The position numbers and the translations under genes are program-made. This document shows, one piece after another, positions 1 to 64,000 of a stretch of 64,000 bases of DNA. The notes beneath the pieces were generated by a model that worked only from the letters and a program-made list of their open reading frames with translations, ran no database searches and had not been told where the DNA came from. Position 1 is the first letter of the stretch, and every line of letters starts with the position of its first letter. Source of the stretch: Erythrobacter sp. ANT-B3C2 (GTDB lineage: Bacteria; Pseudomonadota; Alphaproteobacteria; Sphingomonadales; Sphingomonadaceae); assembly GCA_001683845.1 (NCBI GenBank), contig LXQI01000008.1, positions 1 through 64,000 on the forward strand. The letters run 5' to 3'.

Positions 1-306
1 CGACTCGCACGCCAACCCCTTGGGGGGAATCCCTAATCGGACTCAACCGTCAGGCTCTATCCACTAGGTGTAAAAGTGCAGACGCTTTGCATCCGTCAGC
101 GCGCGCATAACCTGCACGGCTTCCACACCATGATGCCGAGGGTGACCTAGGTTTTCGCGGGGGCGCGGTTGCATACACCTCCAAACTGGCCGTAGGCCTG
201 ACGCTGAGCACCCTCTGGCAGCAGCAGAGAGGACGACGAGCCGATGAGGTAGACCGCCACCATCAGGAGATGGTGGCGGGCCTGAAGATGAAAAGGCTTT
301 GCCGTG
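1..306. other. No gene seen
   Basis: No convincing coding frame, RNA gene or repeat is visible in this stretch, which lies downstream of the minus-strand barrel gene and runs off the window edge. Short open frames here are arginine/serine-rich shadows without ribosome binding sites. Confidence 0.5.
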
Positions 307-996
307 TCAGAAGCGCTGGCGGACGCCGAGCAGCGCAGACATGCTGGACAGTCGGGCGCGGAAACCTTCAGCGGAGCCGGCGCCGACGCCATGAAACTCA
401 AGACTTGTGGTTCGCGAATAGCGACCTCCAACTTCAACTGTCGTGGCGGGCGTGAGGTTGAAGCCCACGCCGGCGTCTAGATGCCAGTTGAACCCCCAAT
501 CTGTGTCGTCGAAAGCAGTGACCGCCGCGGGCGTTGCTGCAACCCGGTTCTGACGGGCATCAACGCGCGAAGCTCCCACGCCACCGCCGAGGTACGGTAC
601 TATGTTCGCGCTAATCGGTAGATCAACGTAGCCGGAGAGGCCGAGCGTCAGCGACCTCAAACGCCCATTTTCCGAGAGCCCGGAGACGTTCTCATCCAAG
701 TCCAAATTGGCAGCGGAATAGCCCACCGTCCCCTCGATCCGAAACAACCCGAGGTCGTAGCCGGCGCCCACTTCGCCGGCGAAACCGCGGCCGAAATCGA
801 CATCCCGCGAAAACCGGGTGCCGTTCGGCACGTCAGCATCACGGAACCGGTAGTCGGTGTCGATTGCGACGCCGGCGCGTGCCACCCCGTACGGCCCGAC
901 CTCCGATGCAGGGTCAGCCGCTGTTTGGGCGGCAGCAGGCACGGCGAACACGGCCGCGGGGATGGCGGCCAAGGCGATGAAGTAGGTACGAAGCAT
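307..996 (-). CDS. Outer-membrane beta-barrel protein (OmpA/Opa-like barrel)
   Basis: A 229-residue protein with a cleavable signal peptide (about residues 1-23, ending AVPAAAQ) followed by alternating amphipathic strands rich in Gly, Tyr, Phe and Arg. It ends in the classical C-terminal Phe of outer-membrane proteins (GVRQRF). The layout fits the 8-strand OMP_b-brl type of surface protein; the ligand or role is unknown. The ATG at 996 is preceded by a GGAAGG ribosome binding site. It stands alone, divergent from the transposase gene 165 bases away. Confidence is high for an outer-membrane barrel, low for any specific function. Confidence 0.85.
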   Translation of the reverse strand: MLRTYFIALAAIPAAVFAVPAAAQTAADPASEVGPYGVARAGVAIDTDYRFRDADVPNGTRFSRDVDFGRGFAGEVGAGYDLGLFRIEGTVGYSAANLDLDENVSGLSENGRLRSLTLGLSGYVDLPISANIVPYLGGGVGASRVDARQNRVAATPAAVTAFDDTDWGFNWHLDAGVGFNLTPATTVEVGGRYSRTTSLEFHGVGAGSAEGFRARLSSMSALLGVRQRF

Positions 997-1160
997 GAGG
1001 TTAACCTTCCATTGAAGCTGATCCGGAAATGATCAGCGATGGGAGCGCTCTGCCTGCGTTCTGGGTGTGCTCTGGCACCCCGGCAACACCGGTAAGTTAA
1101 GGGAGCTATATACGTCTGTGACCCATTGACAGTGGGTCCGTGATACACCTATAAGAGGGC

Positions 1161-2084
1161 ATGAGCACAAAACAGCCCTCCTTCAACACCATCCTTCAGA
1201 TGATGGCCGCGCTACCCGATGAGCAAGCTGCGATCGATCATTTCACCGGCATCCGCTGGAAGAATGGCGCGTTCTGCCCGCACTGCAAATCGACCCGCGT
1301 CTATCATTTCAGCGACAAGCGCACGCACAAGTGCGGCGATTGCCGGAAGCGGTTTTCTATCAAGGTCGGTACCATTTTCGAGGATAGCAAAATCCCGATG
1401 CGGTCGTGGATGCTGGCAATCTGGCTTATCACGTCGCACAAGAAGGGCATCGCCAGCACGCAGCTCGCCAAGGACATTGGCGTCACGCAAAAGACGGCGT
1501 GGTTCATGACCCACCGGCTGCGCTACGCCATCAAAACCCAGTCGTTCAATCGCCCGCTCGCTGGCGAGGTCGAGGCCGACGAGACGTTCATCGGCGGCAA
1601 GGAAAAGAACAAGCACGCGTGGCAACGCACGGGCGGCAAGCAAGGCGGCGCGGGCAAGGCTGCGGTTCTCGGCATCCTAGAGCGTGGCGGCGAGCTGCGC
1701 ACGGGCGTCACGCCAAACCTAAGCGCCCGCAACGTCCAGACCGTCATCCGCGATAACGTCGCTCCCGGCGCGGCTTTGATGACCGATGAGCATGGCGCGT
1801 TCGTCGGGCTGTCGGACGCCTACAATCACCATCGGGTGAACCACAGCGCGGGCGAATATGTCCGCCACTATATCCTGCACACGAACGGCATTGAGAGCGT
1901 TTGGGCGCTGTTCAAGCGCCAGATCGTCGGCACTCACCATTTCCTTTCGCGCAAGCACTTGAACGCCTACCTTGGCGAAATGACGTGGCGCTTCAATCTC
2001 CGCACTATGGACGAAGGCGACCGCGTGAACGCCTTGCTCGCACAGACGGCGGGCCGGTTGACCTATAATGCGCTCAAGGCATGA
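1161..2084 (+). CDS. IS1595 family transposase (ISXO2-like)
   Basis: A 307-residue transposase. The N-terminal half has a zinc-ribbon with Cys39, Cys42, Cys58 and Cys61 (FCPHC and KCGDC), followed by a helix-turn-helix-like segment (QLAKDIGVTQKTAWFM). The C-terminal half is the ISXO2-like catalytic fold: Asp140 in VEADETFIGG, Asp209 in MTDEHGAF, then Asn242/Glu245 in HTNGIESVW, the third position typical of this family. It appears full length with no frame break, so it may be active. It moves the element by cut-and-paste transposition. The small ORF at its 3' end overlaps by ATGA, which suggests translational coupling. Confidence 0.92.
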   Translation: MSTKQPSFNTILQMMAALPDEQAAIDHFTGIRWKNGAFCPHCKSTRVYHFSDKRTHKCGDCRKRFSIKVGTIFEDSKIPMRSWMLAIWLITSHKKGIASTQLAKDIGVTQKTAWFMTHRLRYAIKTQSFNRPLAGEVEADETFIGGKEKNKHAWQRTGGKQGGAGKAAVLGILERGGELRTGVTPNLSARNVQTVIRDNVAPGAALMTDEHGAFVGLSDAYNHHRVNHSAGEYVRHYILHTNGIESVWALFKRQIVGTHHFLSRKHLNAYLGEMTWRFNLRTMDEGDRVNALLAQTAGRLTYNALKA

Positions 2085-2254
2085 CAGCGCAGCGCGAACG
2101 TCCGCTGGGTCTCGATATGCCGTTCGCGGAGGCGCTCGAACGCTTCGTCGGCGTGGACCCCAAGGAATTGCCCGACGAGGTGAAATTGAAACGGAAAAAG
2201 CCCCCGCCGAAGCGGGGACCAGGTGTTTCAGGAAAGGCGAAGCCGAAGGCTTAG
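2081..2254 (+). CDS. Small protein coupled to the transposase, unknown function
   Basis: A 57-residue ORF whose ATG overlaps the transposase TGA (ATGA), a pattern typical of translational coupling. It starts MTAQRERPLGLDMPF and has an acidic middle (residues 15-32) and a Lys/Pro-rich tail. Similar tiny ORFs are, from memory, often found after IS1595-type transposases in sphingomonads, but I cannot name a function. The Lys/Pro tail is encoded by DNA that also forms a terminator-like hairpin on the other strand, so part of its apparent composition may reflect that element rather than protein constraint. Confidence 0.5.
   Translation: MTAQRERPLGLDMPFAEALERFVGVDPKELPDEVKLKRKKPPPKRGPGVSGKAKPKA
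2196..2217 (-). terminator. Rho-independent terminator on the minus strand
   Basis: Read on the minus strand: stem CCCCGC, loop TTCG, stem GCGGGG, then GCTTTTTC. The 6-bp GC stem with a UUCG tetraloop and a U run is a textbook intrinsic terminator. It lies inside the small ORF after the transposase and would stop transcripts coming leftwards from the minus-strand gene at 2636-3220. Confidence 0.65.
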
Positions 2255-2428
2255 CTACTTGTGGCGGAAGTGCGCCCGGACGTGTTCGACACGCCCGAAG
2301 CGGATACGGAAATAGGCCGAGATATAGATCATCGCGCCCTCCATCGCAGGATGTGGGTTGCATCCGGTGGCCGATGGTGCGATTTAGATGCCTCTGACAG
2401 CATCGCGGGTTTCGGCCCCGGTTCGGGG

Positions 2429-2448
2429 GCCCGTCCGCAAGGACGGGC
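2429..2448 (+). terminator. Hairpin terminator downstream of the transposase unit
   Basis: GCCCGTCC, GNRA-type loop GCAA, GGACGGGC: a perfect 8-bp stem followed by GCTTTCGTGTTTT. It lies 175 bases after the small ORF and would end plus-strand transcripts from the transposase. Apart from this hairpin and the repeats at 2583-2635, the 2255-2635 gap holds no recognisable gene. Confidence 0.65.
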
Positions 2449-2582
2449 GCTTTCGTGTTTTCAGGCTATGTCCACGTCATCGGCACCTCCATCGGAAGCC
2501 CGGCTTTCCGGGTTGATGAAGCGTTATATCCAGCTAGCTTGCCTAGAGTCGGACGGGAATCGTCGGAATGGGTCTGAAACGC

Positions 2583-2635
2583 GAGGTCGGAAACCTGCTT
2601 TGAGGTCGGAAACCTACGGCGCGCTGTTTCCGACC
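2583..2635. repeat. Three-copy GGTCGGAAAC repeat, two direct and one inverted
   Basis: GAGGTCGGAAACCT occurs at 2583-2596 and again at 2602-2615; an inverted copy GTTTCCGACC lies at 2626-2635. The second and third copies can form a perfect 10-bp hairpin with a 12-base loop directly after the stop codon of the minus-strand gene at 2636. It may act as its terminator or 3' stability element. Confidence 0.7.
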
Positions 2636-3220
2636 TTATTTAGTGAGTGCATTGAATAATTTACGAGCACGGTCCCGAACAGGTGTCTCGCCGGCGGTAT
2701 GGCCTTGCGCTGCGATCCATTCGTGCATCGCGTTCTCAATATCGACCTGCTTCTCCGGATTCAGGGCTCCAACCCAAATTTGGCGCGTGATCTCGATTAG
2801 CAGGTCCTCCCACCAAGGTTTTGCCGGTCGTCCCCCGGGGGATGACGCTGGGGCAGGCAATGTGGCGGAAGGCACCGCAGCAGCTTGCGGAGATAGGGGC
2901 TGAACGGGCTTTTCACCCGGCATCATTATCCACATCGACCGCTGCGCTAGCTCTCCGTTCAGCGTTGTCGAGATGCGATCTAATAGTCTCTGGAGCCCGA
3001 TTGTTGTTGTGCCGCTTTGGAGATTTGCGACCACGTTGCTCATGCTACTGGCCGACGCCGGGGCTTCCTTTTCGAGTGCCGAAACCATCGCATCGCAGCG
3101 TTTGATGATGTCAGTGACATCTTCCGCCGTGGCGCTGACCGTTAGTGTCGCAAAGCGGCCTCCATAAAATCCAAGCCACCACAAGTTGCAGCTGTAAACG
3201 TTCGCATTGAGTTTCAGCAT
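2636..3220 (-). CDS. Hypothetical protein, 194 residues
   Basis: I do not recognise the family. The N-terminal 40 residues look like a beta-rich segment (LWWLGFYGGRFATLTVSA), then a helical region (35-100), a Pro/Ala-rich linker (100-132), and a compact C-terminal helical module of about 60 residues (PWWEDLLIEITRQIW to the end). The C-terminal module has the look of a separately conserved domain in sphingomonad accessory genes. The ATG at 3220 is preceded by GGAGCGGGG. No signal peptide or membrane segment. It stands alone with a hairpin at its 3' end. Confidence 0.7.
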   Translation of the reverse strand: MLKLNANVYSCNLWWLGFYGGRFATLTVSATAEDVTDIIKRCDAMVSALEKEAPASASSMSNVVANLQSGTTTIGLQRLLDRISTTLNGELAQRSMWIMMPGEKPVQPLSPQAAAVPSATLPAPASSPGGRPAKPWWEDLLIEITRQIWVGALNPEKQVDIENAMHEWIAAQGHTAGETPVRDRARKLFNALTK

Positions 3221-3469
3221 CCCCGCTCCGGTCGGGCTCCGGTTGGTTAGCGGGGAAGCACACCGGAGTGCTGCGCTTGTCGGATGGCCGTCCTATCCCC
3301 GCGCACGCATCATGCAGGAATCGCGGCTTGGGTCAAACACGTATGTAGGCCCCTAAGTTAATGCTGGCGGCTGCATCGTGAAAGTCCGTGTAAAGCAGTT
3401 GCCGCTCGAAGAGCTTTAAACTCGCCTCAGCTGCTTTTTGCCAGGCAAGCTGATCAAGGAGATAAAAGG

Positions 3470-3856
3470 ATGAAGCTTCGGTTCACCGCCGCGCTGGCTA
3501 TAGTGCTGACCGTACTTCCAGCATGGGCGCAGGACATTGCAGAAGTTGGAGGCAACTGGATCGTCGATCTGCGCTTCTCACCTGAAGCCCCCGCGAGCTC
3601 GACAACAATGAACTTAGTTGTTGCAGCTGACGGCCAATTGACCGGCAGCTTTTATGGCAGTGCAATCGAGCAGGGTCGAGCGGTTGAAAGCAACGGGCAA
3701 CGCTGCTTTGCCTTTCGCACGAGCGACGCAAGTGGCCCTTACCACCACTCCGGCTGTCTTGAAGGTTCCAGCTTAAAAGGTATTACGTGGGCCGAAGGCA
3801 GACACTTTCTTCTTGCCTGGACGGCCTCGAAGGATGTTTCGCATGACCAGCAGTAA
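3470..3856 (+). CDS. Secreted hypothetical protein, 128 residues
   Basis: A small exported protein: signal peptide residues 1-20 (MKLRFTAALAIVLTVLPAWA, cleavage before QDI), then a beta-rich domain with NWIVDLRFSP and a GQLTGSFYGS motif like those of small lipocalin-like or calycin-type beta barrels in which strands report solute binding. Two cysteines (RCFAF and HSGCLEG) could pair in the periplasm. The ATG has a strong AGGAG ribosome binding site (AAGGAGATAAAAGG). Family assignment is not certain; I would call it a periplasmic beta-domain protein of unknown role. Confidence 0.75.
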   Translation: MKLRFTAALAIVLTVLPAWAQDIAEVGGNWIVDLRFSPEAPASSTTMNLVVAADGQLTGSFYGSAIEQGRAVESNGQRCFAFRTSDASGPYHHSGCLEGSSLKGITWAEGRHFLLAWTASKDVSHDQQ

Positions 3857-3899
3857 GCCAGAGAGGTTGCTGTCATCATAGTCGCAACTTGTCTTCGCC

Positions 3900-4121
3900 G
3901 TGTGGGGCTTGGGCACGGAACGGCAGGCCTCAGCTCCTGAGGTTCTGCCACTCGGCCAGTGCGCCCGAGCGGCGAGTCTTGTGGTCTGTCATCTTGATCA
4001 GGCGCTTGCGACGGAGGTGGCTCGCAGGCTGGACGGCAAGGATGAGGTGAATAAGGTCGTCCTCGGCATTGCGTATGACGCCGGCTTCAACTTTGAGGCG
4101 ACTACCGCTTTCAAGGACTAG
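3900..4121 (+). pseudogene. Remnant of an AraC-family regulator (C-terminal HTH fragment)
   Basis: The frame ends with residues resembling the second helix-turn-helix of AraC regulators (VVLGIAYDAGFNFEAT then TAFKD), where intact members read like IALDAGFNSKATFNRAFK. Upstream in the frame, RRLDGKDEVNKVVLG also fits the pre-HTH helix. The sensor half, first HTH, and the C-terminal end are missing, and three to four residues are lost between EAT and AFK, so this cannot be a working activator. AraC regulators commonly sit beside serine hydrolases like the next gene, so it was probably the regulator of that gene before decay. Confidence 0.55.
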
Positions 4122-4155
4122 ATCACCCCCCCTATCGTCACTCAGGAGGTTCTCG

Positions 4156-5697
4156 ATGCCCATCAACGCCGCACGCCGGACCGCGCTTGCCGTCTTCACA
4201 GCCTTGACCTTGCCTGGTTTCGCTGCCTGGCCGGCCCCAGGCGCAGCACAAGCGCAGTCGGCTGCTGTCACCGCTTCGGTTTACGAACATACCGATCCGA
4301 TCTTCGCCGAGTTTCAGAAGGAAAACCACATCCCTGGCCTCGTATACGGGATCGTGGCTGATGGACGGTTGGTGCATGTCCGCAGCTTCGGGGTGCAAGA
4401 CCTGAAAAGCACGCGGCGTGTCACGCCTGACAGCCTGTTTCGCATTGCATCGATGACCAAGGCGTTCACGGCCCTCAGTGTGCTTTCCCTACGCGATCAG
4501 GGACGGCTCTCGCTTGAAGCCCCCGTGGAGACCTACGTGCCGGAGGTTAAGGGCTGGCGTTACCCAAGCGCGGACTCGCCCCCGATCCGCGTTCGTGATC
4601 TGCTCCATCACACCGCCGGCTTCGTGAATGATGATCCATGGGGTGATCGGCAGACCGCGATGCCGGAGGAGGAGTTCACGCAGCTCCTGCGCACGGGGGT
4701 GCCGTTCACCCGCGCGCCCGGCTTGCTGATGGAATACAGCAATTTCGGCTACGCCCTGCTCGGTCGGATTGTGGCCAACGTCTCCGGGCAGCCCTACCGG
4801 ACCTATGTCGAGCGCACGCTTCTCCAGCCGCTGAGTATGACGTCGAGCGGCTTCGAAGACACGGAGGCGCCGGCTGAACGCCGCGCCCTCGCCTATCGCT
4901 GGGAGAACGGTGCCTGGATGGAGGAGCCGACCATGCGACACGGCGCGTTCGGCGCCATGGGCGGACTCCAGACCAGCGCCACCGATTATGCCCGCTATGT
5001 GGCGTGGCTCCTCTCCGCTTGGCCGCCGCGCGACGATGCGGACGAAGGACCCATCAAGCGCGCGACGGTGCGGGAGCTAGCACAAGGCTCGAACTTCGCC
5101 TGGCTTCAGGAGCGTACGGTCGATGGGCGTCCGTGTCCGCAAGCCGTCACCTACGGGATGGGCATGCGCGTGTTCACCGATTGCGAGCTGGGAACGGTGC
5201 TCAACCACGGTGGCGGCTACCCGGGATACGGATCGGGCGTCCTGCTGCTGCCCGACTATGGCGTCGGGCTATTCGTATTCAGCAATCGCACCTATGCCGG
5301 CGGCAGTGACGCCCTCTGGCGCGCGGCCTCAATGCTGAACACGGCGGGCCTGCTCTCAGAGCGTCCCCGGCCCCTGAGCCCCGCCCTGAGCGATGCCTAT
5401 GCCGCCGCGCGCAACATCTATCGGCAGGGCGATGTGCTGGTAGACAAGAGCGAGCTCGCGGACAATTTCCTCATGGACCGCTCGGCCGCGAACTGGCGAC
5501 GCGAGCTTGCATCCATTAAGCGCCAGGTGGGGGCGTGCGAGCGTGACATGCCCGTTTTTGCTCGCGGAGCGATGTCGGCGAACTTCCGATGGGTTTGCGA
5601 GCGCGGCATGGTGGACGGCTACCTCCTCCTTGCGCCAACTACGCCTACCACGATCCAGCAGCTCCGATTGACCATCGCAGCACCGCCACCGGGTTGA
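4156..5697 (+). CDS. Class C beta-lactamase-related serine hydrolase
   Basis: A 513-residue exported hydrolase of the penicillin-binding-protein/class C beta-lactamase fold (Beta-lactamase, PF00144). A signal peptide spans about residues 1-33 (ending AQAQS). Catalytic motifs are visible: Ser99-Met-Thr-Lys102 in RIASMTKAFT, Tyr194-Ser-Asn196, and His351-Gly-Gly353 in LNHGGGYPGYGS, matching SxxK, YxN and the KTG-equivalent. Members are esterases, D-amino-acid peptidases or beta-lactamases; the substrate cannot be told. I chose the ATG at 4156, which has a perfect AGGAGG eight bases upstream and gives a clean signal peptide. A longer in-frame start 29 codons upstream would run through the AraC remnant. 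Confidence 0.9.
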   Translation: MPINAARRTALAVFTALTLPGFAAWPAPGAAQAQSAAVTASVYEHTDPIFAEFQKENHIPGLVYGIVADGRLVHVRSFGVQDLKSTRRVTPDSLFRIASMTKAFTALSVLSLRDQGRLSLEAPVETYVPEVKGWRYPSADSPPIRVRDLLHHTAGFVNDDPWGDRQTAMPEEEFTQLLRTGVPFTRAPGLLMEYSNFGYALLGRIVANVSGQPYRTYVERTLLQPLSMTSSGFEDTEAPAERRALAYRWENGAWMEEPTMRHGAFGAMGGLQTSATDYARYVAWLLSAWPPRDDADEGPIKRATVRELAQGSNFAWLQERTVDGRPCPQAVTYGMGMRVFTDCELGTVLNHGGGYPGYGSGVLLLPDYGVGLFVFSNRTYAGGSDALWRAASMLNTAGLLSERPRPLSPALSDAYAAARNIYRQGDVLVDKSELADNFLMDRSAANWRRELASIKRQVGACERDMPVFARGAMSANFRWVCERGMVDGYLLLAPTTPTTIQQLRLTIAAPPPG

Positions 5698-5958
5698 TCC
5701 AGTCTCGCGCTCGCGATCTTAAACGAAGCGTTGCAGGCGAGCCCAGGGTCTACGTCTGCCGCCCGGTCTCCTCATGGCGGACCGAGCGCAGCAACCTTTC
5801 TCAAACTATTCCACGTATTCCCCGCCCTTCATGAATGCAGCCAAATAGCTTCGGAGGGCCTGCTCGCTTTCGGGCATACGCGTACCGAATCGGCGGGTAA
5901 TGAGGGCGGACCGGCTGAGGAAAGCCGGGAAGCTTCGTCCTAAGCGACACGTTCGGCT
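5698..5958. other. Intergenic; minus-strand frame continues past the TetR stop
   Basis: No intact gene. On the minus strand the TetR-remnant frame stays open for about 48 more codons after its TGA and ends at a TAG near 5816 (tail reads MPESEQALRSYLAAF then MKGGEYVE). It looks protein-like but I cannot assign it; it may be decayed 3' sequence of a neighbouring lost gene. Confidence 0.35.
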
Positions 5959-6396
5959 TCAGCCTTGTTGTCTAGCCGCGCGGGCGACGGCCAGGTCGGC
6001 CAGGTCGCGCCTTCCGATCGCGTCGAGGAACAGCGCGCCTTCGATGGTCGCCAGCAACGACGCAGTCGCCGGTAAGCGCTCCGACGCTTGTTCAGCGTCC
6101 AGGCGACTAGCCGTCCAACCCACAAAGCCTTCCATGATCGCAGCCGCGACTGTGCGGTGCGGCTGCTGATCACGCGAGGCGCCCGCGGCCAGCTCGAGCC
6201 ACAGCCGCATGTAGGGCCGAAGCTCGGCCGATCCAGCAACGGTCCAGACCGCGACGAGCAGTTCTGATGGCACCAGGCGCATGTCGGCGGGTATTGCTTT
6301 GTCGAGCAGGGCGGTGAGCCGCGTCGCGACGCGCTCCATGCCGCCAGGATAGAGGGCTACAAGAGAACCTCCCGGTTCTTGCTAGGTGAAGCTTCC
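5959..6396 (-). pseudogene. Remnant of a TetR/AcrR regulator
   Basis: The open part (from an ATG at 6339, 126 residues) is the ligand-binding half of a TetR regulator: helices running MERVATRLTALLDKAI to LADLAVARAARQQG. Upstream, the DNA still encodes the end of the HTH region in broken frames: GSFT, then KNREVLL in one frame and VALYPGG in the next, where an intact protein would read like GSFYYHFKNREVLLVALYPGG. So a frameshift and a small deletion lie at about 6360-6385, and everything N-terminal of GSF is gone, replaced by the opposite-strand sheath gene. It cannot bind DNA. Confidence 0.65.
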
Positions 6397-7952
6397 ATGC
6401 CCGAATATCTCGCACCCGGCGTTTTCATCGAGGAGATCAAGCACGGCCCGCGTCCGATCGAAGGCGTCTCGACCAGCACCGCCGCCTTTCTGGGCGAAAC
6501 CGAGCGCGGCACGACGCGTCCGAAACTCGTAACCAGCTACAACGAGTATAGCCGCCATTTTGGGAGCGTCTTCGCAGACGGCAAATATATGCCCGACGCG
6601 CTGAGCGGCTTCTTCAAGAATGGCGGCAGGCGCGCCTATGTCTGCCGGATAACCGGTGCCGGAGCGCTGACGGCGAGCCGCGATGTGGGCGGACTGACGA
6701 TCGAGGCGATCGGACCGGGCGACTGGGGCAACCGGCTGTTCGTCAGGATCGTCGGCAGCTCCATGACAGCAGGCTTGGCGCAGACGCCAATCGGCTTTCG
6801 CCTGCAGGTCGCCTATTGGCAGAGCGACGAGCCGGGCTGCGAATTTACCGACCCCTTCGATCCCGCGCAGGCGCGTGCCGTGCCGCAGCCGACCCTGACC
6901 GAGGATTTCGACGACCTCGTCTTCGACAATCCCGCATCGCCTGACTATTTCACCAAGCGGCTCGAGGACAATTCGGCTCTGTTGAAAGTGTCACTGACGG
7001 ACGATATTCCGCTCACAGCTCTTCCCGAGGCGGGCTTCGCGGCGCTGACGAATGGAGCCGACGGCGCCGCGCCAACCGTCGTCGACTTCAAGGGCGAAAA
7101 CACCGACAGCGATCTTCGCTCCGGGCTGTCGGCGCTGGACCTCGATGAGTGCCGCGAAGTGGCGCTGGTCACCGCACCGGCCGCGGCCGACGACGTGGTC
7201 GGCGAGATCCGCACCCACTGCGAGAACAATAAATTCCGCTTCGCGGTGATCGATTGCGATGCCAACGCCGCCGACGCCGGCAGCATCGATCCGCGTGCCG
7301 CTTGGGATAGCTCCCATGCGGCCTTCTATTATCCTTGGGTCTACACGGCGGACCTGCAGAGCGGCGCGCGACGCCTGGTGCCGCCGAGCGGTCTTGTGCT
7401 CGGCCTCTACGCGCGCACCGACAGTGAACGCGGCGTGTGGAAGGCGCCCGCCAACGACATCCTGCGCGGCGTCATTGACCTCGAATACCATGTCAATTCA
7501 GGCATGCAGGAGGTGCTCAACCCGCGCGGCGTCAACGCTATTCGACGCTTCCCGGGCGCGGCATTCGGGTGTGGGGAGCTCGCACGCTCTCCAGCAATCC
7601 GGAGTGGAAGTATGTCAGCGTCCGGCGGCTGTTCATCTTCCTGGAACGCTCGATCTACGAAGGCACGCAATGGGTCGCGTTCGAACCGAATGACGAGCGC
7701 TTGTGGGCGCGGGTGACCGACACGATTCGCCTGTTCCTGCGCACCCAGTGGCGCAACGGCGCGCTTGTGGGGACGACGGAGGATCAGGCCTTCATGGTCG
7801 CATGCGACCGGTCGACAATGACACAGGATGAAATCCTGAACGGTCGGTTGATTTGCCACATCGGCATCGCGCCGGTTCGCCCGTCCGAATTCATTATCTT
7901 CCGCATCTTCCATGACACCGCCGAGGCCGGCCGTCTGGATGAGCATCCATGA
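6397..7952 (+). pseudogene. Contractile tail sheath protein, frameshifted
   Basis: The N-terminal part from the ATG at 6397 begins MPEYLAPGVFIEEI and continues RPIEGVSTSTAAFLGETERG, the signature start of phage-tail/extracellular contractile injection system sheath proteins. The frame is normal to NAIRRFPG, then at about 7551-7558 one base is missing. The true continuation is in the next frame: RGIRVWGARTLSS, EWKYVSVRRLFIFLERSI, GTQWVAFEPNDERLWARV, ending at 7952. Joined, the protein would be about 518 residues, the normal sheath length. No tube, baseplate or ATPase gene is next to it, so this is a stranded, probably dead gene from a tailocin, prophage or contractile injection cluster. Confidence 0.8.
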
Positions 7953-8400
7953 CCAAACAAAGAGGCCAGATCCGCGCTGCAAATGGCGCGGTGGCGCGAA
8001 CTCACGCTCATGCCTGTAACAGGCACCAGCTGCCCGGCAGCTTCGCAAACGCTAGACCCAAATGCAGACGTTCATAGCTATGTCGCCGCCGCAACCGGAC
8101 GGCCGTTCGATCTCGATGCAGAGGGGGCAAATGGCTCGCTACCGCGAGGGGCAGAATGTGACCCCAGGTGGGGTCACATTCTGATCGGACACTCGACGCC
8201 ACTGAGACCCACAAGCAGACGCTCAACCGCATTGAGCGCTTCCGACTTCCGGACGCTGGTTCATGTGGGTCTGTCGATCTTATAGAGGGCTGCTTCCGTC
8301 AGCTAAGTGCCCTCTCGCCAGCTATCCCGCAGCGTTAGCTCAGCGGAGGCAATGGTGATCTGATTAGAAGTAAAGCCGTCTCGACAGTATAGGGGCGAGC
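7953..8400. other. Intergenic remnant DNA after the sheath gene
   Basis: I looked for a tail-tube gene here, which normally follows the sheath, and found none. Short plus-strand frames exist (for instance 7983-8285) but match nothing I know and cross a long perfect inverted repeat, so they are not called. The region probably holds the debris of the deletion that removed the rest of the tail cluster. Confidence 0.45.
8152..8183. repeat. Perfect 15-bp inverted repeat with 2-bp centre
   Basis: CAGAATGTGACCCCA, then GG, then its exact reverse complement. The spacer is too short for a transcription terminator hairpin loop and there is no T run. It looks more like two transposon ends head to head or a dimeric protein-binding palindrome. 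It sits in debris between the broken sheath gene and an unknown gene pair. Confidence 0.75.
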
Positions 8401-9171
8401 ATGCAGATTCTTACCCAGCCTCTTCTTTTCGGCGTGGAGGCGGCGGTGTGCGAGGCGCTCGGCATTGCACGGCTGCGCCACCGGTCAGCCCTCATGTCAT
8501 TAGGCATGCCTTCAACTGTGGACGTGCCCTTGATCGTCTACACGACAGTCGCCCGCAACTGGGCTGAGGGCCGAGCCGCGGAAAACGTCAACCGCTCGGG
8601 CCAGAACTGGCGCTGGACGCTGCAGCCGCACATTAGCGCCGCTAATCGCAGCGCGGAGGTTGTGTTAGAGCGGGCAATCGCCACGGCATGCGTTGCGGAA
8701 GGCCGTGACGACTGGGCGAACCAGATACCAGTCGCTTCGGGACTGATCGCTGGCGCAGCGGACAGGCGGCGCGCAATTGACTTGGCGCAGCGGCGTGGCG
8801 AGCGACACTATGAGCTGATCGAGCTGAAGGTAGCAAGCGATACGCCCCTCTATGCCGCCGTCGAACTGCTCGGCTATGTCAGCCTTTGGTTCCTAGCGCG
8901 CGAGACGGCACCTCTTCACGCGCCCGCCCTCCTCGCCGCCGATCGGATCGACCTAAGCGTTCTTGCTCCGTCGGCCTTCTATGCGCCCTTTCGATTGGCC
9001 GAACTTGAACAGTCGGTCGCAACAGGCGCGCAAGCGCTTGGTGACGCAAAGGACGTGGCGGTCACCTTTGCATTCGACGTGCTGCCAGACGGAGTTGCGG
9101 AGCAGCCCGCGAAAAATGGATCGCTCCTCGACGCGTTGGCAGAGCGGCGGAGGCTGCATGCCGCAGACTGA
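8401..9171 (+). CDS. Hypothetical protein with nuclease-like ELK motif
   Basis: A 256-residue cytoplasmic protein with no signal or membrane segment. The central segment HYELIELKVASDTPLYAAVELLGY contains a beta-strand followed by Glu-x-Lys and a helix, an arrangement seen in PD-(D/E)XK nucleases and related defence proteins; a partner Asp further upstream (around RRAIDLAQRR) would be needed to complete the site. This is a resemblance, not an assignment. It overlaps the next gene by 14 bases, so the two are probably translated together. The ATG is preceded by AGGGGCGAGC. It lies in accessory DNA next to mobile-element debris. Confidence 0.65.
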   Translation: MQILTQPLLFGVEAAVCEALGIARLRHRSALMSLGMPSTVDVPLIVYTTVARNWAEGRAAENVNRSGQNWRWTLQPHISAANRSAEVVLERAIATACVAEGRDDWANQIPVASGLIAGAADRRRAIDLAQRRGERHYELIELKVASDTPLYAAVELLGYVSLWFLARETAPLHAPALLAADRIDLSVLAPSAFYAPFRLAELEQSVATGAQALGDAKDVAVTFAFDVLPDGVAEQPAKNGSLLDALAERRRLHAAD

Positions 9172-9529
9172 TCTGTTCCTGTCCGGCGTATGTGCTGAAC
9201 ACGTGCTCGCCCGGTTGGATGCGGCAGGCGGCTACGAGGTCACGTCCGGCAAGCTGGCGCACCCGGAGAGCTCGTCGGCACTCGCGGTCAACGCCTTCAG
9301 CTGGTTCATCGAGCGACCCGCGCTGCTGCCGCCGCTTAAGATTTCGAAGCACTCGAAAAGCGATGCAAGGGGGACGAAGAACCTGCGAGCCGGCCACCGC
9401 GATCTTCGCAAATCATGGTTCGTAGAAGTTGCCACTCTCGCCGATCTCATGCCGTTTCTCTTCGGCTACGAAGGGGCCAACGAGCTGAAAATTTCTGCGA
9501 TCCTATCTACGCAGCCCGCCCGGCCTTGA
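9158..9529 (+). CDS. Hypothetical protein, possibly C-terminally truncated
   Basis: A 123-residue protein starting at the ATG 9158 inside the end of the preceding gene. It has a short segment SSALAVNAFSWFIERPALLPPL that looks conserved-domain-like, and a C-terminal KSWFVEVATLADLMPFLFGYE. I do not recognise a family. Right after its stop, a second frame (9538-9642) encodes PDWLGQVAGGHLATIPEDLRW and runs for 34 codons, which reads like protein; the gene may therefore have lost its C-terminus by frameshift near 9525. Function would be tied to the upstream partner. Confidence 0.55.
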   Translation: MPQTDLFLSGVCAEHVLARLDAAGGYEVTSGKLAHPESSSALAVNAFSWFIERPALLPPLKISKHSKSDARGTKNLRAGHRDLRKSWFVEVATLADLMPFLFGYEGANELKISAILSTQPARP

Positions 9530-10274
9530 AATGCCAGATTGGCTCGGGCAGGTAGCTGGAGGACATCTGGCGACGATTCCGGAGGATCTGCGTTGGGTTG
9601 ACTCAGTCGGCTGGCTCATCTTCTCGATTAATACAATCTAGCTGGATTGTTCGGAATTGACGACCCCTTCCAATTCAAGGAAAGTCAGCTCAAGAACGCG
9701 CTTGAACGGGGAAGTTGGATCGGCGGGCCCGGCATTCCTCTGGACGACGCTGTTTCGCGAGCATCGCCGCTGGCGAACTGCGCCCAATGAACCGGAACGC
9801 CAAACGCAACTGCTGCTGGATCGCCTTTGTCAGCAATTGGCGCGAGGCCTGAAGGATGCGGCTGGAAGGATCGGCTGAGCGGCTCCTGTAACGAGCCGCA
9901 TAGATCCCTGTTCTGCTGCCTATCCTTCCCTGATCGGCCCGATTGAATTCCCTGTTCAGTGCTTTAGGGAGTCGAATGCAAAAGCGCGAATTCCCGGGCC
10001 TACAGGCGACCCGAGGGCGTTCAAGTTGGCACGATTCTGTGTATTTTCCCTGTTTCTCCCCGGGAACAGGGAATTCCTGCATGAGACTGGTTCGCTCCGG
10101 ACCGCGTCGCGCACCACCCAATCCTGAAATTCCTTACTCCAGGACGTCGCCTTTAAATGCGGAGCAGGAAATGGAGTAGTTCCTCGCTGTTTTCCACGAG
10201 AACTTTCTTCCGTGCAATGGGCGACGCGTGGAATCGCGGCAAAGCTGCGCATCATTAGGAGGAGGGGGAGAGCT
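9530..10274. other. Repeat-bearing non-coding stretch
   Basis: No gene can be supported. The first 110 bases may be the frameshifted tail of the preceding gene. The rest is rich in TTCCCTGTT repeats (see the repeat entry) and resembles the intergenic repeats that scatter around mobile elements in proteobacteria. Open frames on both strands here are arginine-rich and mutually overlapping. Confidence 0.5.
9945..10076. repeat. CCCTGTT repeat set with 13-bp inverted arms
   Basis: GAATTCCCTGTTC at 9945-9957 is matched exactly by GAACAGGGAATTC at 10064-10076. A second copy TTCCCTGTT at 10046-10054 can form a local hairpin with AACAGGGAA at 10065-10073 (10-base loop). The right arm can therefore pair with either left copy. 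Two further partial copies (CCCTGTTC near 9907 and TTCCCTGA near 9926) precede it. Confidence 0.7.
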
Positions 10275-11036
10275 ATGGATCTGGGTCTGGCCGGCAAGGT
10301 CGCGCTTGTAACAGGCGCCAGCCGGGGCATCGGCCTTGCGATTGCCGAGGGGCTGGCCGTCGAGAGGACGCACCTGGCAGTTGCGGCGCGAGACGGCCCA
10401 ACATTGGCCGCAGCAGCAAGCATCTTGAAAGACCGTGGGGCCGAAGTGCTCGCCCACACCTGCGACGTTGCAGACGAAGCGTCCGTTTCCGCGCTGGTTG
10501 CCGCGACGCTGGAGCGGTTCGGGAGGATCGACATTCTGGTCAGCAATGCGTCTGCATTGGCGGTCGGCCCGGAACGTTCGTGCTGGGACGCGAGCATTGC
10601 GGTGGATTTGATGGGAGCAGTCCGGCTGGTAGAGGCCATATTGCCGGGGATGCGGGTGCAGGGCAGCGGCGCCATACTGCTCATCTCCTCGGTGTCAGCG
10701 ATCGAGGCTTCCCCGATGTCGGACTTTGGCTACACAGCGGCCAAGGCAGCGTTGAACGCCTACGCCAAGAAGCTTGCGGTCGTCGAAGGCCCGAACGGCA
10801 TCCGTGCCAATGCCTTGCTGCCGGGTTCGACCGAGTTTCCCGGGGCTGGCTGGGACATGATCCGCCAATACCAGCCAGACCTGTACGAGAGGGTGAAGGG
10901 GGGGATTCCGAGCGGTCGGCTGGGGTTACCAGAAGAAGTGGCCGATGCAGCGGTCTGGTTGGTATCTTCGCGCGCGAACTGGGTTACGGGCACCGCCCTT
11001 GCAGTCGACGGCGGACAATCCAAAGGAATGCGCTGA
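10275..11036 (+). CDS. SDR family NAD(P)-dependent oxidoreductase
   Basis: A 253-residue classical short-chain dehydrogenase/reductase. The Rossmann cofactor motif TGASRGIG is at residues 13-20, the NNAG-equivalent reads SNAS, and the catalytic triad is Ser in LLISSVSA with Tyr-x-x-x-Lys in YTAAKAAL. The C-terminus has the usual substrate-loop and VDGGQ ending. The enzyme oxidises or reduces a hydroxyl/keto group, substrate unknown. The ATG at 10275 follows an AGGAGGAGG ribosome binding site; an upstream in-frame start is less likely. It stands alone, convergent with the light cluster. Confidence 0.92.
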   Translation: MDLGLAGKVALVTGASRGIGLAIAEGLAVERTHLAVAARDGPTLAAAASILKDRGAEVLAHTCDVADEASVSALVAATLERFGRIDILVSNASALAVGPERSCWDASIAVDLMGAVRLVEAILPGMRVQGSGAILLISSVSAIEASPMSDFGYTAAKAALNAYAKKLAVVEGPNGIRANALLPGSTEFPGAGWDMIRQYQPDLYERVKGGIPSGRLGLPEEVADAAVWLVSSRANWVTGTALAVDGGQSKGMR

Positions 11037-11240
11037 TCCAGCCCTTGCCCTTTATCAAGCGGATCCGATGCGTCGGCCGGTGGACTTGAGGTGTTAAATG
11101 GCCTCCTCTTGCGTACCGACATCGGTAAGCCATTTGTCCGCGGGTAACCCTATTCGTGCCGTCCGCGATTCGCGATCTTGGATCGGCTACGGGCAAAATT
11201 GACGACGGCTTGCACTACTATGCGTTGGACAGCCGGGAGA

Positions 11241-12191
11241 CTAGCGGCAACTCCCTCTCCGCCATGATCTGAACCCTGCGCGATCATCGCCGTCTCGGCG
11301 GCATCGGATCCTGAACGAGTTTCGATCGAGTGCACGCAGCACGATGGGAACCGCCATGTGTGGCAGCGTCAGGATGGACCAGGTCGTGAAGCTGGCCGCG
11401 ACGGCTCTTTCCGAAAGCGGCGATGCGGCGCCGAATGCGAAGGCGACGTTGGCGATGCCGATTGCCGCCAGCGTCAGCAGGAGGACGGTTGCCCCACGCT
11501 GTCCCTTCGCGTGCGCCGACAGCGCCGCAAGCCCGGAGTGCAAGTGCAGCGGCGAATGGAACAGGCAAAAGAAGAGCGCGAAGCCGATCACCGGGGGCAG
11601 CATCGCCATCGAGACCAGGGCAAGGCTGCCGCCGAGGGCATCGGCGCGCGCACCGACGCTCCACAACAGACCGATGGCGGCCAGCGCGACCATGGTCGCA
11701 ACCGGCGCCACCGACCGCAGCAGATCGACAATGATCGCGCTCGCGCCGGTCCCGGCGATCGCGGCGAACAGGCCGGTGAGTGCAATAGGGTGGGTCAGCG
11801 CTGGCAGCGCAAGCAACGCCAACGCTACCGCATGGGCGAGGAACGCCGATCCGGTGCGGCTCCAATCCTCGGCGAAATGCACGACGGCGAGCCCATAGAA
11901 CAGGGCAAGAGCGAATACCGGACTCGTCAGCCACGTCGCAGCCATTGCAGCCGCAAGCCCAAGATAAAGAAGAAGGATCAACGACCGCGAGACCCCCGGC
12001 TGCGCCTGCCTGAAAAGGTCGAGATCGAGCGTACCGTGGGGCAGCCCAATCACGAGGATCGCCCCGCAGGCGATCACCGTTGCTTTCGTCGTGTCGAGCG
12101 GCACGCCGGCCGCCAGTCCGACCAGACAGAGCGCAGTGGCGATGGCCAGCGCAGCGGGGAACGGTGTTGATTGAGCGACCGGATGGTGCAT
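11241..12191 (-). CDS. blh: Brp/Blh family beta-carotene 15,15'-dioxygenase
   Basis: A polytopic membrane protein of 316 residues that cleaves beta-carotene into two retinal molecules, supplying the chromophore of the rhodopsin 51 bases upstream. The family's iron-binding His motifs are all present: GLPHGTLDLDL, VVHFAEDW, FHSPLHLHSG and TLPHMAVP. At least six hydrophobic segments can be seen. The last 28 or so residues are arginine-rich (RIRCRRDGDDRAGF) and unlike the family; a reading-frame slip after LRALDR is possible but would not touch the catalytic core. It is co-directional with the rhodopsin and almost surely in one operon. Confidence 0.9.
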   Translation of the reverse strand: MHHPVAQSTPFPAALAIATALCLVGLAAGVPLDTTKATVIACGAILVIGLPHGTLDLDLFRQAQPGVSRSLILLLYLGLAAAMAATWLTSPVFALALFYGLAVVHFAEDWSRTGSAFLAHAVALALLALPALTHPIALTGLFAAIAGTGASAIIVDLLRSVAPVATMVALAAIGLLWSVGARADALGGSLALVSMAMLPPVIGFALFFCLFHSPLHLHSGLAALSAHAKGQRGATVLLLTLAAIGIANVAFAFGAASPLSERAVAASFTTWSILTLPHMAVPIVLRALDRNSFRIRCRRDGDDRAGFRSWRRGSCR

Positions 12192-12242
12192 GAAGGGTGC
12201 TTCGATGAAGGCGGGCGAGGCCGGAGCCCCGCCCGCAAAAGG

Positions 12243-13019
12243 TCAGGCCGTCGCCGGTACCGGCTTGCCAACATCCTTGTATTCGATCGCGGTCTTCCGG
12301 ACGGCGATCATGTAGATCAATATGCCCAGACCGGCCTTAGCGACGATGTCCGCGATGGTGTAGCCAATCTGGATGCCGGTCTCGATCGTGGCCCCCGTCA
12401 AGTTGGTGTAAGGGATCATATAGACGAGAGGGTAAAAGCCCCACGACGCGAAGGTCAGCAGACGGGCATGCTTCACCAGGCCGCGCACGCTTTCCGGCTG
12501 GTGTTCGATCGCTTCGCCAAGGCCCTTGAAAAGCTCCCAGACGATATAGACGAACGGAATGGCCGACAGCGTGCCCCAGAGGGCGCGGGTCGCGTTATCA
12601 TCGGCGATTTCAACCGGATATCCCAAAATGACCATCAGTGCCGCAGCAAGGCCCAGCTTGGTGGCCTTGGACACCGTTTCCGAAGACGAGAGCCGCATCA
12701 CGAGGATCAGTTCAATGAGCAGCAGCGGCACGGTGAGCAGCCAGTCAACGTAACGGTAAGCGTCGTTGAAGGCGAGGCCGGTGACCACCACCACGCCCTC
12801 GCGCACCTGAAAGGCGCCCTCCCAGCTCCCGAAGATCCGCCAGTAATGATAGGCGGCGATGGCCGTGACGAGCCCCGAGATGGTCAACGCGGGTTTGTAG
12901 GCGGCTCCGACTTGCGAGCGGCTGATCCACAGGAACAGCGTCGTGGCGGCCATGGTGGCGAAGGTGAACGAGAAGGCATTGTATACGAAAAAGTATTGGG
13001 CTGCGGTAATTGTTTCCAC
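12243..13019 (-). CDS. Proteorhodopsin/xanthorhodopsin-type proton-pumping rhodopsin
   Basis: A 258-residue seven-helix retinal protein in the inner membrane that pumps protons outward in light. Helix C reads RYVDWLLTVPLLLIE: Asp92, Thr96 and Glu103 form the DTE proton-pump motif (D97/T101/E108 of proteorhodopsin). Leu100 is at the tuning position 105, predicting green absorption. His58 corresponds to the proton-acceptor partner His75, and helix G carries Asp224 and the Schiff-base Lys228 (ADIVAK). The start is the GTG at 13019 with ribosome binding site GAGGAAAG; an upstream ATG would add 34 residues with no rhodopsin counterpart. Whether it binds an antenna carotenoid as xanthorhodopsin does cannot be decided by eye. 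Confidence 0.95.
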   Translation of the reverse strand: METITAAQYFFVYNAFSFTFATMAATTLFLWISRSQVGAAYKPALTISGLVTAIAAYHYWRIFGSWEGAFQVREGVVVVTGLAFNDAYRYVDWLLTVPLLLIELILVMRLSSSETVSKATKLGLAAALMVILGYPVEIADDNATRALWGTLSAIPFVYIVWELFKGLGEAIEHQPESVRGLVKHARLLTFASWGFYPLVYMIPYTNLTGATIETGIQIGYTIADIVAKAGLGILIYMIAVRKTAIEYKDVGKPVPATA

Positions 13020-13164
13020 GTCTTGCTTTCCTCTGCTGGTCCATGAGAGCAGAAAACACCAGATCTGTCCGGTCACCAACATCGCACAAGACGCGCGATG
13101 AAGATGATCGGTAAAGATCACGACGACGCATTATTGCCGCAGTCCGAGCTCTCTACACGGATTG

Positions 13165-13182
13165 CGCGGGGACTAAACCGTT
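13165..13182 (-). promoter_or_regulatory. Candidate LOV-regulator binding site upstream of the rhodopsin
   Basis: On the minus strand the sequence CGGTTTAGTCCCCG lies about 150 bases upstream of the rhodopsin start, in the 204-bp gap between the LOV-HTH gene and the rhodopsin. The core TTTAGTCC matches, as I recall it, the core of the DNA used as an EL222 binding site. This is memory-based and one short match, so it is a hint only. Confidence 0.25.
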
Positions 13183-13223
13183 GCCAATCTTTTCACTATA
13201 CGGCCCTTTTCCCGTAGTCTCTT

Positions 13224-13946
13224 CTAAAGCCCGGCCTCGACCGCGATGCGGATCGCATCGGCGGTGTTGGCCGTCTCGAGCTTTTGAAGCAGCAGCGAAC
13301 GGTGCATCTTGATTGTCTTCTCGCTAAGCGAAAGCTGCCATGCGATCTGCTTGGTTCGAAAGCCTCGGGAAATCTGCTGCAGCACCTCGCGCTGTCGGGG
13401 CGAGAGCGTCTTGACGAGCGCGACGGCATGGTCTCGGCGGCTCGACGATGGTCCCATCGCCTCCTCCTGCAACTCGACCTGGGACCCGAGAAAATACTCG
13501 AGCTCGCGATCGTAATCGAAGACGGGTGCCACCAGCACCGCATTGCGGAATGGAGTTCGATCGCGCTTGTAATTGAGGATCTCGACCAGCACCGGCCGCT
13601 TGTCGCAAATGCCGCGTCTGATCCGCTCGGTCAGCCAGGGCTCGGTCGCGGGTCCGGCCAGGAATTTACAGGTGCGTCCGACAATCTCGTCGACCGGATA
13701 GCCCGTCAGATCGCAGAACACCTGATTGACCGCGACGATCGGATTGCGCGGCAACCGGGGGTTGCTGATCACCGATGCAATCGGGCTCAGGAGAATGGAG
13801 GTTTGGAGCGAGTTCATCGCGCCGTCCAGTTCAGGATCCATGGTCGTGGTCAACTCAATGTCTGCAACCAGAGTGGCTCCGCGCTGACCGCATCCGGGGG
13901 AGTAGAACACCACGCTCACGAAAGCGTCCGAGGGGCTGGTCCACAT
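13224..13946 (-). CDS. EL222-type LOV-HTH (LuxR-type) blue-light regulator
   Basis: A 240-residue one-component photoreceptor: LOV domain (about 52-158), linker helix, then a LuxR/GerE HTH (about 180-240; TLSPRQREVLQ and SEKTIKMHRSLLLQKL). The flavin-adduct Cys is Cys93 in GRTCKFLAG; the flavin ring contacts Asn125, Asn135 and Gln156 are in place (LNYKRDRTPFRNAVL, GSQVEL). It closely resembles EL222 of Erythrobacter, which dimerises and binds DNA on blue light. Odd point: the usual Asn before the Cys is Thr92. The start is uncertain; the ATG at 13841 (Met36) would give a protein closer in layout to EL222. It precedes the rhodopsin in the same direction. Confidence 0.9.
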   Translation of the reverse strand: MWTSPSDAFVSVVFYSPGCGQRGATLVADIELTTTMDPELDGAMNSLQTSILLSPIASVISNPRLPRNPIVAVNQVFCDLTGYPVDEIVGRTCKFLAGPATEPWLTERIRRGICDKRPVLVEILNYKRDRTPFRNAVLVAPVFDYDRELEYFLGSQVELQEEAMGPSSSRRDHAVALVKTLSPRQREVLQQISRGFRTKQIAWQLSLSEKTIKMHRSLLLQKLETANTADAIRIAVEAGL

Positions 13947-14229
13947 GAAAACGGCAGCAATTTTCTATCGTCGGCGTTTCAGCCAGTGGATCCTGATCGG
14001 TCGAGTCCGCCGACATTCGGACTAGGAATACAGCGCAGCGGGAGGGGCTTCGATCGCTGGAGGCACCGCTCGTGACATTGGCAGTGCCCGCCCGAGGCGA
14101 GATGACCCGCAGCTGTCGAAAAAAATAGTTTTTGCAGATCACCTTCCGCCGGCTGTCCGTGGGACAATATTGATATCGCGCTAGAGCGAGCTTTCTGAAT
14201 ATGCATGCGCCTAGCGTCGATCACCCTGA

Positions 14230-14241
14230 CCTTTGGTCCGT
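14230..14241 (+). promoter_or_regulatory. Possible second LOV-regulator site upstream of the fasciclin gene
   Basis: CCTTTGGTCCGT, 70 bases before the fasciclin start, differs at two positions from the CCTTTAGTCCAT core I recall for EL222 binding DNA. The gap it sits in separates the divergent LOV-HTH and fasciclin genes. Weak evidence, listed because it pairs with the site near the rhodopsin. Confidence 0.15.
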
Positions 14242-14310
14242 ATCGTCAATTCGGCCCGGCCGGACCAAACGCCAAAAGCCCAAGTTTATCAAACTCTCGA
14301 AAAGGCCATC

Positions 14311-14895
14311 ATGAACTTTCGTTTAATTGCACCACTCCTATTGGGCACCGCCCTAACACTTGCCGCTTGCGGCGAGCCCGCCGAAAACGAAACCACCGTA
14401 GAGGATACTGGCATGGCTGATCAGATGACCAACGACGCCCCGACCACCGCCGGCACGATCGTCGACGTTGCTTCGGGCAACAGCGACTTTTCGACACTTG
14501 TAGCCGCGGTTCAGGCCGCTGATCTGGTCGAGACGCTGTCGGGCCCCGGTCCGTTCACCGTTTTCGCGCCGACCAACGCGGCGTTTGACGCGCTGCCAGA
14601 TGGCACGGTCGAGGAACTGACCACCAATGACACCGACACGCTTGGCGGCATTCTCACCTACCACGTCGTCTCGAGCGAAGTAATGGCCGAAGACCTGATT
14701 GCGGCGATCGAGGAAGCGGGCGTGGACGGCTACACGGTCGAAACTGTCAACGGCAAGACTCTGACCGCGATGCTGAGCGGCAGCGATGTGACGCTGACCG
14801 ATGCGGCCGGCAACTCGGCCACCGTGATCGCGACCGACGTAGACGCGTCGAACGGCGTAATCCATGCAATTGACACGGTGCTCATGCCCCAGTGA
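14311..14895 (+). CDS. Fasciclin-domain lipoprotein
   Basis: A 194-residue lipoprotein: signal peptide and lipobox LTLAAC with the acylated Cys at about residue 20, an acidic linker (ENETTVEDTGMADQMTND), then one complete fasciclin (FAS1) domain. The FAS1 hallmarks are GPFTVFAPTNAAFDALP and LTYHVVSSEV, ending VIHAIDTVLMP. Such proteins sit on the membrane surface and take part in adhesion; some in phototrophs respond to light or stress. I chose the ATG at 14311, because an upstream in-frame GTG adds 26 residues in front of the signal peptide. It is divergent from the LOV regulator. Confidence 0.92.
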   Translation: MNFRLIAPLLLGTALTLAACGEPAENETTVEDTGMADQMTNDAPTTAGTIVDVASGNSDFSTLVAAVQAADLVETLSGPGPFTVFAPTNAAFDALPDGTVEELTTNDTDTLGGILTYHVVSSEVMAEDLIAAIEEAGVDGYTVETVNGKTLTAMLSGSDVTLTDAAGNSATVIATDVDASNGVIHAIDTVLMPQ

Positions 14896-14902
14896 TCCCT
14901 TG

Positions 14903-14942
14903 ACGCCACGCCGCGAGAACTCAACCTTCTGCGGCGTGGCGT
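14903..14942. terminator. Long hairpin after the fasciclin gene
   Basis: A perfect 12-bp inverted repeat, ACGCCACGCCGC and GCGGCGTGGCGT, with a 16-base loop, starts 8 bases after the fasciclin stop. There is no U run, so it may be a bidirectional or Rho-assisted terminator. The remaining 290 bases up to the tspO gene hold nothing recognisable. Confidence 0.6.
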
Positions 14943-15233
14943 AGCGTAGCGGCCAATGGTGGGCTTCCGTACCGTTACAAGAACTGTGCACACCAAAGTA
15001 ATCAGCCGTCTGCTTGGCTCCGGACTGAAAAGAGCCTTTTGCGAGGGAGAGCGACAGTCGAGCGCTCCATCGCCGCTCACCTTTTCGCCCACACCGATTT
15101 CCAGCGCTTCAGCGCCATTGGACGAGGTTTTTTGAACAGGAACTCGTACGGGCAGAACTATGCGACGATCCGCGATGCAACTCGGGAACCCCGCAGGCGC
15201 AACTGGCCCGCGGGTTCGCGCATGTTTTTACGA

Positions 15234-15755
15234 TCACTTTGCAGAAGCTTCGTTCCGACGCCAGATCTCCTCGGCAAGGAAGGTCGCGAAGCACACCCAG
15301 CCGACGAGCGGCAATCCGGCGATGGCAGCGTGTTTATCCACCTTTAGGCTGGTAGCCACGAGACCGACTGCGCTCGCTCCGAGCACTGCGGAGCCGGCAG
15401 TCGCCCAGCCGGGCGCTCGTTGGCCGAAGAAGATTTCGCTCCAGCCCGCGATGCCGATCTGATTTATGCCCCAGAATGCCAGTGCCGTACTTCGCTCTAA
15501 AGAGGCACTGGCGCGCAGCAGCCTGTACCCGCTGTATGCTTGGCCTGCCTGGATCAAGGGCCACGCCAACGCGAACACGGGTGCCGGTGGCGTGAATCCG
15601 GGCTTGATCAGTCGGTGGTACCAGCGCATCGTTCGCGGGTTGGCGGGCGAAGGACTGGCACGACCCCCTACTGCCAAGGCAGCGATCACAAGACCGACGG
15701 CCAAGCCCGCAGCCAACCTCGGCGACAGTCCGTTATTTCCCGCTACTCTGGTCAT
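15234..15755 (-). CDS. tspO: TspO/MBR family tryptophan-rich sensory protein
   Basis: A 173-residue five-helix membrane protein. The family signature WYHRLIKPGFTPPAPVF is present, followed by the Trp/Asn-rich core (FALAWPLIQAGQAYSGY, FWGINQIGIAGWSEIFF). TspO binds tetrapyrroles and cholesterol-like ligands and in phototrophic alphaproteobacteria acts as an oxygen- and stress-linked regulator of pigment genes; that fits its position near rhodopsin and carotenoid-cleavage genes. The ATG at 15755 follows GGAGACG; upstream in-frame codons look non-coding. It has an EcfG-like promoter candidate close upstream. Confidence 0.88.
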   Translation of the reverse strand: MTRVAGNNGLSPRLAAGLAVGLVIAALAVGGRASPSPANPRTMRWYHRLIKPGFTPPAPVFALAWPLIQAGQAYSGYRLLRASASLERSTALAFWGINQIGIAGWSEIFFGQRAPGWATAGSAVLGASAVGLVATSLKVDKHAAIAGLPLVGWVCFATFLAEEIWRRNEASAK

Positions 15756-15775
15756 CGCTCGTCTCCAGAAAGACA

Positions 15776-15800
15776 GACGAGTAGTCTCGACGCCAGTTCC
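15776..15800 (-). promoter_or_regulatory. Candidate EcfG (general stress sigma) promoter for tspO
   Basis: On the minus strand: GGAAC, 16 bases, CGTC, ending about 20 bases before the tspO ATG. The alphaproteobacterial general-stress consensus is GGAAC-N16/17-CGTT, so this is a match with one -10 mismatch at an optimal spacing. It predicts tspO induction in general stress. Confidence 0.4.
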
Positions 15801-16560
15801 GATCGCGCACGATTTCCAGCTCATACTTGCATTTGAGCCGTATGATCGCCGTGCGCGGCAATGCCCCTCCAGAAGACACGATGGCGCCTTCTGAGGTGAT
15901 GCCGATTGTTGCCGGGCAACAGATGCGGGGCGCAATTCCCACAGCCGCTCCCATGTCTCAAACTGCCATGATCGTCACGCAGGCGGCTCTGATCTGCAGC
16001 CTGAGTTCGTACCAGTCTAGATGCGTTGCGAGTACCGCGCAGTCAATTTGTGGTGAGCGCCACCGCCCCCGACGAGGCGCGCCGCTTTGCCGAAGCGAAT
16101 GTATTGCGCGGCTAGTATGTGCCTGATCGCAAGCTGGGCAGAGGCGCCAGAGTTAAGATCCGTCACCGCTCTCCTTGCCACTCTCCCGCTCCAGCGCCAA
16201 GAGGCCCGGCACGGCGCAGGAGCCGCCAACCCTGATGGCGACAAACCGCTAAACCGGAGCTGGTCAGTCCGGCCACTCGGACGATGGCCCGTCCCGTCAG
16301 GTCAGAGCGCGTGGTCGAAGCAGGATCCGATCTACACCGGCCTACCGGCGGTTCACGTGCTGGGCGAACGGCTCAGCCGCCGCCCAGCGTGATCAGCGAG
16401 AAGCAGTGCGCCCGTGGTCAACTCGCCATCGCCAGCGCCTCCTGCGAGCGAAACGAGGGTCTCGAATGGCACGCGTCGTCAGATACACAGGACGACAAAG
16501 AAGATTATTGCAAATCAGTCGCAGGAGCATTAGTCCCGCCGCTCTGGTAAGGGGGATTGT
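15801..16560. other. 760-bp gap without a recognisable gene
   Basis: Several short frames exist on both strands (for example minus 15733-15954 and plus 16284-16550) but none has a ribosome binding site, a known motif or a composition that stands out. The last 60 bases contain the promoter region and GGGGG-rich ribosome binding site of the receptor gene at 16561. Confidence 0.45.
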
Positions 16561-18810
16561 GTGACCGACCGAATGAAATTTGGCCTGATGGTATCAGCTG
16601 CCGTTATGATGCCACTGACGGCCGCGGCTAACGAAGCCGAAGATCAGGATCGCAGTGCGCTGCTGGATACGATCACCGTTACCGGCTCGAACGTGTCGCC
16701 AATCGATATCGGCGGCTCGGTGCAGGTGATCACGCAGGAAGAGTTGCGGGTCTTCGAGTACAGCGACGTGAACCGGATCCTTCGCCAGGTGCCGGGCGTG
16801 TTCCTCCAGGAGGAGGATGGTTTCGGCCTCCGCCCGAACATCGGCATCCGCGGATCCGGCACCGATCGCAGTGCGCGGGTGGCGATCATGGAAGATGGCG
16901 TGCTCAAGTCACCGGCGACCTATTCGGCGCCTGCTGCCTATTATTTCCCACGCATGGCGCGCATTTCCGGGGTGGAGATCGCCAAGGGCCCGGCGGCGAT
17001 CAAATACGGACCTTCGACGATCGGCGGCGCGATCAACTTCTTCTCCACGCCGATCCCTGACGTGCCCGCCGGCACTGTCGCGGCCAGCCTCACCGCGCTT
17101 GCGGGCAGCTATGAAAGCCAGCGGCTGCATGGGTGGGTTGGTGGCTGGGCGCCGCTGGGCGGCGGCATCGAACTAGGTGCGCTCGTCGAAGGGCTGTACG
17201 AACATTCCGATGGCTTCAAGCGTCTCGACATCGGCGGCTCGACCGGCTTTCGGATCGAGGATTACACCGCCAAGCTCGGGCTGCGCTCAGCCGATCGCCG
17301 CCACGGCCTTGAGCTTAAGTACCAGCGCAACGATGAGCGCAGCGACGAGACCTACCTCGGCCTCACGCTCATGGATTTCGCGGCCAATCCGAACCGGCGT
17401 TACAACGGCAGCCAGGTCGACGAGATGAATGTCGAGCATGAGACCTGGCAGCTCACCCATTCGGTCGAACTCGCGCCTCGCCTCAGCCTGACGACGATCG
17501 CCTACCGCACAGATACCGCGCGCTCGTGGTACAAGCTCAACGACGTGCGCAACGCTGCCAACACTGGCTGGTCGTCTCTGTCCGACGTGCTTGCCAATCC
17601 GGCCGCCAACTCACTGCAGCTGGCCGATCTGATGGGAGCCGCAGGCTACAACGGCCGTGCCGGAGCGCTGCGCGTGCGCAACAACAATCGCGTGTACCAG
17701 ACCACGGGCGTCCAGTCGGTGCTCAGCACCGGGTTTGACACGGGGAAAATCCGCCACACGCTCGAACTGTCCGCGCGCTACCACGAAGATTCCGAGGATC
17801 GCTTCCAGCAGGACGATCGCTACCAGATCGTTGATGGGCGGATGCAGCTGACGAGCGCCGGCGCGCCGGGCACGCAGGACAATCGTAAGGGCGACGCGAA
17901 GGCCTGGGCCTTCTTCGTGCGCGACACGATCGAGGCTGGGCCGGTCACTCTCGTGCCAGGGCTGCGATATGAAACCATTGATTTGCGCCAGACCCGGTGG
18001 GCGCTTGGCGATACGGCGCGCTCGACCCCCACACTAATCGCCCAGCGGACCATCGACGTCTTGATTCCGGGGATCTCCGCCAGCTTCGCGCTTTCGGATG
18101 ACCTACGCCTGATCGGCGGCGCGCACCGGGGCTTCACCAATCCGGCACCCGGCTCGAACGTCGATGTCGAGACCTCTTGGAATTACGAGGCTGGCATCCG
18201 GTTCGCCCGCAACGGCTGGCGGGCCGAGATCGTGGGTTTCTTGAACGATTACGAGAACCTGGTCGCCACCTGCACTGCCTCCAGCGGCGGCAATTGCGAG
18301 ATCGGCGATCAGTTTGAGGGCGATGCCGTCGATGTGAAGGGAATCGAAGTGCTCGCCAGGCACACACTCGGCAGCATTGCCAACGAGGGCTTCGAACTGC
18401 CGGTCTCGCTGGCCTACACCTTCGTCGAAGGCCGGTTCAACTCGGCCTTTTCGAGCGAATATGAGCCATGGGGCGAGGTGGAGGTCGATGACCGACTGCC
18501 CTATTTGCCGAGCCATCAGCTTGCGCTCAACGCCGGGCTAAGGGTCGAGCGCGCGCGGGTGAACGCGACCCTCAACTGGGTCAGCGAAACCCGGGCCACA
18601 GCCGGACAGGGTCCGATCGCCATCGGCGACCGAATCGACGAGCGCGTGCTGGTCGATCTATCGGCTGAGGTCGATCTCCTGCCAGGCCTCGCGGCATTCG
18701 GGACCGTGCAGAACCTGTTCGATGTCAGCTACAATGCCAGCTTCTCTCCATCGGGCGTTCGACCCGGAGCACCACGGCTGGCGATGGCGGGCCTGCGCGC
18801 TCGCTATTGA
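16561..18810 (+). CDS. TonB-dependent outer-membrane receptor, FecA-like
   Basis: A 749-residue receptor: signal peptide (about 1-23), a TonB box DTITVTG, plug domain with RGSGTDRSARVAIMEDGV and VEIAKGPAAIKYGPSTIGGA, and a 22-strand barrel ending in an aromatic C-terminus (GLRARY). The plug motifs are those of FecA, the ferric dicitrate receptor group, so a ferric-siderophore or citrate ligand is likely; a different metal complex is possible. No FecI/FecR genes are beside it. The start is a GTG with GGGGG four bases away. It ends convergent to the copper operon, 330 bases off. Confidence 0.9.
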   Translation: MTDRMKFGLMVSAAVMMPLTAAANEAEDQDRSALLDTITVTGSNVSPIDIGGSVQVITQEELRVFEYSDVNRILRQVPGVFLQEEDGFGLRPNIGIRGSGTDRSARVAIMEDGVLKSPATYSAPAAYYFPRMARISGVEIAKGPAAIKYGPSTIGGAINFFSTPIPDVPAGTVAASLTALAGSYESQRLHGWVGGWAPLGGGIELGALVEGLYEHSDGFKRLDIGGSTGFRIEDYTAKLGLRSADRRHGLELKYQRNDERSDETYLGLTLMDFAANPNRRYNGSQVDEMNVEHETWQLTHSVELAPRLSLTTIAYRTDTARSWYKLNDVRNAANTGWSSLSDVLANPAANSLQLADLMGAAGYNGRAGALRVRNNNRVYQTTGVQSVLSTGFDTGKIRHTLELSARYHEDSEDRFQQDDRYQIVDGRMQLTSAGAPGTQDNRKGDAKAWAFFVRDTIEAGPVTLVPGLRYETIDLRQTRWALGDTARSTPTLIAQRTIDVLIPGISASFALSDDLRLIGGAHRGFTNPAPGSNVDVETSWNYEAGIRFARNGWRAEIVGFLNDYENLVATCTASSGGNCEIGDQFEGDAVDVKGIEVLARHTLGSIANEGFELPVSLAYTFVEGRFNSAFSSEYEPWGEVEVDDRLPYLPSHQLALNAGLRVERARVNATLNWVSETRATAGQGPIAIGDRIDERVLVDLSAEVDLLPGLAAFGTVQNLFDVSYNASFSPSGVRPGAPRLAMAGLRARY

Positions 18811-19139
18811 CGGGTGGATTGCGGACCGGGGGGCTTGGCAACATCTCCCCCGTCATCGTGGTGCGCCTATAATCTGCTCTTCCGGGGCCGGAGGCGTGCA
18901 AAGCACAAAACTTCGTTCGCCTTCTCTGTCCATCCCCACCCAATTCGGCCGTTACCTAGATAAGGCGACACCCGAGAGCTGTCGGTCCCTCTCAAGTGCT
19001 CTTAAATTTAAGCGAATGACCGACCTCGGGCGAAATTGCTGCTGATCGGCTGGATGGTATCGCAATACCCCGAGCCAACGCGCAGAGAGACACGGTCCGA
19101 GCACCAGTCAACGTGCTGCAGGCCGCCGAGACAAGATCA
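18811..19139. other. Convergent intergenic gap
   Basis: Between the receptor (plus) and copB (minus). It contains GC-rich inverted runs just after the receptor stop (TGACGGG with CCCGTCA further on) that could help terminate both operons. No gene seen. Confidence 0.45.
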
Positions 19140-20330
19140 TCAGAACCAAGCGCGGATGCCGACCACGGCGTTGATCGACGAGGCATCCTCCCCGGCAATG
19201 CGCGCGAGATCTGCCGTCCGGCCGAGTTTCGTTTCGTGAACAATCCCGACATAGGGCGCAAATTCTCGCATAAATTCGTAGCGCAACCTCAGGCCGGCCT
19301 CGGCGCTGGTCAGGCCCGCTCCAAGGCCCAGCTCGGGAATGTCCTGCGCCGATAGGTCGAATTCAACCTTCGGCTGGAGGATCAGGCGCTGGGTAATCCG
19401 CTGGTCATATTCGGCCGAAGCACTCGCGCGCACCTCGCCCTCAGTCGAAAAGTAAACATATCCATCGACCTCGAGCCAGTAGGGGGCCAGACCCTCAACG
19501 CCGACTACAGCATGGGTCCGGTCCGGGCCCACACCCAGATCCTGCCGCACGCCGGCCTGAAAATTAAAGTAGGGGCCGATGGCGCGGCTGTAGAGCGCCT
19601 TCAGCTCGACGCTCCCGATCGGCTCGCCGAGCTCTCCTTCCCCATCGGCCTTGAATACGAAGCGGTTGATGTCCCCACCGAACCAGAAGTCGCTTTCGAA
19701 TTTGTAGCCTTCGTGCCCGTCGGCGATTTTCACCTCTGCAAGATCGATCATGACCTGGCTGAAGGTGCCGCCACCATGTTCGCGGCGTAGTGCATCCCGC
19801 GCGGGCTGCATTACTGTTTGTCCCCACACCCTATCCGCATAGTTCGCCGCCACCGGGCGCGGAGCCGGCAGGTCGCCTGCAGGCAGGTTCGTCCCCAGCG
19901 CGTCCCCTCCGCCGGGCCCGGTCGCGGGCGTGCAATGCCCCATTGTCGCATGTTCGGCCGGGCAGTCCGGGTCTTCTGCCGGCGGTGAGGCCGGCTCTGC
20001 CCCGGACATTGCACAGTGCCCCATCGCCGCATGTTCGGGCGGGCAACCTCCCGCACTCTCGCCGGGCGCCGGCTCCTGCATTGTGCAGTGCCCCATCTCC
20101 GCATGTTCGGGGGTGCAGCCGGCATCGCCATGCACGCCAGCCGAGGGGTCGCTCATCAAACAATGGCCCATCGCCGCATGCTCCGGCGTGCACGGGGCCG
20201 ATCCGGCAGGCGCGGAGCTCTGAGCCGGTGTCGCACCATGCTGGCCGTGCCCGCCGTGCGATTGCGCCAGCACGGGGGTCGCCGCGACGAGGACGCTCAG
20301 TGCAACGCCGCTGGAAAGCAGCCTGTTCAT
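19140..20330 (-). CDS. copB: Copper resistance protein B
   Basis: A 396-residue outer-membrane copper-resistance protein. After a signal peptide (1-23, VLAQ) comes a His/Met/Cys-rich region with four copies of Cys-x2-Glu-His-x2-Met-Gly-His-Cys, at Cys47-Cys57, Cys72-Cys82, Cys96-Cys106 and Cys123-Cys133. The rest (from about 160) is the CopB barrel domain: DRVWGQTVMQPARDALR, YKFESDFWFGGDINRF, ending AVVGIRAWF. The His/Met repeats should bind Cu(I)/Cu(II). The ATG at 20330 overlaps the copA stop (ATGA), so the two are translated together. Confidence 0.93.
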   Translation of the reverse strand: MNRLLSSGVALSVLVAATPVLAQSHGGHGQHGATPAQSSAPAGSAPCTPEHAAMGHCLMSDPSAGVHGDAGCTPEHAEMGHCTMQEPAPGESAGGCPPEHAAMGHCAMSGAEPASPPAEDPDCPAEHATMGHCTPATGPGGGDALGTNLPAGDLPAPRPVAANYADRVWGQTVMQPARDALRREHGGGTFSQVMIDLAEVKIADGHEGYKFESDFWFGGDINRFVFKADGEGELGEPIGSVELKALYSRAIGPYFNFQAGVRQDLGVGPDRTHAVVGVEGLAPYWLEVDGYVYFSTEGEVRASASAEYDQRITQRLILQPKVEFDLSAQDIPELGLGAGLTSAEAGLRLRYEFMREFAPYVGIVHETKLGRTADLARIAGEDASSINAVVGIRAWF

Positions 20331-22135
20331 GCCGCTTCCTCCCGCGGGCGGACCGTCACCACCTGCATCATCCCTGCGTGCATGTGGTAGAGCATGTGGC
20401 AGTGGAACGCCCAATCGCCGACGGCATCGGCGGTGAAGTCGAACGCCGCGGTGCCGCCGGGCTGCACGTTAACCGTGTGCTTGCGCGGCGCGTAATCGCC
20501 ATGCCCGGTCACCAACTCGAAGAAATGGCCGTGCAGGTGGATGGGGTGGGTCATCATCGTGTCGTTCACGAGCGTGATCCGGACACGCTCGCCTTCGAGG
20601 AACGGGATCGGGTCCTTGACCTCGGAGAGCTTCTCTCCGTCGAACGCCCACATGTAGCGCTCCATGTTGCCGGTGAGGTGGATGCGCATCTCTCGTTCCG
20701 GCGCGCGGATGTCGGGGTTGCGCTCCACCGCGACGAGATCGCGATAGGTCAGCACGCGGTGGCCTCCATCGTCCAGCCCCTGGCCGGGATCGCCCATCCG
20801 GTCGACCGGCATGGGCGAGATCGTCTGGACCGTCGGCGTCTTTTTCACGCTCGGGGCGACGGAGAAATCGCGCATCGAATGGTCCATGGCCATTCCGCCG
20901 GCCGCACCGTGCCCCATTGCCGCGTGATCCACGGCGGTGCCCCCCTCCATCGTGCAATGCCCCATCGCCGCGTGCTCGGCGGTGCAGCCGGCCGCCGCGC
21001 CCGACATGGCGCCGCCGCCATGGTCCATTCCGCCCATTCCCATGTCCGCCATGGTGGCGAGAGGTCGCTCGCGCAGCGGCGGCACCACCGCCGCCATGCC
21101 GGGCCGGGGCGCCAGCGTGGCGACCGCCATGCCCGACCTGTCGATGCTCTCGCCGATGATGGTATAGGCGCGCTCGTCCGCCGGCTCGACGATGGCATCG
21201 TACGTCTCGGCCACTGCGATCTGGAACTCGTCCACTTCCACCGGCCGCACATTCAGCCCGTCCGCCTGGACGATGGTGATCTTCAGCCCCGGGATGCGCA
21301 CGTTGAAGGTCGTCATCGCCGAGGCATTGACGAAGCGCAGCCGCACCCGCTCGCCCGCGTGGAACAGGCCGGTCCAATTGTCCTGCGGCCCGTGCCCGTT
21401 AATGAGGTAAGTGTAGGTCGAACCCGTCACGTCGGCGACATCGGTCGGGTCCATCCGCATCCGGCCCCACTCCAGGCGCTCGCTGGCCGACATCGGCTCG
21501 CCATCCGTCGCCGTCAGCTTCTGGTGATTGAAATAGCCTCCCATCTGCTTGAGCTTCCGGAAGATCGTGTGCGGGTGCATGAAGCTGAAGTCAGACAGCA
21601 CCACCACATGCTCGCGATCCGACACGATCGGATCGGTGCCCGCGGGGTCGATCACCATCGGGCCGTAATGCCCCATCTGCTCCTGCAACCCAGAGTGGCT
21701 GTGATACCAATAGGTGCCGGCCTGCAGGATCGGGAACTCGTAAGTGAAGGTGGTGTGCGGCCTGATCCCCGGGAAGCTGACCCCCGGCACGCCATCCATG
21801 TGGAACGGCAGGATCAGCCCATGCCAGTGGATCGAGCTGTCCTCATCCAGTGCGTTTTCGACGTGCAGGCGCACGTTCTGCCCCTCGCGCAGCCGGATCA
21901 GCGGCCCGGGCACGGTGCCGTTGATGCCGATGGCATGGCCCTGCCGGCCATCGATGGTCGCCATCTGGTGAGCGATGCGCAGGCGGATATCCTCGCCGGA
22001 GACCACTGCGAGATCGCGCGAAAGGCCGGGCGCATTGGTCTGCGCCCAGGCGGGCATCCATGCGGACAGCGCCAGCGCGCTGCCGCCGATTCCCGCACCA
22101 CGCAGCAGCTGCCGCCGATCGAACAATTCATTCAT
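20327..22135 (-). CDS. copA: Copper resistance multicopper oxidase CopA
   Basis: A 602-residue periplasmic multicopper oxidase that oxidises Cu(I) to the less toxic Cu(II). The N-terminus is a Tat signal (RRQLLRG followed by a hydrophobic stretch to AWAQ). All four copper sites are seen: HWHG at 103-106, HSHSG at 145-149, HPIHLHG at 530-536, and HCHMLYHMH at 578-586 with the type-1 Cys579. A Met/His-rich insert at about 361-421 includes CTAEHAAMGHC (384-394), the same repeat as in CopB, plus a degenerate copy ending MGHG at 410. It heads the copA-copB pair in the CueR-controlled operon. Confidence 0.95.
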   Translation of the reverse strand: MNELFDRRQLLRGAGIGGSALALSAWMPAWAQTNAPGLSRDLAVVSGEDIRLRIAHQMATIDGRQGHAIGINGTVPGPLIRLREGQNVRLHVENALDEDSSIHWHGLILPFHMDGVPGVSFPGIRPHTTFTYEFPILQAGTYWYHSHSGLQEQMGHYGPMVIDPAGTDPIVSDREHVVVLSDFSFMHPHTIFRKLKQMGGYFNHQKLTATDGEPMSASERLEWGRMRMDPTDVADVTGSTYTYLINGHGPQDNWTGLFHAGERVRLRFVNASAMTTFNVRIPGLKITIVQADGLNVRPVEVDEFQIAVAETYDAIVEPADERAYTIIGESIDRSGMAVATLAPRPGMAAVVPPLRERPLATMADMGMGGMDHGGGAMSGAAAGCTAEHAAMGHCTMEGGTAVDHAAMGHGAAGGMAMDHSMRDFSVAPSVKKTPTVQTISPMPVDRMGDPGQGLDDGGHRVLTYRDLVAVERNPDIRAPEREMRIHLTGNMERYMWAFDGEKLSEVKDPIPFLEGERVRITLVNDTMMTHPIHLHGHFFELVTGHGDYAPRKHTVNVQPGGTAAFDFTADAVGDWAFHCHMLYHMHAGMMQVVTVRPREEAA

Positions 22136-22226
22136 AAGTGGATCAAAGCTCCGTTCTTAGGCGCGGGATAGGCAATGCTGTCGGCTGTCCCTCGGGTCGC
22201 GACAGGTAAGCGAGATCGGTGCATGA

Positions 22227-22988
22227 TCAATGCAGCCCGAGTACGGACGGCTTGACGATCATCCACACCGCCATGGCGACCATCATGACATTCTCGGTCA
22301 GGGAGACGAAACCCAGCGGCACCTTGCTGTCCCCACCCACGCAGGCGCATTTGAGCTCGCGTCGATCGATGTAGACCGCCTTGAACACCGACACTGCACC
22401 CACAGTACCGATAAACAGCGCGATCGGTACCGAAAGCCACATGAACGCGCCCGCGATCATCAGCACGCCCGCCGCACCCTCGGCATAGGGATAGATATAC
22501 CCATAGGGCACCCACCTTTTGGCGAGCAGGTCATAGTTCAGGAACATCGTTGCGAAGCTGTCGATGTTCTTCAGCTTCTGGAGCGCCAGCAGGCACATCG
22601 AGAAGGCGATGAACCTCTCACCCGTGCGGATGCCGATCACCTCGCCCGAAATCGCCCAGCTGGCCGCAACCGCCATCAGCGCCGCCATGGCGAACAGGGC
22701 AATCACGGGAGTGTAGGTGACCGCGTCCTTGTCTTTCACCCGCTTGCCAAAATGGCGCCGCAGATCGTCATATCCGCCGATACGCTGGCCATCGATGAAG
22801 ATCTGGGGCGTCGTCTTGACCGCGTGTGCAGCCTTGAACGCGTCGGTCTCCGCGCGGGTCGTCAGGTGATTGTCCGCCACTTCAATGCCCTGACGTTTTA
22901 GCAGATCGACCGCCATAAGCCCGTAAGGGCAGGTGTGTTCGGCCATCACCATCCGGTACAATTCGGCCTGCCGTGCAGCCTGCGCCAT
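22227..22988 (-). CDS. Glutaredoxin-MauE/DoxX-type membrane fusion protein
   Basis: A 253-residue protein with an N-terminal glutaredoxin domain (about 8-85; active site HTCPYGL, so only one Cys, then KTTPQIFIDGQRIGGYDDL) fused to a membrane domain with four or five helices of the MauE/DoxX type, containing the CACVGGDSKVPLG loop. MauE proteins handle thiol/disulfide exchange for periplasmic cysteine-rich targets; in a copper operon a role in keeping Cys-rich CopB/CopA in the right redox state is a fair guess. It is first in the minus-strand operon directly after the CueR operator; the ATG at 22988 follows GGGAGCAGGA. Confidence 0.8.
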   Translation of the reverse strand: MAQAARQAELYRMVMAEHTCPYGLMAVDLLKRQGIEVADNHLTTRAETDAFKAAHAVKTTPQIFIDGQRIGGYDDLRRHFGKRVKDKDAVTYTPVIALFAMAALMAVAASWAISGEVIGIRTGERFIAFSMCLLALQKLKNIDSFATMFLNYDLLAKRWVPYGYIYPYAEGAAGVLMIAGAFMWLSVPIALFIGTVGAVSVFKAVYIDRRELKCACVGGDSKVPLGFVSLTENVMMVAMAVWMIVKPSVLGLH

Positions 22989-23057
22989 GTCCTGCTCCCT
23001 GCCAGCGCGGGCTGGTTCAAATCCGCCTACGCACTGTCGTCGTGCTACCATGTGGGG

Positions 23058-23074
23058 CTTCCAACCATTGGAAG
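23058..23074 (-). promoter_or_regulatory. CueR-type operator of the copper operon
   Basis: A perfect dyad CTTCCAA-CCA-TTGGAAG lies between the divergent cueR and glutaredoxin-copAB genes. Read on the minus strand it is preceded directly by the -35 hexamer TTGACC, giving the MerR-family arrangement of a dyad within an extended -35/-10 spacer. The -10 is weak, as expected for an activator-dependent promoter. It should control the minus-strand operon in response to Cu(I). Confidence 0.75.
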
Positions 23075-23130
23075 GTCAAGGACTCACGTGATAAGTGTTG
23101 GCGCCCGTCGATTTTGGGGGAAGGCTAGAT

Positions 23131-23544
23131 ATGAACATCGGGGAAGCGGCCCGCCAATCGGGCATCTCGGCCAAGATGATCCGCTATTACGAGGAGATCG
23201 GCCTGATCCCCCCGGCCGATCGCCGAGCGTCCGGCTATCGCGACTATTCCGAGGCGGATGTGCACGAGTTGCGCTTCATCTGCCGCGCGCGCGATCTTGG
23301 CTTCATGGTCGCAGAGATCTCCGAACTGCTCGGCCTCTGGCGCGACCGGGGCAGGCGAAGCGGCGAGGTGAAGGCGCTGGCCTGCGAGCACATCACCCGG
23401 CTCCGCCGCAAGATCGACGATCTGCAGGCCATGGTCGACACGCTGGAGACTCTGGCCGATCGCTGTGCCGGCGATGACAGACCCGATTGCCCGATCATCG
23501 AACGCCTTGGCGCTCCGACCTGCTTCCCGCCGACTGCGCAATGA
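23131..23544 (+). CDS. cueR: CueR family copper-responsive MerR regulator
   Basis: A 137-residue MerR protein: winged HTH (MNIGEAARQSGISAKMIRYY at 1-20, IGLIPPADRRASGYRDYSE), dimerisation helix, and a C-terminal metal loop with Cys112 and Cys120 (CAGDDRPDC then PII), the two cysteines that bind one Cu(I) in CueR. The absence of a third Cys in helix 4 argues against mercury. It is divergent from the copper operon with the operator between. The ATG at 23131 follows GGGGGAAGG. Confidence 0.9.
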   Translation: MNIGEAARQSGISAKMIRYYEEIGLIPPADRRASGYRDYSEADVHELRFICRARDLGFMVAEISELLGLWRDRGRRSGEVKALACEHITRLRRKIDDLQAMVDTLETLADRCAGDDRPDCPIIERLGAPTCFPPTAQ

Positions 23545-23735
23545 GTTGTTCGGCCCTGGCCATCGCCGATATGCTGGTTTTGGAAAGGTGGGAGTCCTGA
23601 GGGAGCAGCCCGCATCGGCGAGCGGGCGTTCATCTTGGTGGCTTTAACGAAGGGTTTCAGTTCGAGCCTGCAAGAATTCAGGTGCTTGCTCCAAGCGACC
23701 ACCCGTTGAAATATGACAAGTTACCGGAGATTGAT

Positions 23736-24125
23736 ATGCCTTCCCTTCCAAAATTCCTCCTGTCGGCTGCGACAGCGCTCGCCATTGCCATTCCCGGCGT
23801 GGCGATCGCCCATCCGTCGCTCGTTTCGGCATCCCCGGCCGCGAACGCATCGGCCACCGCCGTATCGCGCATCGTCCTGCGCTTCAGCGAGCGTCTGACT
23901 CCCAGACTTGCCGGGGCGACGCTGACGATGACCGGAATGCCCGGCATGGCCGATCATCCGGACATGGAGATGAACGGCGTTCAGGCTGCGATCGGCAGCG
24001 ACGGCAGGTCAATCGTGCTGACCTCGGCGAAGCCGCTTCCGGCCGGCACCTACCGGGTGGATTGGTACGCGGTGGGCGCCGATACCCACCGGATCACGGG
24101 CACACACGCATTCGCCGTTCGCTGA
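23736..24125 (+). CDS. copC: Copper resistance protein CopC
   Basis: A 129-residue periplasmic copper-binding protein: signal peptide ending GVAIA followed by the mature N-terminal His (HPSLVSASPAANA), the first Cu(II) ligand of CopC. The immunoglobulin-like fold continues with IVLRFSERLTP and ends with a second His cluster (DTHRITGTHAFAV). A short Met motif (MTGMPGMADHPDMEM) may add a Cu(I) site. The ATG at 23736 is preceded by CCGGAGA. copD starts two bases after its stop, so they form one transcript. Confidence 0.88.
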   Translation: MPSLPKFLLSAATALAIAIPGVAIAHPSLVSASPAANASATAVSRIVLRFSERLTPRLAGATLTMTGMPGMADHPDMEMNGVQAAIGSDGRSIVLTSAKPLPAGTYRVDWYAVGADTHRITGTHAFAVR

Positions 24126-24126
24126 T

Positions 24127-25005
24127 GTGATCGCTTGGGCAGCAGGAGAAAGCGCCGCTGTCACGCTGCGCTTTCTCGTCTATCTCGACCTGCTGCTGCT
24201 CGCCGGATTGTCGCTCTGCGCGGGTCGCACGATGCCGGGGGAAGCCCCCGTCTACCCAATCGCATGGCTGGCAATTGCAGGCGCGGTCCTCACGCTCGTG
24301 CAATGGCTAGCGACCGCGCTGGCGATGGTGGGCGGCAATATGGCGCTGCTGGATGCCGAAATGCTCGGGTTTCTCGCCTTCGAGACGCCGATGGGTATCT
24401 CCGGCGTCGCCCGATTATCATTGCTCGCGGTGCTGGCGATGGCGGTTCTGGGGGTTAGGCGTGCGCGCTGGCTGCATGGGCTTCTGGCCGTAGGGGCAAT
24501 AGCAACACTGGCGTGGAGCGGGCATGCCGGCGCGAGCGAGGGCGTCGTCGGTGCAATCCACCGGGCATCCGACATTGTTCACCTGATCGCCGCCTCGGCG
24601 TGGTTGGGCATGCTGGCCCTTCTGCTCGGTGCGATCTTCCAGCGGACAAGCACGCCAGTTCTGATCGCCGCGCTTCGCCGCTTCGCCGGGCCAGGAACAC
24701 TCATCGTCGCCGCTTTGCTCGTTTCGGGCTTGATCAATCTATGGGCCATTGTCGGAATTGGCGCGCTCCCCCAGTTGATTGCGAGCGATTACGGCCGGGT
24801 GCTGGGTCTGAAGCTGGTCCTGTTCACGGTGATGTTGGGCTTTGCGGCGCTTAATCGCTGGCACCTCACGCCACGCCTGCAAGGCCCGTCTGGTGCGCCA
24901 GCGCGGCGCCTCCAGAACAGTGTCAGCCTGGAGACAGGGCTGGCCGTGGGTGTCATTCTCGCGGTCGCAGCACTGGGCACCATGTCACCCACCGGGACGG
25001 AATAG
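24127..25005 (+). CDS. copD: Copper resistance membrane protein CopD
   Basis: A 292-residue inner-membrane protein with eight predicted helices, of the CopD family that moves copper with the help of CopC. Conserved positions seen are AIHRASDIVHLIAASAWLGML and the ALNRWHLTPRL loop towards the end. It starts with GTG one base after the copC stop; an overlapping ATG is followed at once by TGA. It is convergent with the response regulator at 25073. Confidence 0.85.
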   Translation: MIAWAAGESAAVTLRFLVYLDLLLLAGLSLCAGRTMPGEAPVYPIAWLAIAGAVLTLVQWLATALAMVGGNMALLDAEMLGFLAFETPMGISGVARLSLLAVLAMAVLGVRRARWLHGLLAVGAIATLAWSGHAGASEGVVGAIHRASDIVHLIAASAWLGMLALLLGAIFQRTSTPVLIAALRRFAGPGTLIVAALLVSGLINLWAIVGIGALPQLIASDYGRVLGLKLVLFTVMLGFAALNRWHLTPRLQGPSGAPARRLQNSVSLETGLAVGVILAVAALGTMSPTGTE

Positions 25006-25072
25006 ATCAATCGCATCGAACGGTGCCTCGATCCCGTATGGCTATCATCCGGAAACCGGCACCGGGGCTCCC

Positions 25073-25444
25073 CTACTCGGCGCGCTCGACCAGCTTCAAG
25101 AGCTCGCTCTCGAGCTGAGACAACATGTAAGGCTTTTCGAGGCACGCTGCACCGGTCAGGTTCCCAGGTAGACCGCCATCCCGATGCCCGGTGGCGAACA
25201 GGACGGGGCAGCCGCGCTCGAGCAAGAGCGCGCCGACCGGATAGCTGGTGCCGCCTCGGATGTTGACGTCCAGGAGGGCGCAATCGAAGTCTTCGGTCTC
25301 CGCTGCGGCAAGCGCTTCGTCGAGCCGGGCGATCGGTCCGACCATGTCCCACCCCAATGTTTCGAGCGCATCCTCGATCACCATGGCGATGAGCGGTTCG
25401 TCCTCCACCACCAGGATCCGGACCGGTCGAGCCCCTGGCTTCAT
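25073..25444 (-). CDS. Single-domain response regulator
   Basis: A 123-residue receiver domain only: the acidic pair in VVEDEPLIAMV, phospho-acceptor Asp near residue 58 in CALLDVNIRGG, Thr/Ser in LFATGH and the invariant Lys in CLEKPYML. No output domain. It overlaps the histidine kinase stop by ATGA. HWE kinases often pair with such receivers in general-stress or chemosensory-like circuits. It is the natural target of the upstream kinase. Confidence 0.9.
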   Translation of the reverse strand: MKPGARPVRILVVEDEPLIAMVIEDALETLGWDMVGPIARLDEALAAAETEDFDCALLDVNIRGGTSYPVGALLLERGCPVLFATGHRDGGLPGNLTGAACLEKPYMLSQLESELLKLVERAE

Positions 25445-27459
25445 GACGGCGACGCCGCTGCCGTTCCCTCGGCACGAACACTTCCCACATCATGGTCCAG
25501 CGGTATGCCGATCCGGCAGCGAACTCCCTCCTTCAGGAACTCCCTGTCGACCGTTGCACCCAGTCCGCGCACAAGGGTGACTTCGATCAGCTTCGTGCCG
25601 AACCCCCTGCGGCTCGGCTCTGCGACCGCTGGGCCGCCAAACTCGCGCCAGTCGATCTCCAGATAAGGTTCGCTGCGGGTTCCGGTGACTTGCCAGGAGA
25701 CATCGAGTTGCCCGCTCTCGGTCGATAAGCCGCCATATTTTGCGGCATTCGTTGCCAATTCATGCACCGCCAGTGCAACGGGAAGGCTCGCCTTTGCCTT
25801 CAAGGCGACCTCCGGACCCGTCAAATTGATCGAACGCCCGTGATCGAATGGCTTGATCTCCGTCTCGATGAGGGCGCGCAGCGATCCGTCGACACCGCCA
25901 TGATCGGTCAGGATGTTCTGCGCTCGCGCGATCGCCATAATCCGGCCTTCAATCTCGCCTGCGATCGTTTCTTGTGGCCCTCCCGATCGCAGGGTCTGGC
26001 TAACAACCGACGAGACCACCGAGAGGATGTTCTTCACCCGGTGGTCGAGTTCAGCCATCAGCAGGTTCGCACGCTCTTCTGCAACCTTGCGCTCTGCAAT
26101 GTCGCGCGCCACCGCCGAAGCTCCTACGATTACGCCATTATTGTCGCGGATCGGGGAGATCGTCAGCGAAACGTGGACCTGCCGATGATCCTTGGTCATT
26201 CGGCTTACGTCCAGACTGGTGATCGGCTCGCCTGTCCGCAGCCGCGCGAGGTGGACAGGCCAGTCGTTGCGCTGCTCGTCGGCCAGCAGCATGGACATCG
26301 GCATCCCGATCACCTCCGCCAAGCCATAGCCGTAGATCTTTTCTGCACCGCTGTTCCAGCTGGTGAGGCCATCGAGATCATGGCTCACGATGCCGTCTTC
26401 GGAAGAGGCAACGATGGCCGCCAGATGCGCGCGATCCCGTTCCAGCCGCCGCCGGTCGGAAATGTCGACCAGCGTGATCGAAACACCGCCGATGACGTTG
26501 TTCAAATCACGATAGGGGCGCATTCGCAGGAGAAAAGTCGATTTCCCGTCACGGGATTCCACCTCACGCTCGATCGAACTCAGATCGCGCATCACCAGGC
26601 CCGCATCGCGGCTGAGCGCATCCCCCGCGAGCAGCGACGAAAAGTCGGTGATGGGCCGTCCTTCGTCCCCCTGCCGCACATTGAAGATCTCGGAGACCGC
26701 CGGTGTAAAGCGGCGGATGTTGAGCGCATCGTCGAGAAAAAGCGTCGCGACCGAGGTGCTGTCGAACAGGTTCGCCAAGTCGCTTCTGGATCGAACAAGG
26801 CTTTCGGCCCGGTCTTTCAGCTCGGCGTTTACAGTATGCAGCTCCTCATTGATCGATTGCAATTCTTCCTTGGAGGTCTCAAGTTCCTCCACGGTCGACT
26901 GCAGCTCTTCATTGACCGACTGGAACTCCTCATTGGAACTCTGAAGTTCCTCGTTGGCCGTTTCAAGCTCGTTGGTGACTGTCTGAAGCCGGTCCCGGGA
27001 TGCCTGGAATTCGGCGCGGGAAACCGGGTTGTCGTCGCTGGGTGATCGCAGGTCCATCCGCTGCTGCGGTACTTCCTGGAATGCAAGCAGCATGTCGCGA
27101 CGCCCGCCACCCGCCTCCAGAATGGGTTCGGCAATCAGAATGACCCTCTCCACATTGCCTTCCACCGTGAACCCGACCTGCTCCTCAACACGGCGGCGGT
27201 CCTCTTCCGCCTGTCGGATCAGCGATCGAGCCGATGCGCGGAGGTCGGCGTGCAACAGCCGGAACAGGTTCAGACTGGCACTGCCGCTCATAGGTCCAAG
27301 GAATCGGCCAATCGCACCCGAGAAGCGCTGCACCTCATCTTGGCCATCGACAATCAGGAAGGCCGGTGAATATCGCGCAACAATCCGCGCTACCTGGTCA
27401 TCGACCGTCATGTCCATGATCGGCTCCGCGCGCGGAGCACGTTGGGTCTTGGCAGGCAT
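25441..27459 (-). CDS. PAS-HWE histidine kinase, C-terminal part of a split CheB-CheR-PAS-kinase
   Basis: This 673-residue open frame is the second half of what is normally one protein with the preceding CheB-CheR. It holds a PAS-like segment, a long coiled coil with heptad-like ELQSxNEE repeats (about 158-222), two PAS domains (about 225-340 and 345-460) and an HWE-type kinase with His473 (ELDHRVKNILS) and the ATP lid HELATNAAKYGGLS. The same frame stays open upstream from 27459 back to the TAA at 27603, encoding GLKPNGILWLGPSE, a typical end of CheR. The ATG at 27459 may not be a natural start. If translated, the kinase would be uncoupled from CheB-CheR. Confidence 0.85.
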   Translation of the reverse strand: MPAKTQRAPRAEPIMDMTVDDQVARIVARYSPAFLIVDGQDEVQRFSGAIGRFLGPMSGSASLNLFRLLHADLRASARSLIRQAEEDRRRVEEQVGFTVEGNVERVILIAEPILEAGGGRRDMLLAFQEVPQQRMDLRSPSDDNPVSRAEFQASRDRLQTVTNELETANEELQSSNEEFQSVNEELQSTVEELETSKEELQSINEELHTVNAELKDRAESLVRSRSDLANLFDSTSVATLFLDDALNIRRFTPAVSEIFNVRQGDEGRPITDFSSLLAGDALSRDAGLVMRDLSSIEREVESRDGKSTFLLRMRPYRDLNNVIGGVSITLVDISDRRRLERDRAHLAAIVASSEDGIVSHDLDGLTSWNSGAEKIYGYGLAEVIGMPMSMLLADEQRNDWPVHLARLRTGEPITSLDVSRMTKDHRQVHVSLTISPIRDNNGVIVGASAVARDIAERKVAEERANLLMAELDHRVKNILSVVSSVVSQTLRSGGPQETIAGEIEGRIMAIARAQNILTDHGGVDGSLRALIETEIKPFDHGRSINLTGPEVALKAKASLPVALAVHELATNAAKYGGLSTESGQLDVSWQVTGTRSEPYLEIDWREFGGPAVAEPSRRGFGTKLIEVTLVRGLGATVDREFLKEGVRCRIGIPLDHDVGSVRAEGTAAASPS

Positions 27460-27600
27460 GAGCTTGGGCCGAGGCAGGCTGGCCCCATCGAGACGCTTGT
27501 AGATGCGGCTGCGCTTGTCGACGGCCTTGAACTGGCCCGCGCCGCTGGAGGCGATCGTCTCCGACGGACCAAGCCAAAGTATCCCATTTGGCTTGAGGCC

Positions 27601-28980
27601 TTAATGAAATGTCCCAATGACCCGCTGCTGCAGCTCCGTGTTGAAATAGATCAGAAGATTGCGGCATGCGATCATGTCGAGCCTTGAAAAGGGCGGGTCC
27701 TTTACGAGATCATGCTTTGAAAACACGCACATATCCCGAATGTGCTTTGCAACCCGATAACCGCTCCCTTCCTTGTTGAAATGGCTCTCCAGCCGCTCGG
27801 CGTCGACTTCCGCTTCAATGGCGCTGCCATAAAGCCCGGCGCGGGCAAAGCTGACAGCGCGATCATCAATATCGGTGGCAAAAATAATGACACGGCGCGG
27901 CACTTCGGCGCGAAGACAAGCTTCCCGCATGAGGATCGCCAGAGAGTACGCCTCTTCACCCGTGGCGCATCCGGCAACCCACAGCCGGATCGGTGCATCT
28001 GGATCGCTTCCACTCACCAGCGACAGACGGACGGCTTCGGCAACATTCTCGAACATCGTCGCGTCGCGAAAGAAACGGGTGACCCCGATCAGGATTTCGC
28101 GGAACAGAAGTTCTGATTCGAGCGGCGATGTTCGCAATTGCTCGATGTAGCTGTCCGGTTCGTCGATCCGCAGCACCTGCATCCGGCGTCGTATCCGGCG
28201 CAACAGCGTGCTCGCCTTGTAGTGGCCGAAATCATGTCCCAGCCGGCTATGGAGCACGGCGCAGATCGTATCCAGGCGACCGGCAAGATCGGGAACCGAA
28301 GCATCGGGCTCCGGCAAACTGGACAGACGATCCTTGACACCCTGATACTCCAGCAGCGCCGCCGGCATGTCCTCTGGCGTGAGCACCAGATCGACCAGGC
28401 CACCCGCCGCTGCGCTTTGCGGCATGCCCCGCTTCGCCTGATGGCCGAACTCCGCCTCGCTGAGGGTAAAGCCGCCACCCTCCTTGATCGCTGCGATGCC
28501 GGCGGATCCGTCGCTGCCAAATCCCGAGAGGATGATCCCGATGGCGTTTTCGCCCTGATCCTCGGCCAAAGAAAACAGGAAGGTATCGATTGAAGACCGG
28601 CGGGCGGTGGTCGTCTCCGCCCGCGCAACCCGCAGGGCTCCTTTCTCAATCTTCATGACGGCATTCGGCGGGATCACCGATACGGTGTTCGGGCCGGCGA
28701 CTGCGCCATCGGTGGCCCTGTGAACCGGCATCGTCGTGCTTCCGCCGATGATCTCTGCAAGGGCGCTGTTGTAGTCAGGATCAAGGTGCTGGACGAGGAC
28801 GAACGCCATCCCCGTATCGGCTGGCAGGGCCTGGAAGAAGGCTCGGTACGCCGCTAACCCTCCCGCCGAAGCGCCAATTCCGACAATGATATGCCCGAGG
28901 GGTGCCCCGCCCCCCTCATTTTCGCCAACGCAATCTTCGAAAGCCGCTGAAGTGACTGGACATCTCCCATGATCGCTCAT
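27601..28980 (-). CDS. CheB-CheR fusion, truncated by an in-frame TAA
   Basis: A 459-residue product: CheB methylesterase domain (about 28-215; Ser38 in GIGASAGG, His65 in VQHLDPD, Asp157 in GFGSDGSAG) followed by CheR methyltransferase (about 235-459; SAM site WVAGCATGEEAYSL, and CRNLLIYF). The sequence stops at TFH-TAA, where family members continue HYGLKPGG; the following codons in the same frame are exactly that continuation. So a Tyr codon (TAC or TAT) seems to have become TAA, cutting off the end of CheR and the whole kinase. No frameshift is needed to explain it. Confidence 0.88.
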   Translation of the reverse strand: MSDHGRCPVTSAAFEDCVGENEGGGAPLGHIIVGIGASAGGLAAYRAFFQALPADTGMAFVLVQHLDPDYNSALAEIIGGSTTMPVHRATDGAVAGPNTVSVIPPNAVMKIEKGALRVARAETTTARRSSIDTFLFSLAEDQGENAIGIILSGFGSDGSAGIAAIKEGGGFTLSEAEFGHQAKRGMPQSAAAGGLVDLVLTPEDMPAALLEYQGVKDRLSSLPEPDASVPDLAGRLDTICAVLHSRLGHDFGHYKASTLLRRIRRRMQVLRIDEPDSYIEQLRTSPLESELLFREILIGVTRFFRDATMFENVAEAVRLSLVSGSDPDAPIRLWVAGCATGEEAYSLAILMREACLRAEVPRRVIIFATDIDDRAVSFARAGLYGSAIEAEVDAERLESHFNKEGSGYRVAKHIRDMCVFSKHDLVKDPPFSRLDMIACRNLLIYFNTELQQRVIGTFH

Positions 28981-29296
28981 CTTCGGCGCCAGCGTGGTGT
29001 TGATGACGCCAATCCCAGCCGATCATAGACACCGAGGAGCGCGGCGGAAAGACGGCTTCGTGGCTCCAGGCCGAATAACGATCAGAGACGAGCCCGGGAA
29101 GGGCAAACAGATTGCAGGCCCCTGCCGGCCTGGTCGCCCCACCAGTTCCGACTATGGCCGCACCAGTTCGACCACACCGCCACTATAGGGATGAATCCAC
29201 TCACGCGTGAGGAGCTGTCGAAGCGGCGCTGTCTGGTGCAATGCTTCCTGTTCGGCCGACTGCCAGCGCTCCCGATCGGCATCGTGCGCGGCGATC
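28981..29296. other. Gap holding the out-of-frame tail of the upstream CheB
   Basis: From 29152 to about 29340 on the minus strand, another frame encodes 60 residues (AELCRIMAENLPEIAAHDAD onward, ending VVELVRP-TAG) that look like the true C-terminus of the CheB gene at 29297-30166. The 28981-29151 part would carry the promoter of the CheB-CheR gene; no clear motif was seen. Confidence 0.5.
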
Positions 29297-30166
29297 TCAG
29301 GTAAATTCTCGGCCATGATCCGGCAAAGCTCCGCTCGCTCGCTCGCTCAGTGAGCGCATCGCCTGTTCCACAAACCGCTCCACTGCCAGGAACTGCGCCT
29401 CCAGCATGACCTCGATCGTATAGGTGTGCCCAATATGACAGCCGAATTGCAGGATCGAGCCAAGTTGGGTCCGGCGCAGCGCGCCGCCGCAGTCTGGACA
29501 GGTTATTGCAGCCGGCGTCTTGAGCGTAAATTGAGCGTCCATTTCTTCCTCTGAAAGGGTTGGTTGCGTGCTCCCCTCCTCATCCTCCATTCTCGAGTGG
29601 CGGGTGGCGACCAGTGCCGCGAGGCGCTGTCCAATTTCTCCGGCCGGGAGCACAAAATCCACTTCGACATGGGCGAGAGCACTCTGCGGCATGGAAGCGT
29701 TACTCGCATCCACCGGGTCTTGCACGATCGTGGTGCCGCCATTCGCCTTGATCGCAAACAAACCGGCGCTTCCGTCATTCAGACCGCCCGATAGAATGAC
29801 GCCGATCACATCAACGCCATAGGCCTGTGCGGCACTCCGAAAGAGCGGATCGATCGCCGGGCGCGCCCAGTTTTCGCGAGGTCCCTTCGTGAGCCTGATC
29901 TGACCCTGCTCGATCAGCATGTGATTGTCCGGCGGGCCCACATAGATACGCCCGCTCAGGATCGGCTCGCAATCGGTGGGGTGGGTCGCGGGCAAAAGCC
30001 CCGCGCGGGCAAGAAGCCAGGGCAGGTCGCTGCGATGCGCCCCAATGTGGAGCGACACAAAGACCGCCGCGTCCAATTCCGCAGGCAATTTGGCGACCAG
30101 ACCCCGAAGCGCCTCGACACCGCCTGCCGAAGCTCCGATGACGATAATTGTTCTCGGTCCACTCAC
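29297..30166 (-). CDS. CheB-type protein-glutamate methylesterase with zinc-finger-like tail
   Basis: A 289-residue stand-alone CheB effector domain without a receiver: Ser13 in VIGASAGG, His40 in SLHIGAH, Asp near 130 in GGLNDGSAG, plus the KGPRENWARPAIDPLFRSAA stretch. After about residue 220 a Cys cluster (ITCPDCGGALRR and FGCHIGHTY) looks like a zinc ribbon. The start is GTG with GAGG upstream. The last 14 residues (SGALPDHGREFT) follow a (CGCT)4 tract and do not resemble the family; the expected ending lies in another frame. It precedes the CheB-CheR gene in the same direction. Confidence 0.85.
   Translation of the reverse strand: MSGPRTIIVIGASAGGVEALRGLVAKLPAELDAAVFVSLHIGAHRSDLPWLLARAGLLPATHPTDCEPILSGRIYVGPPDNHMLIEQGQIRLTKGPRENWARPAIDPLFRSAAQAYGVDVIGVILSGGLNDGSAGLFAIKANGGTTIVQDPVDASNASMPQSALAHVEVDFVLPAGEIGQRLAALVATRHSRMEDEEGSTQPTLSEEEMDAQFTLKTPAAITCPDCGGALRRTQLGSILQFGCHIGHTYTIEVMLEAQFLAVERFVEQAMRSLSERASGALPDHGREFT
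29332..29347. repeat. Tetranucleotide tract (CGCT)4 inside the CheB gene
   Basis: Four perfect tandem copies of CGCT (GAGC/AGCG on the coding strand). Removing one unit would join SLSERA to ELCRIMAEN, restoring a family-like C-terminus. Such 4-bp tracts are slippage-prone. Confidence 0.85.
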
Positions 30167-30517
30167 AGAACCTCAAATCATCAGACGGATCATTGTTCCA
30201 AAAACTACTGTTGCCTGATTGAAAGAGAATTGCCCAGTCAAGTCACTAACGAGTACGATTATACAGTAGCAGGGGCGATACGTTGTCCCGCCATGCACTC
30301 TTCTACAGCTGGCTCTGACAGATTAGCTACGGTCGATCGGTCGGTTCGTGGACCTGTCCAGCGGTCACACCGTCGCCGCCGCGCTGGCGGCCACCGCCCC
30401 CGAGCCAATCGTTGACTTCTTAAACACGATAGCCCGTGAATTGCCGTCACTCTTCGCAACGTGGAGCAATGCTTCGCAGCCCTTCGGAATGCGAAAGGCG
30501 CAGACGTCACCCCTCCG
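30167..30517. other. Intergenic gap with an unassigned open frame
   Basis: On the plus strand, from about 30341 to 30522, one frame (FVDLSSGHTVAAALAATAPE and on to IARELPSLFATW) reads like protein but has no start codon or ribosome binding site and no family I know. It may be a gene scrap. Nothing else seen. Confidence 0.3.
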
Positions 30518-33355
30518 CTAGTTTATCCCTTTACCAAGATCGCCGCGCGAGAGATCAACGCTTTCGGCGCTGATCACTTCCACATCAGGACGGATCTTGC
30601 GTAGATCGTCGATGAATTCGGCGGCATTCCCAACTACAACAATCGTCGCCTTGTCGGCCGAAACATACTTAGCGGCGATGGAACTAGTCTGGGCAGGCGT
30701 CACCGCTGCAAGTTTGTCAGCATACTGGGAGGCTTCGCTCGGTTTCAGACCGTGCATCAGCAGTTCGGCCACGATCGAATTAAAGCCAGACGAGGTTTCG
30801 AGGTTGCGTTCATGACCACCAGTCAAATAGATGCGGCGCGTATCGACGAGATCCGCACCGAGGCTCTCCTTGCCCAATCGATCGAACTCATCGAGGAAGA
30901 CCTGAACCACCTCGCCGGCGGTCGAATTCTGGGTCTGTGAGCTGGCGGTTAGATAAGCGTCGTCCGCACGAGCCGGCAGTCCGCTGCCGGCACCGTAGCT
31001 GATGGAGCGCTTGGTCCGCACTTCCTCGAACAACCGCCCGCTCGAGCCGCCACCCAAAATGGAATTCGCAAGCTCGAGCGCCAGGTAGTCATTGCCCGAG
31101 CGAGCAGGGGCACGCATGCCCGCATAAATTGCCGCTTGCCCAGCTTCAGGAAGGTCAATCACCACCGTCCGCGCAGGCAAAGGTTCGCCTGCAGGATTGG
31201 CGATGGCGGGTGGTGGGGGCGTGGAGACGGTCCAGTCGCCAAACAAAGCATTTGCCAACGAGATTGCTTCCTCGCCAGTGATGCCACCGCTGACAATGAT
31301 CTTGGACTGTTCCGGCCGCCACCACGATTGACGATGCGCAATCAGATCCTCGCGGGTGATTGCGGCAAGGCTGGCCTGTGTGCCGCCGGGCTGCGATCCA
31401 TAAGGCGCGTCGCCATAGAACACCGGACGCGCGACCATGCTGGCCAGCGTGGCAGGATCCTTCAAACCGACCAGAAGGCTGTCGATCGCACGTTTCCGCT
31501 CACGTTCGAACGCTTTCGCCGGATAATCAGCGCTGCGGATCATTGCGGCGAGTATCTCACCGGCTTCCTGCATGTTCGCGGCCGGCGCCGCCAGACTGAA
31601 TACCGTGCCGTCCGTCGCTGCCGACGCGCTGACACTGGCTCCGAGGCTTTCCAGTTTGGCGGCAATATCCTGCTCGTTCATGCCGCCCGCACCCTTGTCG
31701 GCCAGTGCCGCGGCCAGGTTTGCAATCCCGGCCTTGCTGCGGTTGTCCGACTTCGCGCCGCCGGGGAAAAGAACAGTCATCGTGGCAAACGGCACGTCGC
31801 TGGTCTGTGCTGCCACGACCTCGATCCCGTTCGCAAGTGAGCGCTCAACAATCAGGGGCACTTCTACCGACGGACGTGGTCCTGGCGTAGGCGGCGCTTC
31901 GCGCTCTCCCTCCGGGCGGACGGCAAGTGGTTCGCCCCTGGCCGGCGGCAAGGTTCGGAAGGTCGGGAAAGGGGCAGGGTTTGCCCATTCCAACGGATTC
32001 TCCTCGCCCCGTTCATAGGTCATGTCGACTCGGCCTTGCGGATCAAGCCATCGGGCTGCGACGCGCTGCACGTCCGCGATCGAAACGGCGGAGATCGCTT
32101 CCAAACGTTTGTCCGCGGCCCGGGGGTCGCCGGTCGAAACCAGCGCCTCGCCCAATTCGAACGCCCGACCTCGTGCGGTCTCGCGGCTACGGAGCGCGCT
32201 GGAGAGAAGTTCGTTCTTGGCTTCAAGCAATTCGGCCGTGGTCACCGGTATGCTTCGTACCTTTTCGAACTCCGCATCGAGTACTGCTTTGACCTCCCCG
32301 GGGTCCGCAGTGGGGTTAGTGATCGCAAAGCCGGCAATCATCCCGGCTTCCTCACCGTCATTGTAAAAGAAGCTGACCTCGACGGCCTTCCCGGTGCGCA
32401 CAAGTGCGTTGTTCAACCGACTATTGTTACCGCGCGCCATTATCGCAGTGAGAATTTCAAGCGCAGCGGCATCTTCGCTGGCTGTCTTGGGGCCTTTCCA
32501 CAAGGTGCCGCGCACCGGCAGGGGCACATTGGGCGCACGGGCCACGATGGCGCGGCTTTGCGTGCGCTCCTGTTCCTCGGCGTCGAGCTCGAGCGGCAAA
32601 GGGTTCTCGCGCCGCGGGATGTCCGCAAAGTATTTGTCGACCAGCATCTGCAGCTCTACCATGTCGAGATTGCCAGCGACGATCAGCGTCGCAGTATCGG
32701 GCCCATAATACGCCTGGTGGAATGCACGGGCATCTTCAAGCGTTGCTGCGTCCAACTCCTCGATAGAACCAATACCCGGGCGGCGGTAAGCGGTCGTATC
32801 AAAGGCGTTCTCGGGCAGGACGAAGCGGCTGAACCGGCCATAGGGCGGGGCAAGAACCCGCTGTCGCAATTCTTCCTTCACCACGTCGCGCTCGCGGTTG
32901 AAAACTTCCTCATCGACCACCGGAAATGCCATTCTTTCGCGGTGCGTCCACAGCATCCGTTCGAGAAATTCGGCTGGAACTGTCTCGAAATAGTTGGTGC
33001 GGTCAGGCCCATTCGACGCATTGCGCGTGCCACCCACATCGGCGGTGAGGCTGTAGATCTGATTGTACGGCATGTTCAGCGTCTTGCGGCTGAGGATATG
33101 CTCGAATAGGTGGGCAAAGCCGGAACGACCTTCGGGGTCTAGCTTCGATCCGACCTCATACCACATCGAGGTGGTCACGTTCGCGGTTGTGTCATCTTTG
33201 AGGGCGATCACTCGCAACCCGTTGTCGAGCGTCCACATCGTGTATTCGATCGCGGGTGCGGTGACACTGGGACCGGTGTTCTCCTGGGCGCCAAGCGGCA
33301 TGCCTGCCGCCAGCGCGACAGCGGCGCTTGAAGCAGCAAGAATTCTTCTGATCAA
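30518..33355 (-). CDS. M16 family zinc metallopeptidase (pitrilysin/PqqL-like), two-lobed
   Basis: A 945-residue exported protease: signal peptide (about 1-23, LGAQ), then two M16 halves (about 35-470 and 505-940). The inverted zinc motif HxxEH is His82-Leu-Phe-Glu85-His86 in FAHLFEHIL, with the downstream ERDVVKEELRQR glutamates providing the third ligand. The second lobe lacks the motif, as usual, and holds the R/Y substrate-clamp segment (KRSISYGAGSGLPAR). It degrades short peptides in the periplasm. The start is TTG at 33355 behind a strong GGGGAGG; no ATG fits. It is co-directional with, but separated from, the serine hydrolase gene. Confidence 0.9.
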   Translation of the reverse strand: MIRRILAASSAAVALAAGMPLGAQENTGPSVTAPAIEYTMWTLDNGLRVIALKDDTTANVTTSMWYEVGSKLDPEGRSGFAHLFEHILSRKTLNMPYNQIYSLTADVGGTRNASNGPDRTNYFETVPAEFLERMLWTHRERMAFPVVDEEVFNRERDVVKEELRQRVLAPPYGRFSRFVLPENAFDTTAYRRPGIGSIEELDAATLEDARAFHQAYYGPDTATLIVAGNLDMVELQMLVDKYFADIPRRENPLPLELDAEEQERTQSRAIVARAPNVPLPVRGTLWKGPKTASEDAAALEILTAIMARGNNSRLNNALVRTGKAVEVSFFYNDGEEAGMIAGFAITNPTADPGEVKAVLDAEFEKVRSIPVTTAELLEAKNELLSSALRSRETARGRAFELGEALVSTGDPRAADKRLEAISAVSIADVQRVAARWLDPQGRVDMTYERGEENPLEWANPAPFPTFRTLPPARGEPLAVRPEGEREAPPTPGPRPSVEVPLIVERSLANGIEVVAAQTSDVPFATMTVLFPGGAKSDNRSKAGIANLAAALADKGAGGMNEQDIAAKLESLGASVSASAATDGTVFSLAAPAANMQEAGEILAAMIRSADYPAKAFERERKRAIDSLLVGLKDPATLASMVARPVFYGDAPYGSQPGGTQASLAAITREDLIAHRQSWWRPEQSKIIVSGGITGEEAISLANALFGDWTVSTPPPPAIANPAGEPLPARTVVIDLPEAGQAAIYAGMRAPARSGNDYLALELANSILGGGSSGRLFEEVRTKRSISYGAGSGLPARADDAYLTASSQTQNSTAGEVVQVFLDEFDRLGKESLGADLVDTRRIYLTGGHERNLETSSGFNSIVAELLMHGLKPSEASQYADKLAAVTPAQTSSIAAKYVSADKATIVVVGNAAEFIDDLRKIRPDVEVISAESVDLSRGDLGKGIN

Positions 33356-33661
33356 ATTGCGATCCTCCCCGTTCTACACGCGATCCACGCTAGCCATCCA
33401 GCGGCCAGGCGCAACAACCATCCTTGTCGAAATGCAATGCCTTATCGACCCGGTGGCCGCACAGCTGCCCGTCCAGCGTTGCTCAATCGGTTAGGCAGAC
33501 AGTCGCACGGCTCGACCTCGATCCCATTGGAGAACACGGGTTCGGCGAAATGGAAGTTCTGCTCCTCAGCAGACCAGTTCAGATGCCGGAGTTCGCTGAG
33601 CTGCGAGCCGCGTCCAAGGGCACTCATCGCGCAGTGGCTGCCAGCACCGCCCCGATTCTGC
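33356..33661. other. Intergenic gap
   Basis: Contains the ribosome binding site and promoter region of the M16 protease and the 3' flank of the serine hydrolase. Small open frames on both strands show no motif. Nothing else seen. Confidence 0.45.
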
Positions 33662-35047
33662 TCACGCGGGAAGAGCCCCCAGTAAATCCCGGGTAAACTC
33701 AGTCAAATCGAAATTTATTCCTGCTCCATCGAAGCCGCGCCTGACGATCACCAGTTCGCGAGAGGGGATGACGACCAAATGTTGTCCGCGATTGCCGCGA
33801 GCGACGATCGCATCCTGCGGCAGTCCGGAATCTTCGGGAAAGGTCCACCAGGTGGCGCCATAGCCATATCCCTCGCTTGGCTGAGCTGCCCCGAGTTGGC
33901 GGACATAATCCTGCCACCCCGCTGGCAGGATGCGCGTTCCTTGCCAAACACCGTCGTTGATATGAAGCAGGCCCAAACGGGCGAGATCCCTCGCCGTTGT
34001 CCAGACTTGGCTCGACATAACAAAATGCCCCTTCCAATCGGTTTCCGGCACCGTCCGGGTCATCCCGATCTTCCACAGGAGGGACTCGAAGGGGAAACGC
34101 AGCGACTTCTCCCCATCGCCCAAGACATGCTGGAGGCCACGAATGGCCAGCACCGTGTCATTGTTGGCATACCGAAACACGGTGGCCGGCTCGGCGACCA
34201 TCGGCCAGCTAGCGGCCTGGTCGACGACCGCAACGCCGCCAAAGTAAAGCACATCGGTCCGGTTCCCCGCATGATCGCTGTGCAGGCCGCTCGTCATGCG
34301 AAGCAGCTGGTCGGTGGTGATCCTCTGGCGAGGATCGCCGGGGCGCTGCCATTCCGGCACGGGTGCGGCGGAATCCACGTCGATCAGCTTCTGCTGAACG
34401 GCTGCGCCAACGACCGTGCCGGCAATGCTTTTCGCAACCGACCAGGTTCGCTGCGACGAGTGCATGTTCAGATCCGCTCGATACCGCTCGTTCACGATGC
34501 GCCCGTTCTGGACAATGAGCACTGCGGTGGTTTCGCTTCCCTGCCCATATGTCCGCCCGTCAAAGGCGTCTGCCACGATATGCTGCAACGCCGCGGCATC
34601 GCCTTGCGGAGGCGCGGCCGCGTTCCGGTCGCCCATCGGCCACGGCAAAGCATCAAGATCAGGCGGTGTGACGTTCATGCGGGGCAAAGTGTCCACCGCG
34701 TCATGCGTTGCGCCAATCGGCAGCTGAGCGCATCCAAGGCTAGGGCGCCAGGCAGCGATCCTGGGCGGCATGGTCTCGTCATAGGGGACGAATACGGCCC
34801 TACGCTGCCGATCCACGGACGCTGGCATCGTCGCAAACAGCGCATTGAGGCTGCTATATGTGCCCCTCAGGTCGTCTGCCTCGGTCTGTTCCTCGGAAAG
34901 GCCACCGTTAAACAGGTTGCTGCACACAAAAGCGGCCTTGTACCCCGCGGCCAGTGCCCTGACATAAGCCGGCCTTTCCTCCTGAGCCACTGCGTTCACG
35001 GGGAGTAGAGCAGCTGCGATGGCAGCCGCCAAAAACATGCGTTGCAT
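33662..35047 (-). CDS. Exported serine hydrolase of the beta-lactamase fold
   Basis: A 461-residue hydrolase: signal peptide (about 1-22, NAVAQ), an N-terminal extension of about 130 residues, then the beta-lactamase/D-Ala-D-Ala peptidase domain with Ser203-Val-Ala-Lys206 (RTWSVAKSIAGT), a Tyr-Ala-Asn (FRYANNDTVL) and the late GNRGQHLVVIPS strand with Arg/Gly in place of KTG. This pattern is common to 6-aminohexanoate-dimer-hydrolase-like enzymes. Substrate unknown. The ATG at 35047 follows GGAGGATTG; a TTG directly upstream is also in frame. Confidence 0.88.
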   Translation of the reverse strand: MQRMFLAAAIAAALLPVNAVAQEERPAYVRALAAGYKAAFVCSNLFNGGLSEEQTEADDLRGTYSSLNALFATMPASVDRQRRAVFVPYDETMPPRIAAWRPSLGCAQLPIGATHDAVDTLPRMNVTPPDLDALPWPMGDRNAAAPPQGDAAALQHIVADAFDGRTYGQGSETTAVLIVQNGRIVNERYRADLNMHSSQRTWSVAKSIAGTVVGAAVQQKLIDVDSAAPVPEWQRPGDPRQRITTDQLLRMTSGLHSDHAGNRTDVLYFGGVAVVDQAASWPMVAEPATVFRYANNDTVLAIRGLQHVLGDGEKSLRFPFESLLWKIGMTRTVPETDWKGHFVMSSQVWTTARDLARLGLLHINDGVWQGTRILPAGWQDYVRQLGAAQPSEGYGYGATWWTFPEDSGLPQDAIVARGNRGQHLVVIPSRELVIVRRGFDGAGINFDLTEFTRDLLGALPA

Positions 35048-35261
35048 CAATCCTCCAGCAGGAAATCAACGGCCGAATGTGACCTCGGCTATTATCTGTC
35101 GAGGTCTATTCTTATGAACACCCGCGGAGATAGTTCGGATACGCTTACCCCACGCTTCTCAATCGCGGATCGAAAAGAGGCGAGTTTCCTCAGAAGCGCG
35201 CAAACATGCCGTGCTCCAGTCTCTGCTTGCGCAGGCAGCAGCGCGCAGCCAAGCTTTTTGC

Positions 35262-36509
35262 ATGAGCTACGACATAGAGCGCATCCGCGCAAACTTTCCG
35301 GCCCTTCGGCGAGAGCAGAACGGAAGGCCCATTGTCTTCTTCGACAATCCAGCCGGAACGCAGGTTCCGCGCTCGGTCGTCGAGCAAATGAACGACGCCA
35401 TGTTTTACAAGAACGCCAATCTGGGTGGCTTGTTCGCCACCTCCGTGGCTGCGGAGCAGCTGGTCGACGCGGCCCACCGCGCGGGCGAAATGTTCGTGAA
35501 TGCGCCGCGTTCTGGAGAGGTGTTCTTCGGGCAGAGCATGACGACGCTGACCTTTGGCATGGCGCGGGTCATCTGCGCAGACTTCGCGCCAGGCGACGAG
35601 ATCATCCTCACGCGCATGGATCACGACGCCAACATCGCGCCCTGGCTGATGGCAGCCGAGGACCGGGGGCTGGTTGTCCGCTGGCTGGATTTTTCCGAAG
35701 AGTCCTTTGCGTTCGATCTCAACGACCTTGCCGGGCTGGTGACCGACCGTACGCGGCTGATCGCCTTGAATTACGCCAGCAACGTGACCGGGACTATCAA
35801 TGATGTCGAAGGGGCCGGGCGAATTGCTCGCGCGTGCGGAGCGCAATTGTTCGTCGACGCGGTTCAGTATGCGCCCCATGGTCTGATCGATGTCGCCGCG
35901 CTGGGCTGCGACTACCTCGTGTGCTCAGCCTACAAGTTCTTCGGACCTCATTACGGGATGCTGTGGGGCCGCCGCGACCGGCTGCAGGCTCTCCGCGCCT
36001 ACAAGGTCCGAGCCGTCTCCGACGAGCTTCCCGGCCGCTTCACGACCGGGACCACCAACCGCGAGCAATTGGCCGGTGTGCACGCTGCGATCGACTACAT
36101 TGCGAGCCTTGGAGATGCTTACGGCCACCCTGCTGGACCAGAGCTGCGTATGCGGCTGGCCGCAGGCTATGAGGCTATGAAGGCTTATGAGGATGGCCTA
36201 ACGGGGCGGTTGATTGAAGGGCTGCTTGGCATCCGCGGAATACGAGTGCTGGGCATCACCGATCCGGCCGAATTCAGGCGCCGCGTGTCGACTGTCAGCT
36301 TCGTTGCCGATGGCATTGCTCCTTCGCAGATCGCATCGGCTTTGTCGCATGAGGGCATTCAAGTCTGGCACGGACACAATTATGCGCTCGAAATCTACCG
36401 CAAGCTGGGCCTCGCGAATGGTGGCGTCCGCATCGGGCCGGTTCACTATAATACGGTCGAAGAGATCGATCGCACGCTTGAGCGGGTCGAAACGGTTGTG
36501 CGCGGCTGA
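35262..36509 (+). CDS. Cysteine-desulfurase-like PLP-dependent protein
   Basis: A 415-residue class V aminotransferase-fold protein. PLP-binding features are the DHDANIAPW loop, the Asp in LFVDAVQYAPHG and the Schiff-base Lys in SAYKFFGPHYG. The catalytic Cys loop of true cysteine desulfurases is absent; its place reads GHNYALEIYRKLG, as in the uncharacterised VC1184-type subgroup. So it is PLP-dependent but unlikely to be an IscS/SufS sulfur donor. The ATG at 35262 opens MSYDIERIRANFPAL, the usual start of the family. GGT follows in the same direction 105 bases later. Confidence 0.88.
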   Translation: MSYDIERIRANFPALRREQNGRPIVFFDNPAGTQVPRSVVEQMNDAMFYKNANLGGLFATSVAAEQLVDAAHRAGEMFVNAPRSGEVFFGQSMTTLTFGMARVICADFAPGDEIILTRMDHDANIAPWLMAAEDRGLVVRWLDFSEESFAFDLNDLAGLVTDRTRLIALNYASNVTGTINDVEGAGRIARACGAQLFVDAVQYAPHGLIDVAALGCDYLVCSAYKFFGPHYGMLWGRRDRLQALRAYKVRAVSDELPGRFTTGTTNREQLAGVHAAIDYIASLGDAYGHPAGPELRMRLAAGYEAMKAYEDGLTGRLIEGLLGIRGIRVLGITDPAEFRRRVSTVSFVADGIAPSQIASALSHEGIQVWHGHNYALEIYRKLGLANGGVRIGPVHYNTVEEIDRTLERVETVVRG

Positions 36510-36613
36510 CCGGCTACCCCAAGTGTCTGGATTCTCTCGCTGCCTGCCGCTTCCTCCTGCTTGTCAGCGAGATGAGGAACGCGCAGGCATGCGCGAAGAT
36601 CGAGGAGAGCACC

Positions 36614-38392
36614 ATGCGGATGGCTTTGATGGCAACGGCGCTGATACTGACCGGAACGCCTGCGAATGCGCAGGTAGCCCGCTCGATTGAAGAACAGATC
36701 GGCGCAGGCGGTAGACCGGTGGGCTCCAATTGGTCGCGCAGTCCGGTGATCGCGGAGCACGGCATGGCAGCGACAGCCCACCCGCTGGCGACGCAGATCG
36801 CGCTCGACATTCTCAAGGCAGGCGGCAACGCTGTCGACGCAGCGATCGGTGCCAACGCCGCGCTGGGCTTGATGGAGCCGACCGGGAACGGCATCGGTGG
36901 CGATCTCTTCGCGATTATCTACGATCCCAAGACCGCGAAGCTGTACGGCATCAACGGATCGGGCCGCTCGCCTAAGGGGCAGACGCTGAACCAATTGCTA
37001 GAGAAACTGGAAGGAGCCGATGCCCTGCCTCCAGTCGGCCCGCTGCCAGTAACAATTCCAGGGACGGTCGACGCTTGGTTCGCCATGCACGAGCGTTTCG
37101 GCAAAGTGCCGATGAGTGATGTTCTGGCGCCTACTGTAAAATACGCTCGTGAAGGCCACCCGATCGCACCGGTCATTGCTATGTACCTGGAGCGCAGCCT
37201 GCGCTCTTTCGAAGCACGTGGCAAAGAGGCGCCGTTCGATTTCTCTAACGCCCGCGCTACGTGGTTCGCCGATGGGACGGCCCCTGAAGCAGGCGAAATC
37301 TTCCGGAATGCCGATCTGGCAGACACACTTCAGGCTTTGGGTCGCGAAGGGCGCGACGCGTTCTACAAGGGCAGGCTGGCGCGGGTGATGGTCGATTACC
37401 TGCAGCGGCAAGGATCGGCCTTCACTCTCGAAGATTTCGCCGACCACTCCAGCGAGTGGGTCGAGCCTGCCTGCGCCGAGTATCGGAACGGCTACGAACT
37501 GTGCGAGCTCCCGCCGAACAGTCAGGGCTTTGCTGCGCTGCAGATGGTCAACATCCTCAAGAACCTGGACCTGGCCCAGTGGGAGCGTGGCAGCCCCGAG
37601 GTGATCCACTACATCACCGAAGCCAAGCGCCTCGCATATGCCGACCTAGCTCGCTTCTACGCGGATCCAAGCTTCGCACGTTTTCCCAAAGAGCTTCTGA
37701 GCGAAGAGTACGGTCGCCAACGCTTCACTCAAATCGATCCGCTGCGCGCTACGCCCGAGTTTGGGCCGGGGGAACCCAAGCTGGAGGGGGAAGGCGACAC
37801 CACTTACCTCACCGTCGCCGATAAGGACGGCATGATGGTGAGCCTGATCCAGTCCAATTACCGGGGCATGGGCGGTGGGCTCGTGCCGGATGGGCTTGGC
37901 TTCATGTTCCAGGATCGCGGCGAACTCTTCAGCCTCGATCCTGCCCACCCCAATGCCTACGAGCCCGGCAAGCGGCCGTTCCAGACGATCATCCCCGGGT
38001 TCGTGAAGAAGGACGGCAAGCCGTGGATGACGTTGGGTCTCATGGGTGGCGGGGTGCAACCGCAGGGCCATGTACAGGTGCTGATCAATATCGTCGACTA
38101 TGGCATGAACCTGCAGGAAGCGGGCGATGCAGCGCGCATCAACCACGACGGAGGGCGCCAGCCGACCGAGCGGCTGAGCGGTCCCTCGGCCGATCCGCTG
38201 GGCACGCTCTATGTTGAGCCCGGCATTCCGTCAGCGACTGTCGAGCACCTGCGCGCCATGGGTCACAACGTCGAAGTGGTGGGCGACGGCATCATGTTCG
38301 GCGGCTACCAGGCGATTGTGCGCGATCCAGAGACGGGCGTGTATACAGGCGCAACAGAAATGCGGAAGGACGGCCAAGCAAGCGGCTATTGA
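36614..38392 (+). CDS. ggt: Gamma-glutamyltransferase
   Basis: A 592-residue periplasmic gamma-glutamyltranspeptidase. It has a signal peptide (MRMALMATALILTGTPANAQ), the N-terminal half GNAVDAAIGANAALGLMEP, and is cleaved to an active heterodimer before Thr396 in GEGDTTYLTVAD, the nucleophile. The GGGL and PNAYEPGKRPFQTIIPG segments match the small subunit. It removes the gamma-glutamyl group of glutathione and related peptides. The ATG at 36614 with GAGGAG upstream gives a clean signal peptide. A link with the upstream PLP enzyme in thiol or amino-acid use is possible but unproven. Confidence 0.93.
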   Translation: MRMALMATALILTGTPANAQVARSIEEQIGAGGRPVGSNWSRSPVIAEHGMAATAHPLATQIALDILKAGGNAVDAAIGANAALGLMEPTGNGIGGDLFAIIYDPKTAKLYGINGSGRSPKGQTLNQLLEKLEGADALPPVGPLPVTIPGTVDAWFAMHERFGKVPMSDVLAPTVKYAREGHPIAPVIAMYLERSLRSFEARGKEAPFDFSNARATWFADGTAPEAGEIFRNADLADTLQALGREGRDAFYKGRLARVMVDYLQRQGSAFTLEDFADHSSEWVEPACAEYRNGYELCELPPNSQGFAALQMVNILKNLDLAQWERGSPEVIHYITEAKRLAYADLARFYADPSFARFPKELLSEEYGRQRFTQIDPLRATPEFGPGEPKLEGEGDTTYLTVADKDGMMVSLIQSNYRGMGGGLVPDGLGFMFQDRGELFSLDPAHPNAYEPGKRPFQTIIPGFVKKDGKPWMTLGLMGGGVQPQGHVQVLINIVDYGMNLQEAGDAARINHDGGRQPTERLSGPSADPLGTLYVEPGIPSATVEHLRAMGHNVEVVGDGIMFGGYQAIVRDPETGVYTGATEMRKDGQASGY

Positions 38393-38588
38393 GCATGGCG
38401 CGCCCACATCGGCAATCTGCATGATCGGCGGGCAACAACGTTCGGGAACTCCGATCTGAATGGCGACAATGGGGCGCCCTGCCCACTGGCTGCTCGCCGC
38501 CAGGATGGCGCCTGCAGACCGGCGCCTGTCGCATATCGGCTTTGAGAAAGCGCACTGCTTGCTCAAGCCGGCAGCCCGCTCCGCAGCA

Positions 38589-40085
38589 CTACTGTGCGAA
38601 GCCGGATGCCGCCTCCGGATACAGCCGGGTCAAAGCCTGCATGGCGCAGAGCTCGACGAGTGCAGCAAACTTGGCCTCCACCTCCCCGCCGGAGCCTTTG
38701 TCTCGCGTCGCGCTCTTTTGCAGGAGCCCGAGAGCGTCTGCCTGCGCACCGACGGCCTGTTCGGCAATCGGTTGCCAGAAAGCGGGGTGCTCGCCTTCAG
38801 ACCATTCGCCCCGTCCCCGGCCGAAGTGGGCAACGGCGAGATAGCGCAAGATGGCGGTGACGGTCAGCCGCTCGAAAAATTCGTTCGACCAGCGCATGGT
38901 GGAGGCGTCGTCGCCACTGGCGAGATTTACCGCCTTGGCCACCCCGGTCGCGCCGAGGGCACCAAGGATGCCGCCAACGATCATTCCCCCGCCGAGCGTC
39001 AATCCCCCGGCAGCAAGGTCGGCAGCCAGACCGCCCACCGCGCCGGAGAACAAGCCCCCCAGCGCCGCTGCCGCACCTTCGGGGGTCTTTGCCGCGTGCG
39101 CATAATCGTCGCCTACACGCTCGAGCACCTTCTTCGTGGCCTGGCCCGAAAGCCCGTGGAGCCGGATCAGCTCGTCCGTTGATTGGGTCGTGGCCTCGCC
39201 CAGGCGGGTGGCGAGCGCGCCCATCGCCTTGCGCGCCGCGCTGTTCTCGCCCCCTTGGCGGGTCAGCGCTCCGGCCAGTCTGTCCTGCCAGCCCGGCTCG
39301 TCGACCGTCTCGGCATCGCGGGCCGCTCGCGCAAGGTAGCGGCCGAGCACCTCCATGGAGTGGCGGAACCGAGCTAGGTTCAGCTCTGCCCAACGGGTCT
39401 GCAGGCCCTCCATCGCAAGCTGCTTTTCGGGGCCGAGCAAGGGGGCGACCGCATCCAGCAGGGCTCCCTCCTGCACCCAGCAGCGGGCGAAGGCATCGAG
39501 CGGCAGGACGGCATGGACGAGCCCCGCCGGGCCGATGCCGCTCCAGCGGGCCACTTCGAGCGACACATCCTCGCGTGGACGGCCGATCTGGTTCAGCAGG
39601 ATCACCACCGGCTTGTTGACCCAACCGAGCACCTCCATTTCCAGCGCCACATACGAGGCAGAGGCAGGGTCTTCCGCAGCGTTGACCATGTAGAGGATGA
39701 CGTCCGCTTCCTCGCGCGCATTCTTCACCGCCTGCTGGCTCGACCACAAGGGCCGCTCGCGCCAGCGATCCCACACCTGCGACAGGAACCAGCCGATCGG
39801 ATTGCCCGCCATGCGCAATCGGGAAAGCAGGCGCGCGGTATCGCCAAAGCCGGGAGTGTCCCACAGCATCAGCGTATCCTCGCCTTGCTGCACGAGGACG
39901 TAGCCGGTGGCGAGATCCGTCACATGCGCCGCATCGCGGACCTCGCCCACATCGCGGCCGAGCAAGGTGCGCGCGAGGGTCGTCTTGCCCGCATTCGTGT
40001 GGGAGATCAGGCTGAGGTTGACGGTGATGCCCTGGCCGGGTTCGGAAAAGACTTCGCCTGGGTCGGAAAAGGCTGGATCGGTCAT
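38589..40085 (-). CDS. GTPase with DUF3482 domain
   Basis: A 498-residue protein: Ras-like GTPase domain (about 20-180) with P-loop HTNAGKTTLART, switch II DTPGFGD and NQIG as the G4 motif, followed by a helical DUF3482 region with two Gly/Ala-rich hydrophobic stretches (AAALGGLFSGAVGGLAADLA and GGGMIVGGILGALGATG) that likely insert in membrane. The start ATG at 40085 overlaps the stop of the upstream DUF2868 gene (ATGA). The pair is conserved across many proteobacteria but no function is established. Confidence 0.85.
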   Translation of the reverse strand: MTDPAFSDPGEVFSEPGQGITVNLSLISHTNAGKTTLARTLLGRDVGEVRDAAHVTDLATGYVLVQQGEDTLMLWDTPGFGDTARLLSRLRMAGNPIGWFLSQVWDRWRERPLWSSQQAVKNAREEADVILYMVNAAEDPASASYVALEMEVLGWVNKPVVILLNQIGRPREDVSLEVARWSGIGPAGLVHAVLPLDAFARCWVQEGALLDAVAPLLGPEKQLAMEGLQTRWAELNLARFRHSMEVLGRYLARAARDAETVDEPGWQDRLAGALTRQGGENSAARKAMGALATRLGEATTQSTDELIRLHGLSGQATKKVLERVGDDYAHAAKTPEGAAAALGGLFSGAVGGLAADLAAGGLTLGGGMIVGGILGALGATGVAKAVNLASGDDASTMRWSNEFFERLTVTAILRYLAVAHFGRGRGEWSEGEHPAFWQPIAEQAVGAQADALGLLQKSATRDKGSGGEVEAKFAALVELCAMQALTRLYPEAASGFAQ

Positions 40086-41569
40086 CGGCGCATGCCTCCA
40101 TCCGCCAGCAACCCGGCTTCGATCCGCTGGGCCAGGGCGTCGTTGACCTCGCGGGAGAGGTCCACGCTCAGCGTAGCCAACCCGGCATCGGCCAACACGC
40201 GGCGCCACGCGGCAAGGCGCACCGTGATCCGCTCCTCAAGTCCGGCCTGTCCGGCAAAATGGGTGCGAAACGGGGTCTCGTCGATCAATGCGGCAGCCAC
40301 GGTACCGGGGTGCTCGTCCGCAATGCGGCGCACCAGCGCGGTGGCGAGAGCCCCGTGGTTTTCCGCCTCCGGCGTGGTCGAAAGCGTGAACAGCAGGATG
40401 TGATAATCGTCGGCCGGATCAGCCGCGTGCGTGGCCAGCCAGCGCTCTTCGGCGCCGTACTCGACCGGATCGTCGAAGCGGACCTGTGCACCTTCGCCCA
40501 GCGCACCGCGCAGCAGCTCGCCCAATCGACGCCGCGTCTCCTCGCCGGGCCGGTAGGCGTAAGAGGTCATCCGGGCGCTCCCCCGCCGGGCGCCGCCGGC
40601 CCGCAACAGGCGCCGCACATAGAAATCCTCACGCCCGGGCATCGGCAGGTTGCGCGCAAGGCGCCATGCCCTTGCACCCTGCCAGCCAGCCAGCAGCAGG
40701 CGGGGTGCCATCACCAGCCCCAGCACCGTGGCGGTGTAGAGGTGGATCCACGGAGCCGCATTCACCCCACTGCCCGGCCCCGTCCATCGCATCGCCGCCA
40801 TCTCCGCGATGGGCGGAATGGCCACCCCCGTGGCGAGACTCGCCGGGCCCAGCACGAGGGAGAGGAGCGCATGCACGGCCTCTGGCTGCAGAAATGTGCT
40901 TTCCCAACCGGCGCGGTACTCGATCACCAGCGCGCGCAGATAGATGCCGCCGATCAAGCCGGCGGCGAACAGCGCCGCCGCGAGGTGCAGCGTGCGAGCA
41001 ATGCGTGCGCCGCCAAGCACTCCCGAACGCTCCCACCAGCGGTACCGGAACGACTGGGCCGCACGGTCCATCGGCGTTCCGCGATCGAGATTGCGGGTCC
41101 ATGTCCCGCCGAGCCAGGCAACCATCCTGGAGATCGAATCAGACGCACCGGCCTTCCTTCCGGATGCCGCCGTAATGATCAGCCCCACGTAAACCAGCAG
41201 GTTCCAGGCGATCGTTCCTAGCAGGGGCACTGCCAGCAGGTCGAGCCGCTTGCCGGTGCCGAGTTCGCTGGCGAGGAAACCGGCGGCCAGCGAAAGCAGC
41301 GGCACCAGCCAGCCGAACCAGCGCGGCCAGGCGGTGCGCCGCAGCAGCTCGGCGATTCCAGGGTGCCGGGTGGAAAGGCGAGCGGCGGCGAACTCGGCGC
41401 GTCTGGCAATGAAGCGATGCTCGGCCGAGCGCCCCTCGATCGCCGGCTCGCGGGAGCGGGCGAACCCATCGGCCTGCTGGCGATCTTCACGAGTGAGCAG
41501 TGCAGCGTCGGCATCTTCAATCTCGACGGCGCGGACCAGTTCCACCTGCCGCGCTTCGTCTTCGGTCAT
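40082..41569 (-). CDS. DUF2868 membrane protein
   Basis: A 495-residue inner-membrane protein. It begins MTEDEARQVELVRAVEIED, with the AE/DA-rich lead and three or four membrane helices (about 90-260), and a large cytoplasmic C-terminal domain (about 300-495). It always occurs with the DUF3482 GTPase that follows and overlaps it, so the two probably form one membrane complex. The ATG at 41569 is preceded by GAAAAGAGG. Role unknown. Confidence 0.8.
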   Translation of the reverse strand: MTEDEARQVELVRAVEIEDADAALLTREDRQQADGFARSREPAIEGRSAEHRFIARRAEFAAARLSTRHPGIAELLRRTAWPRWFGWLVPLLSLAAGFLASELGTGKRLDLLAVPLLGTIAWNLLVYVGLIITAASGRKAGASDSISRMVAWLGGTWTRNLDRGTPMDRAAQSFRYRWWERSGVLGGARIARTLHLAAALFAAGLIGGIYLRALVIEYRAGWESTFLQPEAVHALLSLVLGPASLATGVAIPPIAEMAAMRWTGPGSGVNAAPWIHLYTATVLGLVMAPRLLLAGWQGARAWRLARNLPMPGREDFYVRRLLRAGGARRGSARMTSYAYRPGEETRRRLGELLRGALGEGAQVRFDDPVEYGAEERWLATHAADPADDYHILLFTLSTTPEAENHGALATALVRRIADEHPGTVAAALIDETPFRTHFAGQAGLEERITVRLAAWRRVLADAGLATLSVDLSREVNDALAQRIEAGLLADGGMRR

Positions 41570-41789
41570 CCGCAGCCTCTTTTCGGATCGGCTCTCACGA
41601 GGCACGATATTGCAAGTCTCCACGCCCTCGGCGAGCCTGCAAGGGGCCATCAGCCTAAGGCGCGCACCGGAGCCTGTTGCACCAAAGGATCAGCGACCGT
41701 GTTCGTTCCAGTCGAGCCATGCCCGGAGCCGAATCCGCGCCGCGTCGTTTAGGCGTCTGCACGAACACCCGGGCCTTGGGAGAAGACCA

Positions 41790-42317
41790 TTGAACTTGAA
41801 CGATTTGCTGCCGGCCGGTGGGCTCGACGCAATGGCCGGACAATTGGGCATTCCGCTCGATCAGGCCCGCCGCGGCGCCGAAGCGCTGCTGCCCTCCATC
41901 ATGGGCGGAATGGGGCAGCGGGCGCGCAGCAGTGATGGTGACGCGCTTGAGGCACAGGTGAACCAGCTCGGCGGCCCCGAACTGGCGCACAATGTCGTGC
42001 GCCCCGAGCCGACCGATGTCGGCCTCGGCAACCAGATGCTCGGCAGCATCTTCGGCTCCAAGGAGGGCAGCCGCAAGGTCGCCGGGCAAGCCTCCGAAAC
42101 GAGTGGTCTCGATCCGGCATTGCTGAAGAAGATGCTGCCGATCCTCACGATGCTTCTGGCTGGCCACTTGAGCCAGCGCTCCGCGGGCCAGCAGGGTGGC
42201 CTCGGTGGTGTCCTGGGGTCGGTGCTGGGCAGCCTTTCGGGCGGCACCACACCGGGTGGCGGAGCCGCCGGCGGCCTGGGGGCGGTCCTTGGCTCGGTTT
42301 TCGGCGGCAAGCGCTAG
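41790..42317 (+). CDS. DUF937 (YidB-like) protein
   Basis: A 175-residue protein with the DUF937 pattern: NDLLPAGGLDAMAGQLGI, then an AEALLPSIMGGM core and a Gly-rich low-complexity tail (GGLGGVLGSVLGSLSGG). No signal peptide. No function is known for the family. No ATG fits the N-terminus; the TTG at 41790 with GGGAGAAG before it gives the expected NLNDLLP start. Confidence 0.75.
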   Translation: MNLNDLLPAGGLDAMAGQLGIPLDQARRGAEALLPSIMGGMGQRARSSDGDALEAQVNQLGGPELAHNVVRPEPTDVGLGNQMLGSIFGSKEGSRKVAGQASETSGLDPALLKKMLPILTMLLAGHLSQRSAGQQGGLGGVLGSVLGSLSGGTTPGGGAAGGLGAVLGSVFGGKR

Positions 42318-42421
42318 CTGGACTGCCTCGCGCAAGGACCGCTCGCCTGGGCGGCTCCCTTGCGCTGTTGCCGTGGCCTTTCTAAGGACGCGCAAACCCG
42401 AACAGCAGGACACCAGCGCGC

Positions 42422-43645
42422 ATGGCGAAGATCACGGTCGCGAACCCCATCGTCGAGATTGACGGCGATGAGATGACGCGGATCATCTGGCAGTGGATCC
42501 GCGAGCGGTTGATCCTCCCCTATCTCGATATTGACCTGAAATATTACGATCTCGGCATGGAGAAGCGTGACGAGACGCGCGACCGGATCACGGTCGAGAG
42601 TGCCGAAGCGATCAAGCAATATGGCGTAGGCGTGAAATGCGCCACCATCACGCCGGACGAGGCGCGGGTCGAGGAGTTCGGCCTCGCCGAAATGTACCGC
42701 TCGCCCAATGGCACCATCCGCAACATCCTGGGCGGCACCATCTTTCGCGAGCCGATCGTCATCGACAACGTGCCCCGGCTGATCCCCGGCTGGACCGATC
42801 CCATCGTCGTCGGCCGCCATGCTTTCGGCGACCAGTACCGCGCGACGGATACGCTGATCCCCGGTCCCGGCACCCTGCGGCTGGTGTTCGAGGGCGACGA
42901 TGGTCAGGTGATCGACCGCGAGGTGTTCCGGTTCGAGGAGCCCGGCGTGGCTCTGGCGATGTACAACCTTGATGATTCGATCCGCGATTTCGCCCGCGCC
43001 AGCTTCAATTACGGGCTCGATCGCGGCTGGCCGGTGTACCTCTCCACCAAGAACACCATCCTGAAAAAGTACGACGGGCGCTTTAAGGACCTGTTTCAGG
43101 AGGTGTACGACAGCGAGGGCTTCGGGCCGAAGTTCAAGGACGCCGGCATCGTCTACGAGCACCGCCTGATCGACGACATGGTGGCCAGCGCGCTCAAGTG
43201 GAGCGGCAAGTTCGTCTGGGCCTGCAAGAATTACGATGGCGACGTGCAGTCGGACCAGGTGGCGCAGGGCTTCGGCAGCCTCGGCCTTATGACCAGCGTG
43301 CTGATGACGCCCGACGGCAAGACGATCGAGGCCGAGGCGGCGCACGGCACCGTCACCCGCCACTATCGCCAGCACCAGGAAGGCAAGGCGACGAGCACCA
43401 ACCCCATTGCCTCGATCTTCGCCTGGACCCGGGGCCTGATCTACCGCGGAAGGTTCGACAACACGCCCGACGTGGTCCGCTTCGCCGAGACGCTGGAGCG
43501 GGTCTGCATCCAGGCGGTCGAAAACGGCAAGATGACGAAGGATCTCGCACTTCTGATCGGCCCCGAGCAGAACTGGATGACCACCGAGCAGTTCTTCGAG
43601 GAGATCGTCCAGGGCCTAGAGCGGGAAATGGCCGTCTGGGCGTGA
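42422..43645 (+). CDS. icd: NADP-dependent isocitrate dehydrogenase
   Basis: A 407-residue eukaryote-like (type II, IDH subfamily common in alphaproteobacteria) enzyme that oxidises isocitrate to 2-oxoglutarate and CO2 with NADP in the TCA cycle. Substrate-site residues lie in [19 protein letters not shown], with [26 protein letters not shown] and the cofactor loop [13 protein letters not shown] (His and Arg contact the NADP 2'-phosphate). Length is standard. It is monocistronic or coupled to the GNAT-nitrilase gene 79 bases downstream. Confidence 0.97.
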
Positions 43646-43724
43646 ACGGCATCGAGCGCGGCCGCCCACCGCTGCTCCGGCCCCTTCACCCTGCACCCTC
43701 CCCAAACGCGAGGCACCAAGCCCG

Positions 43725-45329
43725 ATGAGCAAGGCCCGCCTCGAAGTCCGCCAGGCGATCCCGGCCGACGTGGCGCGCATCGCCGCACTCGTCCGCCGCG
43801 CCTATGACGATCTCGCACCCTACACCCGCAGCGAAATCCGCGGGCAGATCAACAATTATCCCGAAGGCTGCTTCGTCGCCATCCTCGATGGCACGCTGGT
43901 GGCCTATTGCGCGTCGCTGCGGATTGCCGGAGACAAGGCGCTGGTCCCGCACAGCTGGGACGAGATCACCGGCAATGGCTACGGCAGCCGCCACGATCCC
44001 ACCGGTGAGTGGCTCTACGGGTACGAGATGTGCGTCGATCCCAAGACGCGCGGCACCCGCATCGGCCGCCGCCTGTACGAGGAACGTCGTGCGGTGGCCG
44101 AGGAGCTAGGGCTCAAGGGCATCGTCTTCGGCGGTCGAATGCCCAACCTTTCCCGCATGTGGCGCAAGGTGAGTGGGCCACAGGATTATCTCGACCAGGT
44201 GGTCTCGGGCAAGCTGCACGATCCCGTGCTGCGCTTCCAGCTGGCCAACGGCTTCGAGCCGATCGGCATCCTCAAGAACTACCTGCCCGAAGACAAGCAC
44301 TCGCGGGCCTTTGCGGTGCACATGGTCTGGCGCAATCCCTTCGTCGACCAGGAGGAGAACCCCAGGTTCCGCGTCCCCCGCGGCGTGGAAAGCGTGCGCC
44401 TAGCTACCTGCCAGCTGCAGGCCCGCGCGGTGAAGGATTTCGACGAATTCATCGGCCAGATCCGCTATTTCGTCGAGGTCGCAAGCGATTACGAGGCGGA
44501 TTTCATCCTCTTCCCCGAGCTGTTCACGGTGATGCTGCTCAGCGCCGAGGAAAAGGAGCTGACGCCGATCGAGGCGATCGAGGCGCTCAGCCGCTACACC
44601 CCGCGCATCCGCGAGACGCTTTCGAACATGGCGCTGAAATACAATATCAACATCATCGGCGGCTCGCACCCCACTCGGATGGAGGATGGCGACATCCACA
44701 ATGTCGCCTATATCTGCCTTCGCGACGGATCGGTACACGAGCAGGAGAAGATCCACCCCACGCCCAACGAGGCCTATTGGTGGAACATCCGCGGCGGCGA
44801 TTCCATCCACATCATCCAGACCGATTGCGGCCCCATTGGCGTGCTCATCTGCTACGATGCGGAGTTCCCGGAGCTGGCCCGCCGACTGGTGGATGAAGGC
44901 GCGCGGATCATCTTCGTGCCCTTCTGCACCGATAGCCGCCAGGGATACATGCGCGTGCGCTATTGCGCACAGGCCCGCGCGATCGAGAACCAGTGCTTTG
45001 TCGTGATGAGCGGCAATGTCGGCAATTTGCCCAACGTCGCCAACATGGACATCCAATATGCGCAGAGCTGCATCCTGACGCCCTGCGATTTTCCGTTCGC
45101 GCGCGACGGCATCGCCGCAGAAGCGACCGAGAATGTCGAAACCCTCACCATCACCGACGTCAACTTGGCCGATCTCAGCTGGGCCCGCGCCGAGGGCACG
45201 GTGCGCAATTTGGCCGACCGGCGGTTCGATCTTTACCGCATCGAATGGAGCGATGGCTCGCCCGGCGGCGCCAGGGCCGATCCGGTCGGTCCGCCACCCG
45301 CTCCCGTCGGCGGCCCCGGCGGCGGCTAG
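43725..45329 (+). CDS. GNAT acetyltransferase-carbon-nitrogen hydrolase fusion
   Basis: A 534-residue two-domain enzyme. Residues 1-205 are a GNAT domain (core MCVDPKTRGTRIGRRLYEERR, the acetyl-CoA Arg/Gln-x-x-Gly-x-Gly/Ala equivalent). Residues about 222-510 are a nitrilase-superfamily amidase with Glu265 (LFPELF), Lys342 (QEKIHPTPNE) and Cys376 (ICYDAEFPE) forming the triad. This architecture is widespread but its natural substrate is unknown. The last 20 residues are a Pro/Gly tail. The fusion suggests one pathway in which an amide is made or broken beside an acetylation step. Confidence 0.92.
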   Translation: MSKARLEVRQAIPADVARIAALVRRAYDDLAPYTRSEIRGQINNYPEGCFVAILDGTLVAYCASLRIAGDKALVPHSWDEITGNGYGSRHDPTGEWLYGYEMCVDPKTRGTRIGRRLYEERRAVAEELGLKGIVFGGRMPNLSRMWRKVSGPQDYLDQVVSGKLHDPVLRFQLANGFEPIGILKNYLPEDKHSRAFAVHMVWRNPFVDQEENPRFRVPRGVESVRLATCQLQARAVKDFDEFIGQIRYFVEVASDYEADFILFPELFTVMLLSAEEKELTPIEAIEALSRYTPRIRETLSNMALKYNINIIGGSHPTRMEDGDIHNVAYICLRDGSVHEQEKIHPTPNEAYWWNIRGGDSIHIIQTDCGPIGVLICYDAEFPELARRLVDEGARIIFVPFCTDSRQGYMRVRYCAQARAIENQCFVVMSGNVGNLPNVANMDIQYAQSCILTPCDFPFARDGIAAEATENVETLTITDVNLADLSWARAEGTVRNLADRRFDLYRIEWSDGSPGGARADPVGPPPAPVGGPGGG

Positions 45330-45414
45330 CGAGCATCGAGGGAGCGCGCAAGATCGCTCTGTCGGCGCCATTCCCGCATTGCCGATCGCAGCGACCGTCT
45401 GACATAGGTGGGCC

Positions 45415-47175
45415 ATGAACCAGGCTGAAATCTCGCCGGTCATGTCGGATGCGCTGGTGATCCTGGGCGCGGCCGGCATCGTCATTCCGGTCTTTGCGCG
45501 CTTCCGCATTTCGCCCGTGGTCGGCTTCATCCTGGTGGGCGTGCTGGTCGGCCCGTTCGGCCTCGGCCGGCTAGTTTACGAGCATACCTGGCTGACATGG
45601 ATCACCATTTCCGATCCTGACCGGCTCGGCCCGTTCGCCGAATTCGGCATCATCCTCCTGCTGTTCAGCATCGGGCTCGAACTTTCGTTCAAGCGGTTGT
45701 GGACCATGCGGCGGCTGGTGTTCGGCTTCGGCGCGCTCGAGATCATCATCATCGGTGCGCTGATCGCCGCCTTCCTGTCGATGCTTGGCCAATACTGGAC
45801 CGGCGCTCTGGCGCTCGGGCTGGCGCTAGCCATGTCCTCCACCGCCGTGGTGCTGCCCATCTCGGGCACCCAGAGCCCGGTGGGTAAGATCGCGCTGTCC
45901 ATGCTGCTGTTCGAAGGCATCGCGCTGGTGCCGATCATCTTCCTGCTCGGCGCGATGGCGCCCTATGCCGGCGCCGATGGCGAGGGCAGCATGGGCGAGG
46001 CGCTGCTGCTGGGCGGGGGGGTGATCGTGGCGATGCTGGTGGTCGGCCGGCTGGTCCTGCCGCGCCTGTTCGCGCAGGCCGCCCGCACTAAAAGCCCCGA
46101 GCTGTTTCTCTCCGCCAGCCTGCTGGTGGTGATCGGCGCCAGCCTCGCCACCGCGATCACCGGCCTCTCGCCGATCGTGGGCGCCCTGCTGGCCGGGCTG
46201 CTGATCGCGGAGACCGATTATTCGCCCGAGGTGGCGACCATTCTCGAACCGTTCCGCGGCCTGGCGCTCGGGATCTTCCTTCTCACCGTGGGCATGAGCA
46301 TCGATCTGTCGACGATCTGGCTCAATTTTGCCAAGATCGCCCTCGCCGTGGTGCTGGTGCTCACGCTCAAGGCCGTGGCGACCGGCCTGTTGCTGCGCGC
46401 GATGGGTGCCCGGCGCGGCACGGCGGTGGAAACCGGCATCCTGATGGCGAGCCCCTCGGAAGACACGCTGATCATCATCGCAGCCGCCAGCGCCGCCATG
46501 CTGATCCAGCCCGGCACCGCGCAATTCTGGCAGATCGTCACCGCCATCGGCCTTACCATCACCCCGTTCCTGGCCATGCTCGGCCGCCATGTCGCTCGCA
46601 AGGTCGAACCGGCCAGCGCCGTCCCGAGGCAAGTGACCGACAGCGACGAGCCGCACGTCATCATCGTCGGTTGCGGCCGCGTGGGCCGGCTGGTGGCCGA
46701 AATGCTCACCCGCCACGACAAGCCTTATCTGGCGATCGATTCCGATTCCGAACTGGTCGATCAGTGCCGGCGCGATGGCTACAATGCGGTGTTCGCCAAT
46801 GCCGCGCGGATGGACGCTCTGGATCGGCTCGGAGTGCAGAGCGCTCCAGCGGTGATCCTGACAATGGACGAGCCGGTGCTGGCCCAGCGCATCACCCGCA
46901 AACTGCGCGGGGCCTACCCCCAGCTGCCGATCATCGCCCGCGCGCGCGACCAGTTGCACGCCGCCGAACTGTATCGCAGCGGCGCCAGCACCGCCGTGCC
47001 CGAAACACTCGAAAGTTCGCTGCAATTGTCCGAAGCCGTGCTGGTCGATCTGGGCGTGCCGATCGGCCCGGTGATCGCCTCGATCCACGAAAAGCGCGAC
47101 GAATTCCGCGATGCCATCAAGGAAGGCGGCGCCCTCGATTACAAGCCCAAGCTGCGCACCGGATCGGCCATCTGA
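45415..47175 (+). CDS. Kef-type (CPA2) cation/proton antiporter with TrkA-N domain
   Basis: A 586-residue protein: 12 or so membrane helices (about 8-395) of the CPA2 Na+/H+ or K+/H+ exchanger family, then a cytoplasmic RCK/TrkA-N domain (about 415-545) with the nucleotide motif VIIVGCGRVGRLVAEML. Kef transporters export K+ and are gated by glutathione adducts; no separate Kef accessory subunit is beside it, so the gating ligand is unknown. The substrate ion cannot be told from sequence alone. Confidence 0.9.
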   Translation: MNQAEISPVMSDALVILGAAGIVIPVFARFRISPVVGFILVGVLVGPFGLGRLVYEHTWLTWITISDPDRLGPFAEFGIILLLFSIGLELSFKRLWTMRRLVFGFGALEIIIIGALIAAFLSMLGQYWTGALALGLALAMSSTAVVLPISGTQSPVGKIALSMLLFEGIALVPIIFLLGAMAPYAGADGEGSMGEALLLGGGVIVAMLVVGRLVLPRLFAQAARTKSPELFLSASLLVVIGASLATAITGLSPIVGALLAGLLIAETDYSPEVATILEPFRGLALGIFLLTVGMSIDLSTIWLNFAKIALAVVLVLTLKAVATGLLLRAMGARRGTAVETGILMASPSEDTLIIIAAASAAMLIQPGTAQFWQIVTAIGLTITPFLAMLGRHVARKVEPASAVPRQVTDSDEPHVIIVGCGRVGRLVAEMLTRHDKPYLAIDSDSELVDQCRRDGYNAVFANAARMDALDRLGVQSAPAVILTMDEPVLAQRITRKLRGAYPQLPIIARARDQLHAAELYRSGASTAVPETLESSLQLSEAVLVDLGVPIGPVIASIHEKRDEFRDAIKEGGALDYKPKLRTGSAI

Positions 47176-47238
47176 AGGCGTTTCGCGGCACGCCTTCGGC
47201 GCTCGGGCGTTGAAGGGAACACCAAGGAGAACAACGCC

Positions 47239-47412
47239 ATGACGAACCCCGACCCCACCAAGCCGGTCAGCAATGACGAAAAGTTCAAGCCGAAGAACGT
47301 GGCGCACGAAGGCGCCGGTTCGGTCGACTCAGCCGGCCGCAAGGATCGCAACATGGACGATACCGCCCGCGGCAGCGAAGGCGATCGCCGCCGCGCCTCA
47401 GGTCCGCGTTAG
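47239..47412 (+). CDS. Small hydrophilic protein, 57 residues
   Basis: A short charged ORF with a good ribosome binding site (AAGGAGAACAACGCC then ATG). It opens MTNPDPTKPVSNDEKFKPKN and is rich in Asp, Lys, Arg, Asn and Gly throughout, so it is probably disordered. It lies 63 bases after the antiporter and before a convergent terminator. I do not know the family; composition like this is typical of small stress- or stationary-phase proteins. Length and good start make it plausibly real. Confidence 0.6.
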   Translation: MTNPDPTKPVSNDEKFKPKNVAHEGAGSVDSAGRKDRNMDDTARGSEGDRRRASGPR

Positions 47413-47421
47413 AGATATTCA

Positions 47422-47450
47422 GGCAGGGTGAGGCGCACGCCTGCCCTGCC
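47422..47450. terminator. Bidirectional terminator between the small ORF and alaS
   Basis: GGCAGGG and CCCTGCC are separated by 15 bases that can form a further AGGCG/CGCCT stem. The right end is followed by CCCCCTTC. It separates the plus-strand antiporter unit from the convergent alaS gene. Confidence 0.6.
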
Positions 47451-47466
47451 CCCTTCAAGACCGGAC

Positions 47467-50148
<2,682 letters not shown>

Positions 50149-50312
50149 GGCGGTGAGTTAAGGCCGAGGCCGGCGTGCTACAAGCGGATTAACCCGCTCA
50201 CCCTGCGCGGCCCGGGCGATCAGCGAGCGGCCAGCGCCGCCCCTGCTGTGCCATGCGGCGGGGCGCCCTCCCCCGTCCCAACGATGGGGCGACGCCGACC
50301 CCGCCCCTCGCC

Positions 50313-51350
50313 TCAGCCCTCCGGCTCGGCCTCGCCGTCATCGTCAGGGCCGGTCATCATTTCCTCGGCCACCTTATCGGTGCGGCTGCGGATCGCCGTT
50401 TCGATGCGGCCGGCCATCTCGGGATTGTCGCGCAGGAACTGCTTGGCGTTCTCGCGCCCCTGGCCGATCCGGGTGCTGTCATAGGAGAACCAGCTGCCCG
50501 ATTTCTCCACGATGCCTGCCTTCACGCCAAGATCCAGCACCTCGCCGATCTTGCTGATCCCCTCGCCATACATGATGTCGAACTCGACCTGCTTGAACGG
50601 GGGGGCCACCTTGTTCTTCACCACCTTCACCCGGGTGGTGTTGCCGATGATCTCGTCGCGGTCCTTGATCTGCCCGGTGCGGCGGATGTCGAGCCGCACG
50701 CTGGCGTAGAACTTCAGCGCGTTGCCGCCCGTGGTGGTCTCGGGATTGCCGTACATCACGCCGATCTTCATGCGCAGCTGGTTGATGAAGATCACCATGC
50801 AGCGCGAGCGGCTGATCGATCCGGTCAGCTTGCGCAGCGACTGGCTCATCAGCCGCGCCTGCAAACCAACGTGGCTGTCGCCCATCTCGCCCTCGATCTC
50901 GGCGCGCGGCACCAGCGCAGCGACCGAATCGACCACCAGCACGTCAATCGCGTTCGAACGCACCAGCGTATCGACAATCTCGAGCGCCTGCTCGCCCGTA
51001 TCGGGCTGGCTGATGATCAGCTCGTCGATGTCGACGCCCAGCTTCTTGGCATAGACCGGGTCGAGCGCATGCTCGGCATCGACGAAGGCTGCGGTACCGC
51101 CGCCCTTCTGCGCCTCGGCGATCACGTGCAGCGCCAGCGTGGTCTTGCCGGAGCTTTCGGGGCCGTAGATCTCAATCACCCGCCCGCGCGGCAGGCCACC
51201 GATGCCCAATGCGATATCGAGCCCAAGCGAACCGCTGGAGATCGACTCCACCTGCATCGTTTCGCGGCTACCCAGCTTCATTGCCGAGCCCTTGCCGAAT
51301 GCGCGGTCGATCTGTGCGAGCGCCGCCTCAAGTGCCTTTTGCCGGTCCAA
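50313..51350 (-). CDS. recA: Recombinase RecA
   Basis: A 345-residue RecA, the strand-exchange and LexA-coprotease protein of homologous recombination and SOS. Walker [14 protein letters not shown], Walker [12 protein letters not shown], the [15 protein letters not shown] loop and an acidic C-tail ([12 protein letters not shown]) are all present. The start is TTG at 51350, which opens with [19 protein letters not shown], the normal start region; ATG does not occur in frame upstream. A LexA-like box lies about 96 bases upstream. cckA lies upstream in the same direction. Confidence 0.98.
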
Positions 51351-51445
51351 GCTGATATCCTTCGCTCTAAGTGCCGAATCTCGGTTAACGCACGCCTGCC
51401 ATCAGAGCGGTGGAATGCAAGAGCCGGTGTTGGCCTTTTCCACGT

Positions 51446-51460
51446 GTACCCGTTTTGTTC
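51446..51460 (-). promoter_or_regulatory. LexA/SOS box candidate upstream of recA
   Basis: GTAC-N7-GTTC on the plus strand, that is GAAC-AAAACGG-GTAC on the coding strand. The alphaproteobacterial SOS consensus is GTTC-N7-GTTC, so this is a match with one base different and correct spacing. Position and gene fit SOS control. Confidence 0.6.
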
Positions 51461-51487
51461 AAGCGCGATCCGCGGGATTTCTGCACA

Positions 51488-53920
51488 TTAGCGGCGGGAA
51501 GCTTCCAGCACTGCGCCCACCTTCGCGGCAATCTGAGCGACGTTGAACGGCTTGGCAATGAAGTGCATCTGCTCGATGTCGATCTCGCCCCGCAGCTGGC
51601 CCTCGGCATAGCCGGACATGAACAGCACCGGCATGTTGGGCGCGATCTCGCGGATGGCGCGTGCCATCGCGGGGCCGTCCATGCTTGGCATCACCACATC
51701 GCTCACCACCAGGTCGAAGGCCGGGCCGGCGCGCACCGCGGCCAGCCCCTCCTCGCCATCGGCCGCGGTGACCACCTCGTAACCCTGCCGGGCGAGCGCC
51801 CGTTCGGCCACCGCGCGCACCATGTCCTCGTCCTCGACCAGCAGGATGCGCCCGCCGCCCGACCATTCGCGCGGCTGCTCGGGCTCGGGCTGCGGCGCGG
51901 GCCGACGCAGCTCCTCGTCGGTGGCGTGGTGGACGGGCAGGTAGATGGTAAAGCGCGCGCCCTTCGAGCCGTCCGGATGGTCGACATTGTCGGCAAAGAT
52001 GAACCCGCCCGATTGTTTGACAATGCCGTACACCGTGGCGAGGCCCAGCCCGGTGCCCTTCCCCTGCTCCTTGGTGGTGAAGAACGGCTCGAAGATCTTG
52101 GGCAGCAAATGCTCGGGGATCCCGCCGCCCGTATCGTCGGCCACCAGCGCGGTGTAGTCCCCCGGCGGCACCAGCGTGTTGCCGGCGCGGCGAATGTCCT
52201 CTGCGCCGATCCGACGGGTGGCGAAGGTCAGCCGACCGCGCGCCTGGTCGCCGCCGCGTGCCTGGATCGCATCGCGCGCATTCACCGCAAGATTGACGAT
52301 CACCTGCTCGAGTTGGCGCGGATCGGCGCGGATGGGGCCCAGATCGCGGTCGTGCTGCGTTTCCAGCGCGATCTTCGCACCCAACAGGCGCTTCAGCAGT
52401 TGGCTGACCTCAGCCAGCACATCGGGCAGCTGCAGCAGCTCGGGCTGCAAGGTTTGCTGGCGGGAAAAGGCGAGCAGCTGCCGCGTGAGGCTGGCGGCGC
52501 GGTTGGAATTGGCCTTGATCTGCTGGATGTCGTCATAATCGCTGTCACCCGGCAGGTGGCGCAGCAGCAGCAGATCGCAATAGCCGATGATTGCGGTGAG
52601 CACATTGTTGAAATCGTGCGCCACGCCACCGGCAAGCTGGCCCACCGCCTGCATCTTGGTCGCCTGCGCCACCTGCCGCCGGAGGCGCGTTTCTTCGGTG
52701 CTGTCGGCCAGGCTCAGCAGCACCGCCGCCTCGCCCAATCCGCGCACCCCGGCGATGCCGAGTGAAACCGGCTCCTCGGACTCGCCGCGCAGGCGCACGG
52801 TAATATCGCCACTGGACGCGGCGCCTTGCGCGAACCGCCGCACGGCATCGGAGATCACGCTCTTGTCCTGCCGCACCACGAGATCCGAGGGGTAGGGCGG
52901 CAGGCGATCGCCCTTCACCTGTGCGGCGCGGCGGAAGGCGGGGTTGCTGAACAGGAACCGCCCGTCGCGATCGGTCATGGCAAGGCCCAGCGGCAACTGT
53001 TCGACCAGCCTTTCCAGCTGCTGCGTGGCGCTCGCCGGCTCGCCGCTCCAACCGCCAAGGCAGGTCGCGGCATCCAGCAGCAGCATCAGCGTGGGCGCGC
53101 CCTCGCCATCGCCGGATGCGAGCGGCACCGGCACCAGCGCCAGCGCGCCGCCCTCCTGCCCCTGACGAGCGAAATAGATCCGGTCGCGCTCGTCGGCTCG
53201 GAGCAGGGCAGCGAATGGCTCCCCCGCCAGCCGTGCCTCCGCATCGCCAACCGCGCGAGCGGCGAAACCCGGGCTTGCCGAGAGCACCGCGCCGTCATTG
53301 TCGACCAGCGCCGCCTCGATCCCCGCCGCACCCAGCAGCGGGCCAAACGCGCCGGTCAGCGCCTCGCCGATCGTCGCTACAGGGTCGGGCGGCGAGACCC
53401 GCTCGAAACGCCAGACGAGGTGATCCTCACCCGCGCCCGCCCGCCGTGCGCTCGCCATCCAGGCGCCCAGCCCGTTCTCCAGCATCGTCGTGCCGCTTGC
53501 CCCATCCCGCCAGGCGATGCGCCCCGCCTGCACCAGCCGCTCCTGCTCCGCCCCGCTTAGCTGCAGGCGCGGCGGTGCGTGGGTAGAGCCGAAGCCCTGC
53601 TCGTAGGCGGAGTTGGCGCAGACCAGCCGGTTGGCCCGGTCGGTGATGGCAAGGGCAACGCCCTCCTGCTCGATGGCCGCCGCAGTTACCGACCAATCGT
53701 GCACCGCACCCTCGGCCGGGCCGGCCGCCCTGCCCGCCATTGGGCGCCTGCGGCCCGCGAACCAGCCCGCAAGGCCGAGCACCCCCAGCCCGCCGCCATA
53801 GGCAAGCGCCACAGCTGTGCTGCCCGTAACCAGCAGGATCAGCACCGCGCTTGCCAGCAAGGCCAACGCCAAGGCGGCCAATTCGAGCCGGAGTGCCGGG
53901 GCATGGTTTCCCAGGATCAT
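51488..53920 (-). CDS. cckA: Cell-cycle hybrid histidine kinase CckA
   Basis: An 810-residue membrane hybrid kinase. Two membrane helices lie at the N-terminus (about 10-55), then PAS domains (about 75-290 and 295-410), a HisKA with His435 in GQLAGGVAHDFNNVLTAI, an HATPase_c (NLAVNARDAI, GKGTGLGLATVYG) and a receiver with Asp741 (VVSDVVMPSMDG). The QLAGGVAHDFNN phosphorylation site and fused receiver are signatures of CckA, which passes phosphate via ChpT to CtrA to control the cell cycle. Its position beside recA and smpB-dapA is the usual alphaproteobacterial context. Confidence 0.92.
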   Translation of the reverse strand: MILGNHAPALRLELAALALALLASAVLILLVTGSTAVALAYGGGLGVLGLAGWFAGRRRPMAGRAAGPAEGAVHDWSVTAAAIEQEGVALAITDRANRLVCANSAYEQGFGSTHAPPRLQLSGAEQERLVQAGRIAWRDGASGTTMLENGLGAWMASARRAGAGEDHLVWRFERVSPPDPVATIGEALTGAFGPLLGAAGIEAALVDNDGAVLSASPGFAARAVGDAEARLAGEPFAALLRADERDRIYFARQGQEGGALALVPVPLASGDGEGAPTLMLLLDAATCLGGWSGEPASATQQLERLVEQLPLGLAMTDRDGRFLFSNPAFRRAAQVKGDRLPPYPSDLVVRQDKSVISDAVRRFAQGAASSGDITVRLRGESEEPVSLGIAGVRGLGEAAVLLSLADSTEETRLRRQVAQATKMQAVGQLAGGVAHDFNNVLTAIIGYCDLLLLRHLPGDSDYDDIQQIKANSNRAASLTRQLLAFSRQQTLQPELLQLPDVLAEVSQLLKRLLGAKIALETQHDRDLGPIRADPRQLEQVIVNLAVNARDAIQARGGDQARGRLTFATRRIGAEDIRRAGNTLVPPGDYTALVADDTGGGIPEHLLPKIFEPFFTTKEQGKGTGLGLATVYGIVKQSGGFIFADNVDHPDGSKGARFTIYLPVHHATDEELRRPAPQPEPEQPREWSGGGRILLVEDEDMVRAVAERALARQGYEVVTAADGEEGLAAVRAGPAFDLVVSDVVMPSMDGPAMARAIREIAPNMPVLFMSGYAEGQLRGEIDIEQMHFIAKPFNVAQIAAKVGAVLEASRR

Positions 53921-53939
53921 TGCGTGCCCTCTCCCGCCA

Positions 53940-54509
53940 CTATTCGGGCCGCGAGAGCCGTGCCCGGACCCTGGTCGCGCGCCACGGCCGCCGGGTCCAG
54001 CGCCGTGACACGATGAACCGCCATACCAGCATGGAGATCAGATAGCCGCTCGCCCCCAGCAACACCGCCAGCACGATAAAGCCCAGCGCGGTCACGCCGG
54101 CGGTCTCCATGAACCAGCCGAAGCTGCGCCAGCGCCCGCTGGCGAGCTCCTCCTGTGCGGCCCCACCCGTGGCGGCATCGATCCGCAGCAGCCCGCGGCC
54201 CACGCGGTTCGCAACCACCAACCATACGGGCAGCGTGAACGGATTGGTCACAAAGGTAACGAGCGCCGCCAGCGGCACGTTGGCCCGCGCCGGCATCGCC
54301 AGAAAGGCAGCCAGAAAGATCTGCCCGAACGGCACGATAAAGCCGGAGAACAGCCCCAAAGCCACGCCGCGCGGCACCGAACGCCGCGTAAAACGCCACA
54401 GTTCCGGGCTCAGGAAGCGGTGCGCGATGGGCGCGAGCCAGCGATTCTTCGCCAGTTCCTCGCGCGTCGGCATCCTCGGCCGCCACCATCTGTTACGCTG
54501 CCCTGTCAT
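53940..54509 (-). CDS. DUF2062 membrane protein
   Basis: A protein of about 189 residues with two or three membrane helices (FSGFIVPFGQIFLAAFLAM and GVTALGFIVLAVLLGASGYLI) and the conserved NPFTLPVWLVVANRVG segment of DUF2062. Function is unknown. The ATG at 54509 (MTGQRNRWWRP) is used; an upstream GTG and a downstream ATG (MPTREEL) are alternatives. It lies between cckA and smpB. Confidence 0.8.
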   Translation of the reverse strand: MTGQRNRWWRPRMPTREELAKNRWLAPIAHRFLSPELWRFTRRSVPRGVALGLFSGFIVPFGQIFLAAFLAMPARANVPLAALVTFVTNPFTLPVWLVVANRVGRGLLRIDAATGGAAQEELASGRWRSFGWFMETAGVTALGFIVLAVLLGASGYLISMLVWRFIVSRRWTRRPWRATRVRARLSRPE

Positions 54510-54563
54510 CGCCGCGAGTCCATACACCTTCGGGATTAACGGGACACCAAGGCAGCGGTGCTT

Positions 54564-55046
54564 TCAACCACGGTCGCGCAGCAGCCGCGCCTTGTCGCGC
54601 TTCCAGTCGCGATCCTTGATGGTCTGGCGCTTGTCGTGAGTCTGCTTGCCCTTTGCCAGCGCCAGTTCAACCTTCGCTCGCCCGCGCCCGTTGAAATAGA
54701 CCGAAAGCGGGATCAGCGTCATCCCCTTGCGCTCCACTGCGCCCACCATCTTTTCGATTTCGCGCTCGTGCAGCAGCAGCTTTCGCGGCCGCTTGGGCTC
54801 GTGGTTGAAGCGGTTGCCGTGGCTGAATTCAGGAACGTTGGCATTGACCAGCCAGGCCTGGCCATTGCGGATCTCGGCATAGGATTCGGCAATCGATCCC
54901 TCCCCTCCGCGCAAGCTCTTCACCTCGGTGCCGCTGAGCGCGATCCCAGCCTCGAACACATCCTCAATGAAATAATCGAACCGCGCCCGCCGGTTCTCGG
55001 CGACGGTCTTGAGCTTGTCGAAGGTGGCGGGTTTTGGGCGGGCCAT
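54564..55046 (-). CDS. smpB: SsrA-binding protein SmpB
   Basis: A 160-residue SmpB, which delivers tmRNA to stalled ribosomes for trans-translation. It has [31 protein letters not shown], and the basic tail [20 protein letters not shown]. The ATG at 55046 gives [12 protein letters not shown]; the upstream in-frame codons would add 13 non-conserved residues. No tmRNA gene was seen in the window. Confidence 0.95.
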
Positions 55047-55094
55047 GGGGCGGCGGGATGTAGGCGCGCAAACCGGGGATTGCAAAGCTCACGG

Positions 55095-55607
55095 TCAGCC
55101 GCGCCCGCGCAGCTTGTGCCAGACCCACCGCCAGAAGCGTGCCTCTGCCAGCAGCGCACGAACCAGCAGCGGCGGCATGCCGGCCGCGAGCAGCCGCGCG
55201 GGATCTGGCCGGGGCGAGTAGACGATCCTCAGGATGGCCGCGAATGCGACCAGTTCGAACACGATGAGGATCGGGAAAACAACCATGCGGAGCCAGCCGA
55301 GAAAAGGAAGCACCTCGCCCTCTCCCTGCGGCATCAGCCAGCCGGCGAACCATAGGCCGGCCAGTCCCAGCCCGACGCAGCGCAGCGCAATTGCGGCAGG
55401 GCGCAGGCGACCGCGCAGGTACAGCGCGTAGACAGCCGGCAAGAACAGCCCGAAATCGAACAGCAGGGTACGCTCCAGTGTCAGCGGGTCGCGCGCAGCT
55501 TCCGCAGTGGTCGAAAGCAACCAGGCGGCAAGCAGCGTCAAGGGCAGCAGCAGGTAGAACCAATGCGCCTTAGCGAAGGAGCGTTGCGGGGCAACTTGCC
55601 CCGTCAT
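55095..55607 (-). CDS. Hypothetical membrane protein, 170 residues
   Basis: Four hydrophobic helices (WFYLLLPLTLLAAWLL, LLFDFGLFLPAVYALYL, LGLAGLWFAGWL, FPILIVFELVAFAAI), then a C-terminal amphipathic stretch with many Arg and Trp. I do not recognise the family. The ATG at 55607 overlaps the end of dapA (ATGA on the minus strand), suggesting co-translation with dapA. smpB follows 48 bases later. Confidence 0.7.
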   Translation of the reverse strand: MTGQVAPQRSFAKAHWFYLLLPLTLLAAWLLSTTAEAARDPLTLERTLLFDFGLFLPAVYALYLRGRLRPAAIALRCVGLGLAGLWFAGWLMPQGEGEVLPFLGWLRMVVFPILIVFELVAFAAILRIVYSPRPDPARLLAAGMPPLLVRALLAEARFWRWVWHKLRGRG

Positions 55608-56509
55608 GCTGGGTCGCCGTTTATCGACCAGCCGGGCTCGGCTTTGTCCAGCGCCTCTTCAACTACCCGCCGAGCCGCTTCGCTGCATGGCACCAGCGGC
55701 AGGCGCACCTCATCGCTCAGCCAGTCGTGCAGCCGCGCCAGGCCATATTTCGCCGGCGCCGGGCTCGCATCGGCAAACATGGCGCGGTGGAGCGGGAACA
55801 GGCGCTCGTTCAGCGCCCGAGCGCGCTCGAAGTCGCCGGCGCCGGCGGCAGCATGGTACTCGGCGCACAGAGCCGGCGCGACATTCGCCGTCACCGAGAT
55901 GCAGCCCACCTGCCCCAGCGCGTAGCCCGCCAGCGAGAGCGGATCGTCGCCCGAGAGCTGGCAAAATCCCGCGCCCAGAGCCGCCCGCTGGGTTACCACT
56001 CGCGTCAAATCGCCGCTCGCATCCTTGAGCCCGACGATCCGCTCGGGGAACCGCCGTGCCAACGCGACCACGGTCGCCGGCAGGATGTCGGTCACCGTGC
56101 GCCCCGGCACGTTGTACAGCACGATCGGCAACGCGCTCTCCTGTGCAAGGCGGCCGAAATGCGCGAGCAGCCCCTCCTGCCCGGGCCGATTGTAATAGGG
56201 CGCGACACACAGCGCCGCATCGGCCCCGTTCGCCGCCGCGCGCTGAAGGTGCGCCAGTGCGATGCGCGTATCGTTGCTGCCGCAGCCGGCAATCACCGGC
56301 ACCCGCCCCCCCGCCTGCTCGACCACGATCGCGATCACCCGGTGATGCTCCTCATGGTCGAGAGTCGAAGCCTCGCCGGTTGTGCCGCAGGGGACCAGCG
56401 CGGACGAGCCGCTCTCGATCTGCCAATCCACCAGCCGGCGAAGCGCCGTCTCGTCCACCACGCCATCTCGAAAAGGGGTGATCAGGGCGGGGATTGAGCC
56501 TGTGAACAT
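55604..56509 (-). CDS. dapA: 4-Hydroxy-tetrahydrodipicolinate synthase
   Basis: A 301-residue TIM-barrel aldolase that condenses pyruvate with aspartate semialdehyde in lysine and diaminopimelate synthesis. The Thr-Thr pair is in CGTTGEASTL, the catalytic Tyr in LYNVPGRTVTD, and the Schiff-base Lys in GLKDASGDL. Length is standard. It overlaps a membrane gene downstream (ATGA) and is divergent from slt. Confidence 0.96.
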   Translation of the reverse strand: MFTGSIPALITPFRDGVVDETALRRLVDWQIESGSSALVPCGTTGEASTLDHEEHHRVIAIVVEQAGGRVPVIAGCGSNDTRIALAHLQRAAANGADAALCVAPYYNRPGQEGLLAHFGRLAQESALPIVLYNVPGRTVTDILPATVVALARRFPERIVGLKDASGDLTRVVTQRAALGAGFCQLSGDDPLSLAGYALGQVGCISVTANVAPALCAEYHAAAGAGDFERARALNERLFPLHRAMFADASPAPAKYGLARLHDWLSDEVRLPLVPCSEAARRVVEEALDKAEPGWSINGDPA

Positions 56510-56610
56510 CGTGCGGTCTCAACCTTATCCTGTCATAGGCGGCGCCTATAGCGGCTTCGCGCCGCGCCCGGCTCCCTCGTTAATTGCCTGATAAGGAGCC
56601 GCCCGTCAGG

Positions 56611-58611
56611 ATGTCCAGCATGCACCGTATCTCATTCGCGGCCCTCAGCCTCGCCGCAATCTTCGCCCTGCCCGCTCCTGCCGCGGCGCAATCGCCTGCA
56701 GGGCCCGCACCCGCCGCGCCATCCTCGGTGGCCCAGTGGAACCCGGCAGACTGGAACCAGCACGATTGGGATCGGGCGCGGTCGAACCTCGTCGCCACCC
56801 GCCCCGGCCCGATCGCCGACGCGATCGCGCGCTGGCAGGCGCTCGCCGGCAGCCCCGGCTTCTCCTTTACCGATTATGCGGGCTTCCTGCTTGCCTATCC
56901 CGGCTTCCCCGACGAAAATCGGCTGCGCGGCTATGCCGAAGGGCGGCTGAGCCAGGAGTTCGCTCCGCCGGAGCGAATTCTCGCTTTCTTCGATCGCCAT
57001 CCGCCCCTCGGCAACCCTGCCCGCGCGCAATATGCGCTGGCTTTGATGACGCCACGCCCGCAGGACGCGGCCGTGGTCGCCCGCGAGGCGTGGCGCGGCG
57101 GGCAGATGAGCGCCACCGCTTCGGCCATGATTCTGGCCAGCTATGGCCCGCAGTTCACCCAGGCCGATCACGATGCGCGGATGGATGCGCTGCTGTGGCA
57201 GCGCGACCGGGTCGCCGCCGAGCGGCAGCTCGTCTATGTCTCGACCGGTGCGCGCGCCGTGTTCAGCGCGCGCCTCGCTATCCTCCAGGGCGGCGACGGG
57301 GCAATCGCTGATCGTTCGGCGCTGTCGCATCCCGGCTATCTCTACAACCGCAGCCGCGAGCTGCGCCTCGAGGGCAGCCCGCAGGGCGCCGTGTCGCTGC
57401 TCTCCCAGCGCCCGCCACTCGCCAGCCAGCCGTTCGACCAGACCGCCTGGGTGGAGGAGCAGCTCACCGTCGCCCGGCTCGGCAACGCCCGTGCCGCGCA
57501 GGCGATCGCCGCCCGGATCGACGAAGCCTTCGCGCCCGGCACTGATATCTCCGGCCTCTCCTTCAAGCTGCGCGACGATTACACCTCGCTGATGTGGCTC
57601 GGGGGCACGCGCTCGCTGTGGGAGCTGGGCGATGCCGCCGGTGCGGCGCCGTTGTTCTCCCGTTACGGTGCCGCTGCAAGGACACCGCCGACCCGTTCCA
57701 AGGGCTTCTATTGGGCCGGACGTGCCGCCCAGCGCGCTGGCAATGCCGCCGATGCGCAGCTTTATTTCGAGCAGGCGGCGCTATATGCCGATCGCTTCTA
57801 CGGCCAGTTGGCCCTCCAGGAACTGGGCCGCCCTCTCCCCGCTTTCCCGCAGGCTCCGCAGGGCGCGCCGACCGAACAGGAGCGCGCTGCCTTCGCCGCG
57901 AAGCCGATCACTGCGGCTGTGCGGGAGGTCGCCCGCGACGCACCGTGGAGTACCGGCATCCGCTTTTACCGCGCCATCGCCAATCAGGCCAGCACGGTCG
58001 GCGAGCACCTGCTGGTCGCCGAACTTGCACGGGAAATCGGCCGGCGCGATCTCGTCGTGAACTTGCACGATTCGGCCGGGGCCGCCGGGCACAGCGGCTT
58101 CACCCGCATCGGCTACCCCCGGCTAACGGTGCCCGCCGGCAGCGACTGGACCATGGTCCATGCCATCGCGCGGCAGGAAAGCCAGTTCGCGCAGAATGCC
58201 ATCAGCCACGCCGGTGCGCGCGGGCTGATGCAGCTGATGCCTGGCACTGCCCGCGAGGAGGCCGAGAAGGCCGGCATGGTCTACATGCAGGCCTCACTGA
58301 TCGACGATGCGGGCTACAACGTCCGCCTCGGCAGCAACCATATCCAGCGGCTCCATGCCCGCTACAACAGCTGGCCGCTGGCGATTGCCGCTTACAATGC
58401 CGGGCCGGGCAATGTGAACCGGTGGCTGCGCGAGAACGGCGATCCACGCACGGGTGCGGTCAGCTGGGTCGACTGGATCGAGCAGATCACATTCTTCGAG
58501 ACCAAGAATTACGTTACCCGCGTGATCGAGAATGCGGTTGTCTACGAGGCGCTCTACCCGGAACAGGCGACCACGGGCCGCTCGCGCAATGCGGCGGATT
58601 TCCTGCGCTAG
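56611..58611 (+). CDS. slt: Soluble lytic murein transglycosylase
   Basis: A 666-residue exported lytic transglycosylase: signal peptide (SLAAIFALPAPAAAQ), an alpha-helical superhelical region of about 400 residues rich in Ala, and a C-terminal goose-lysozyme-like SLT domain with the catalytic Glu in IARQESQFAQNA, GLMQLMPGTA and AAYNAGPGNVNRWL. It cleaves the MurNAc-GlcNAc bond of peptidoglycan. I chose the ATG at 56611; earlier codons lie before the signal peptide and a later ATG at 56620 is possible. Divergent from dapA. Confidence 0.92.
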   Translation: MSSMHRISFAALSLAAIFALPAPAAAQSPAGPAPAAPSSVAQWNPADWNQHDWDRARSNLVATRPGPIADAIARWQALAGSPGFSFTDYAGFLLAYPGFPDENRLRGYAEGRLSQEFAPPERILAFFDRHPPLGNPARAQYALALMTPRPQDAAVVAREAWRGGQMSATASAMILASYGPQFTQADHDARMDALLWQRDRVAAERQLVYVSTGARAVFSARLAILQGGDGAIADRSALSHPGYLYNRSRELRLEGSPQGAVSLLSQRPPLASQPFDQTAWVEEQLTVARLGNARAAQAIAARIDEAFAPGTDISGLSFKLRDDYTSLMWLGGTRSLWELGDAAGAAPLFSRYGAAARTPPTRSKGFYWAGRAAQRAGNAADAQLYFEQAALYADRFYGQLALQELGRPLPAFPQAPQGAPTEQERAAFAAKPITAAVREVARDAPWSTGIRFYRAIANQASTVGEHLLVAELAREIGRRDLVVNLHDSAGAAGHSGFTRIGYPRLTVPAGSDWTMVHAIARQESQFAQNAISHAGARGLMQLMPGTAREEAEKAGMVYMQASLIDDAGYNVRLGSNHIQRLHARYNSWPLAIAAYNAGPGNVNRWLRENGDPRTGAVSWVDWIEQITFFETKNYVTRVIENAVVYEALYPEQATTGRSRNAADFLR

Positions 58612-58648
58612 GGATAGTAGGCCGGCCGAGCGGCGCAGGGAGGATCGA

Positions 58649-59290
58649 TTGCAATCACCCAAGGGCGGAACGACGGCCGCGGAACTGATCGAGCGGCTGG
58701 GCGCCGATTCGGACTACCAGGCGCGCATGGAAGAGCGCCGGCAGGAGGTGGAGCGGCTTACAAAGGAGAGGCGGCGCGAACAGGCCCCTCTACTGCGCGA
58801 ATTGGCGGCGATCGGGATCGAGATCGACGATGTCTGGCAGCTCACCCAAGGTAAACCGGTCGATGCAAGTGCTCTGCCGACCCTGCTCGCTCATATTGCA
58901 CTGTCCTACGAGCCGCACACACTGCTGGGAATTCGCATGGCGCTGGCCCGCGGGGCCGGTGCCGGGCAGGAGGCCCGGTCACTCGTCTGGCAGGCGCTCG
59001 TCGCCATGCTCCGGGCCGACGCCATGCCGCTCGATCCCGCGAGCGCGGTGCTGGGGACGGTGGCCGAACTGGCTCGCCCCGCCGACACGCCCTTGCTCAT
59101 CGAACTGATCAGCAATCAGGAACTCGGCAGGGGAAGAATATTGCTGGTCAGGAACCTGATGCGTTCCAGAAAGCCGGAGGCCCGCGCGGCGCTGCTGGCG
59201 CTAGAGCATGATCCCGACCTTCACATCGAAATTGCCGCCCGGCTCAAAGCCAGCGGGCGGTCTCGGCCCGAAACGCACGCCCTGCTTTAA
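58649..59290 (+). CDS. Helical repeat-like hypothetical protein
   Basis: A 213-residue protein starting at TTG 58649 (GGGAGG five bases before it). Most of the sequence is helical, with Ala/Leu-rich repeats at 90-205 such as LLAHIALSYEPHTLLGIRM and VLGTVAELARPADTPLLIEL that recall HEAT-like helix pairs. A charged N-terminal helix (EERRQEVERLTKERRRE) could be a coiled coil. I do not recognise the family. Its TAA is directly followed by the greB ATG, so the two are translated together; a link to transcript elongation is conceivable but not shown. Confidence 0.65.
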   Translation: MQSPKGGTTAAELIERLGADSDYQARMEERRQEVERLTKERRREQAPLLRELAAIGIEIDDVWQLTQGKPVDASALPTLLAHIALSYEPHTLLGIRMALARGAGAGQEARSLVWQALVAMLRADAMPLDPASAVLGTVAELARPADTPLLIELISNQELGRGRILLVRNLMRSRKPEARAALLALEHDPDLHIEIAARLKASGRSRPETHALL

Positions 59291-59776
59291 ATGAACGCCC
59301 CCACCAATCCCATCACCTCCGCCGGTCTGGCCGCACTCAAGGCGCGCTACGATCACCTGCTCGGCACCGAGCGGCCGGAGATCGTCGCCATCGTCAGCTG
59401 GGCGGCGGGGAACGGGGACCGTTCGGAGAACGGCGATTATCTCTATGGTCGCAAGCGGATGCGCGAGATCGACCGCGAGTTGGCTCACCTCGCGAAGCGG
59501 ATGCAGGCCGCACGGGTGGTCCACCCTTCGCAGGCACCCGACCGCAGCCGCGCCTGGTTCGGCGCCAAAGTGACGATGGCCGACGAGGATGATCATCACC
59601 GCACCCTCACCTTGGTGGGAGACGACGAGCAGGACCCTTCCGCCGATCGCATCGGCTGGAGCGCCCCGATTGCCAGAGCCCTACGCGGCGCGGCGGTCGG
59701 CGATCTGCGTACGGTGCACTTGCCTTCGGGCGAGAAGCAGTGGGAGGTGATCGCCATCACCTACCCCGATCCCTGA
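59291..59776 (+). CDS. greB: Transcription elongation factor GreB
   Basis: A 161-residue Gre factor that rescues backtracked RNA polymerase by stimulating transcript cleavage. The coiled-coil tip holds the acidic patch GNGDRSENGDYLYGRKRMREIDRE; the C-terminal FKBP-like domain follows (VTMADEDDHHRTLTLVGDDE, PIARALRGAAVGD). The ATG starts immediately after the upstream stop. Length and tip motif indicate GreB rather than GreA. Confidence 0.93.
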   Translation: MNAPTNPITSAGLAALKARYDHLLGTERPEIVAIVSWAAGNGDRSENGDYLYGRKRMREIDRELAHLAKRMQAARVVHPSQAPDRSRAWFGAKVTMADEDDHHRTLTLVGDDEQDPSADRIGWSAPIARALRGAAVGDLRTVHLPSGEKQWEVIAITYPDP

Positions 59777-59778
59777 CT

Positions 59779-60564
59779 TCAGGCAGCTTGCTGCAGCCGG
59801 CTCTCGAAATCCGGCACCGGCAAAGCGCCAAGTTCGGGCCGCGCGATAAAATAGCCTTGAACGTAGCGGACGCCGATCTCCCGCAGCACCCTGAGTTCCG
59901 CTGCGCTCTCGACTCCCTCGGCGATCACATCGATGCCCATGTCCCGGCACAGGCGAACCGTCGCTTCTACGATCAACCTTCGCGGCACGCTGGCGTCGAT
60001 GCCGCGGATCAGATCCATATCAAGCTTTAGGAGGTCGGTCTGGATGTCGGCCAACAGGTTGAGCCCCGCATAGCCGGCGCCGAAATCGTCAATCGCCGTC
60101 GAAAAACCGAGTGAGCGGTAGGCTTCGATGATTCCACGAACATGCTCGGTATCGAGCCGCTCGTTCTCCGTAAATTCGAAAATCAGCCGGTCAGTGGGGA
60201 GGCCGGTCTCGGCTGCGGTTGCCAATGTCAGCCGGATGCAAGCCTGCGGGGAATAGACCGCGCTGGGCATGAAATTAATCGATAGTCGCGCATCGGTTTT
60301 GAGCAGGCCTGCCTCCACCGCCTCGCGGATCGCCGCGACGCGGCAAGCCTGGTCGAACCGGTAGAGGTACTCCTCGGTCACCTGCGCCAGCACCCAGCCC
60401 GCGCCCTCGCCGTTGGGGCCGCGCACCAGCGCTTCGTAGGCGTAAGGCCGGCCGGTCTGGAGATCGTGGATCGGCTGGAAGGCAACACGAAGCGCAAATG
60501 GCAGATCCTGCCCGTCGCGGCAGCCGCTGCAGCCGAGTCGCAGTTGTTGGTGTGACGCGTTCAT
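59779..60564 (-). CDS. EAL-domain cyclic-di-GMP phosphodiesterase
   Basis: A 261-residue stand-alone EAL protein predicted to hydrolyse c-di-GMP to pGpG. Motifs present: EALVRG, SINFMPSAV (Asn ligand), FEFTENE, AIDDFGAGYAGLNLLA (metal-binding Asp pair), LLKLDMDLI, IAEGVE and VQGYFIARP, so all catalytic residues appear in place. No sensor or membrane domain; the first 15 residues carry a short Cys pair (GCSGCRDGQ) that could be a metal or redox site. Near convergent with greB (2-base gap). Confidence 0.92.
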   Translation of the reverse strand: MNASHQQLRLGCSGCRDGQDLPFALRVAFQPIHDLQTGRPYAYEALVRGPNGEGAGWVLAQVTEEYLYRFDQACRVAAIREAVEAGLLKTDARLSINFMPSAVYSPQACIRLTLATAAETGLPTDRLIFEFTENERLDTEHVRGIIEAYRSLGFSTAIDDFGAGYAGLNLLADIQTDLLKLDMDLIRGIDASVPRRLIVEATVRLCRDMGIDVIAEGVESAAELRVLREIGVRYVQGYFIARPELGALPVPDFESRLQQAA

Positions 60565-60610
60565 GCTGACGCTTTACGTCGCCAGAAGTTAAATCATTAC
60601 AAACAGAGCG

Positions 60611-60637
60611 GGCGCGAGGAGGTACTCCTCGCGCCCT
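60611..60637. terminator. Perfect 12-bp hairpin after the barrel gene
   Basis: GGGCGCGAGGAG, loop GTA, CTCCTCGCGCCC, followed on the minus strand by the flank of the EAL gene. It lies 18 bases beyond the barrel stop codon, so it ends that transcript before the downstream EAL gene, which has its own start region. Confidence 0.75.
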
Positions 60638-60655
60638 CTCGAATAGCCGTTCGTC

Positions 60656-61318
60656 TTAGAAGCGCAGACCAACGCCCAGCATTACCTGGTGCCGATCAGC
60701 GTCGACATCGAAGCGATCGCTCTCGATTCCGGAGGGGCCATTCACCTCACCCTTCGCGTAGTTCGAGTAGCGGTACTCGCCCTTCACGTAGAGGCTGTTC
60801 GTGATGGCATGCTCCAGACCGCCGCCGACGCGCCAGCCATCAAGATCGATGTTGGTTTCCAGATCGGTCTGGTTGTTGGTGGCGAGCACGTTGTAGCGGG
60901 CGTTGGTATAGCCACCCTTGGCGTAGACCAGAGTGCGGGGGGTCGCTAGCACACCGGCGCGAACGCCGACATACAGGTCGCGCCCGGCTTCGAGGTTGCC
61001 CACACCGAACTGCTGAAAGCCGGTCGTGTTGAACTCGGTGCGCGCCTCGGACCGGATATATTCGCCTTCCACGCCGACCACGGCGCCAGCGAAGCCCATG
61101 TCGAATCCGACGCCCACACCATAGGCGAGATCGTCAATCGACTGGTTAATGTCGTCGGCATTGTCGATGTCCTGGGTGCTGCCGGGGCGGGTGCTGTCAT
61201 AGCCGATCAGCGCTTCGACGCGCGGACCGGTGAAAGCCGGGTTCACCTGCTGCGCCGTCGCGGGAAGCGCGAAGGAGGCCACCGAACCGGTGACGAGGAG
61301 CGCGAGAACCTTCTTCAT
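60656..61318 (-). CDS. Outer-membrane beta-barrel protein (OmpA-like barrel)
   Basis: A 220-residue outer-membrane protein: signal peptide MKKVLALLVTGSVASFALPATAQ, then beta-strands with alternating aromatic residues, ending with GVGLRF. It lacks the OmpA peptidoglycan-binding domain, so it is a bare 8-strand barrel of the OMP_b-brl type. Related in type to the barrel at 307-996 but not a close copy by eye. The ATG at 61318 is preceded by TTGGAGTATCACA. Confidence 0.88.
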   Translation of the reverse strand: MKKVLALLVTGSVASFALPATAQQVNPAFTGPRVEALIGYDSTRPGSTQDIDNADDINQSIDDLAYGVGVGFDMGFAGAVVGVEGEYIRSEARTEFNTTGFQQFGVGNLEAGRDLYVGVRAGVLATPRTLVYAKGGYTNARYNVLATNNQTDLETNIDLDGWRVGGGLEHAITNSLYVKGEYRYSNYAKGEVNGPSGIESDRFDVDADRHQVMLGVGLRF

Positions 61319-61539
61319 TGTGATACTCCAATTGTATCTGCGAGGCATTTTTGCCACTGCCCCTTACAATGCACCGCAGCAAAGTGCGGTTTCATGAACC
61401 TTTCACAACGAAATCAATGATGTATTTCAGCAACAGACTATCCGACGAACTGTTGCAACAGCTCGATTAACGCAATGAACGCAGCTGCTGCCCGGCTGTT
61501 CGTAGGGCGCGATTTGCTGCAACCGCTGCCCCGCCCTAT

Positions 61540-62847
61540 ATGCTGCCGATCATGGCCGACACCGCTCTCATGCCGATCCCCGGCGCGCTCGACCCCGTGC
61601 CGGTCGATCGTCCCGGCGCCGCGAACGGCATCACGCCGCGCACCGACGGCCGCATCGACTTGATCGGTCTCACTCGTCAGCGCATTGCCGGGCTGTTCGC
61701 CGAGGCGGGCCTCGATCCGCGACAGTCGAAACTGCGCGCCAAGCAAATGTTCCACTGGCTCTATCACCGCGGGGTCATCGACTTTGCCGGCATGACCGAT
61801 ATCGCCAAGCCGATGCGCCCGTGGTTGGGGGAACGCTTCGTGATCGGACGGCCCGAGGTGGTCGAGGCGCAGCATTCGGCGGACGGCACGCGCAAATGGC
61901 TGCTGCGCACCGCCGATGGGCACGATTACGAGATGGTGTTCATCCCCGATGCGGATCGCGGTACGCTGTGCGTGTCCAGCCAGGTCGGCTGCACGCTGAA
62001 TTGCCGCTTCTGCCACACGGGAACGATGCGGCTGGTGCGCAACCTCACCGCGGGCGAGATTGTCGGCCAGGTGATGCTCGCCCGCGACGCGCTCGGCGAA
62101 TGGCCCAAGGGCCGGATGGACGTGGCCGAAGAAGAGGATGCGGCGGAGTACCGGGCGGACGGCCGCCTGCTGACCAACATCGTGATGATGGGCATGGGCG
62201 AGCCACTGTACAATTTCGACAATGTCCGCGACGCGCTGCTGCTGGTGATGGATGGCGATGGCCTCGCGCTTTCCAAGCGCCGGATCACACTTTCCACCAG
62301 CGGCGTGGTGCCGATGATGGCCCGTTGCGGCGAGGAAATTGGCGTCAACCTGGCCGTTTCGCTCCATGCTGTGACGAAGGAGGTGCGCGACGAGATCGTG
62401 CCGCTCAACCGCAAATACGGCATCGAGCAGCTGCTGGAGGCCTGTGCCGCCTATCCCGGCGCGTCCAACGCTCGGCGAATCACCTTCGAATATGTCATGC
62501 TGAAGGACCGAAACGATTCCGACGCCGATGCGCGTGAGCTCGTCCGGCTGCTCCGGGCCCACGGCCTGCCCGCCAAGGTCAATCTGATCCCGTTCAATCC
62601 CTGGCCTGGCGCGCCCTACGAATGCTCGAGCCCCGAGCGGGTTCGCCGATTTTCAGACATCGTGTTCGAAGCCGGGATCAGCGCGCCTGTGCGCACACCC
62701 CGGGGGCGCGACATCGACGCCGCCTGCGGCCAACTGCGCACCGCCGCGCAGCGCAGCCCCGCGGGCCAGCGCCCGCAGGCGCAAGCGATTGAGGCGGGTA
62801 CCACCGTGTCGGCAGTGCAGCCCGCAAAGACCCCCCTTCGGGCATGA
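61540..62847 (+). CDS. rlmN: Dual-specificity 23S rRNA/tRNA methyltransferase RlmN
   Basis: A 435-residue radical-SAM methylase that methylates C2 of A2503 in 23S rRNA and A37 of some tRNAs. The cluster motif Cys151-x3-Cys155-x2-Cys158 is in [13 protein letters not shown]; the methyl-carrying Cys396 is in [19 protein letters not shown] and [10 protein letters not shown] are further signatures. A tail of about 38 residues after the last motif ([15 protein letters not shown]) looks disordered. The start is the ATG at 61540, or 61552 (MADTAL). Confidence 0.95.
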
Positions 62848-63464
62848 TCCGGGCCGTCCGGACTGGAACGTGCTTGCTGGCCACACAAGATTACCATCGC
62901 TTTTTTGACCCCCGGTCGCCGCCGGCGTCCTCGCCCTTACGAACGACTGCACCGATACGAACTTGCCTGGTGTATCGTCGACCCGGGTGAAGCGCTCTGC
63001 TGGTTTGGGCTCGGCGCCACGGGGAGCGCGCCGAATTCCTCTGTTCGCCGCCTCATCGTGCCAGAATGGGGTATTCTAACCGCCGAGGATGGCCAGTCGT
63101 CGGTGCCGCACGACGAAAAGTTATCACTACCCCGCATCACCTGGGTGGATCGCCGATCCGGGCGCTCTCGCTACTTCGGTTCGCGATGTAGTTATGCGGG
63201 TACCATGAAGGTAAGCATGATTCCCGCCATTGCTCCGGCCGTCAAAAGGGCGATCAGAATCGCGTCTCGCTGGAGAAATAATGTTTGCTCCCACGCTTGG
63301 TGAGATCATCAGGGGGATCATAATTGCGGTGGAGCTGCGGCCATGAACCGCCGTTAGCAGTCGCCGCTGGCCCGCCCCGTGGGTCTGGACGGGCGCGGAA
63401 CCCAGGCAGGTTCCCCTCGGTTGCCCGCCTACCGGCGACGCGCGAGTAACCGGAGGAGACACGG
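62848..63464. other. 617-bp gap without a recognisable gene
   Basis: No coding frame has a convincing start or motif. One short minus-strand frame in 63190-63300 encodes LFLQRDAILIALLTAGAMAG and looks membrane-like, but it has no start codon and a stop three codons upstream. The right end contains the GGAGGAGACACGG ribosome binding site of the amidase gene. Confidence 0.4.
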
Positions 63465-63980
63465 ATGACCGAAACGCTAGACTCGGCACTGCCGCCCGAG
63501 GTGCAGGACAGCGCCCAGCGGGTGCTGGAACTCGCCTGCAAGCGCGAACTGACACTCGCCACTGCCGAGAGCTGCACCGGTGGCCTGCTGGCGGCGCTGC
63601 TGACCGACATTCCCGGGCTCAGCCACGCTTTCGAGCGTGGCTTCGTGCTCTATTCACCGCAGGCGAAATGCGACCTCTTGGACATCGAACGCGGGAAGGT
63701 GGACAGCTGCGGCGCGGTCAGCCGGGAAATTGCCGAGGCGATGGCGCGGGGGGCGCTGGGCCGCTCGCCAGCCGACGTGGCGCTCTCCATTACCGGATAT
63801 GCCGGCCCGCCGGGAAAGAACGATGAGGGCGAGGAAGGGCTTGTCCATTTCGCCTGCGCCCGCAAGAAGGGCGCATTAGCGCACCGCGAGGAGCATTTCG
63901 GGCCGATCGGCCGGCAGGGCGTGCGGCTCGCCGCGCTCGCGGTGGCGCTGGAGATGATCGAGGAGGCGCTGGAGCAATGA
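63465..63980 (+). CDS. CinA-family nicotinamide-nucleotide amidohydrolase (PncC-type)
   Basis: A 171-residue protein corresponding to the C-terminal CinA domain alone: LATAESCTGGLLAALLTDIPG, FVLYSPQAKCDLLDI and SITGYAGPPG. This domain deamidates nicotinamide mononucleotide in NAD recycling. The family's TGIAGP reads TGYAGP here, a mild deviation. Good ribosome binding site (CCGGAGGAG). Its stop overlaps an ATG of a following frame (ATGA). Confidence 0.88.
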   Translation: MTETLDSALPPEVQDSAQRVLELACKRELTLATAESCTGGLLAALLTDIPGLSHAFERGFVLYSPQAKCDLLDIERGKVDSCGAVSREIAEAMARGALGRSPADVALSITGYAGPPGKNDEGEEGLVHFACARKKGALAHREEHFGPIGRQGVRLAALAVALEMIEEALEQ

Positions 63981-64000
63981 TCGCTATCCCCAACACCGAC
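63977..64000 (+). CDS. Start of a further gene, cut by the window edge
   Basis: An ATG overlapping the preceding stop (ATGA) opens MIAIPNTD before the window ends. The coupling and the GGAG a few bases upstream suggest a real gene, but eight codons say nothing about its product. Confidence 0.35.

What the first reader, a model, noticed from the sequence alone, without database searches (positions are those of the whole stretch)
11241..13946. Blue-light LOV-HTH regulator directly upstream of a rhodopsin and retinal synthase
An EL222-type photoreceptor, a green-type DTE proton pump and the Blh dioxygenase lie in one direction within 2.7 kb, with a fasciclin lipoprotein divergent and tspO nearby. 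This suggests that blue light, sensed by the LOV protein, controls a green-light proton pump. A direct control link of this kind is, as far as I know, little studied.
Basis: partly seen in the sequence, partly recalled or inferred. Interest (0 to 1): 0.65.

Follow-up and report, generated by a model that had tools for sequence, protein, structure and literature searches.

The report
Blue-light switch for a light pump
In this bacterium and many relatives, a blue-light-sensing DNA-binding protein sits beside the genes for a light-driven proton pump, and a conserved DNA site in front of the pump gene resembles that protein's known target, so blue light probably helps switch the pump on.

Summary
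Observation confirmed: EL222-type LOV-LuxR protein, xanthorhodopsin (XR) and Blh lie in that order on the minus strand. The LOV-XR gap holds TACGG-N8-CCGTA (13199-13216), the only exact copy found in the 2.7-Mb assembly. Upstream of XR in relatives with a tandem LOV gene the same arms recur (at most one mismatch in 24 of 30; 0.44 expected) and the core fits the published EL222 consensus exactly in 15 of 30 (1.0 expected). Where no LOV gene is adjacent the arms occur in 3 of 19, in distant XRs in 0 of 27. The box abuts a sigma70-like promoter with a 17-bp spacer, centred near -44, as a class II activator site would be. XR-linked LOV genes are not one clade. Against: the window's own core misses the EL222 consensus at two positions, the ten divergent loci lack the box, and in S. 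glacialis AAP5 XR was silent in a light/dark test. The Sphingomonas synteny was already in print, with the neighbour called a histidine kinase. Nothing was tested at the bench. Unlinked LOV genes often carry the same box before a candidate small RNA or a fasciclin gene.

The parts
13224..13946 (-). EL222-type LOV-LuxR transcription factor (longest ORF 240 aa; likely real start ATG 13841, 205 aa)
13476..13751 (-). LOV (PAS) domain; photoactive Cys in GRTCKFL (nine relatives have GRNC or GQNC)
13242..13409 (-). LuxR-type HTH (GerE)
13199..13216 (-). palindromic box TACGGGAAAAGGGCCGTA, proposed LOV-HTH operator; only exact TACGG-N8-CCGTA found in the assembly
13193..13198 (-). proposed -35 element TAGTGA
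   Evidence: register
13170..13175 (-). proposed -10 element TAGTCC (17-bp spacer; predicted start of transcription near 13163)
   Evidence: register; start inferred
13020..13163 (-). predicted 144-nt leader of the XR-blh transcript
   Evidence: inferred
12243..13019 (-). xanthorhodopsin, DTE, green type, with antenna-type Gly149
11241..12191 (-). Blh, beta-carotene 15,15'-dioxygenase
14225..14242 (+). weaker box-like site CCTGACCTTTGGTCCGTA in front of the fasciclin gene (4 mismatches to the palindrome, 1 to the EL222 consensus)
14311..14895 (+). fasciclin-domain protein, possible second target
   Evidence: box

Best explanation
The LOV-LuxR protein is the dedicated local regulator of the xanthorhodopsin-blh operon. 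In blue light the flavin adduct releases the HTH, the protein dimerises and binds the palindromic box at 13199-13216, which abuts the -35 element of the XR promoter, and recruits RNA polymerase as a class II activator, so that pump and retinal-making enzyme are made when light is present. Shown here: the genes, the box, its fixed register to a sigma70-like promoter, its recurrence with tandem LOV genes, and repeated linkage in evolution. Inferred: that this LOV protein binds the box, that binding depends on light, and that the effect is activation.
For: EL222 over 190 residues, E 1.6e-72. Published EL222 consensus RGNCYWWRGNCY (PMC10521638 passage) matched exactly in 15 of 30 XR upstream regions with a tandem LOV gene (1.0 expected from letter shuffles); arms TACGG-N8-CCGTA with at most one mismatch in 24 of 30 (0.44 expected); 3 of 19 XR loci without adjacent LOV (0.18 expected), 0 of 27 distant XRs (0.26 expected). 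After collapse of similar upstream regions to 18 groups: arms in 13, core exact in 7, A at -11 in 16, G at -33 in 17; mean information 0.14 bit in flanking columns against 0.5-2 bits in the motif. In 30 aligned boxes G at +11.5 is invariant and A at +33.5 is in 29, the register of -35/-10 with a 17-bp spacer. Only exact arm match found in the own assembly. In 13 related genomes the XR site is the single best match in 11 and tied in 2. Held-out genomes: box in 2 of 2 tandem, 0 of 6 without adjacent LOV, 0 of 1 divergent. Box present upstream of XR although LOV lies after blh (L077), about 9 kb away (L093) or 1.47 kb away (L084, with one box after LOV and one before XR). XR-linked LOVs as one clade rejected, p-AU 2e-78. 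The synthetic pBLind promoter, EL222 operator in place of the lux box, is blue-light activated about 5-fold (PMC8766309 and PMC9614035 passages).
Against: The window's own box has two mismatches to the EL222 core in its left half, and the three exact EL222 consensus matches in the window lie elsewhere, at chance level. The ten divergent loci lack the box (0 of 10); they share another element next to a TTGACA-like -35, also found in three loci with no adjacent LOV. L086 and L119 fit the register poorly. In AAP5 the XR gene was silent in light and dark samples of a 12-h cycle (PMC7762795 section 13). The pattern used was drawn partly from the same genomes. Letter shuffles ignore relatedness. The LOV motif of the window reads GRTC, not GRNC.
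Confidence: 0.65

Rival explanations
1. The LOV protein binds the box but represses XR, for example in light, or acts with a second signal so that light alone does nothing.
For: EL222 represses when its operator lies between -35 and -10 (PMC9614035 passage). XR silent in lit AAP5 samples. Structured leader in several Sphingomonas loci could carry a second layer.
Against: The box lies upstream of, not between, -35 and -10 in the common register.
Confidence: 0.15
2. The box is the site of another LuxR-type regulator, or a terminator hairpin of the LOV gene.
For: It lies just after the LOV stop codon in tandem loci and after 9 of 31 LOV genes not linked to XR; it is palindromic. Three XR loci without adjacent LOV have it.
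Against: No U-run in most copies; fixed register to -35/-10; present before XR when LOV lies elsewhere (L077, L084, L093); core equals the EL222 consensus. Two of the three LOV-less loci with the box have LOV-HTH genes elsewhere in the genome; the third is a 1.7-Mb assembly with none found.
Confidence: 0.12
3. Mere co-location: the genes travel together without direct control.
For: Blh and XR are a common pair; linkage is kept within clades. LOV genes are frequent in this family.
Against: Linkage in tandem, divergent and downstream orders, several LOV lineages, conserved operator.
Confidence: 0.06
4. XR is a sensor that signals through a neighbouring blue-light histidine kinase, as proposed for AAP5.
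For: Proposal in the abstract of PMC7762795.
Against: In the window and in the relatives aligned here the neighbour is a LOV-LuxR protein ending in an HTH; PDB itself names EL222 'Sensor histidine kinase' (3p7n), so the name may be a mislabel. I did not examine the AAP5 gene itself. DTE motif fits a pump.
Confidence: 0.02

Closest known systems
EL222 of Erythrobacter litoralis HTCC2594
   Same: LOV plus LuxR HTH, homologous over the whole length; operator core of the same form in relatives of the window
   Different: GRTC instead of GRNC at the photoactive Cys; window's own core has two mismatches; here it is linked to XR-blh. I could not read the EL222 target paper
Sphingomonas glacialis AAP5 XR cluster (Kopejtka 2020, PMC7762795)
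   Same: XR, blh and a blue-light protein gene in one cluster, synteny in some Sphingomonas
   Different: There the neighbour is called a histidine kinase and XR a possible sensor; no operator or promoter was described in the sections I read
pBLind synthetic promoter
   Same: EL222 operator upstream of -35, blue light activates
   Different: Man-made in E. coli; here the arrangement appears natural
LuxR lux-box class II promoters
   Same: Palindromic about 20-bp site abutting -35 (position of the lux box recalled)
   Different: Light instead of acyl-homoserine lactone

Membership tests
EL222-type LOV-HTH | LOV domain with photoactive Cys and flavin-contact Asn/Gln | tested here: met
   Cys, both Asn of NYK...FRN and Gln of FLGSQ kept; Asn before the Cys is Thr; roles recalled
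EL222-type LOV-HTH | C-terminal LuxR HTH and full-length homology to EL222 | tested here: met
   PF00196 65.2 bits; 190 residues to EL222
EL222-type LOV-HTH | operator RGNCYWWRGNCY at the target | tested here: inconclusive
   exact in 15 of 30 tandem loci, but 2 mismatches in the window
EL222-type LOV-HTH | blue-light-dependent DNA binding | not testable with these tools
   needs protein
xanthorhodopsin-type proton pump | DTE motif, Schiff-base Lys, nearest relatives XR | tested here: met
xanthorhodopsin-type proton pump | antenna-pocket Gly | tested here: met
   Gly149; 14 of 15 in the alignment
xanthorhodopsin-type proton pump | proton pumping and carotenoid binding | not testable with these tools
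   -
Blh dioxygenase | PF15461 and TIGR03753 over cut-off | tested here: met
LuxR-type class II activated promoter | operator abutting -35, 17-bp spacer, -10 | tested here: met
   by sequence register in 30 aligned boxes and 18 collapsed groups; window -35 TAGTGA and -10 TAGTCC are weak
blue-light histidine kinase | kinase domain in the LOV gene | tested here: not met
   no kinase domain; HTH at the C-terminus

The most novel reading that the evidence does not exclude
EL222-type LOV-HTH genes of Sphingomonadales carry, just after their own stop codon, a portable blue-light promoter with exchangeable cargo: a xanthorhodopsin-blh operon, a fasciclin gene, or an undescribed structured small RNA with C-rich loops. 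The pump operon was captured by this light switch several times, with change of LOV partner.
Probability: 0.45. Interest if true: 0.8.

Novelty: new variant of a known kind. Interest (0 to 1): 0.64.

Why it matters
If true, it gives EL222-type photoreceptors, much used in optogenetics, a natural target promoter, and explains how a bacterium would tie an energy-harvesting pump to light. It also corrects the idea that XR in Sphingomonas signals through a histidine kinase. The box, the promoter and the predicted light response can be tested in one reporter experiment.

Tried and rejected
Considered and set aside: histidine-kinase partner (no kinase domain); terminator hairpin as sole explanation of the box (L077, L084, L093); a large box regulon (the box search in 13 genomes gave no more hits overall than the backward-read control; in the own genome 27 sites with at most one mismatch against 88 for the control), so only location, not number, is telling. 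Rfam on 18 loci found two tRNAs and nothing at the candidate RNA. The idea that the window's leader carries the same RNA was not supported: z -2.0 on 123 nt and -2.6 on 140 nt, without the long closing stem. The literature route to the native EL222 target, the AAP5 PNAS 2022 paper and the 2024 photoreceptor survey of dual phototrophs failed because they are not held.

Rows dropped before counts: L075 (truncated XR); duplicates L061, L063, L070 of L105, L089, L108; L097, L120 (no upstream DNA), L136 and L144; four of 34 rows with poor automatic boxes (L064, L077, L086, L119); rows without a full LOV-HTH match, L098 among them. In some searches some box centres (window, L064, L072, L077, L078, L086, L093, L109, L119) were set by me. 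In one search L222 and L227 gave the same upstream hits as L088 and L104, so they are probably not independent.

Full report
What is there. The finding's genes are real and read on the minus strand: LOV-LuxR (13224-13946, likely start 13841), xanthorhodopsin (12243-13019) and Blh (11241-12191). The rhodopsin keeps the DTE motif, the green-type leucine, the Schiff-base lysine and a glycine at the antenna position of xanthorhodopsin (roles recalled, in line with PMC7762795 section 9). The assembly also has two Photo_RC matches (pufL/M type) and a strong lycopene-cyclase match, so the organism is probably a dual phototroph able to make the retinal precursor (the cyclase family also rings in 10 of 14 control genomes, but at E 5.4e-76 here).

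Recurrence. In 199 genomes of the family sample, 29 had a rhodopsin match and 89 a LOV match at E 1e-20 or better, LOV proteins of other build included. Of 15 loci with a full xanthorhodopsin of this kind, window included, 10 have an EL222-like gene within about 2.5 kb. A LOV-HTH lies beside XR in 34: 24 tandem upstream, 8 divergent (one, L098, matched only over the HTH), 2 after blh. All 34 are among the 51 loci with XR identity of at least 68%; none among the 29 below 66%. Carriers include Brevundimonas, Blastomonas, Sphingomonas, Sphingorhabdus, Novosphingopyxis and Qipengyuania.

The box. Reading the LOV-XR gaps showed a palindrome, in Brevundimonas ATACGGCCTAAAGGCCGTAT. Its core fits RGNCYWWRGNCY, the EL222 consensus quoted in PMC10521638 (passage), a test independent of my reading. 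In 400 bases upstream of XR the core is exact in 15 of 30 tandem loci (1.0 expected from 50 letter shuffles each), and the arms TACGG-N8-CCGTA have at most one mismatch in 24 of 30 (0.44 expected). The same arms occur in 0 of 10 divergent loci (0.16 expected), 0 of 2 downstream loci (one of which, L077, has the exact core in a perfect palindrome), 3 of 19 loci with no adjacent LOV (0.18) and 0 of 27 distant XRs (0.26). In the window the arms are exact at 13199-13216, and no other exact match was found in the 2.7-Mb, 91% complete assembly. The window's core, however, misses the EL222 consensus at two positions, and the three exact consensus matches in the window lie elsewhere at chance level. 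In 13 related genomes the XR site is the single best match in 11 and tied in two; the pattern came partly from these genomes, and total hit numbers do not exceed the backward-read control, so the support is in the position.

Promoter register. In 30 boxes aligned on their centre, T at +9.5 is in 28, G at +11.5 in 30, T at +32.5 in 20 and A at +33.5 in 29. That is a TnG -35, a TA -10 and a 17-bp spacer, with the box centre at -44.5. After collapse to 18 groups of dissimilar upstream DNA the A holds in 16, the G in 17, the T of the -10 in 9, the arms in 13, the exact core in 7. The window's elements are TAGTGA and TAGTCC, weak without help, as for an activated promoter. The synthetic pBLind promoter, in which the EL222 operator replaces the lux box, has this arrangement and is activated by blue light (PMC8766309 and PMC9614035, passages).

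The box belongs to XR, not only to the end of the LOV gene. L077 has it before XR though LOV lies after blh. L084 has 1.47 kb between LOV and XR and one box at each end. L093 has it though no LOV is adjacent; the LOV gene of that genome lies about 9 kb off on what appears to be the same contig, judged by equal contig length. Of 15 genomes whose XR locus lacks LOV, 9 have an EL222-like gene elsewhere. In nine genomes first met in a later order-wide search the box is in 2 of 2 tandem loci, 0 of 6 without adjacent LOV and 0 of 1 divergent locus; two of the six look like repeats of earlier loci.

Evolution. A tree of 83 LOV proteins needs six changes between XR-linked and not, and one clade for the 41 linked rows is rejected (log-likelihood 258 lower, p-AU 2e-78). 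In the quick rhodopsin tree L077 and L089 are sisters near the window, yet their LOVs fall in different LOV clades, and so for L119 and L086. In each pair one LOV (L089, L086) has a long branch, so partner exchange is likely rather than proven.

Against the reading. The divergent loci lack the box; they share ATGGTATAAAGG(A/T)TAGGTTG, which ends in a TTGACA-like -35 in the same register, but three Sphingorhabdus loci without adjacent LOV have a close form of it too, so its owner is open. In AAP5, XR was silent in light and dark samples of a 12-h cycle (PMC7762795 section 13). From memory, the 2022 PNAS paper on AAP5 reports XR only in light and only in the cold; it is not held and I could not check it. 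Light may thus be needed but not enough.

Wider pattern. Of 31 LOV loci not linked to XR within 1.5 kb, 9 have the box or the exact core within 3-29 bases after the LOV stop (no shuffle control was run for this count). In 15 unlinked loci with a looser box, the 130 bases after the predicted start fold with z of -2.5 or lower in 12; trimmed, five gave -3.8 to -5.9. Many have a long closing stem around C-rich loops and lie convergent to a housekeeping gene. Eleven XR leaders of Sphingomonas type share a hairpin; 9 of 26 pairs have a compensatory change, mostly in the inner helix, and the covariation term is small. Over all linked leaders only 8 of 29 reach z -2.5. No Rfam family matched in 18 loci searched. 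Fasciclin genes in the fetched loci have a box-like site within 200 bases in 8 of 17 (at most four mismatches; 0.82 expected) and 5 of 17 (at most three; 0.105 expected), the window's own among the eight but weak. The second LOV gene of the own genome is followed by a fasciclin gene, with only a poor box.

Prior work. Ten literature searches listed no paper that I could recognise as linking an EL222-type protein to a rhodopsin promoter; most were seen as listings only. Kopejtka 2020 has the synteny under another name. Ihalainen 2024, a survey of photoreceptors in dual phototrophs, was seen only as a reference entry and may hold more.

Verdict. Ordinary parts in a well-supported, apparently natural light-switch arrangement: confidence 0.65 for LOV control by activation, 0.45 for the wider cargo-cassette reading.

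Noticed in passing
L035, L037, L038, L042, L045, L048, L049, L050, L054, L057, L179 (just after the LOV-HTH stop): Candidate small RNA of about 100 nt with long closing stem and C-rich (CUCCCUCC-like) loops, behind the box and promoter register; no Rfam match.
   Followed up: partly
G000:C31:22039-22605 (L197): Second EL222-like gene of the own genome, followed directly by a fasciclin gene.
   Followed up: partly
L034/L201 and L204: LOV-HTH gene followed by box and fasciclin gene(s); in L204 with a TATCTT -10 in register.
   Followed up: partly
L065, L066, L087, L090, L091, L094, L095, L098, L099, L101, L225: Divergent LOV-XR loci share ATGGTATAAAGG(A/T)TAGGTTG-like DNA at the same distance from -35 as the box; possibly a variant operator.
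   Followed up: partly
6379-7952: Tail-sheath-like protein (name by eye, no family search) split over two overlapping + strand ORFs in different frames (6379-7716, 7569-7952).
   Followed up: no
19140-20414: Minus-strand ORF with repeated CxPEHAxMGHC motifs, perhaps metal-binding (by eye).
   Followed up: no
13640-13690 (minus): GRTC in place of GRNC at the photoactive Cys of the window's LOV, which could change the photocycle speed.
   Followed up: no
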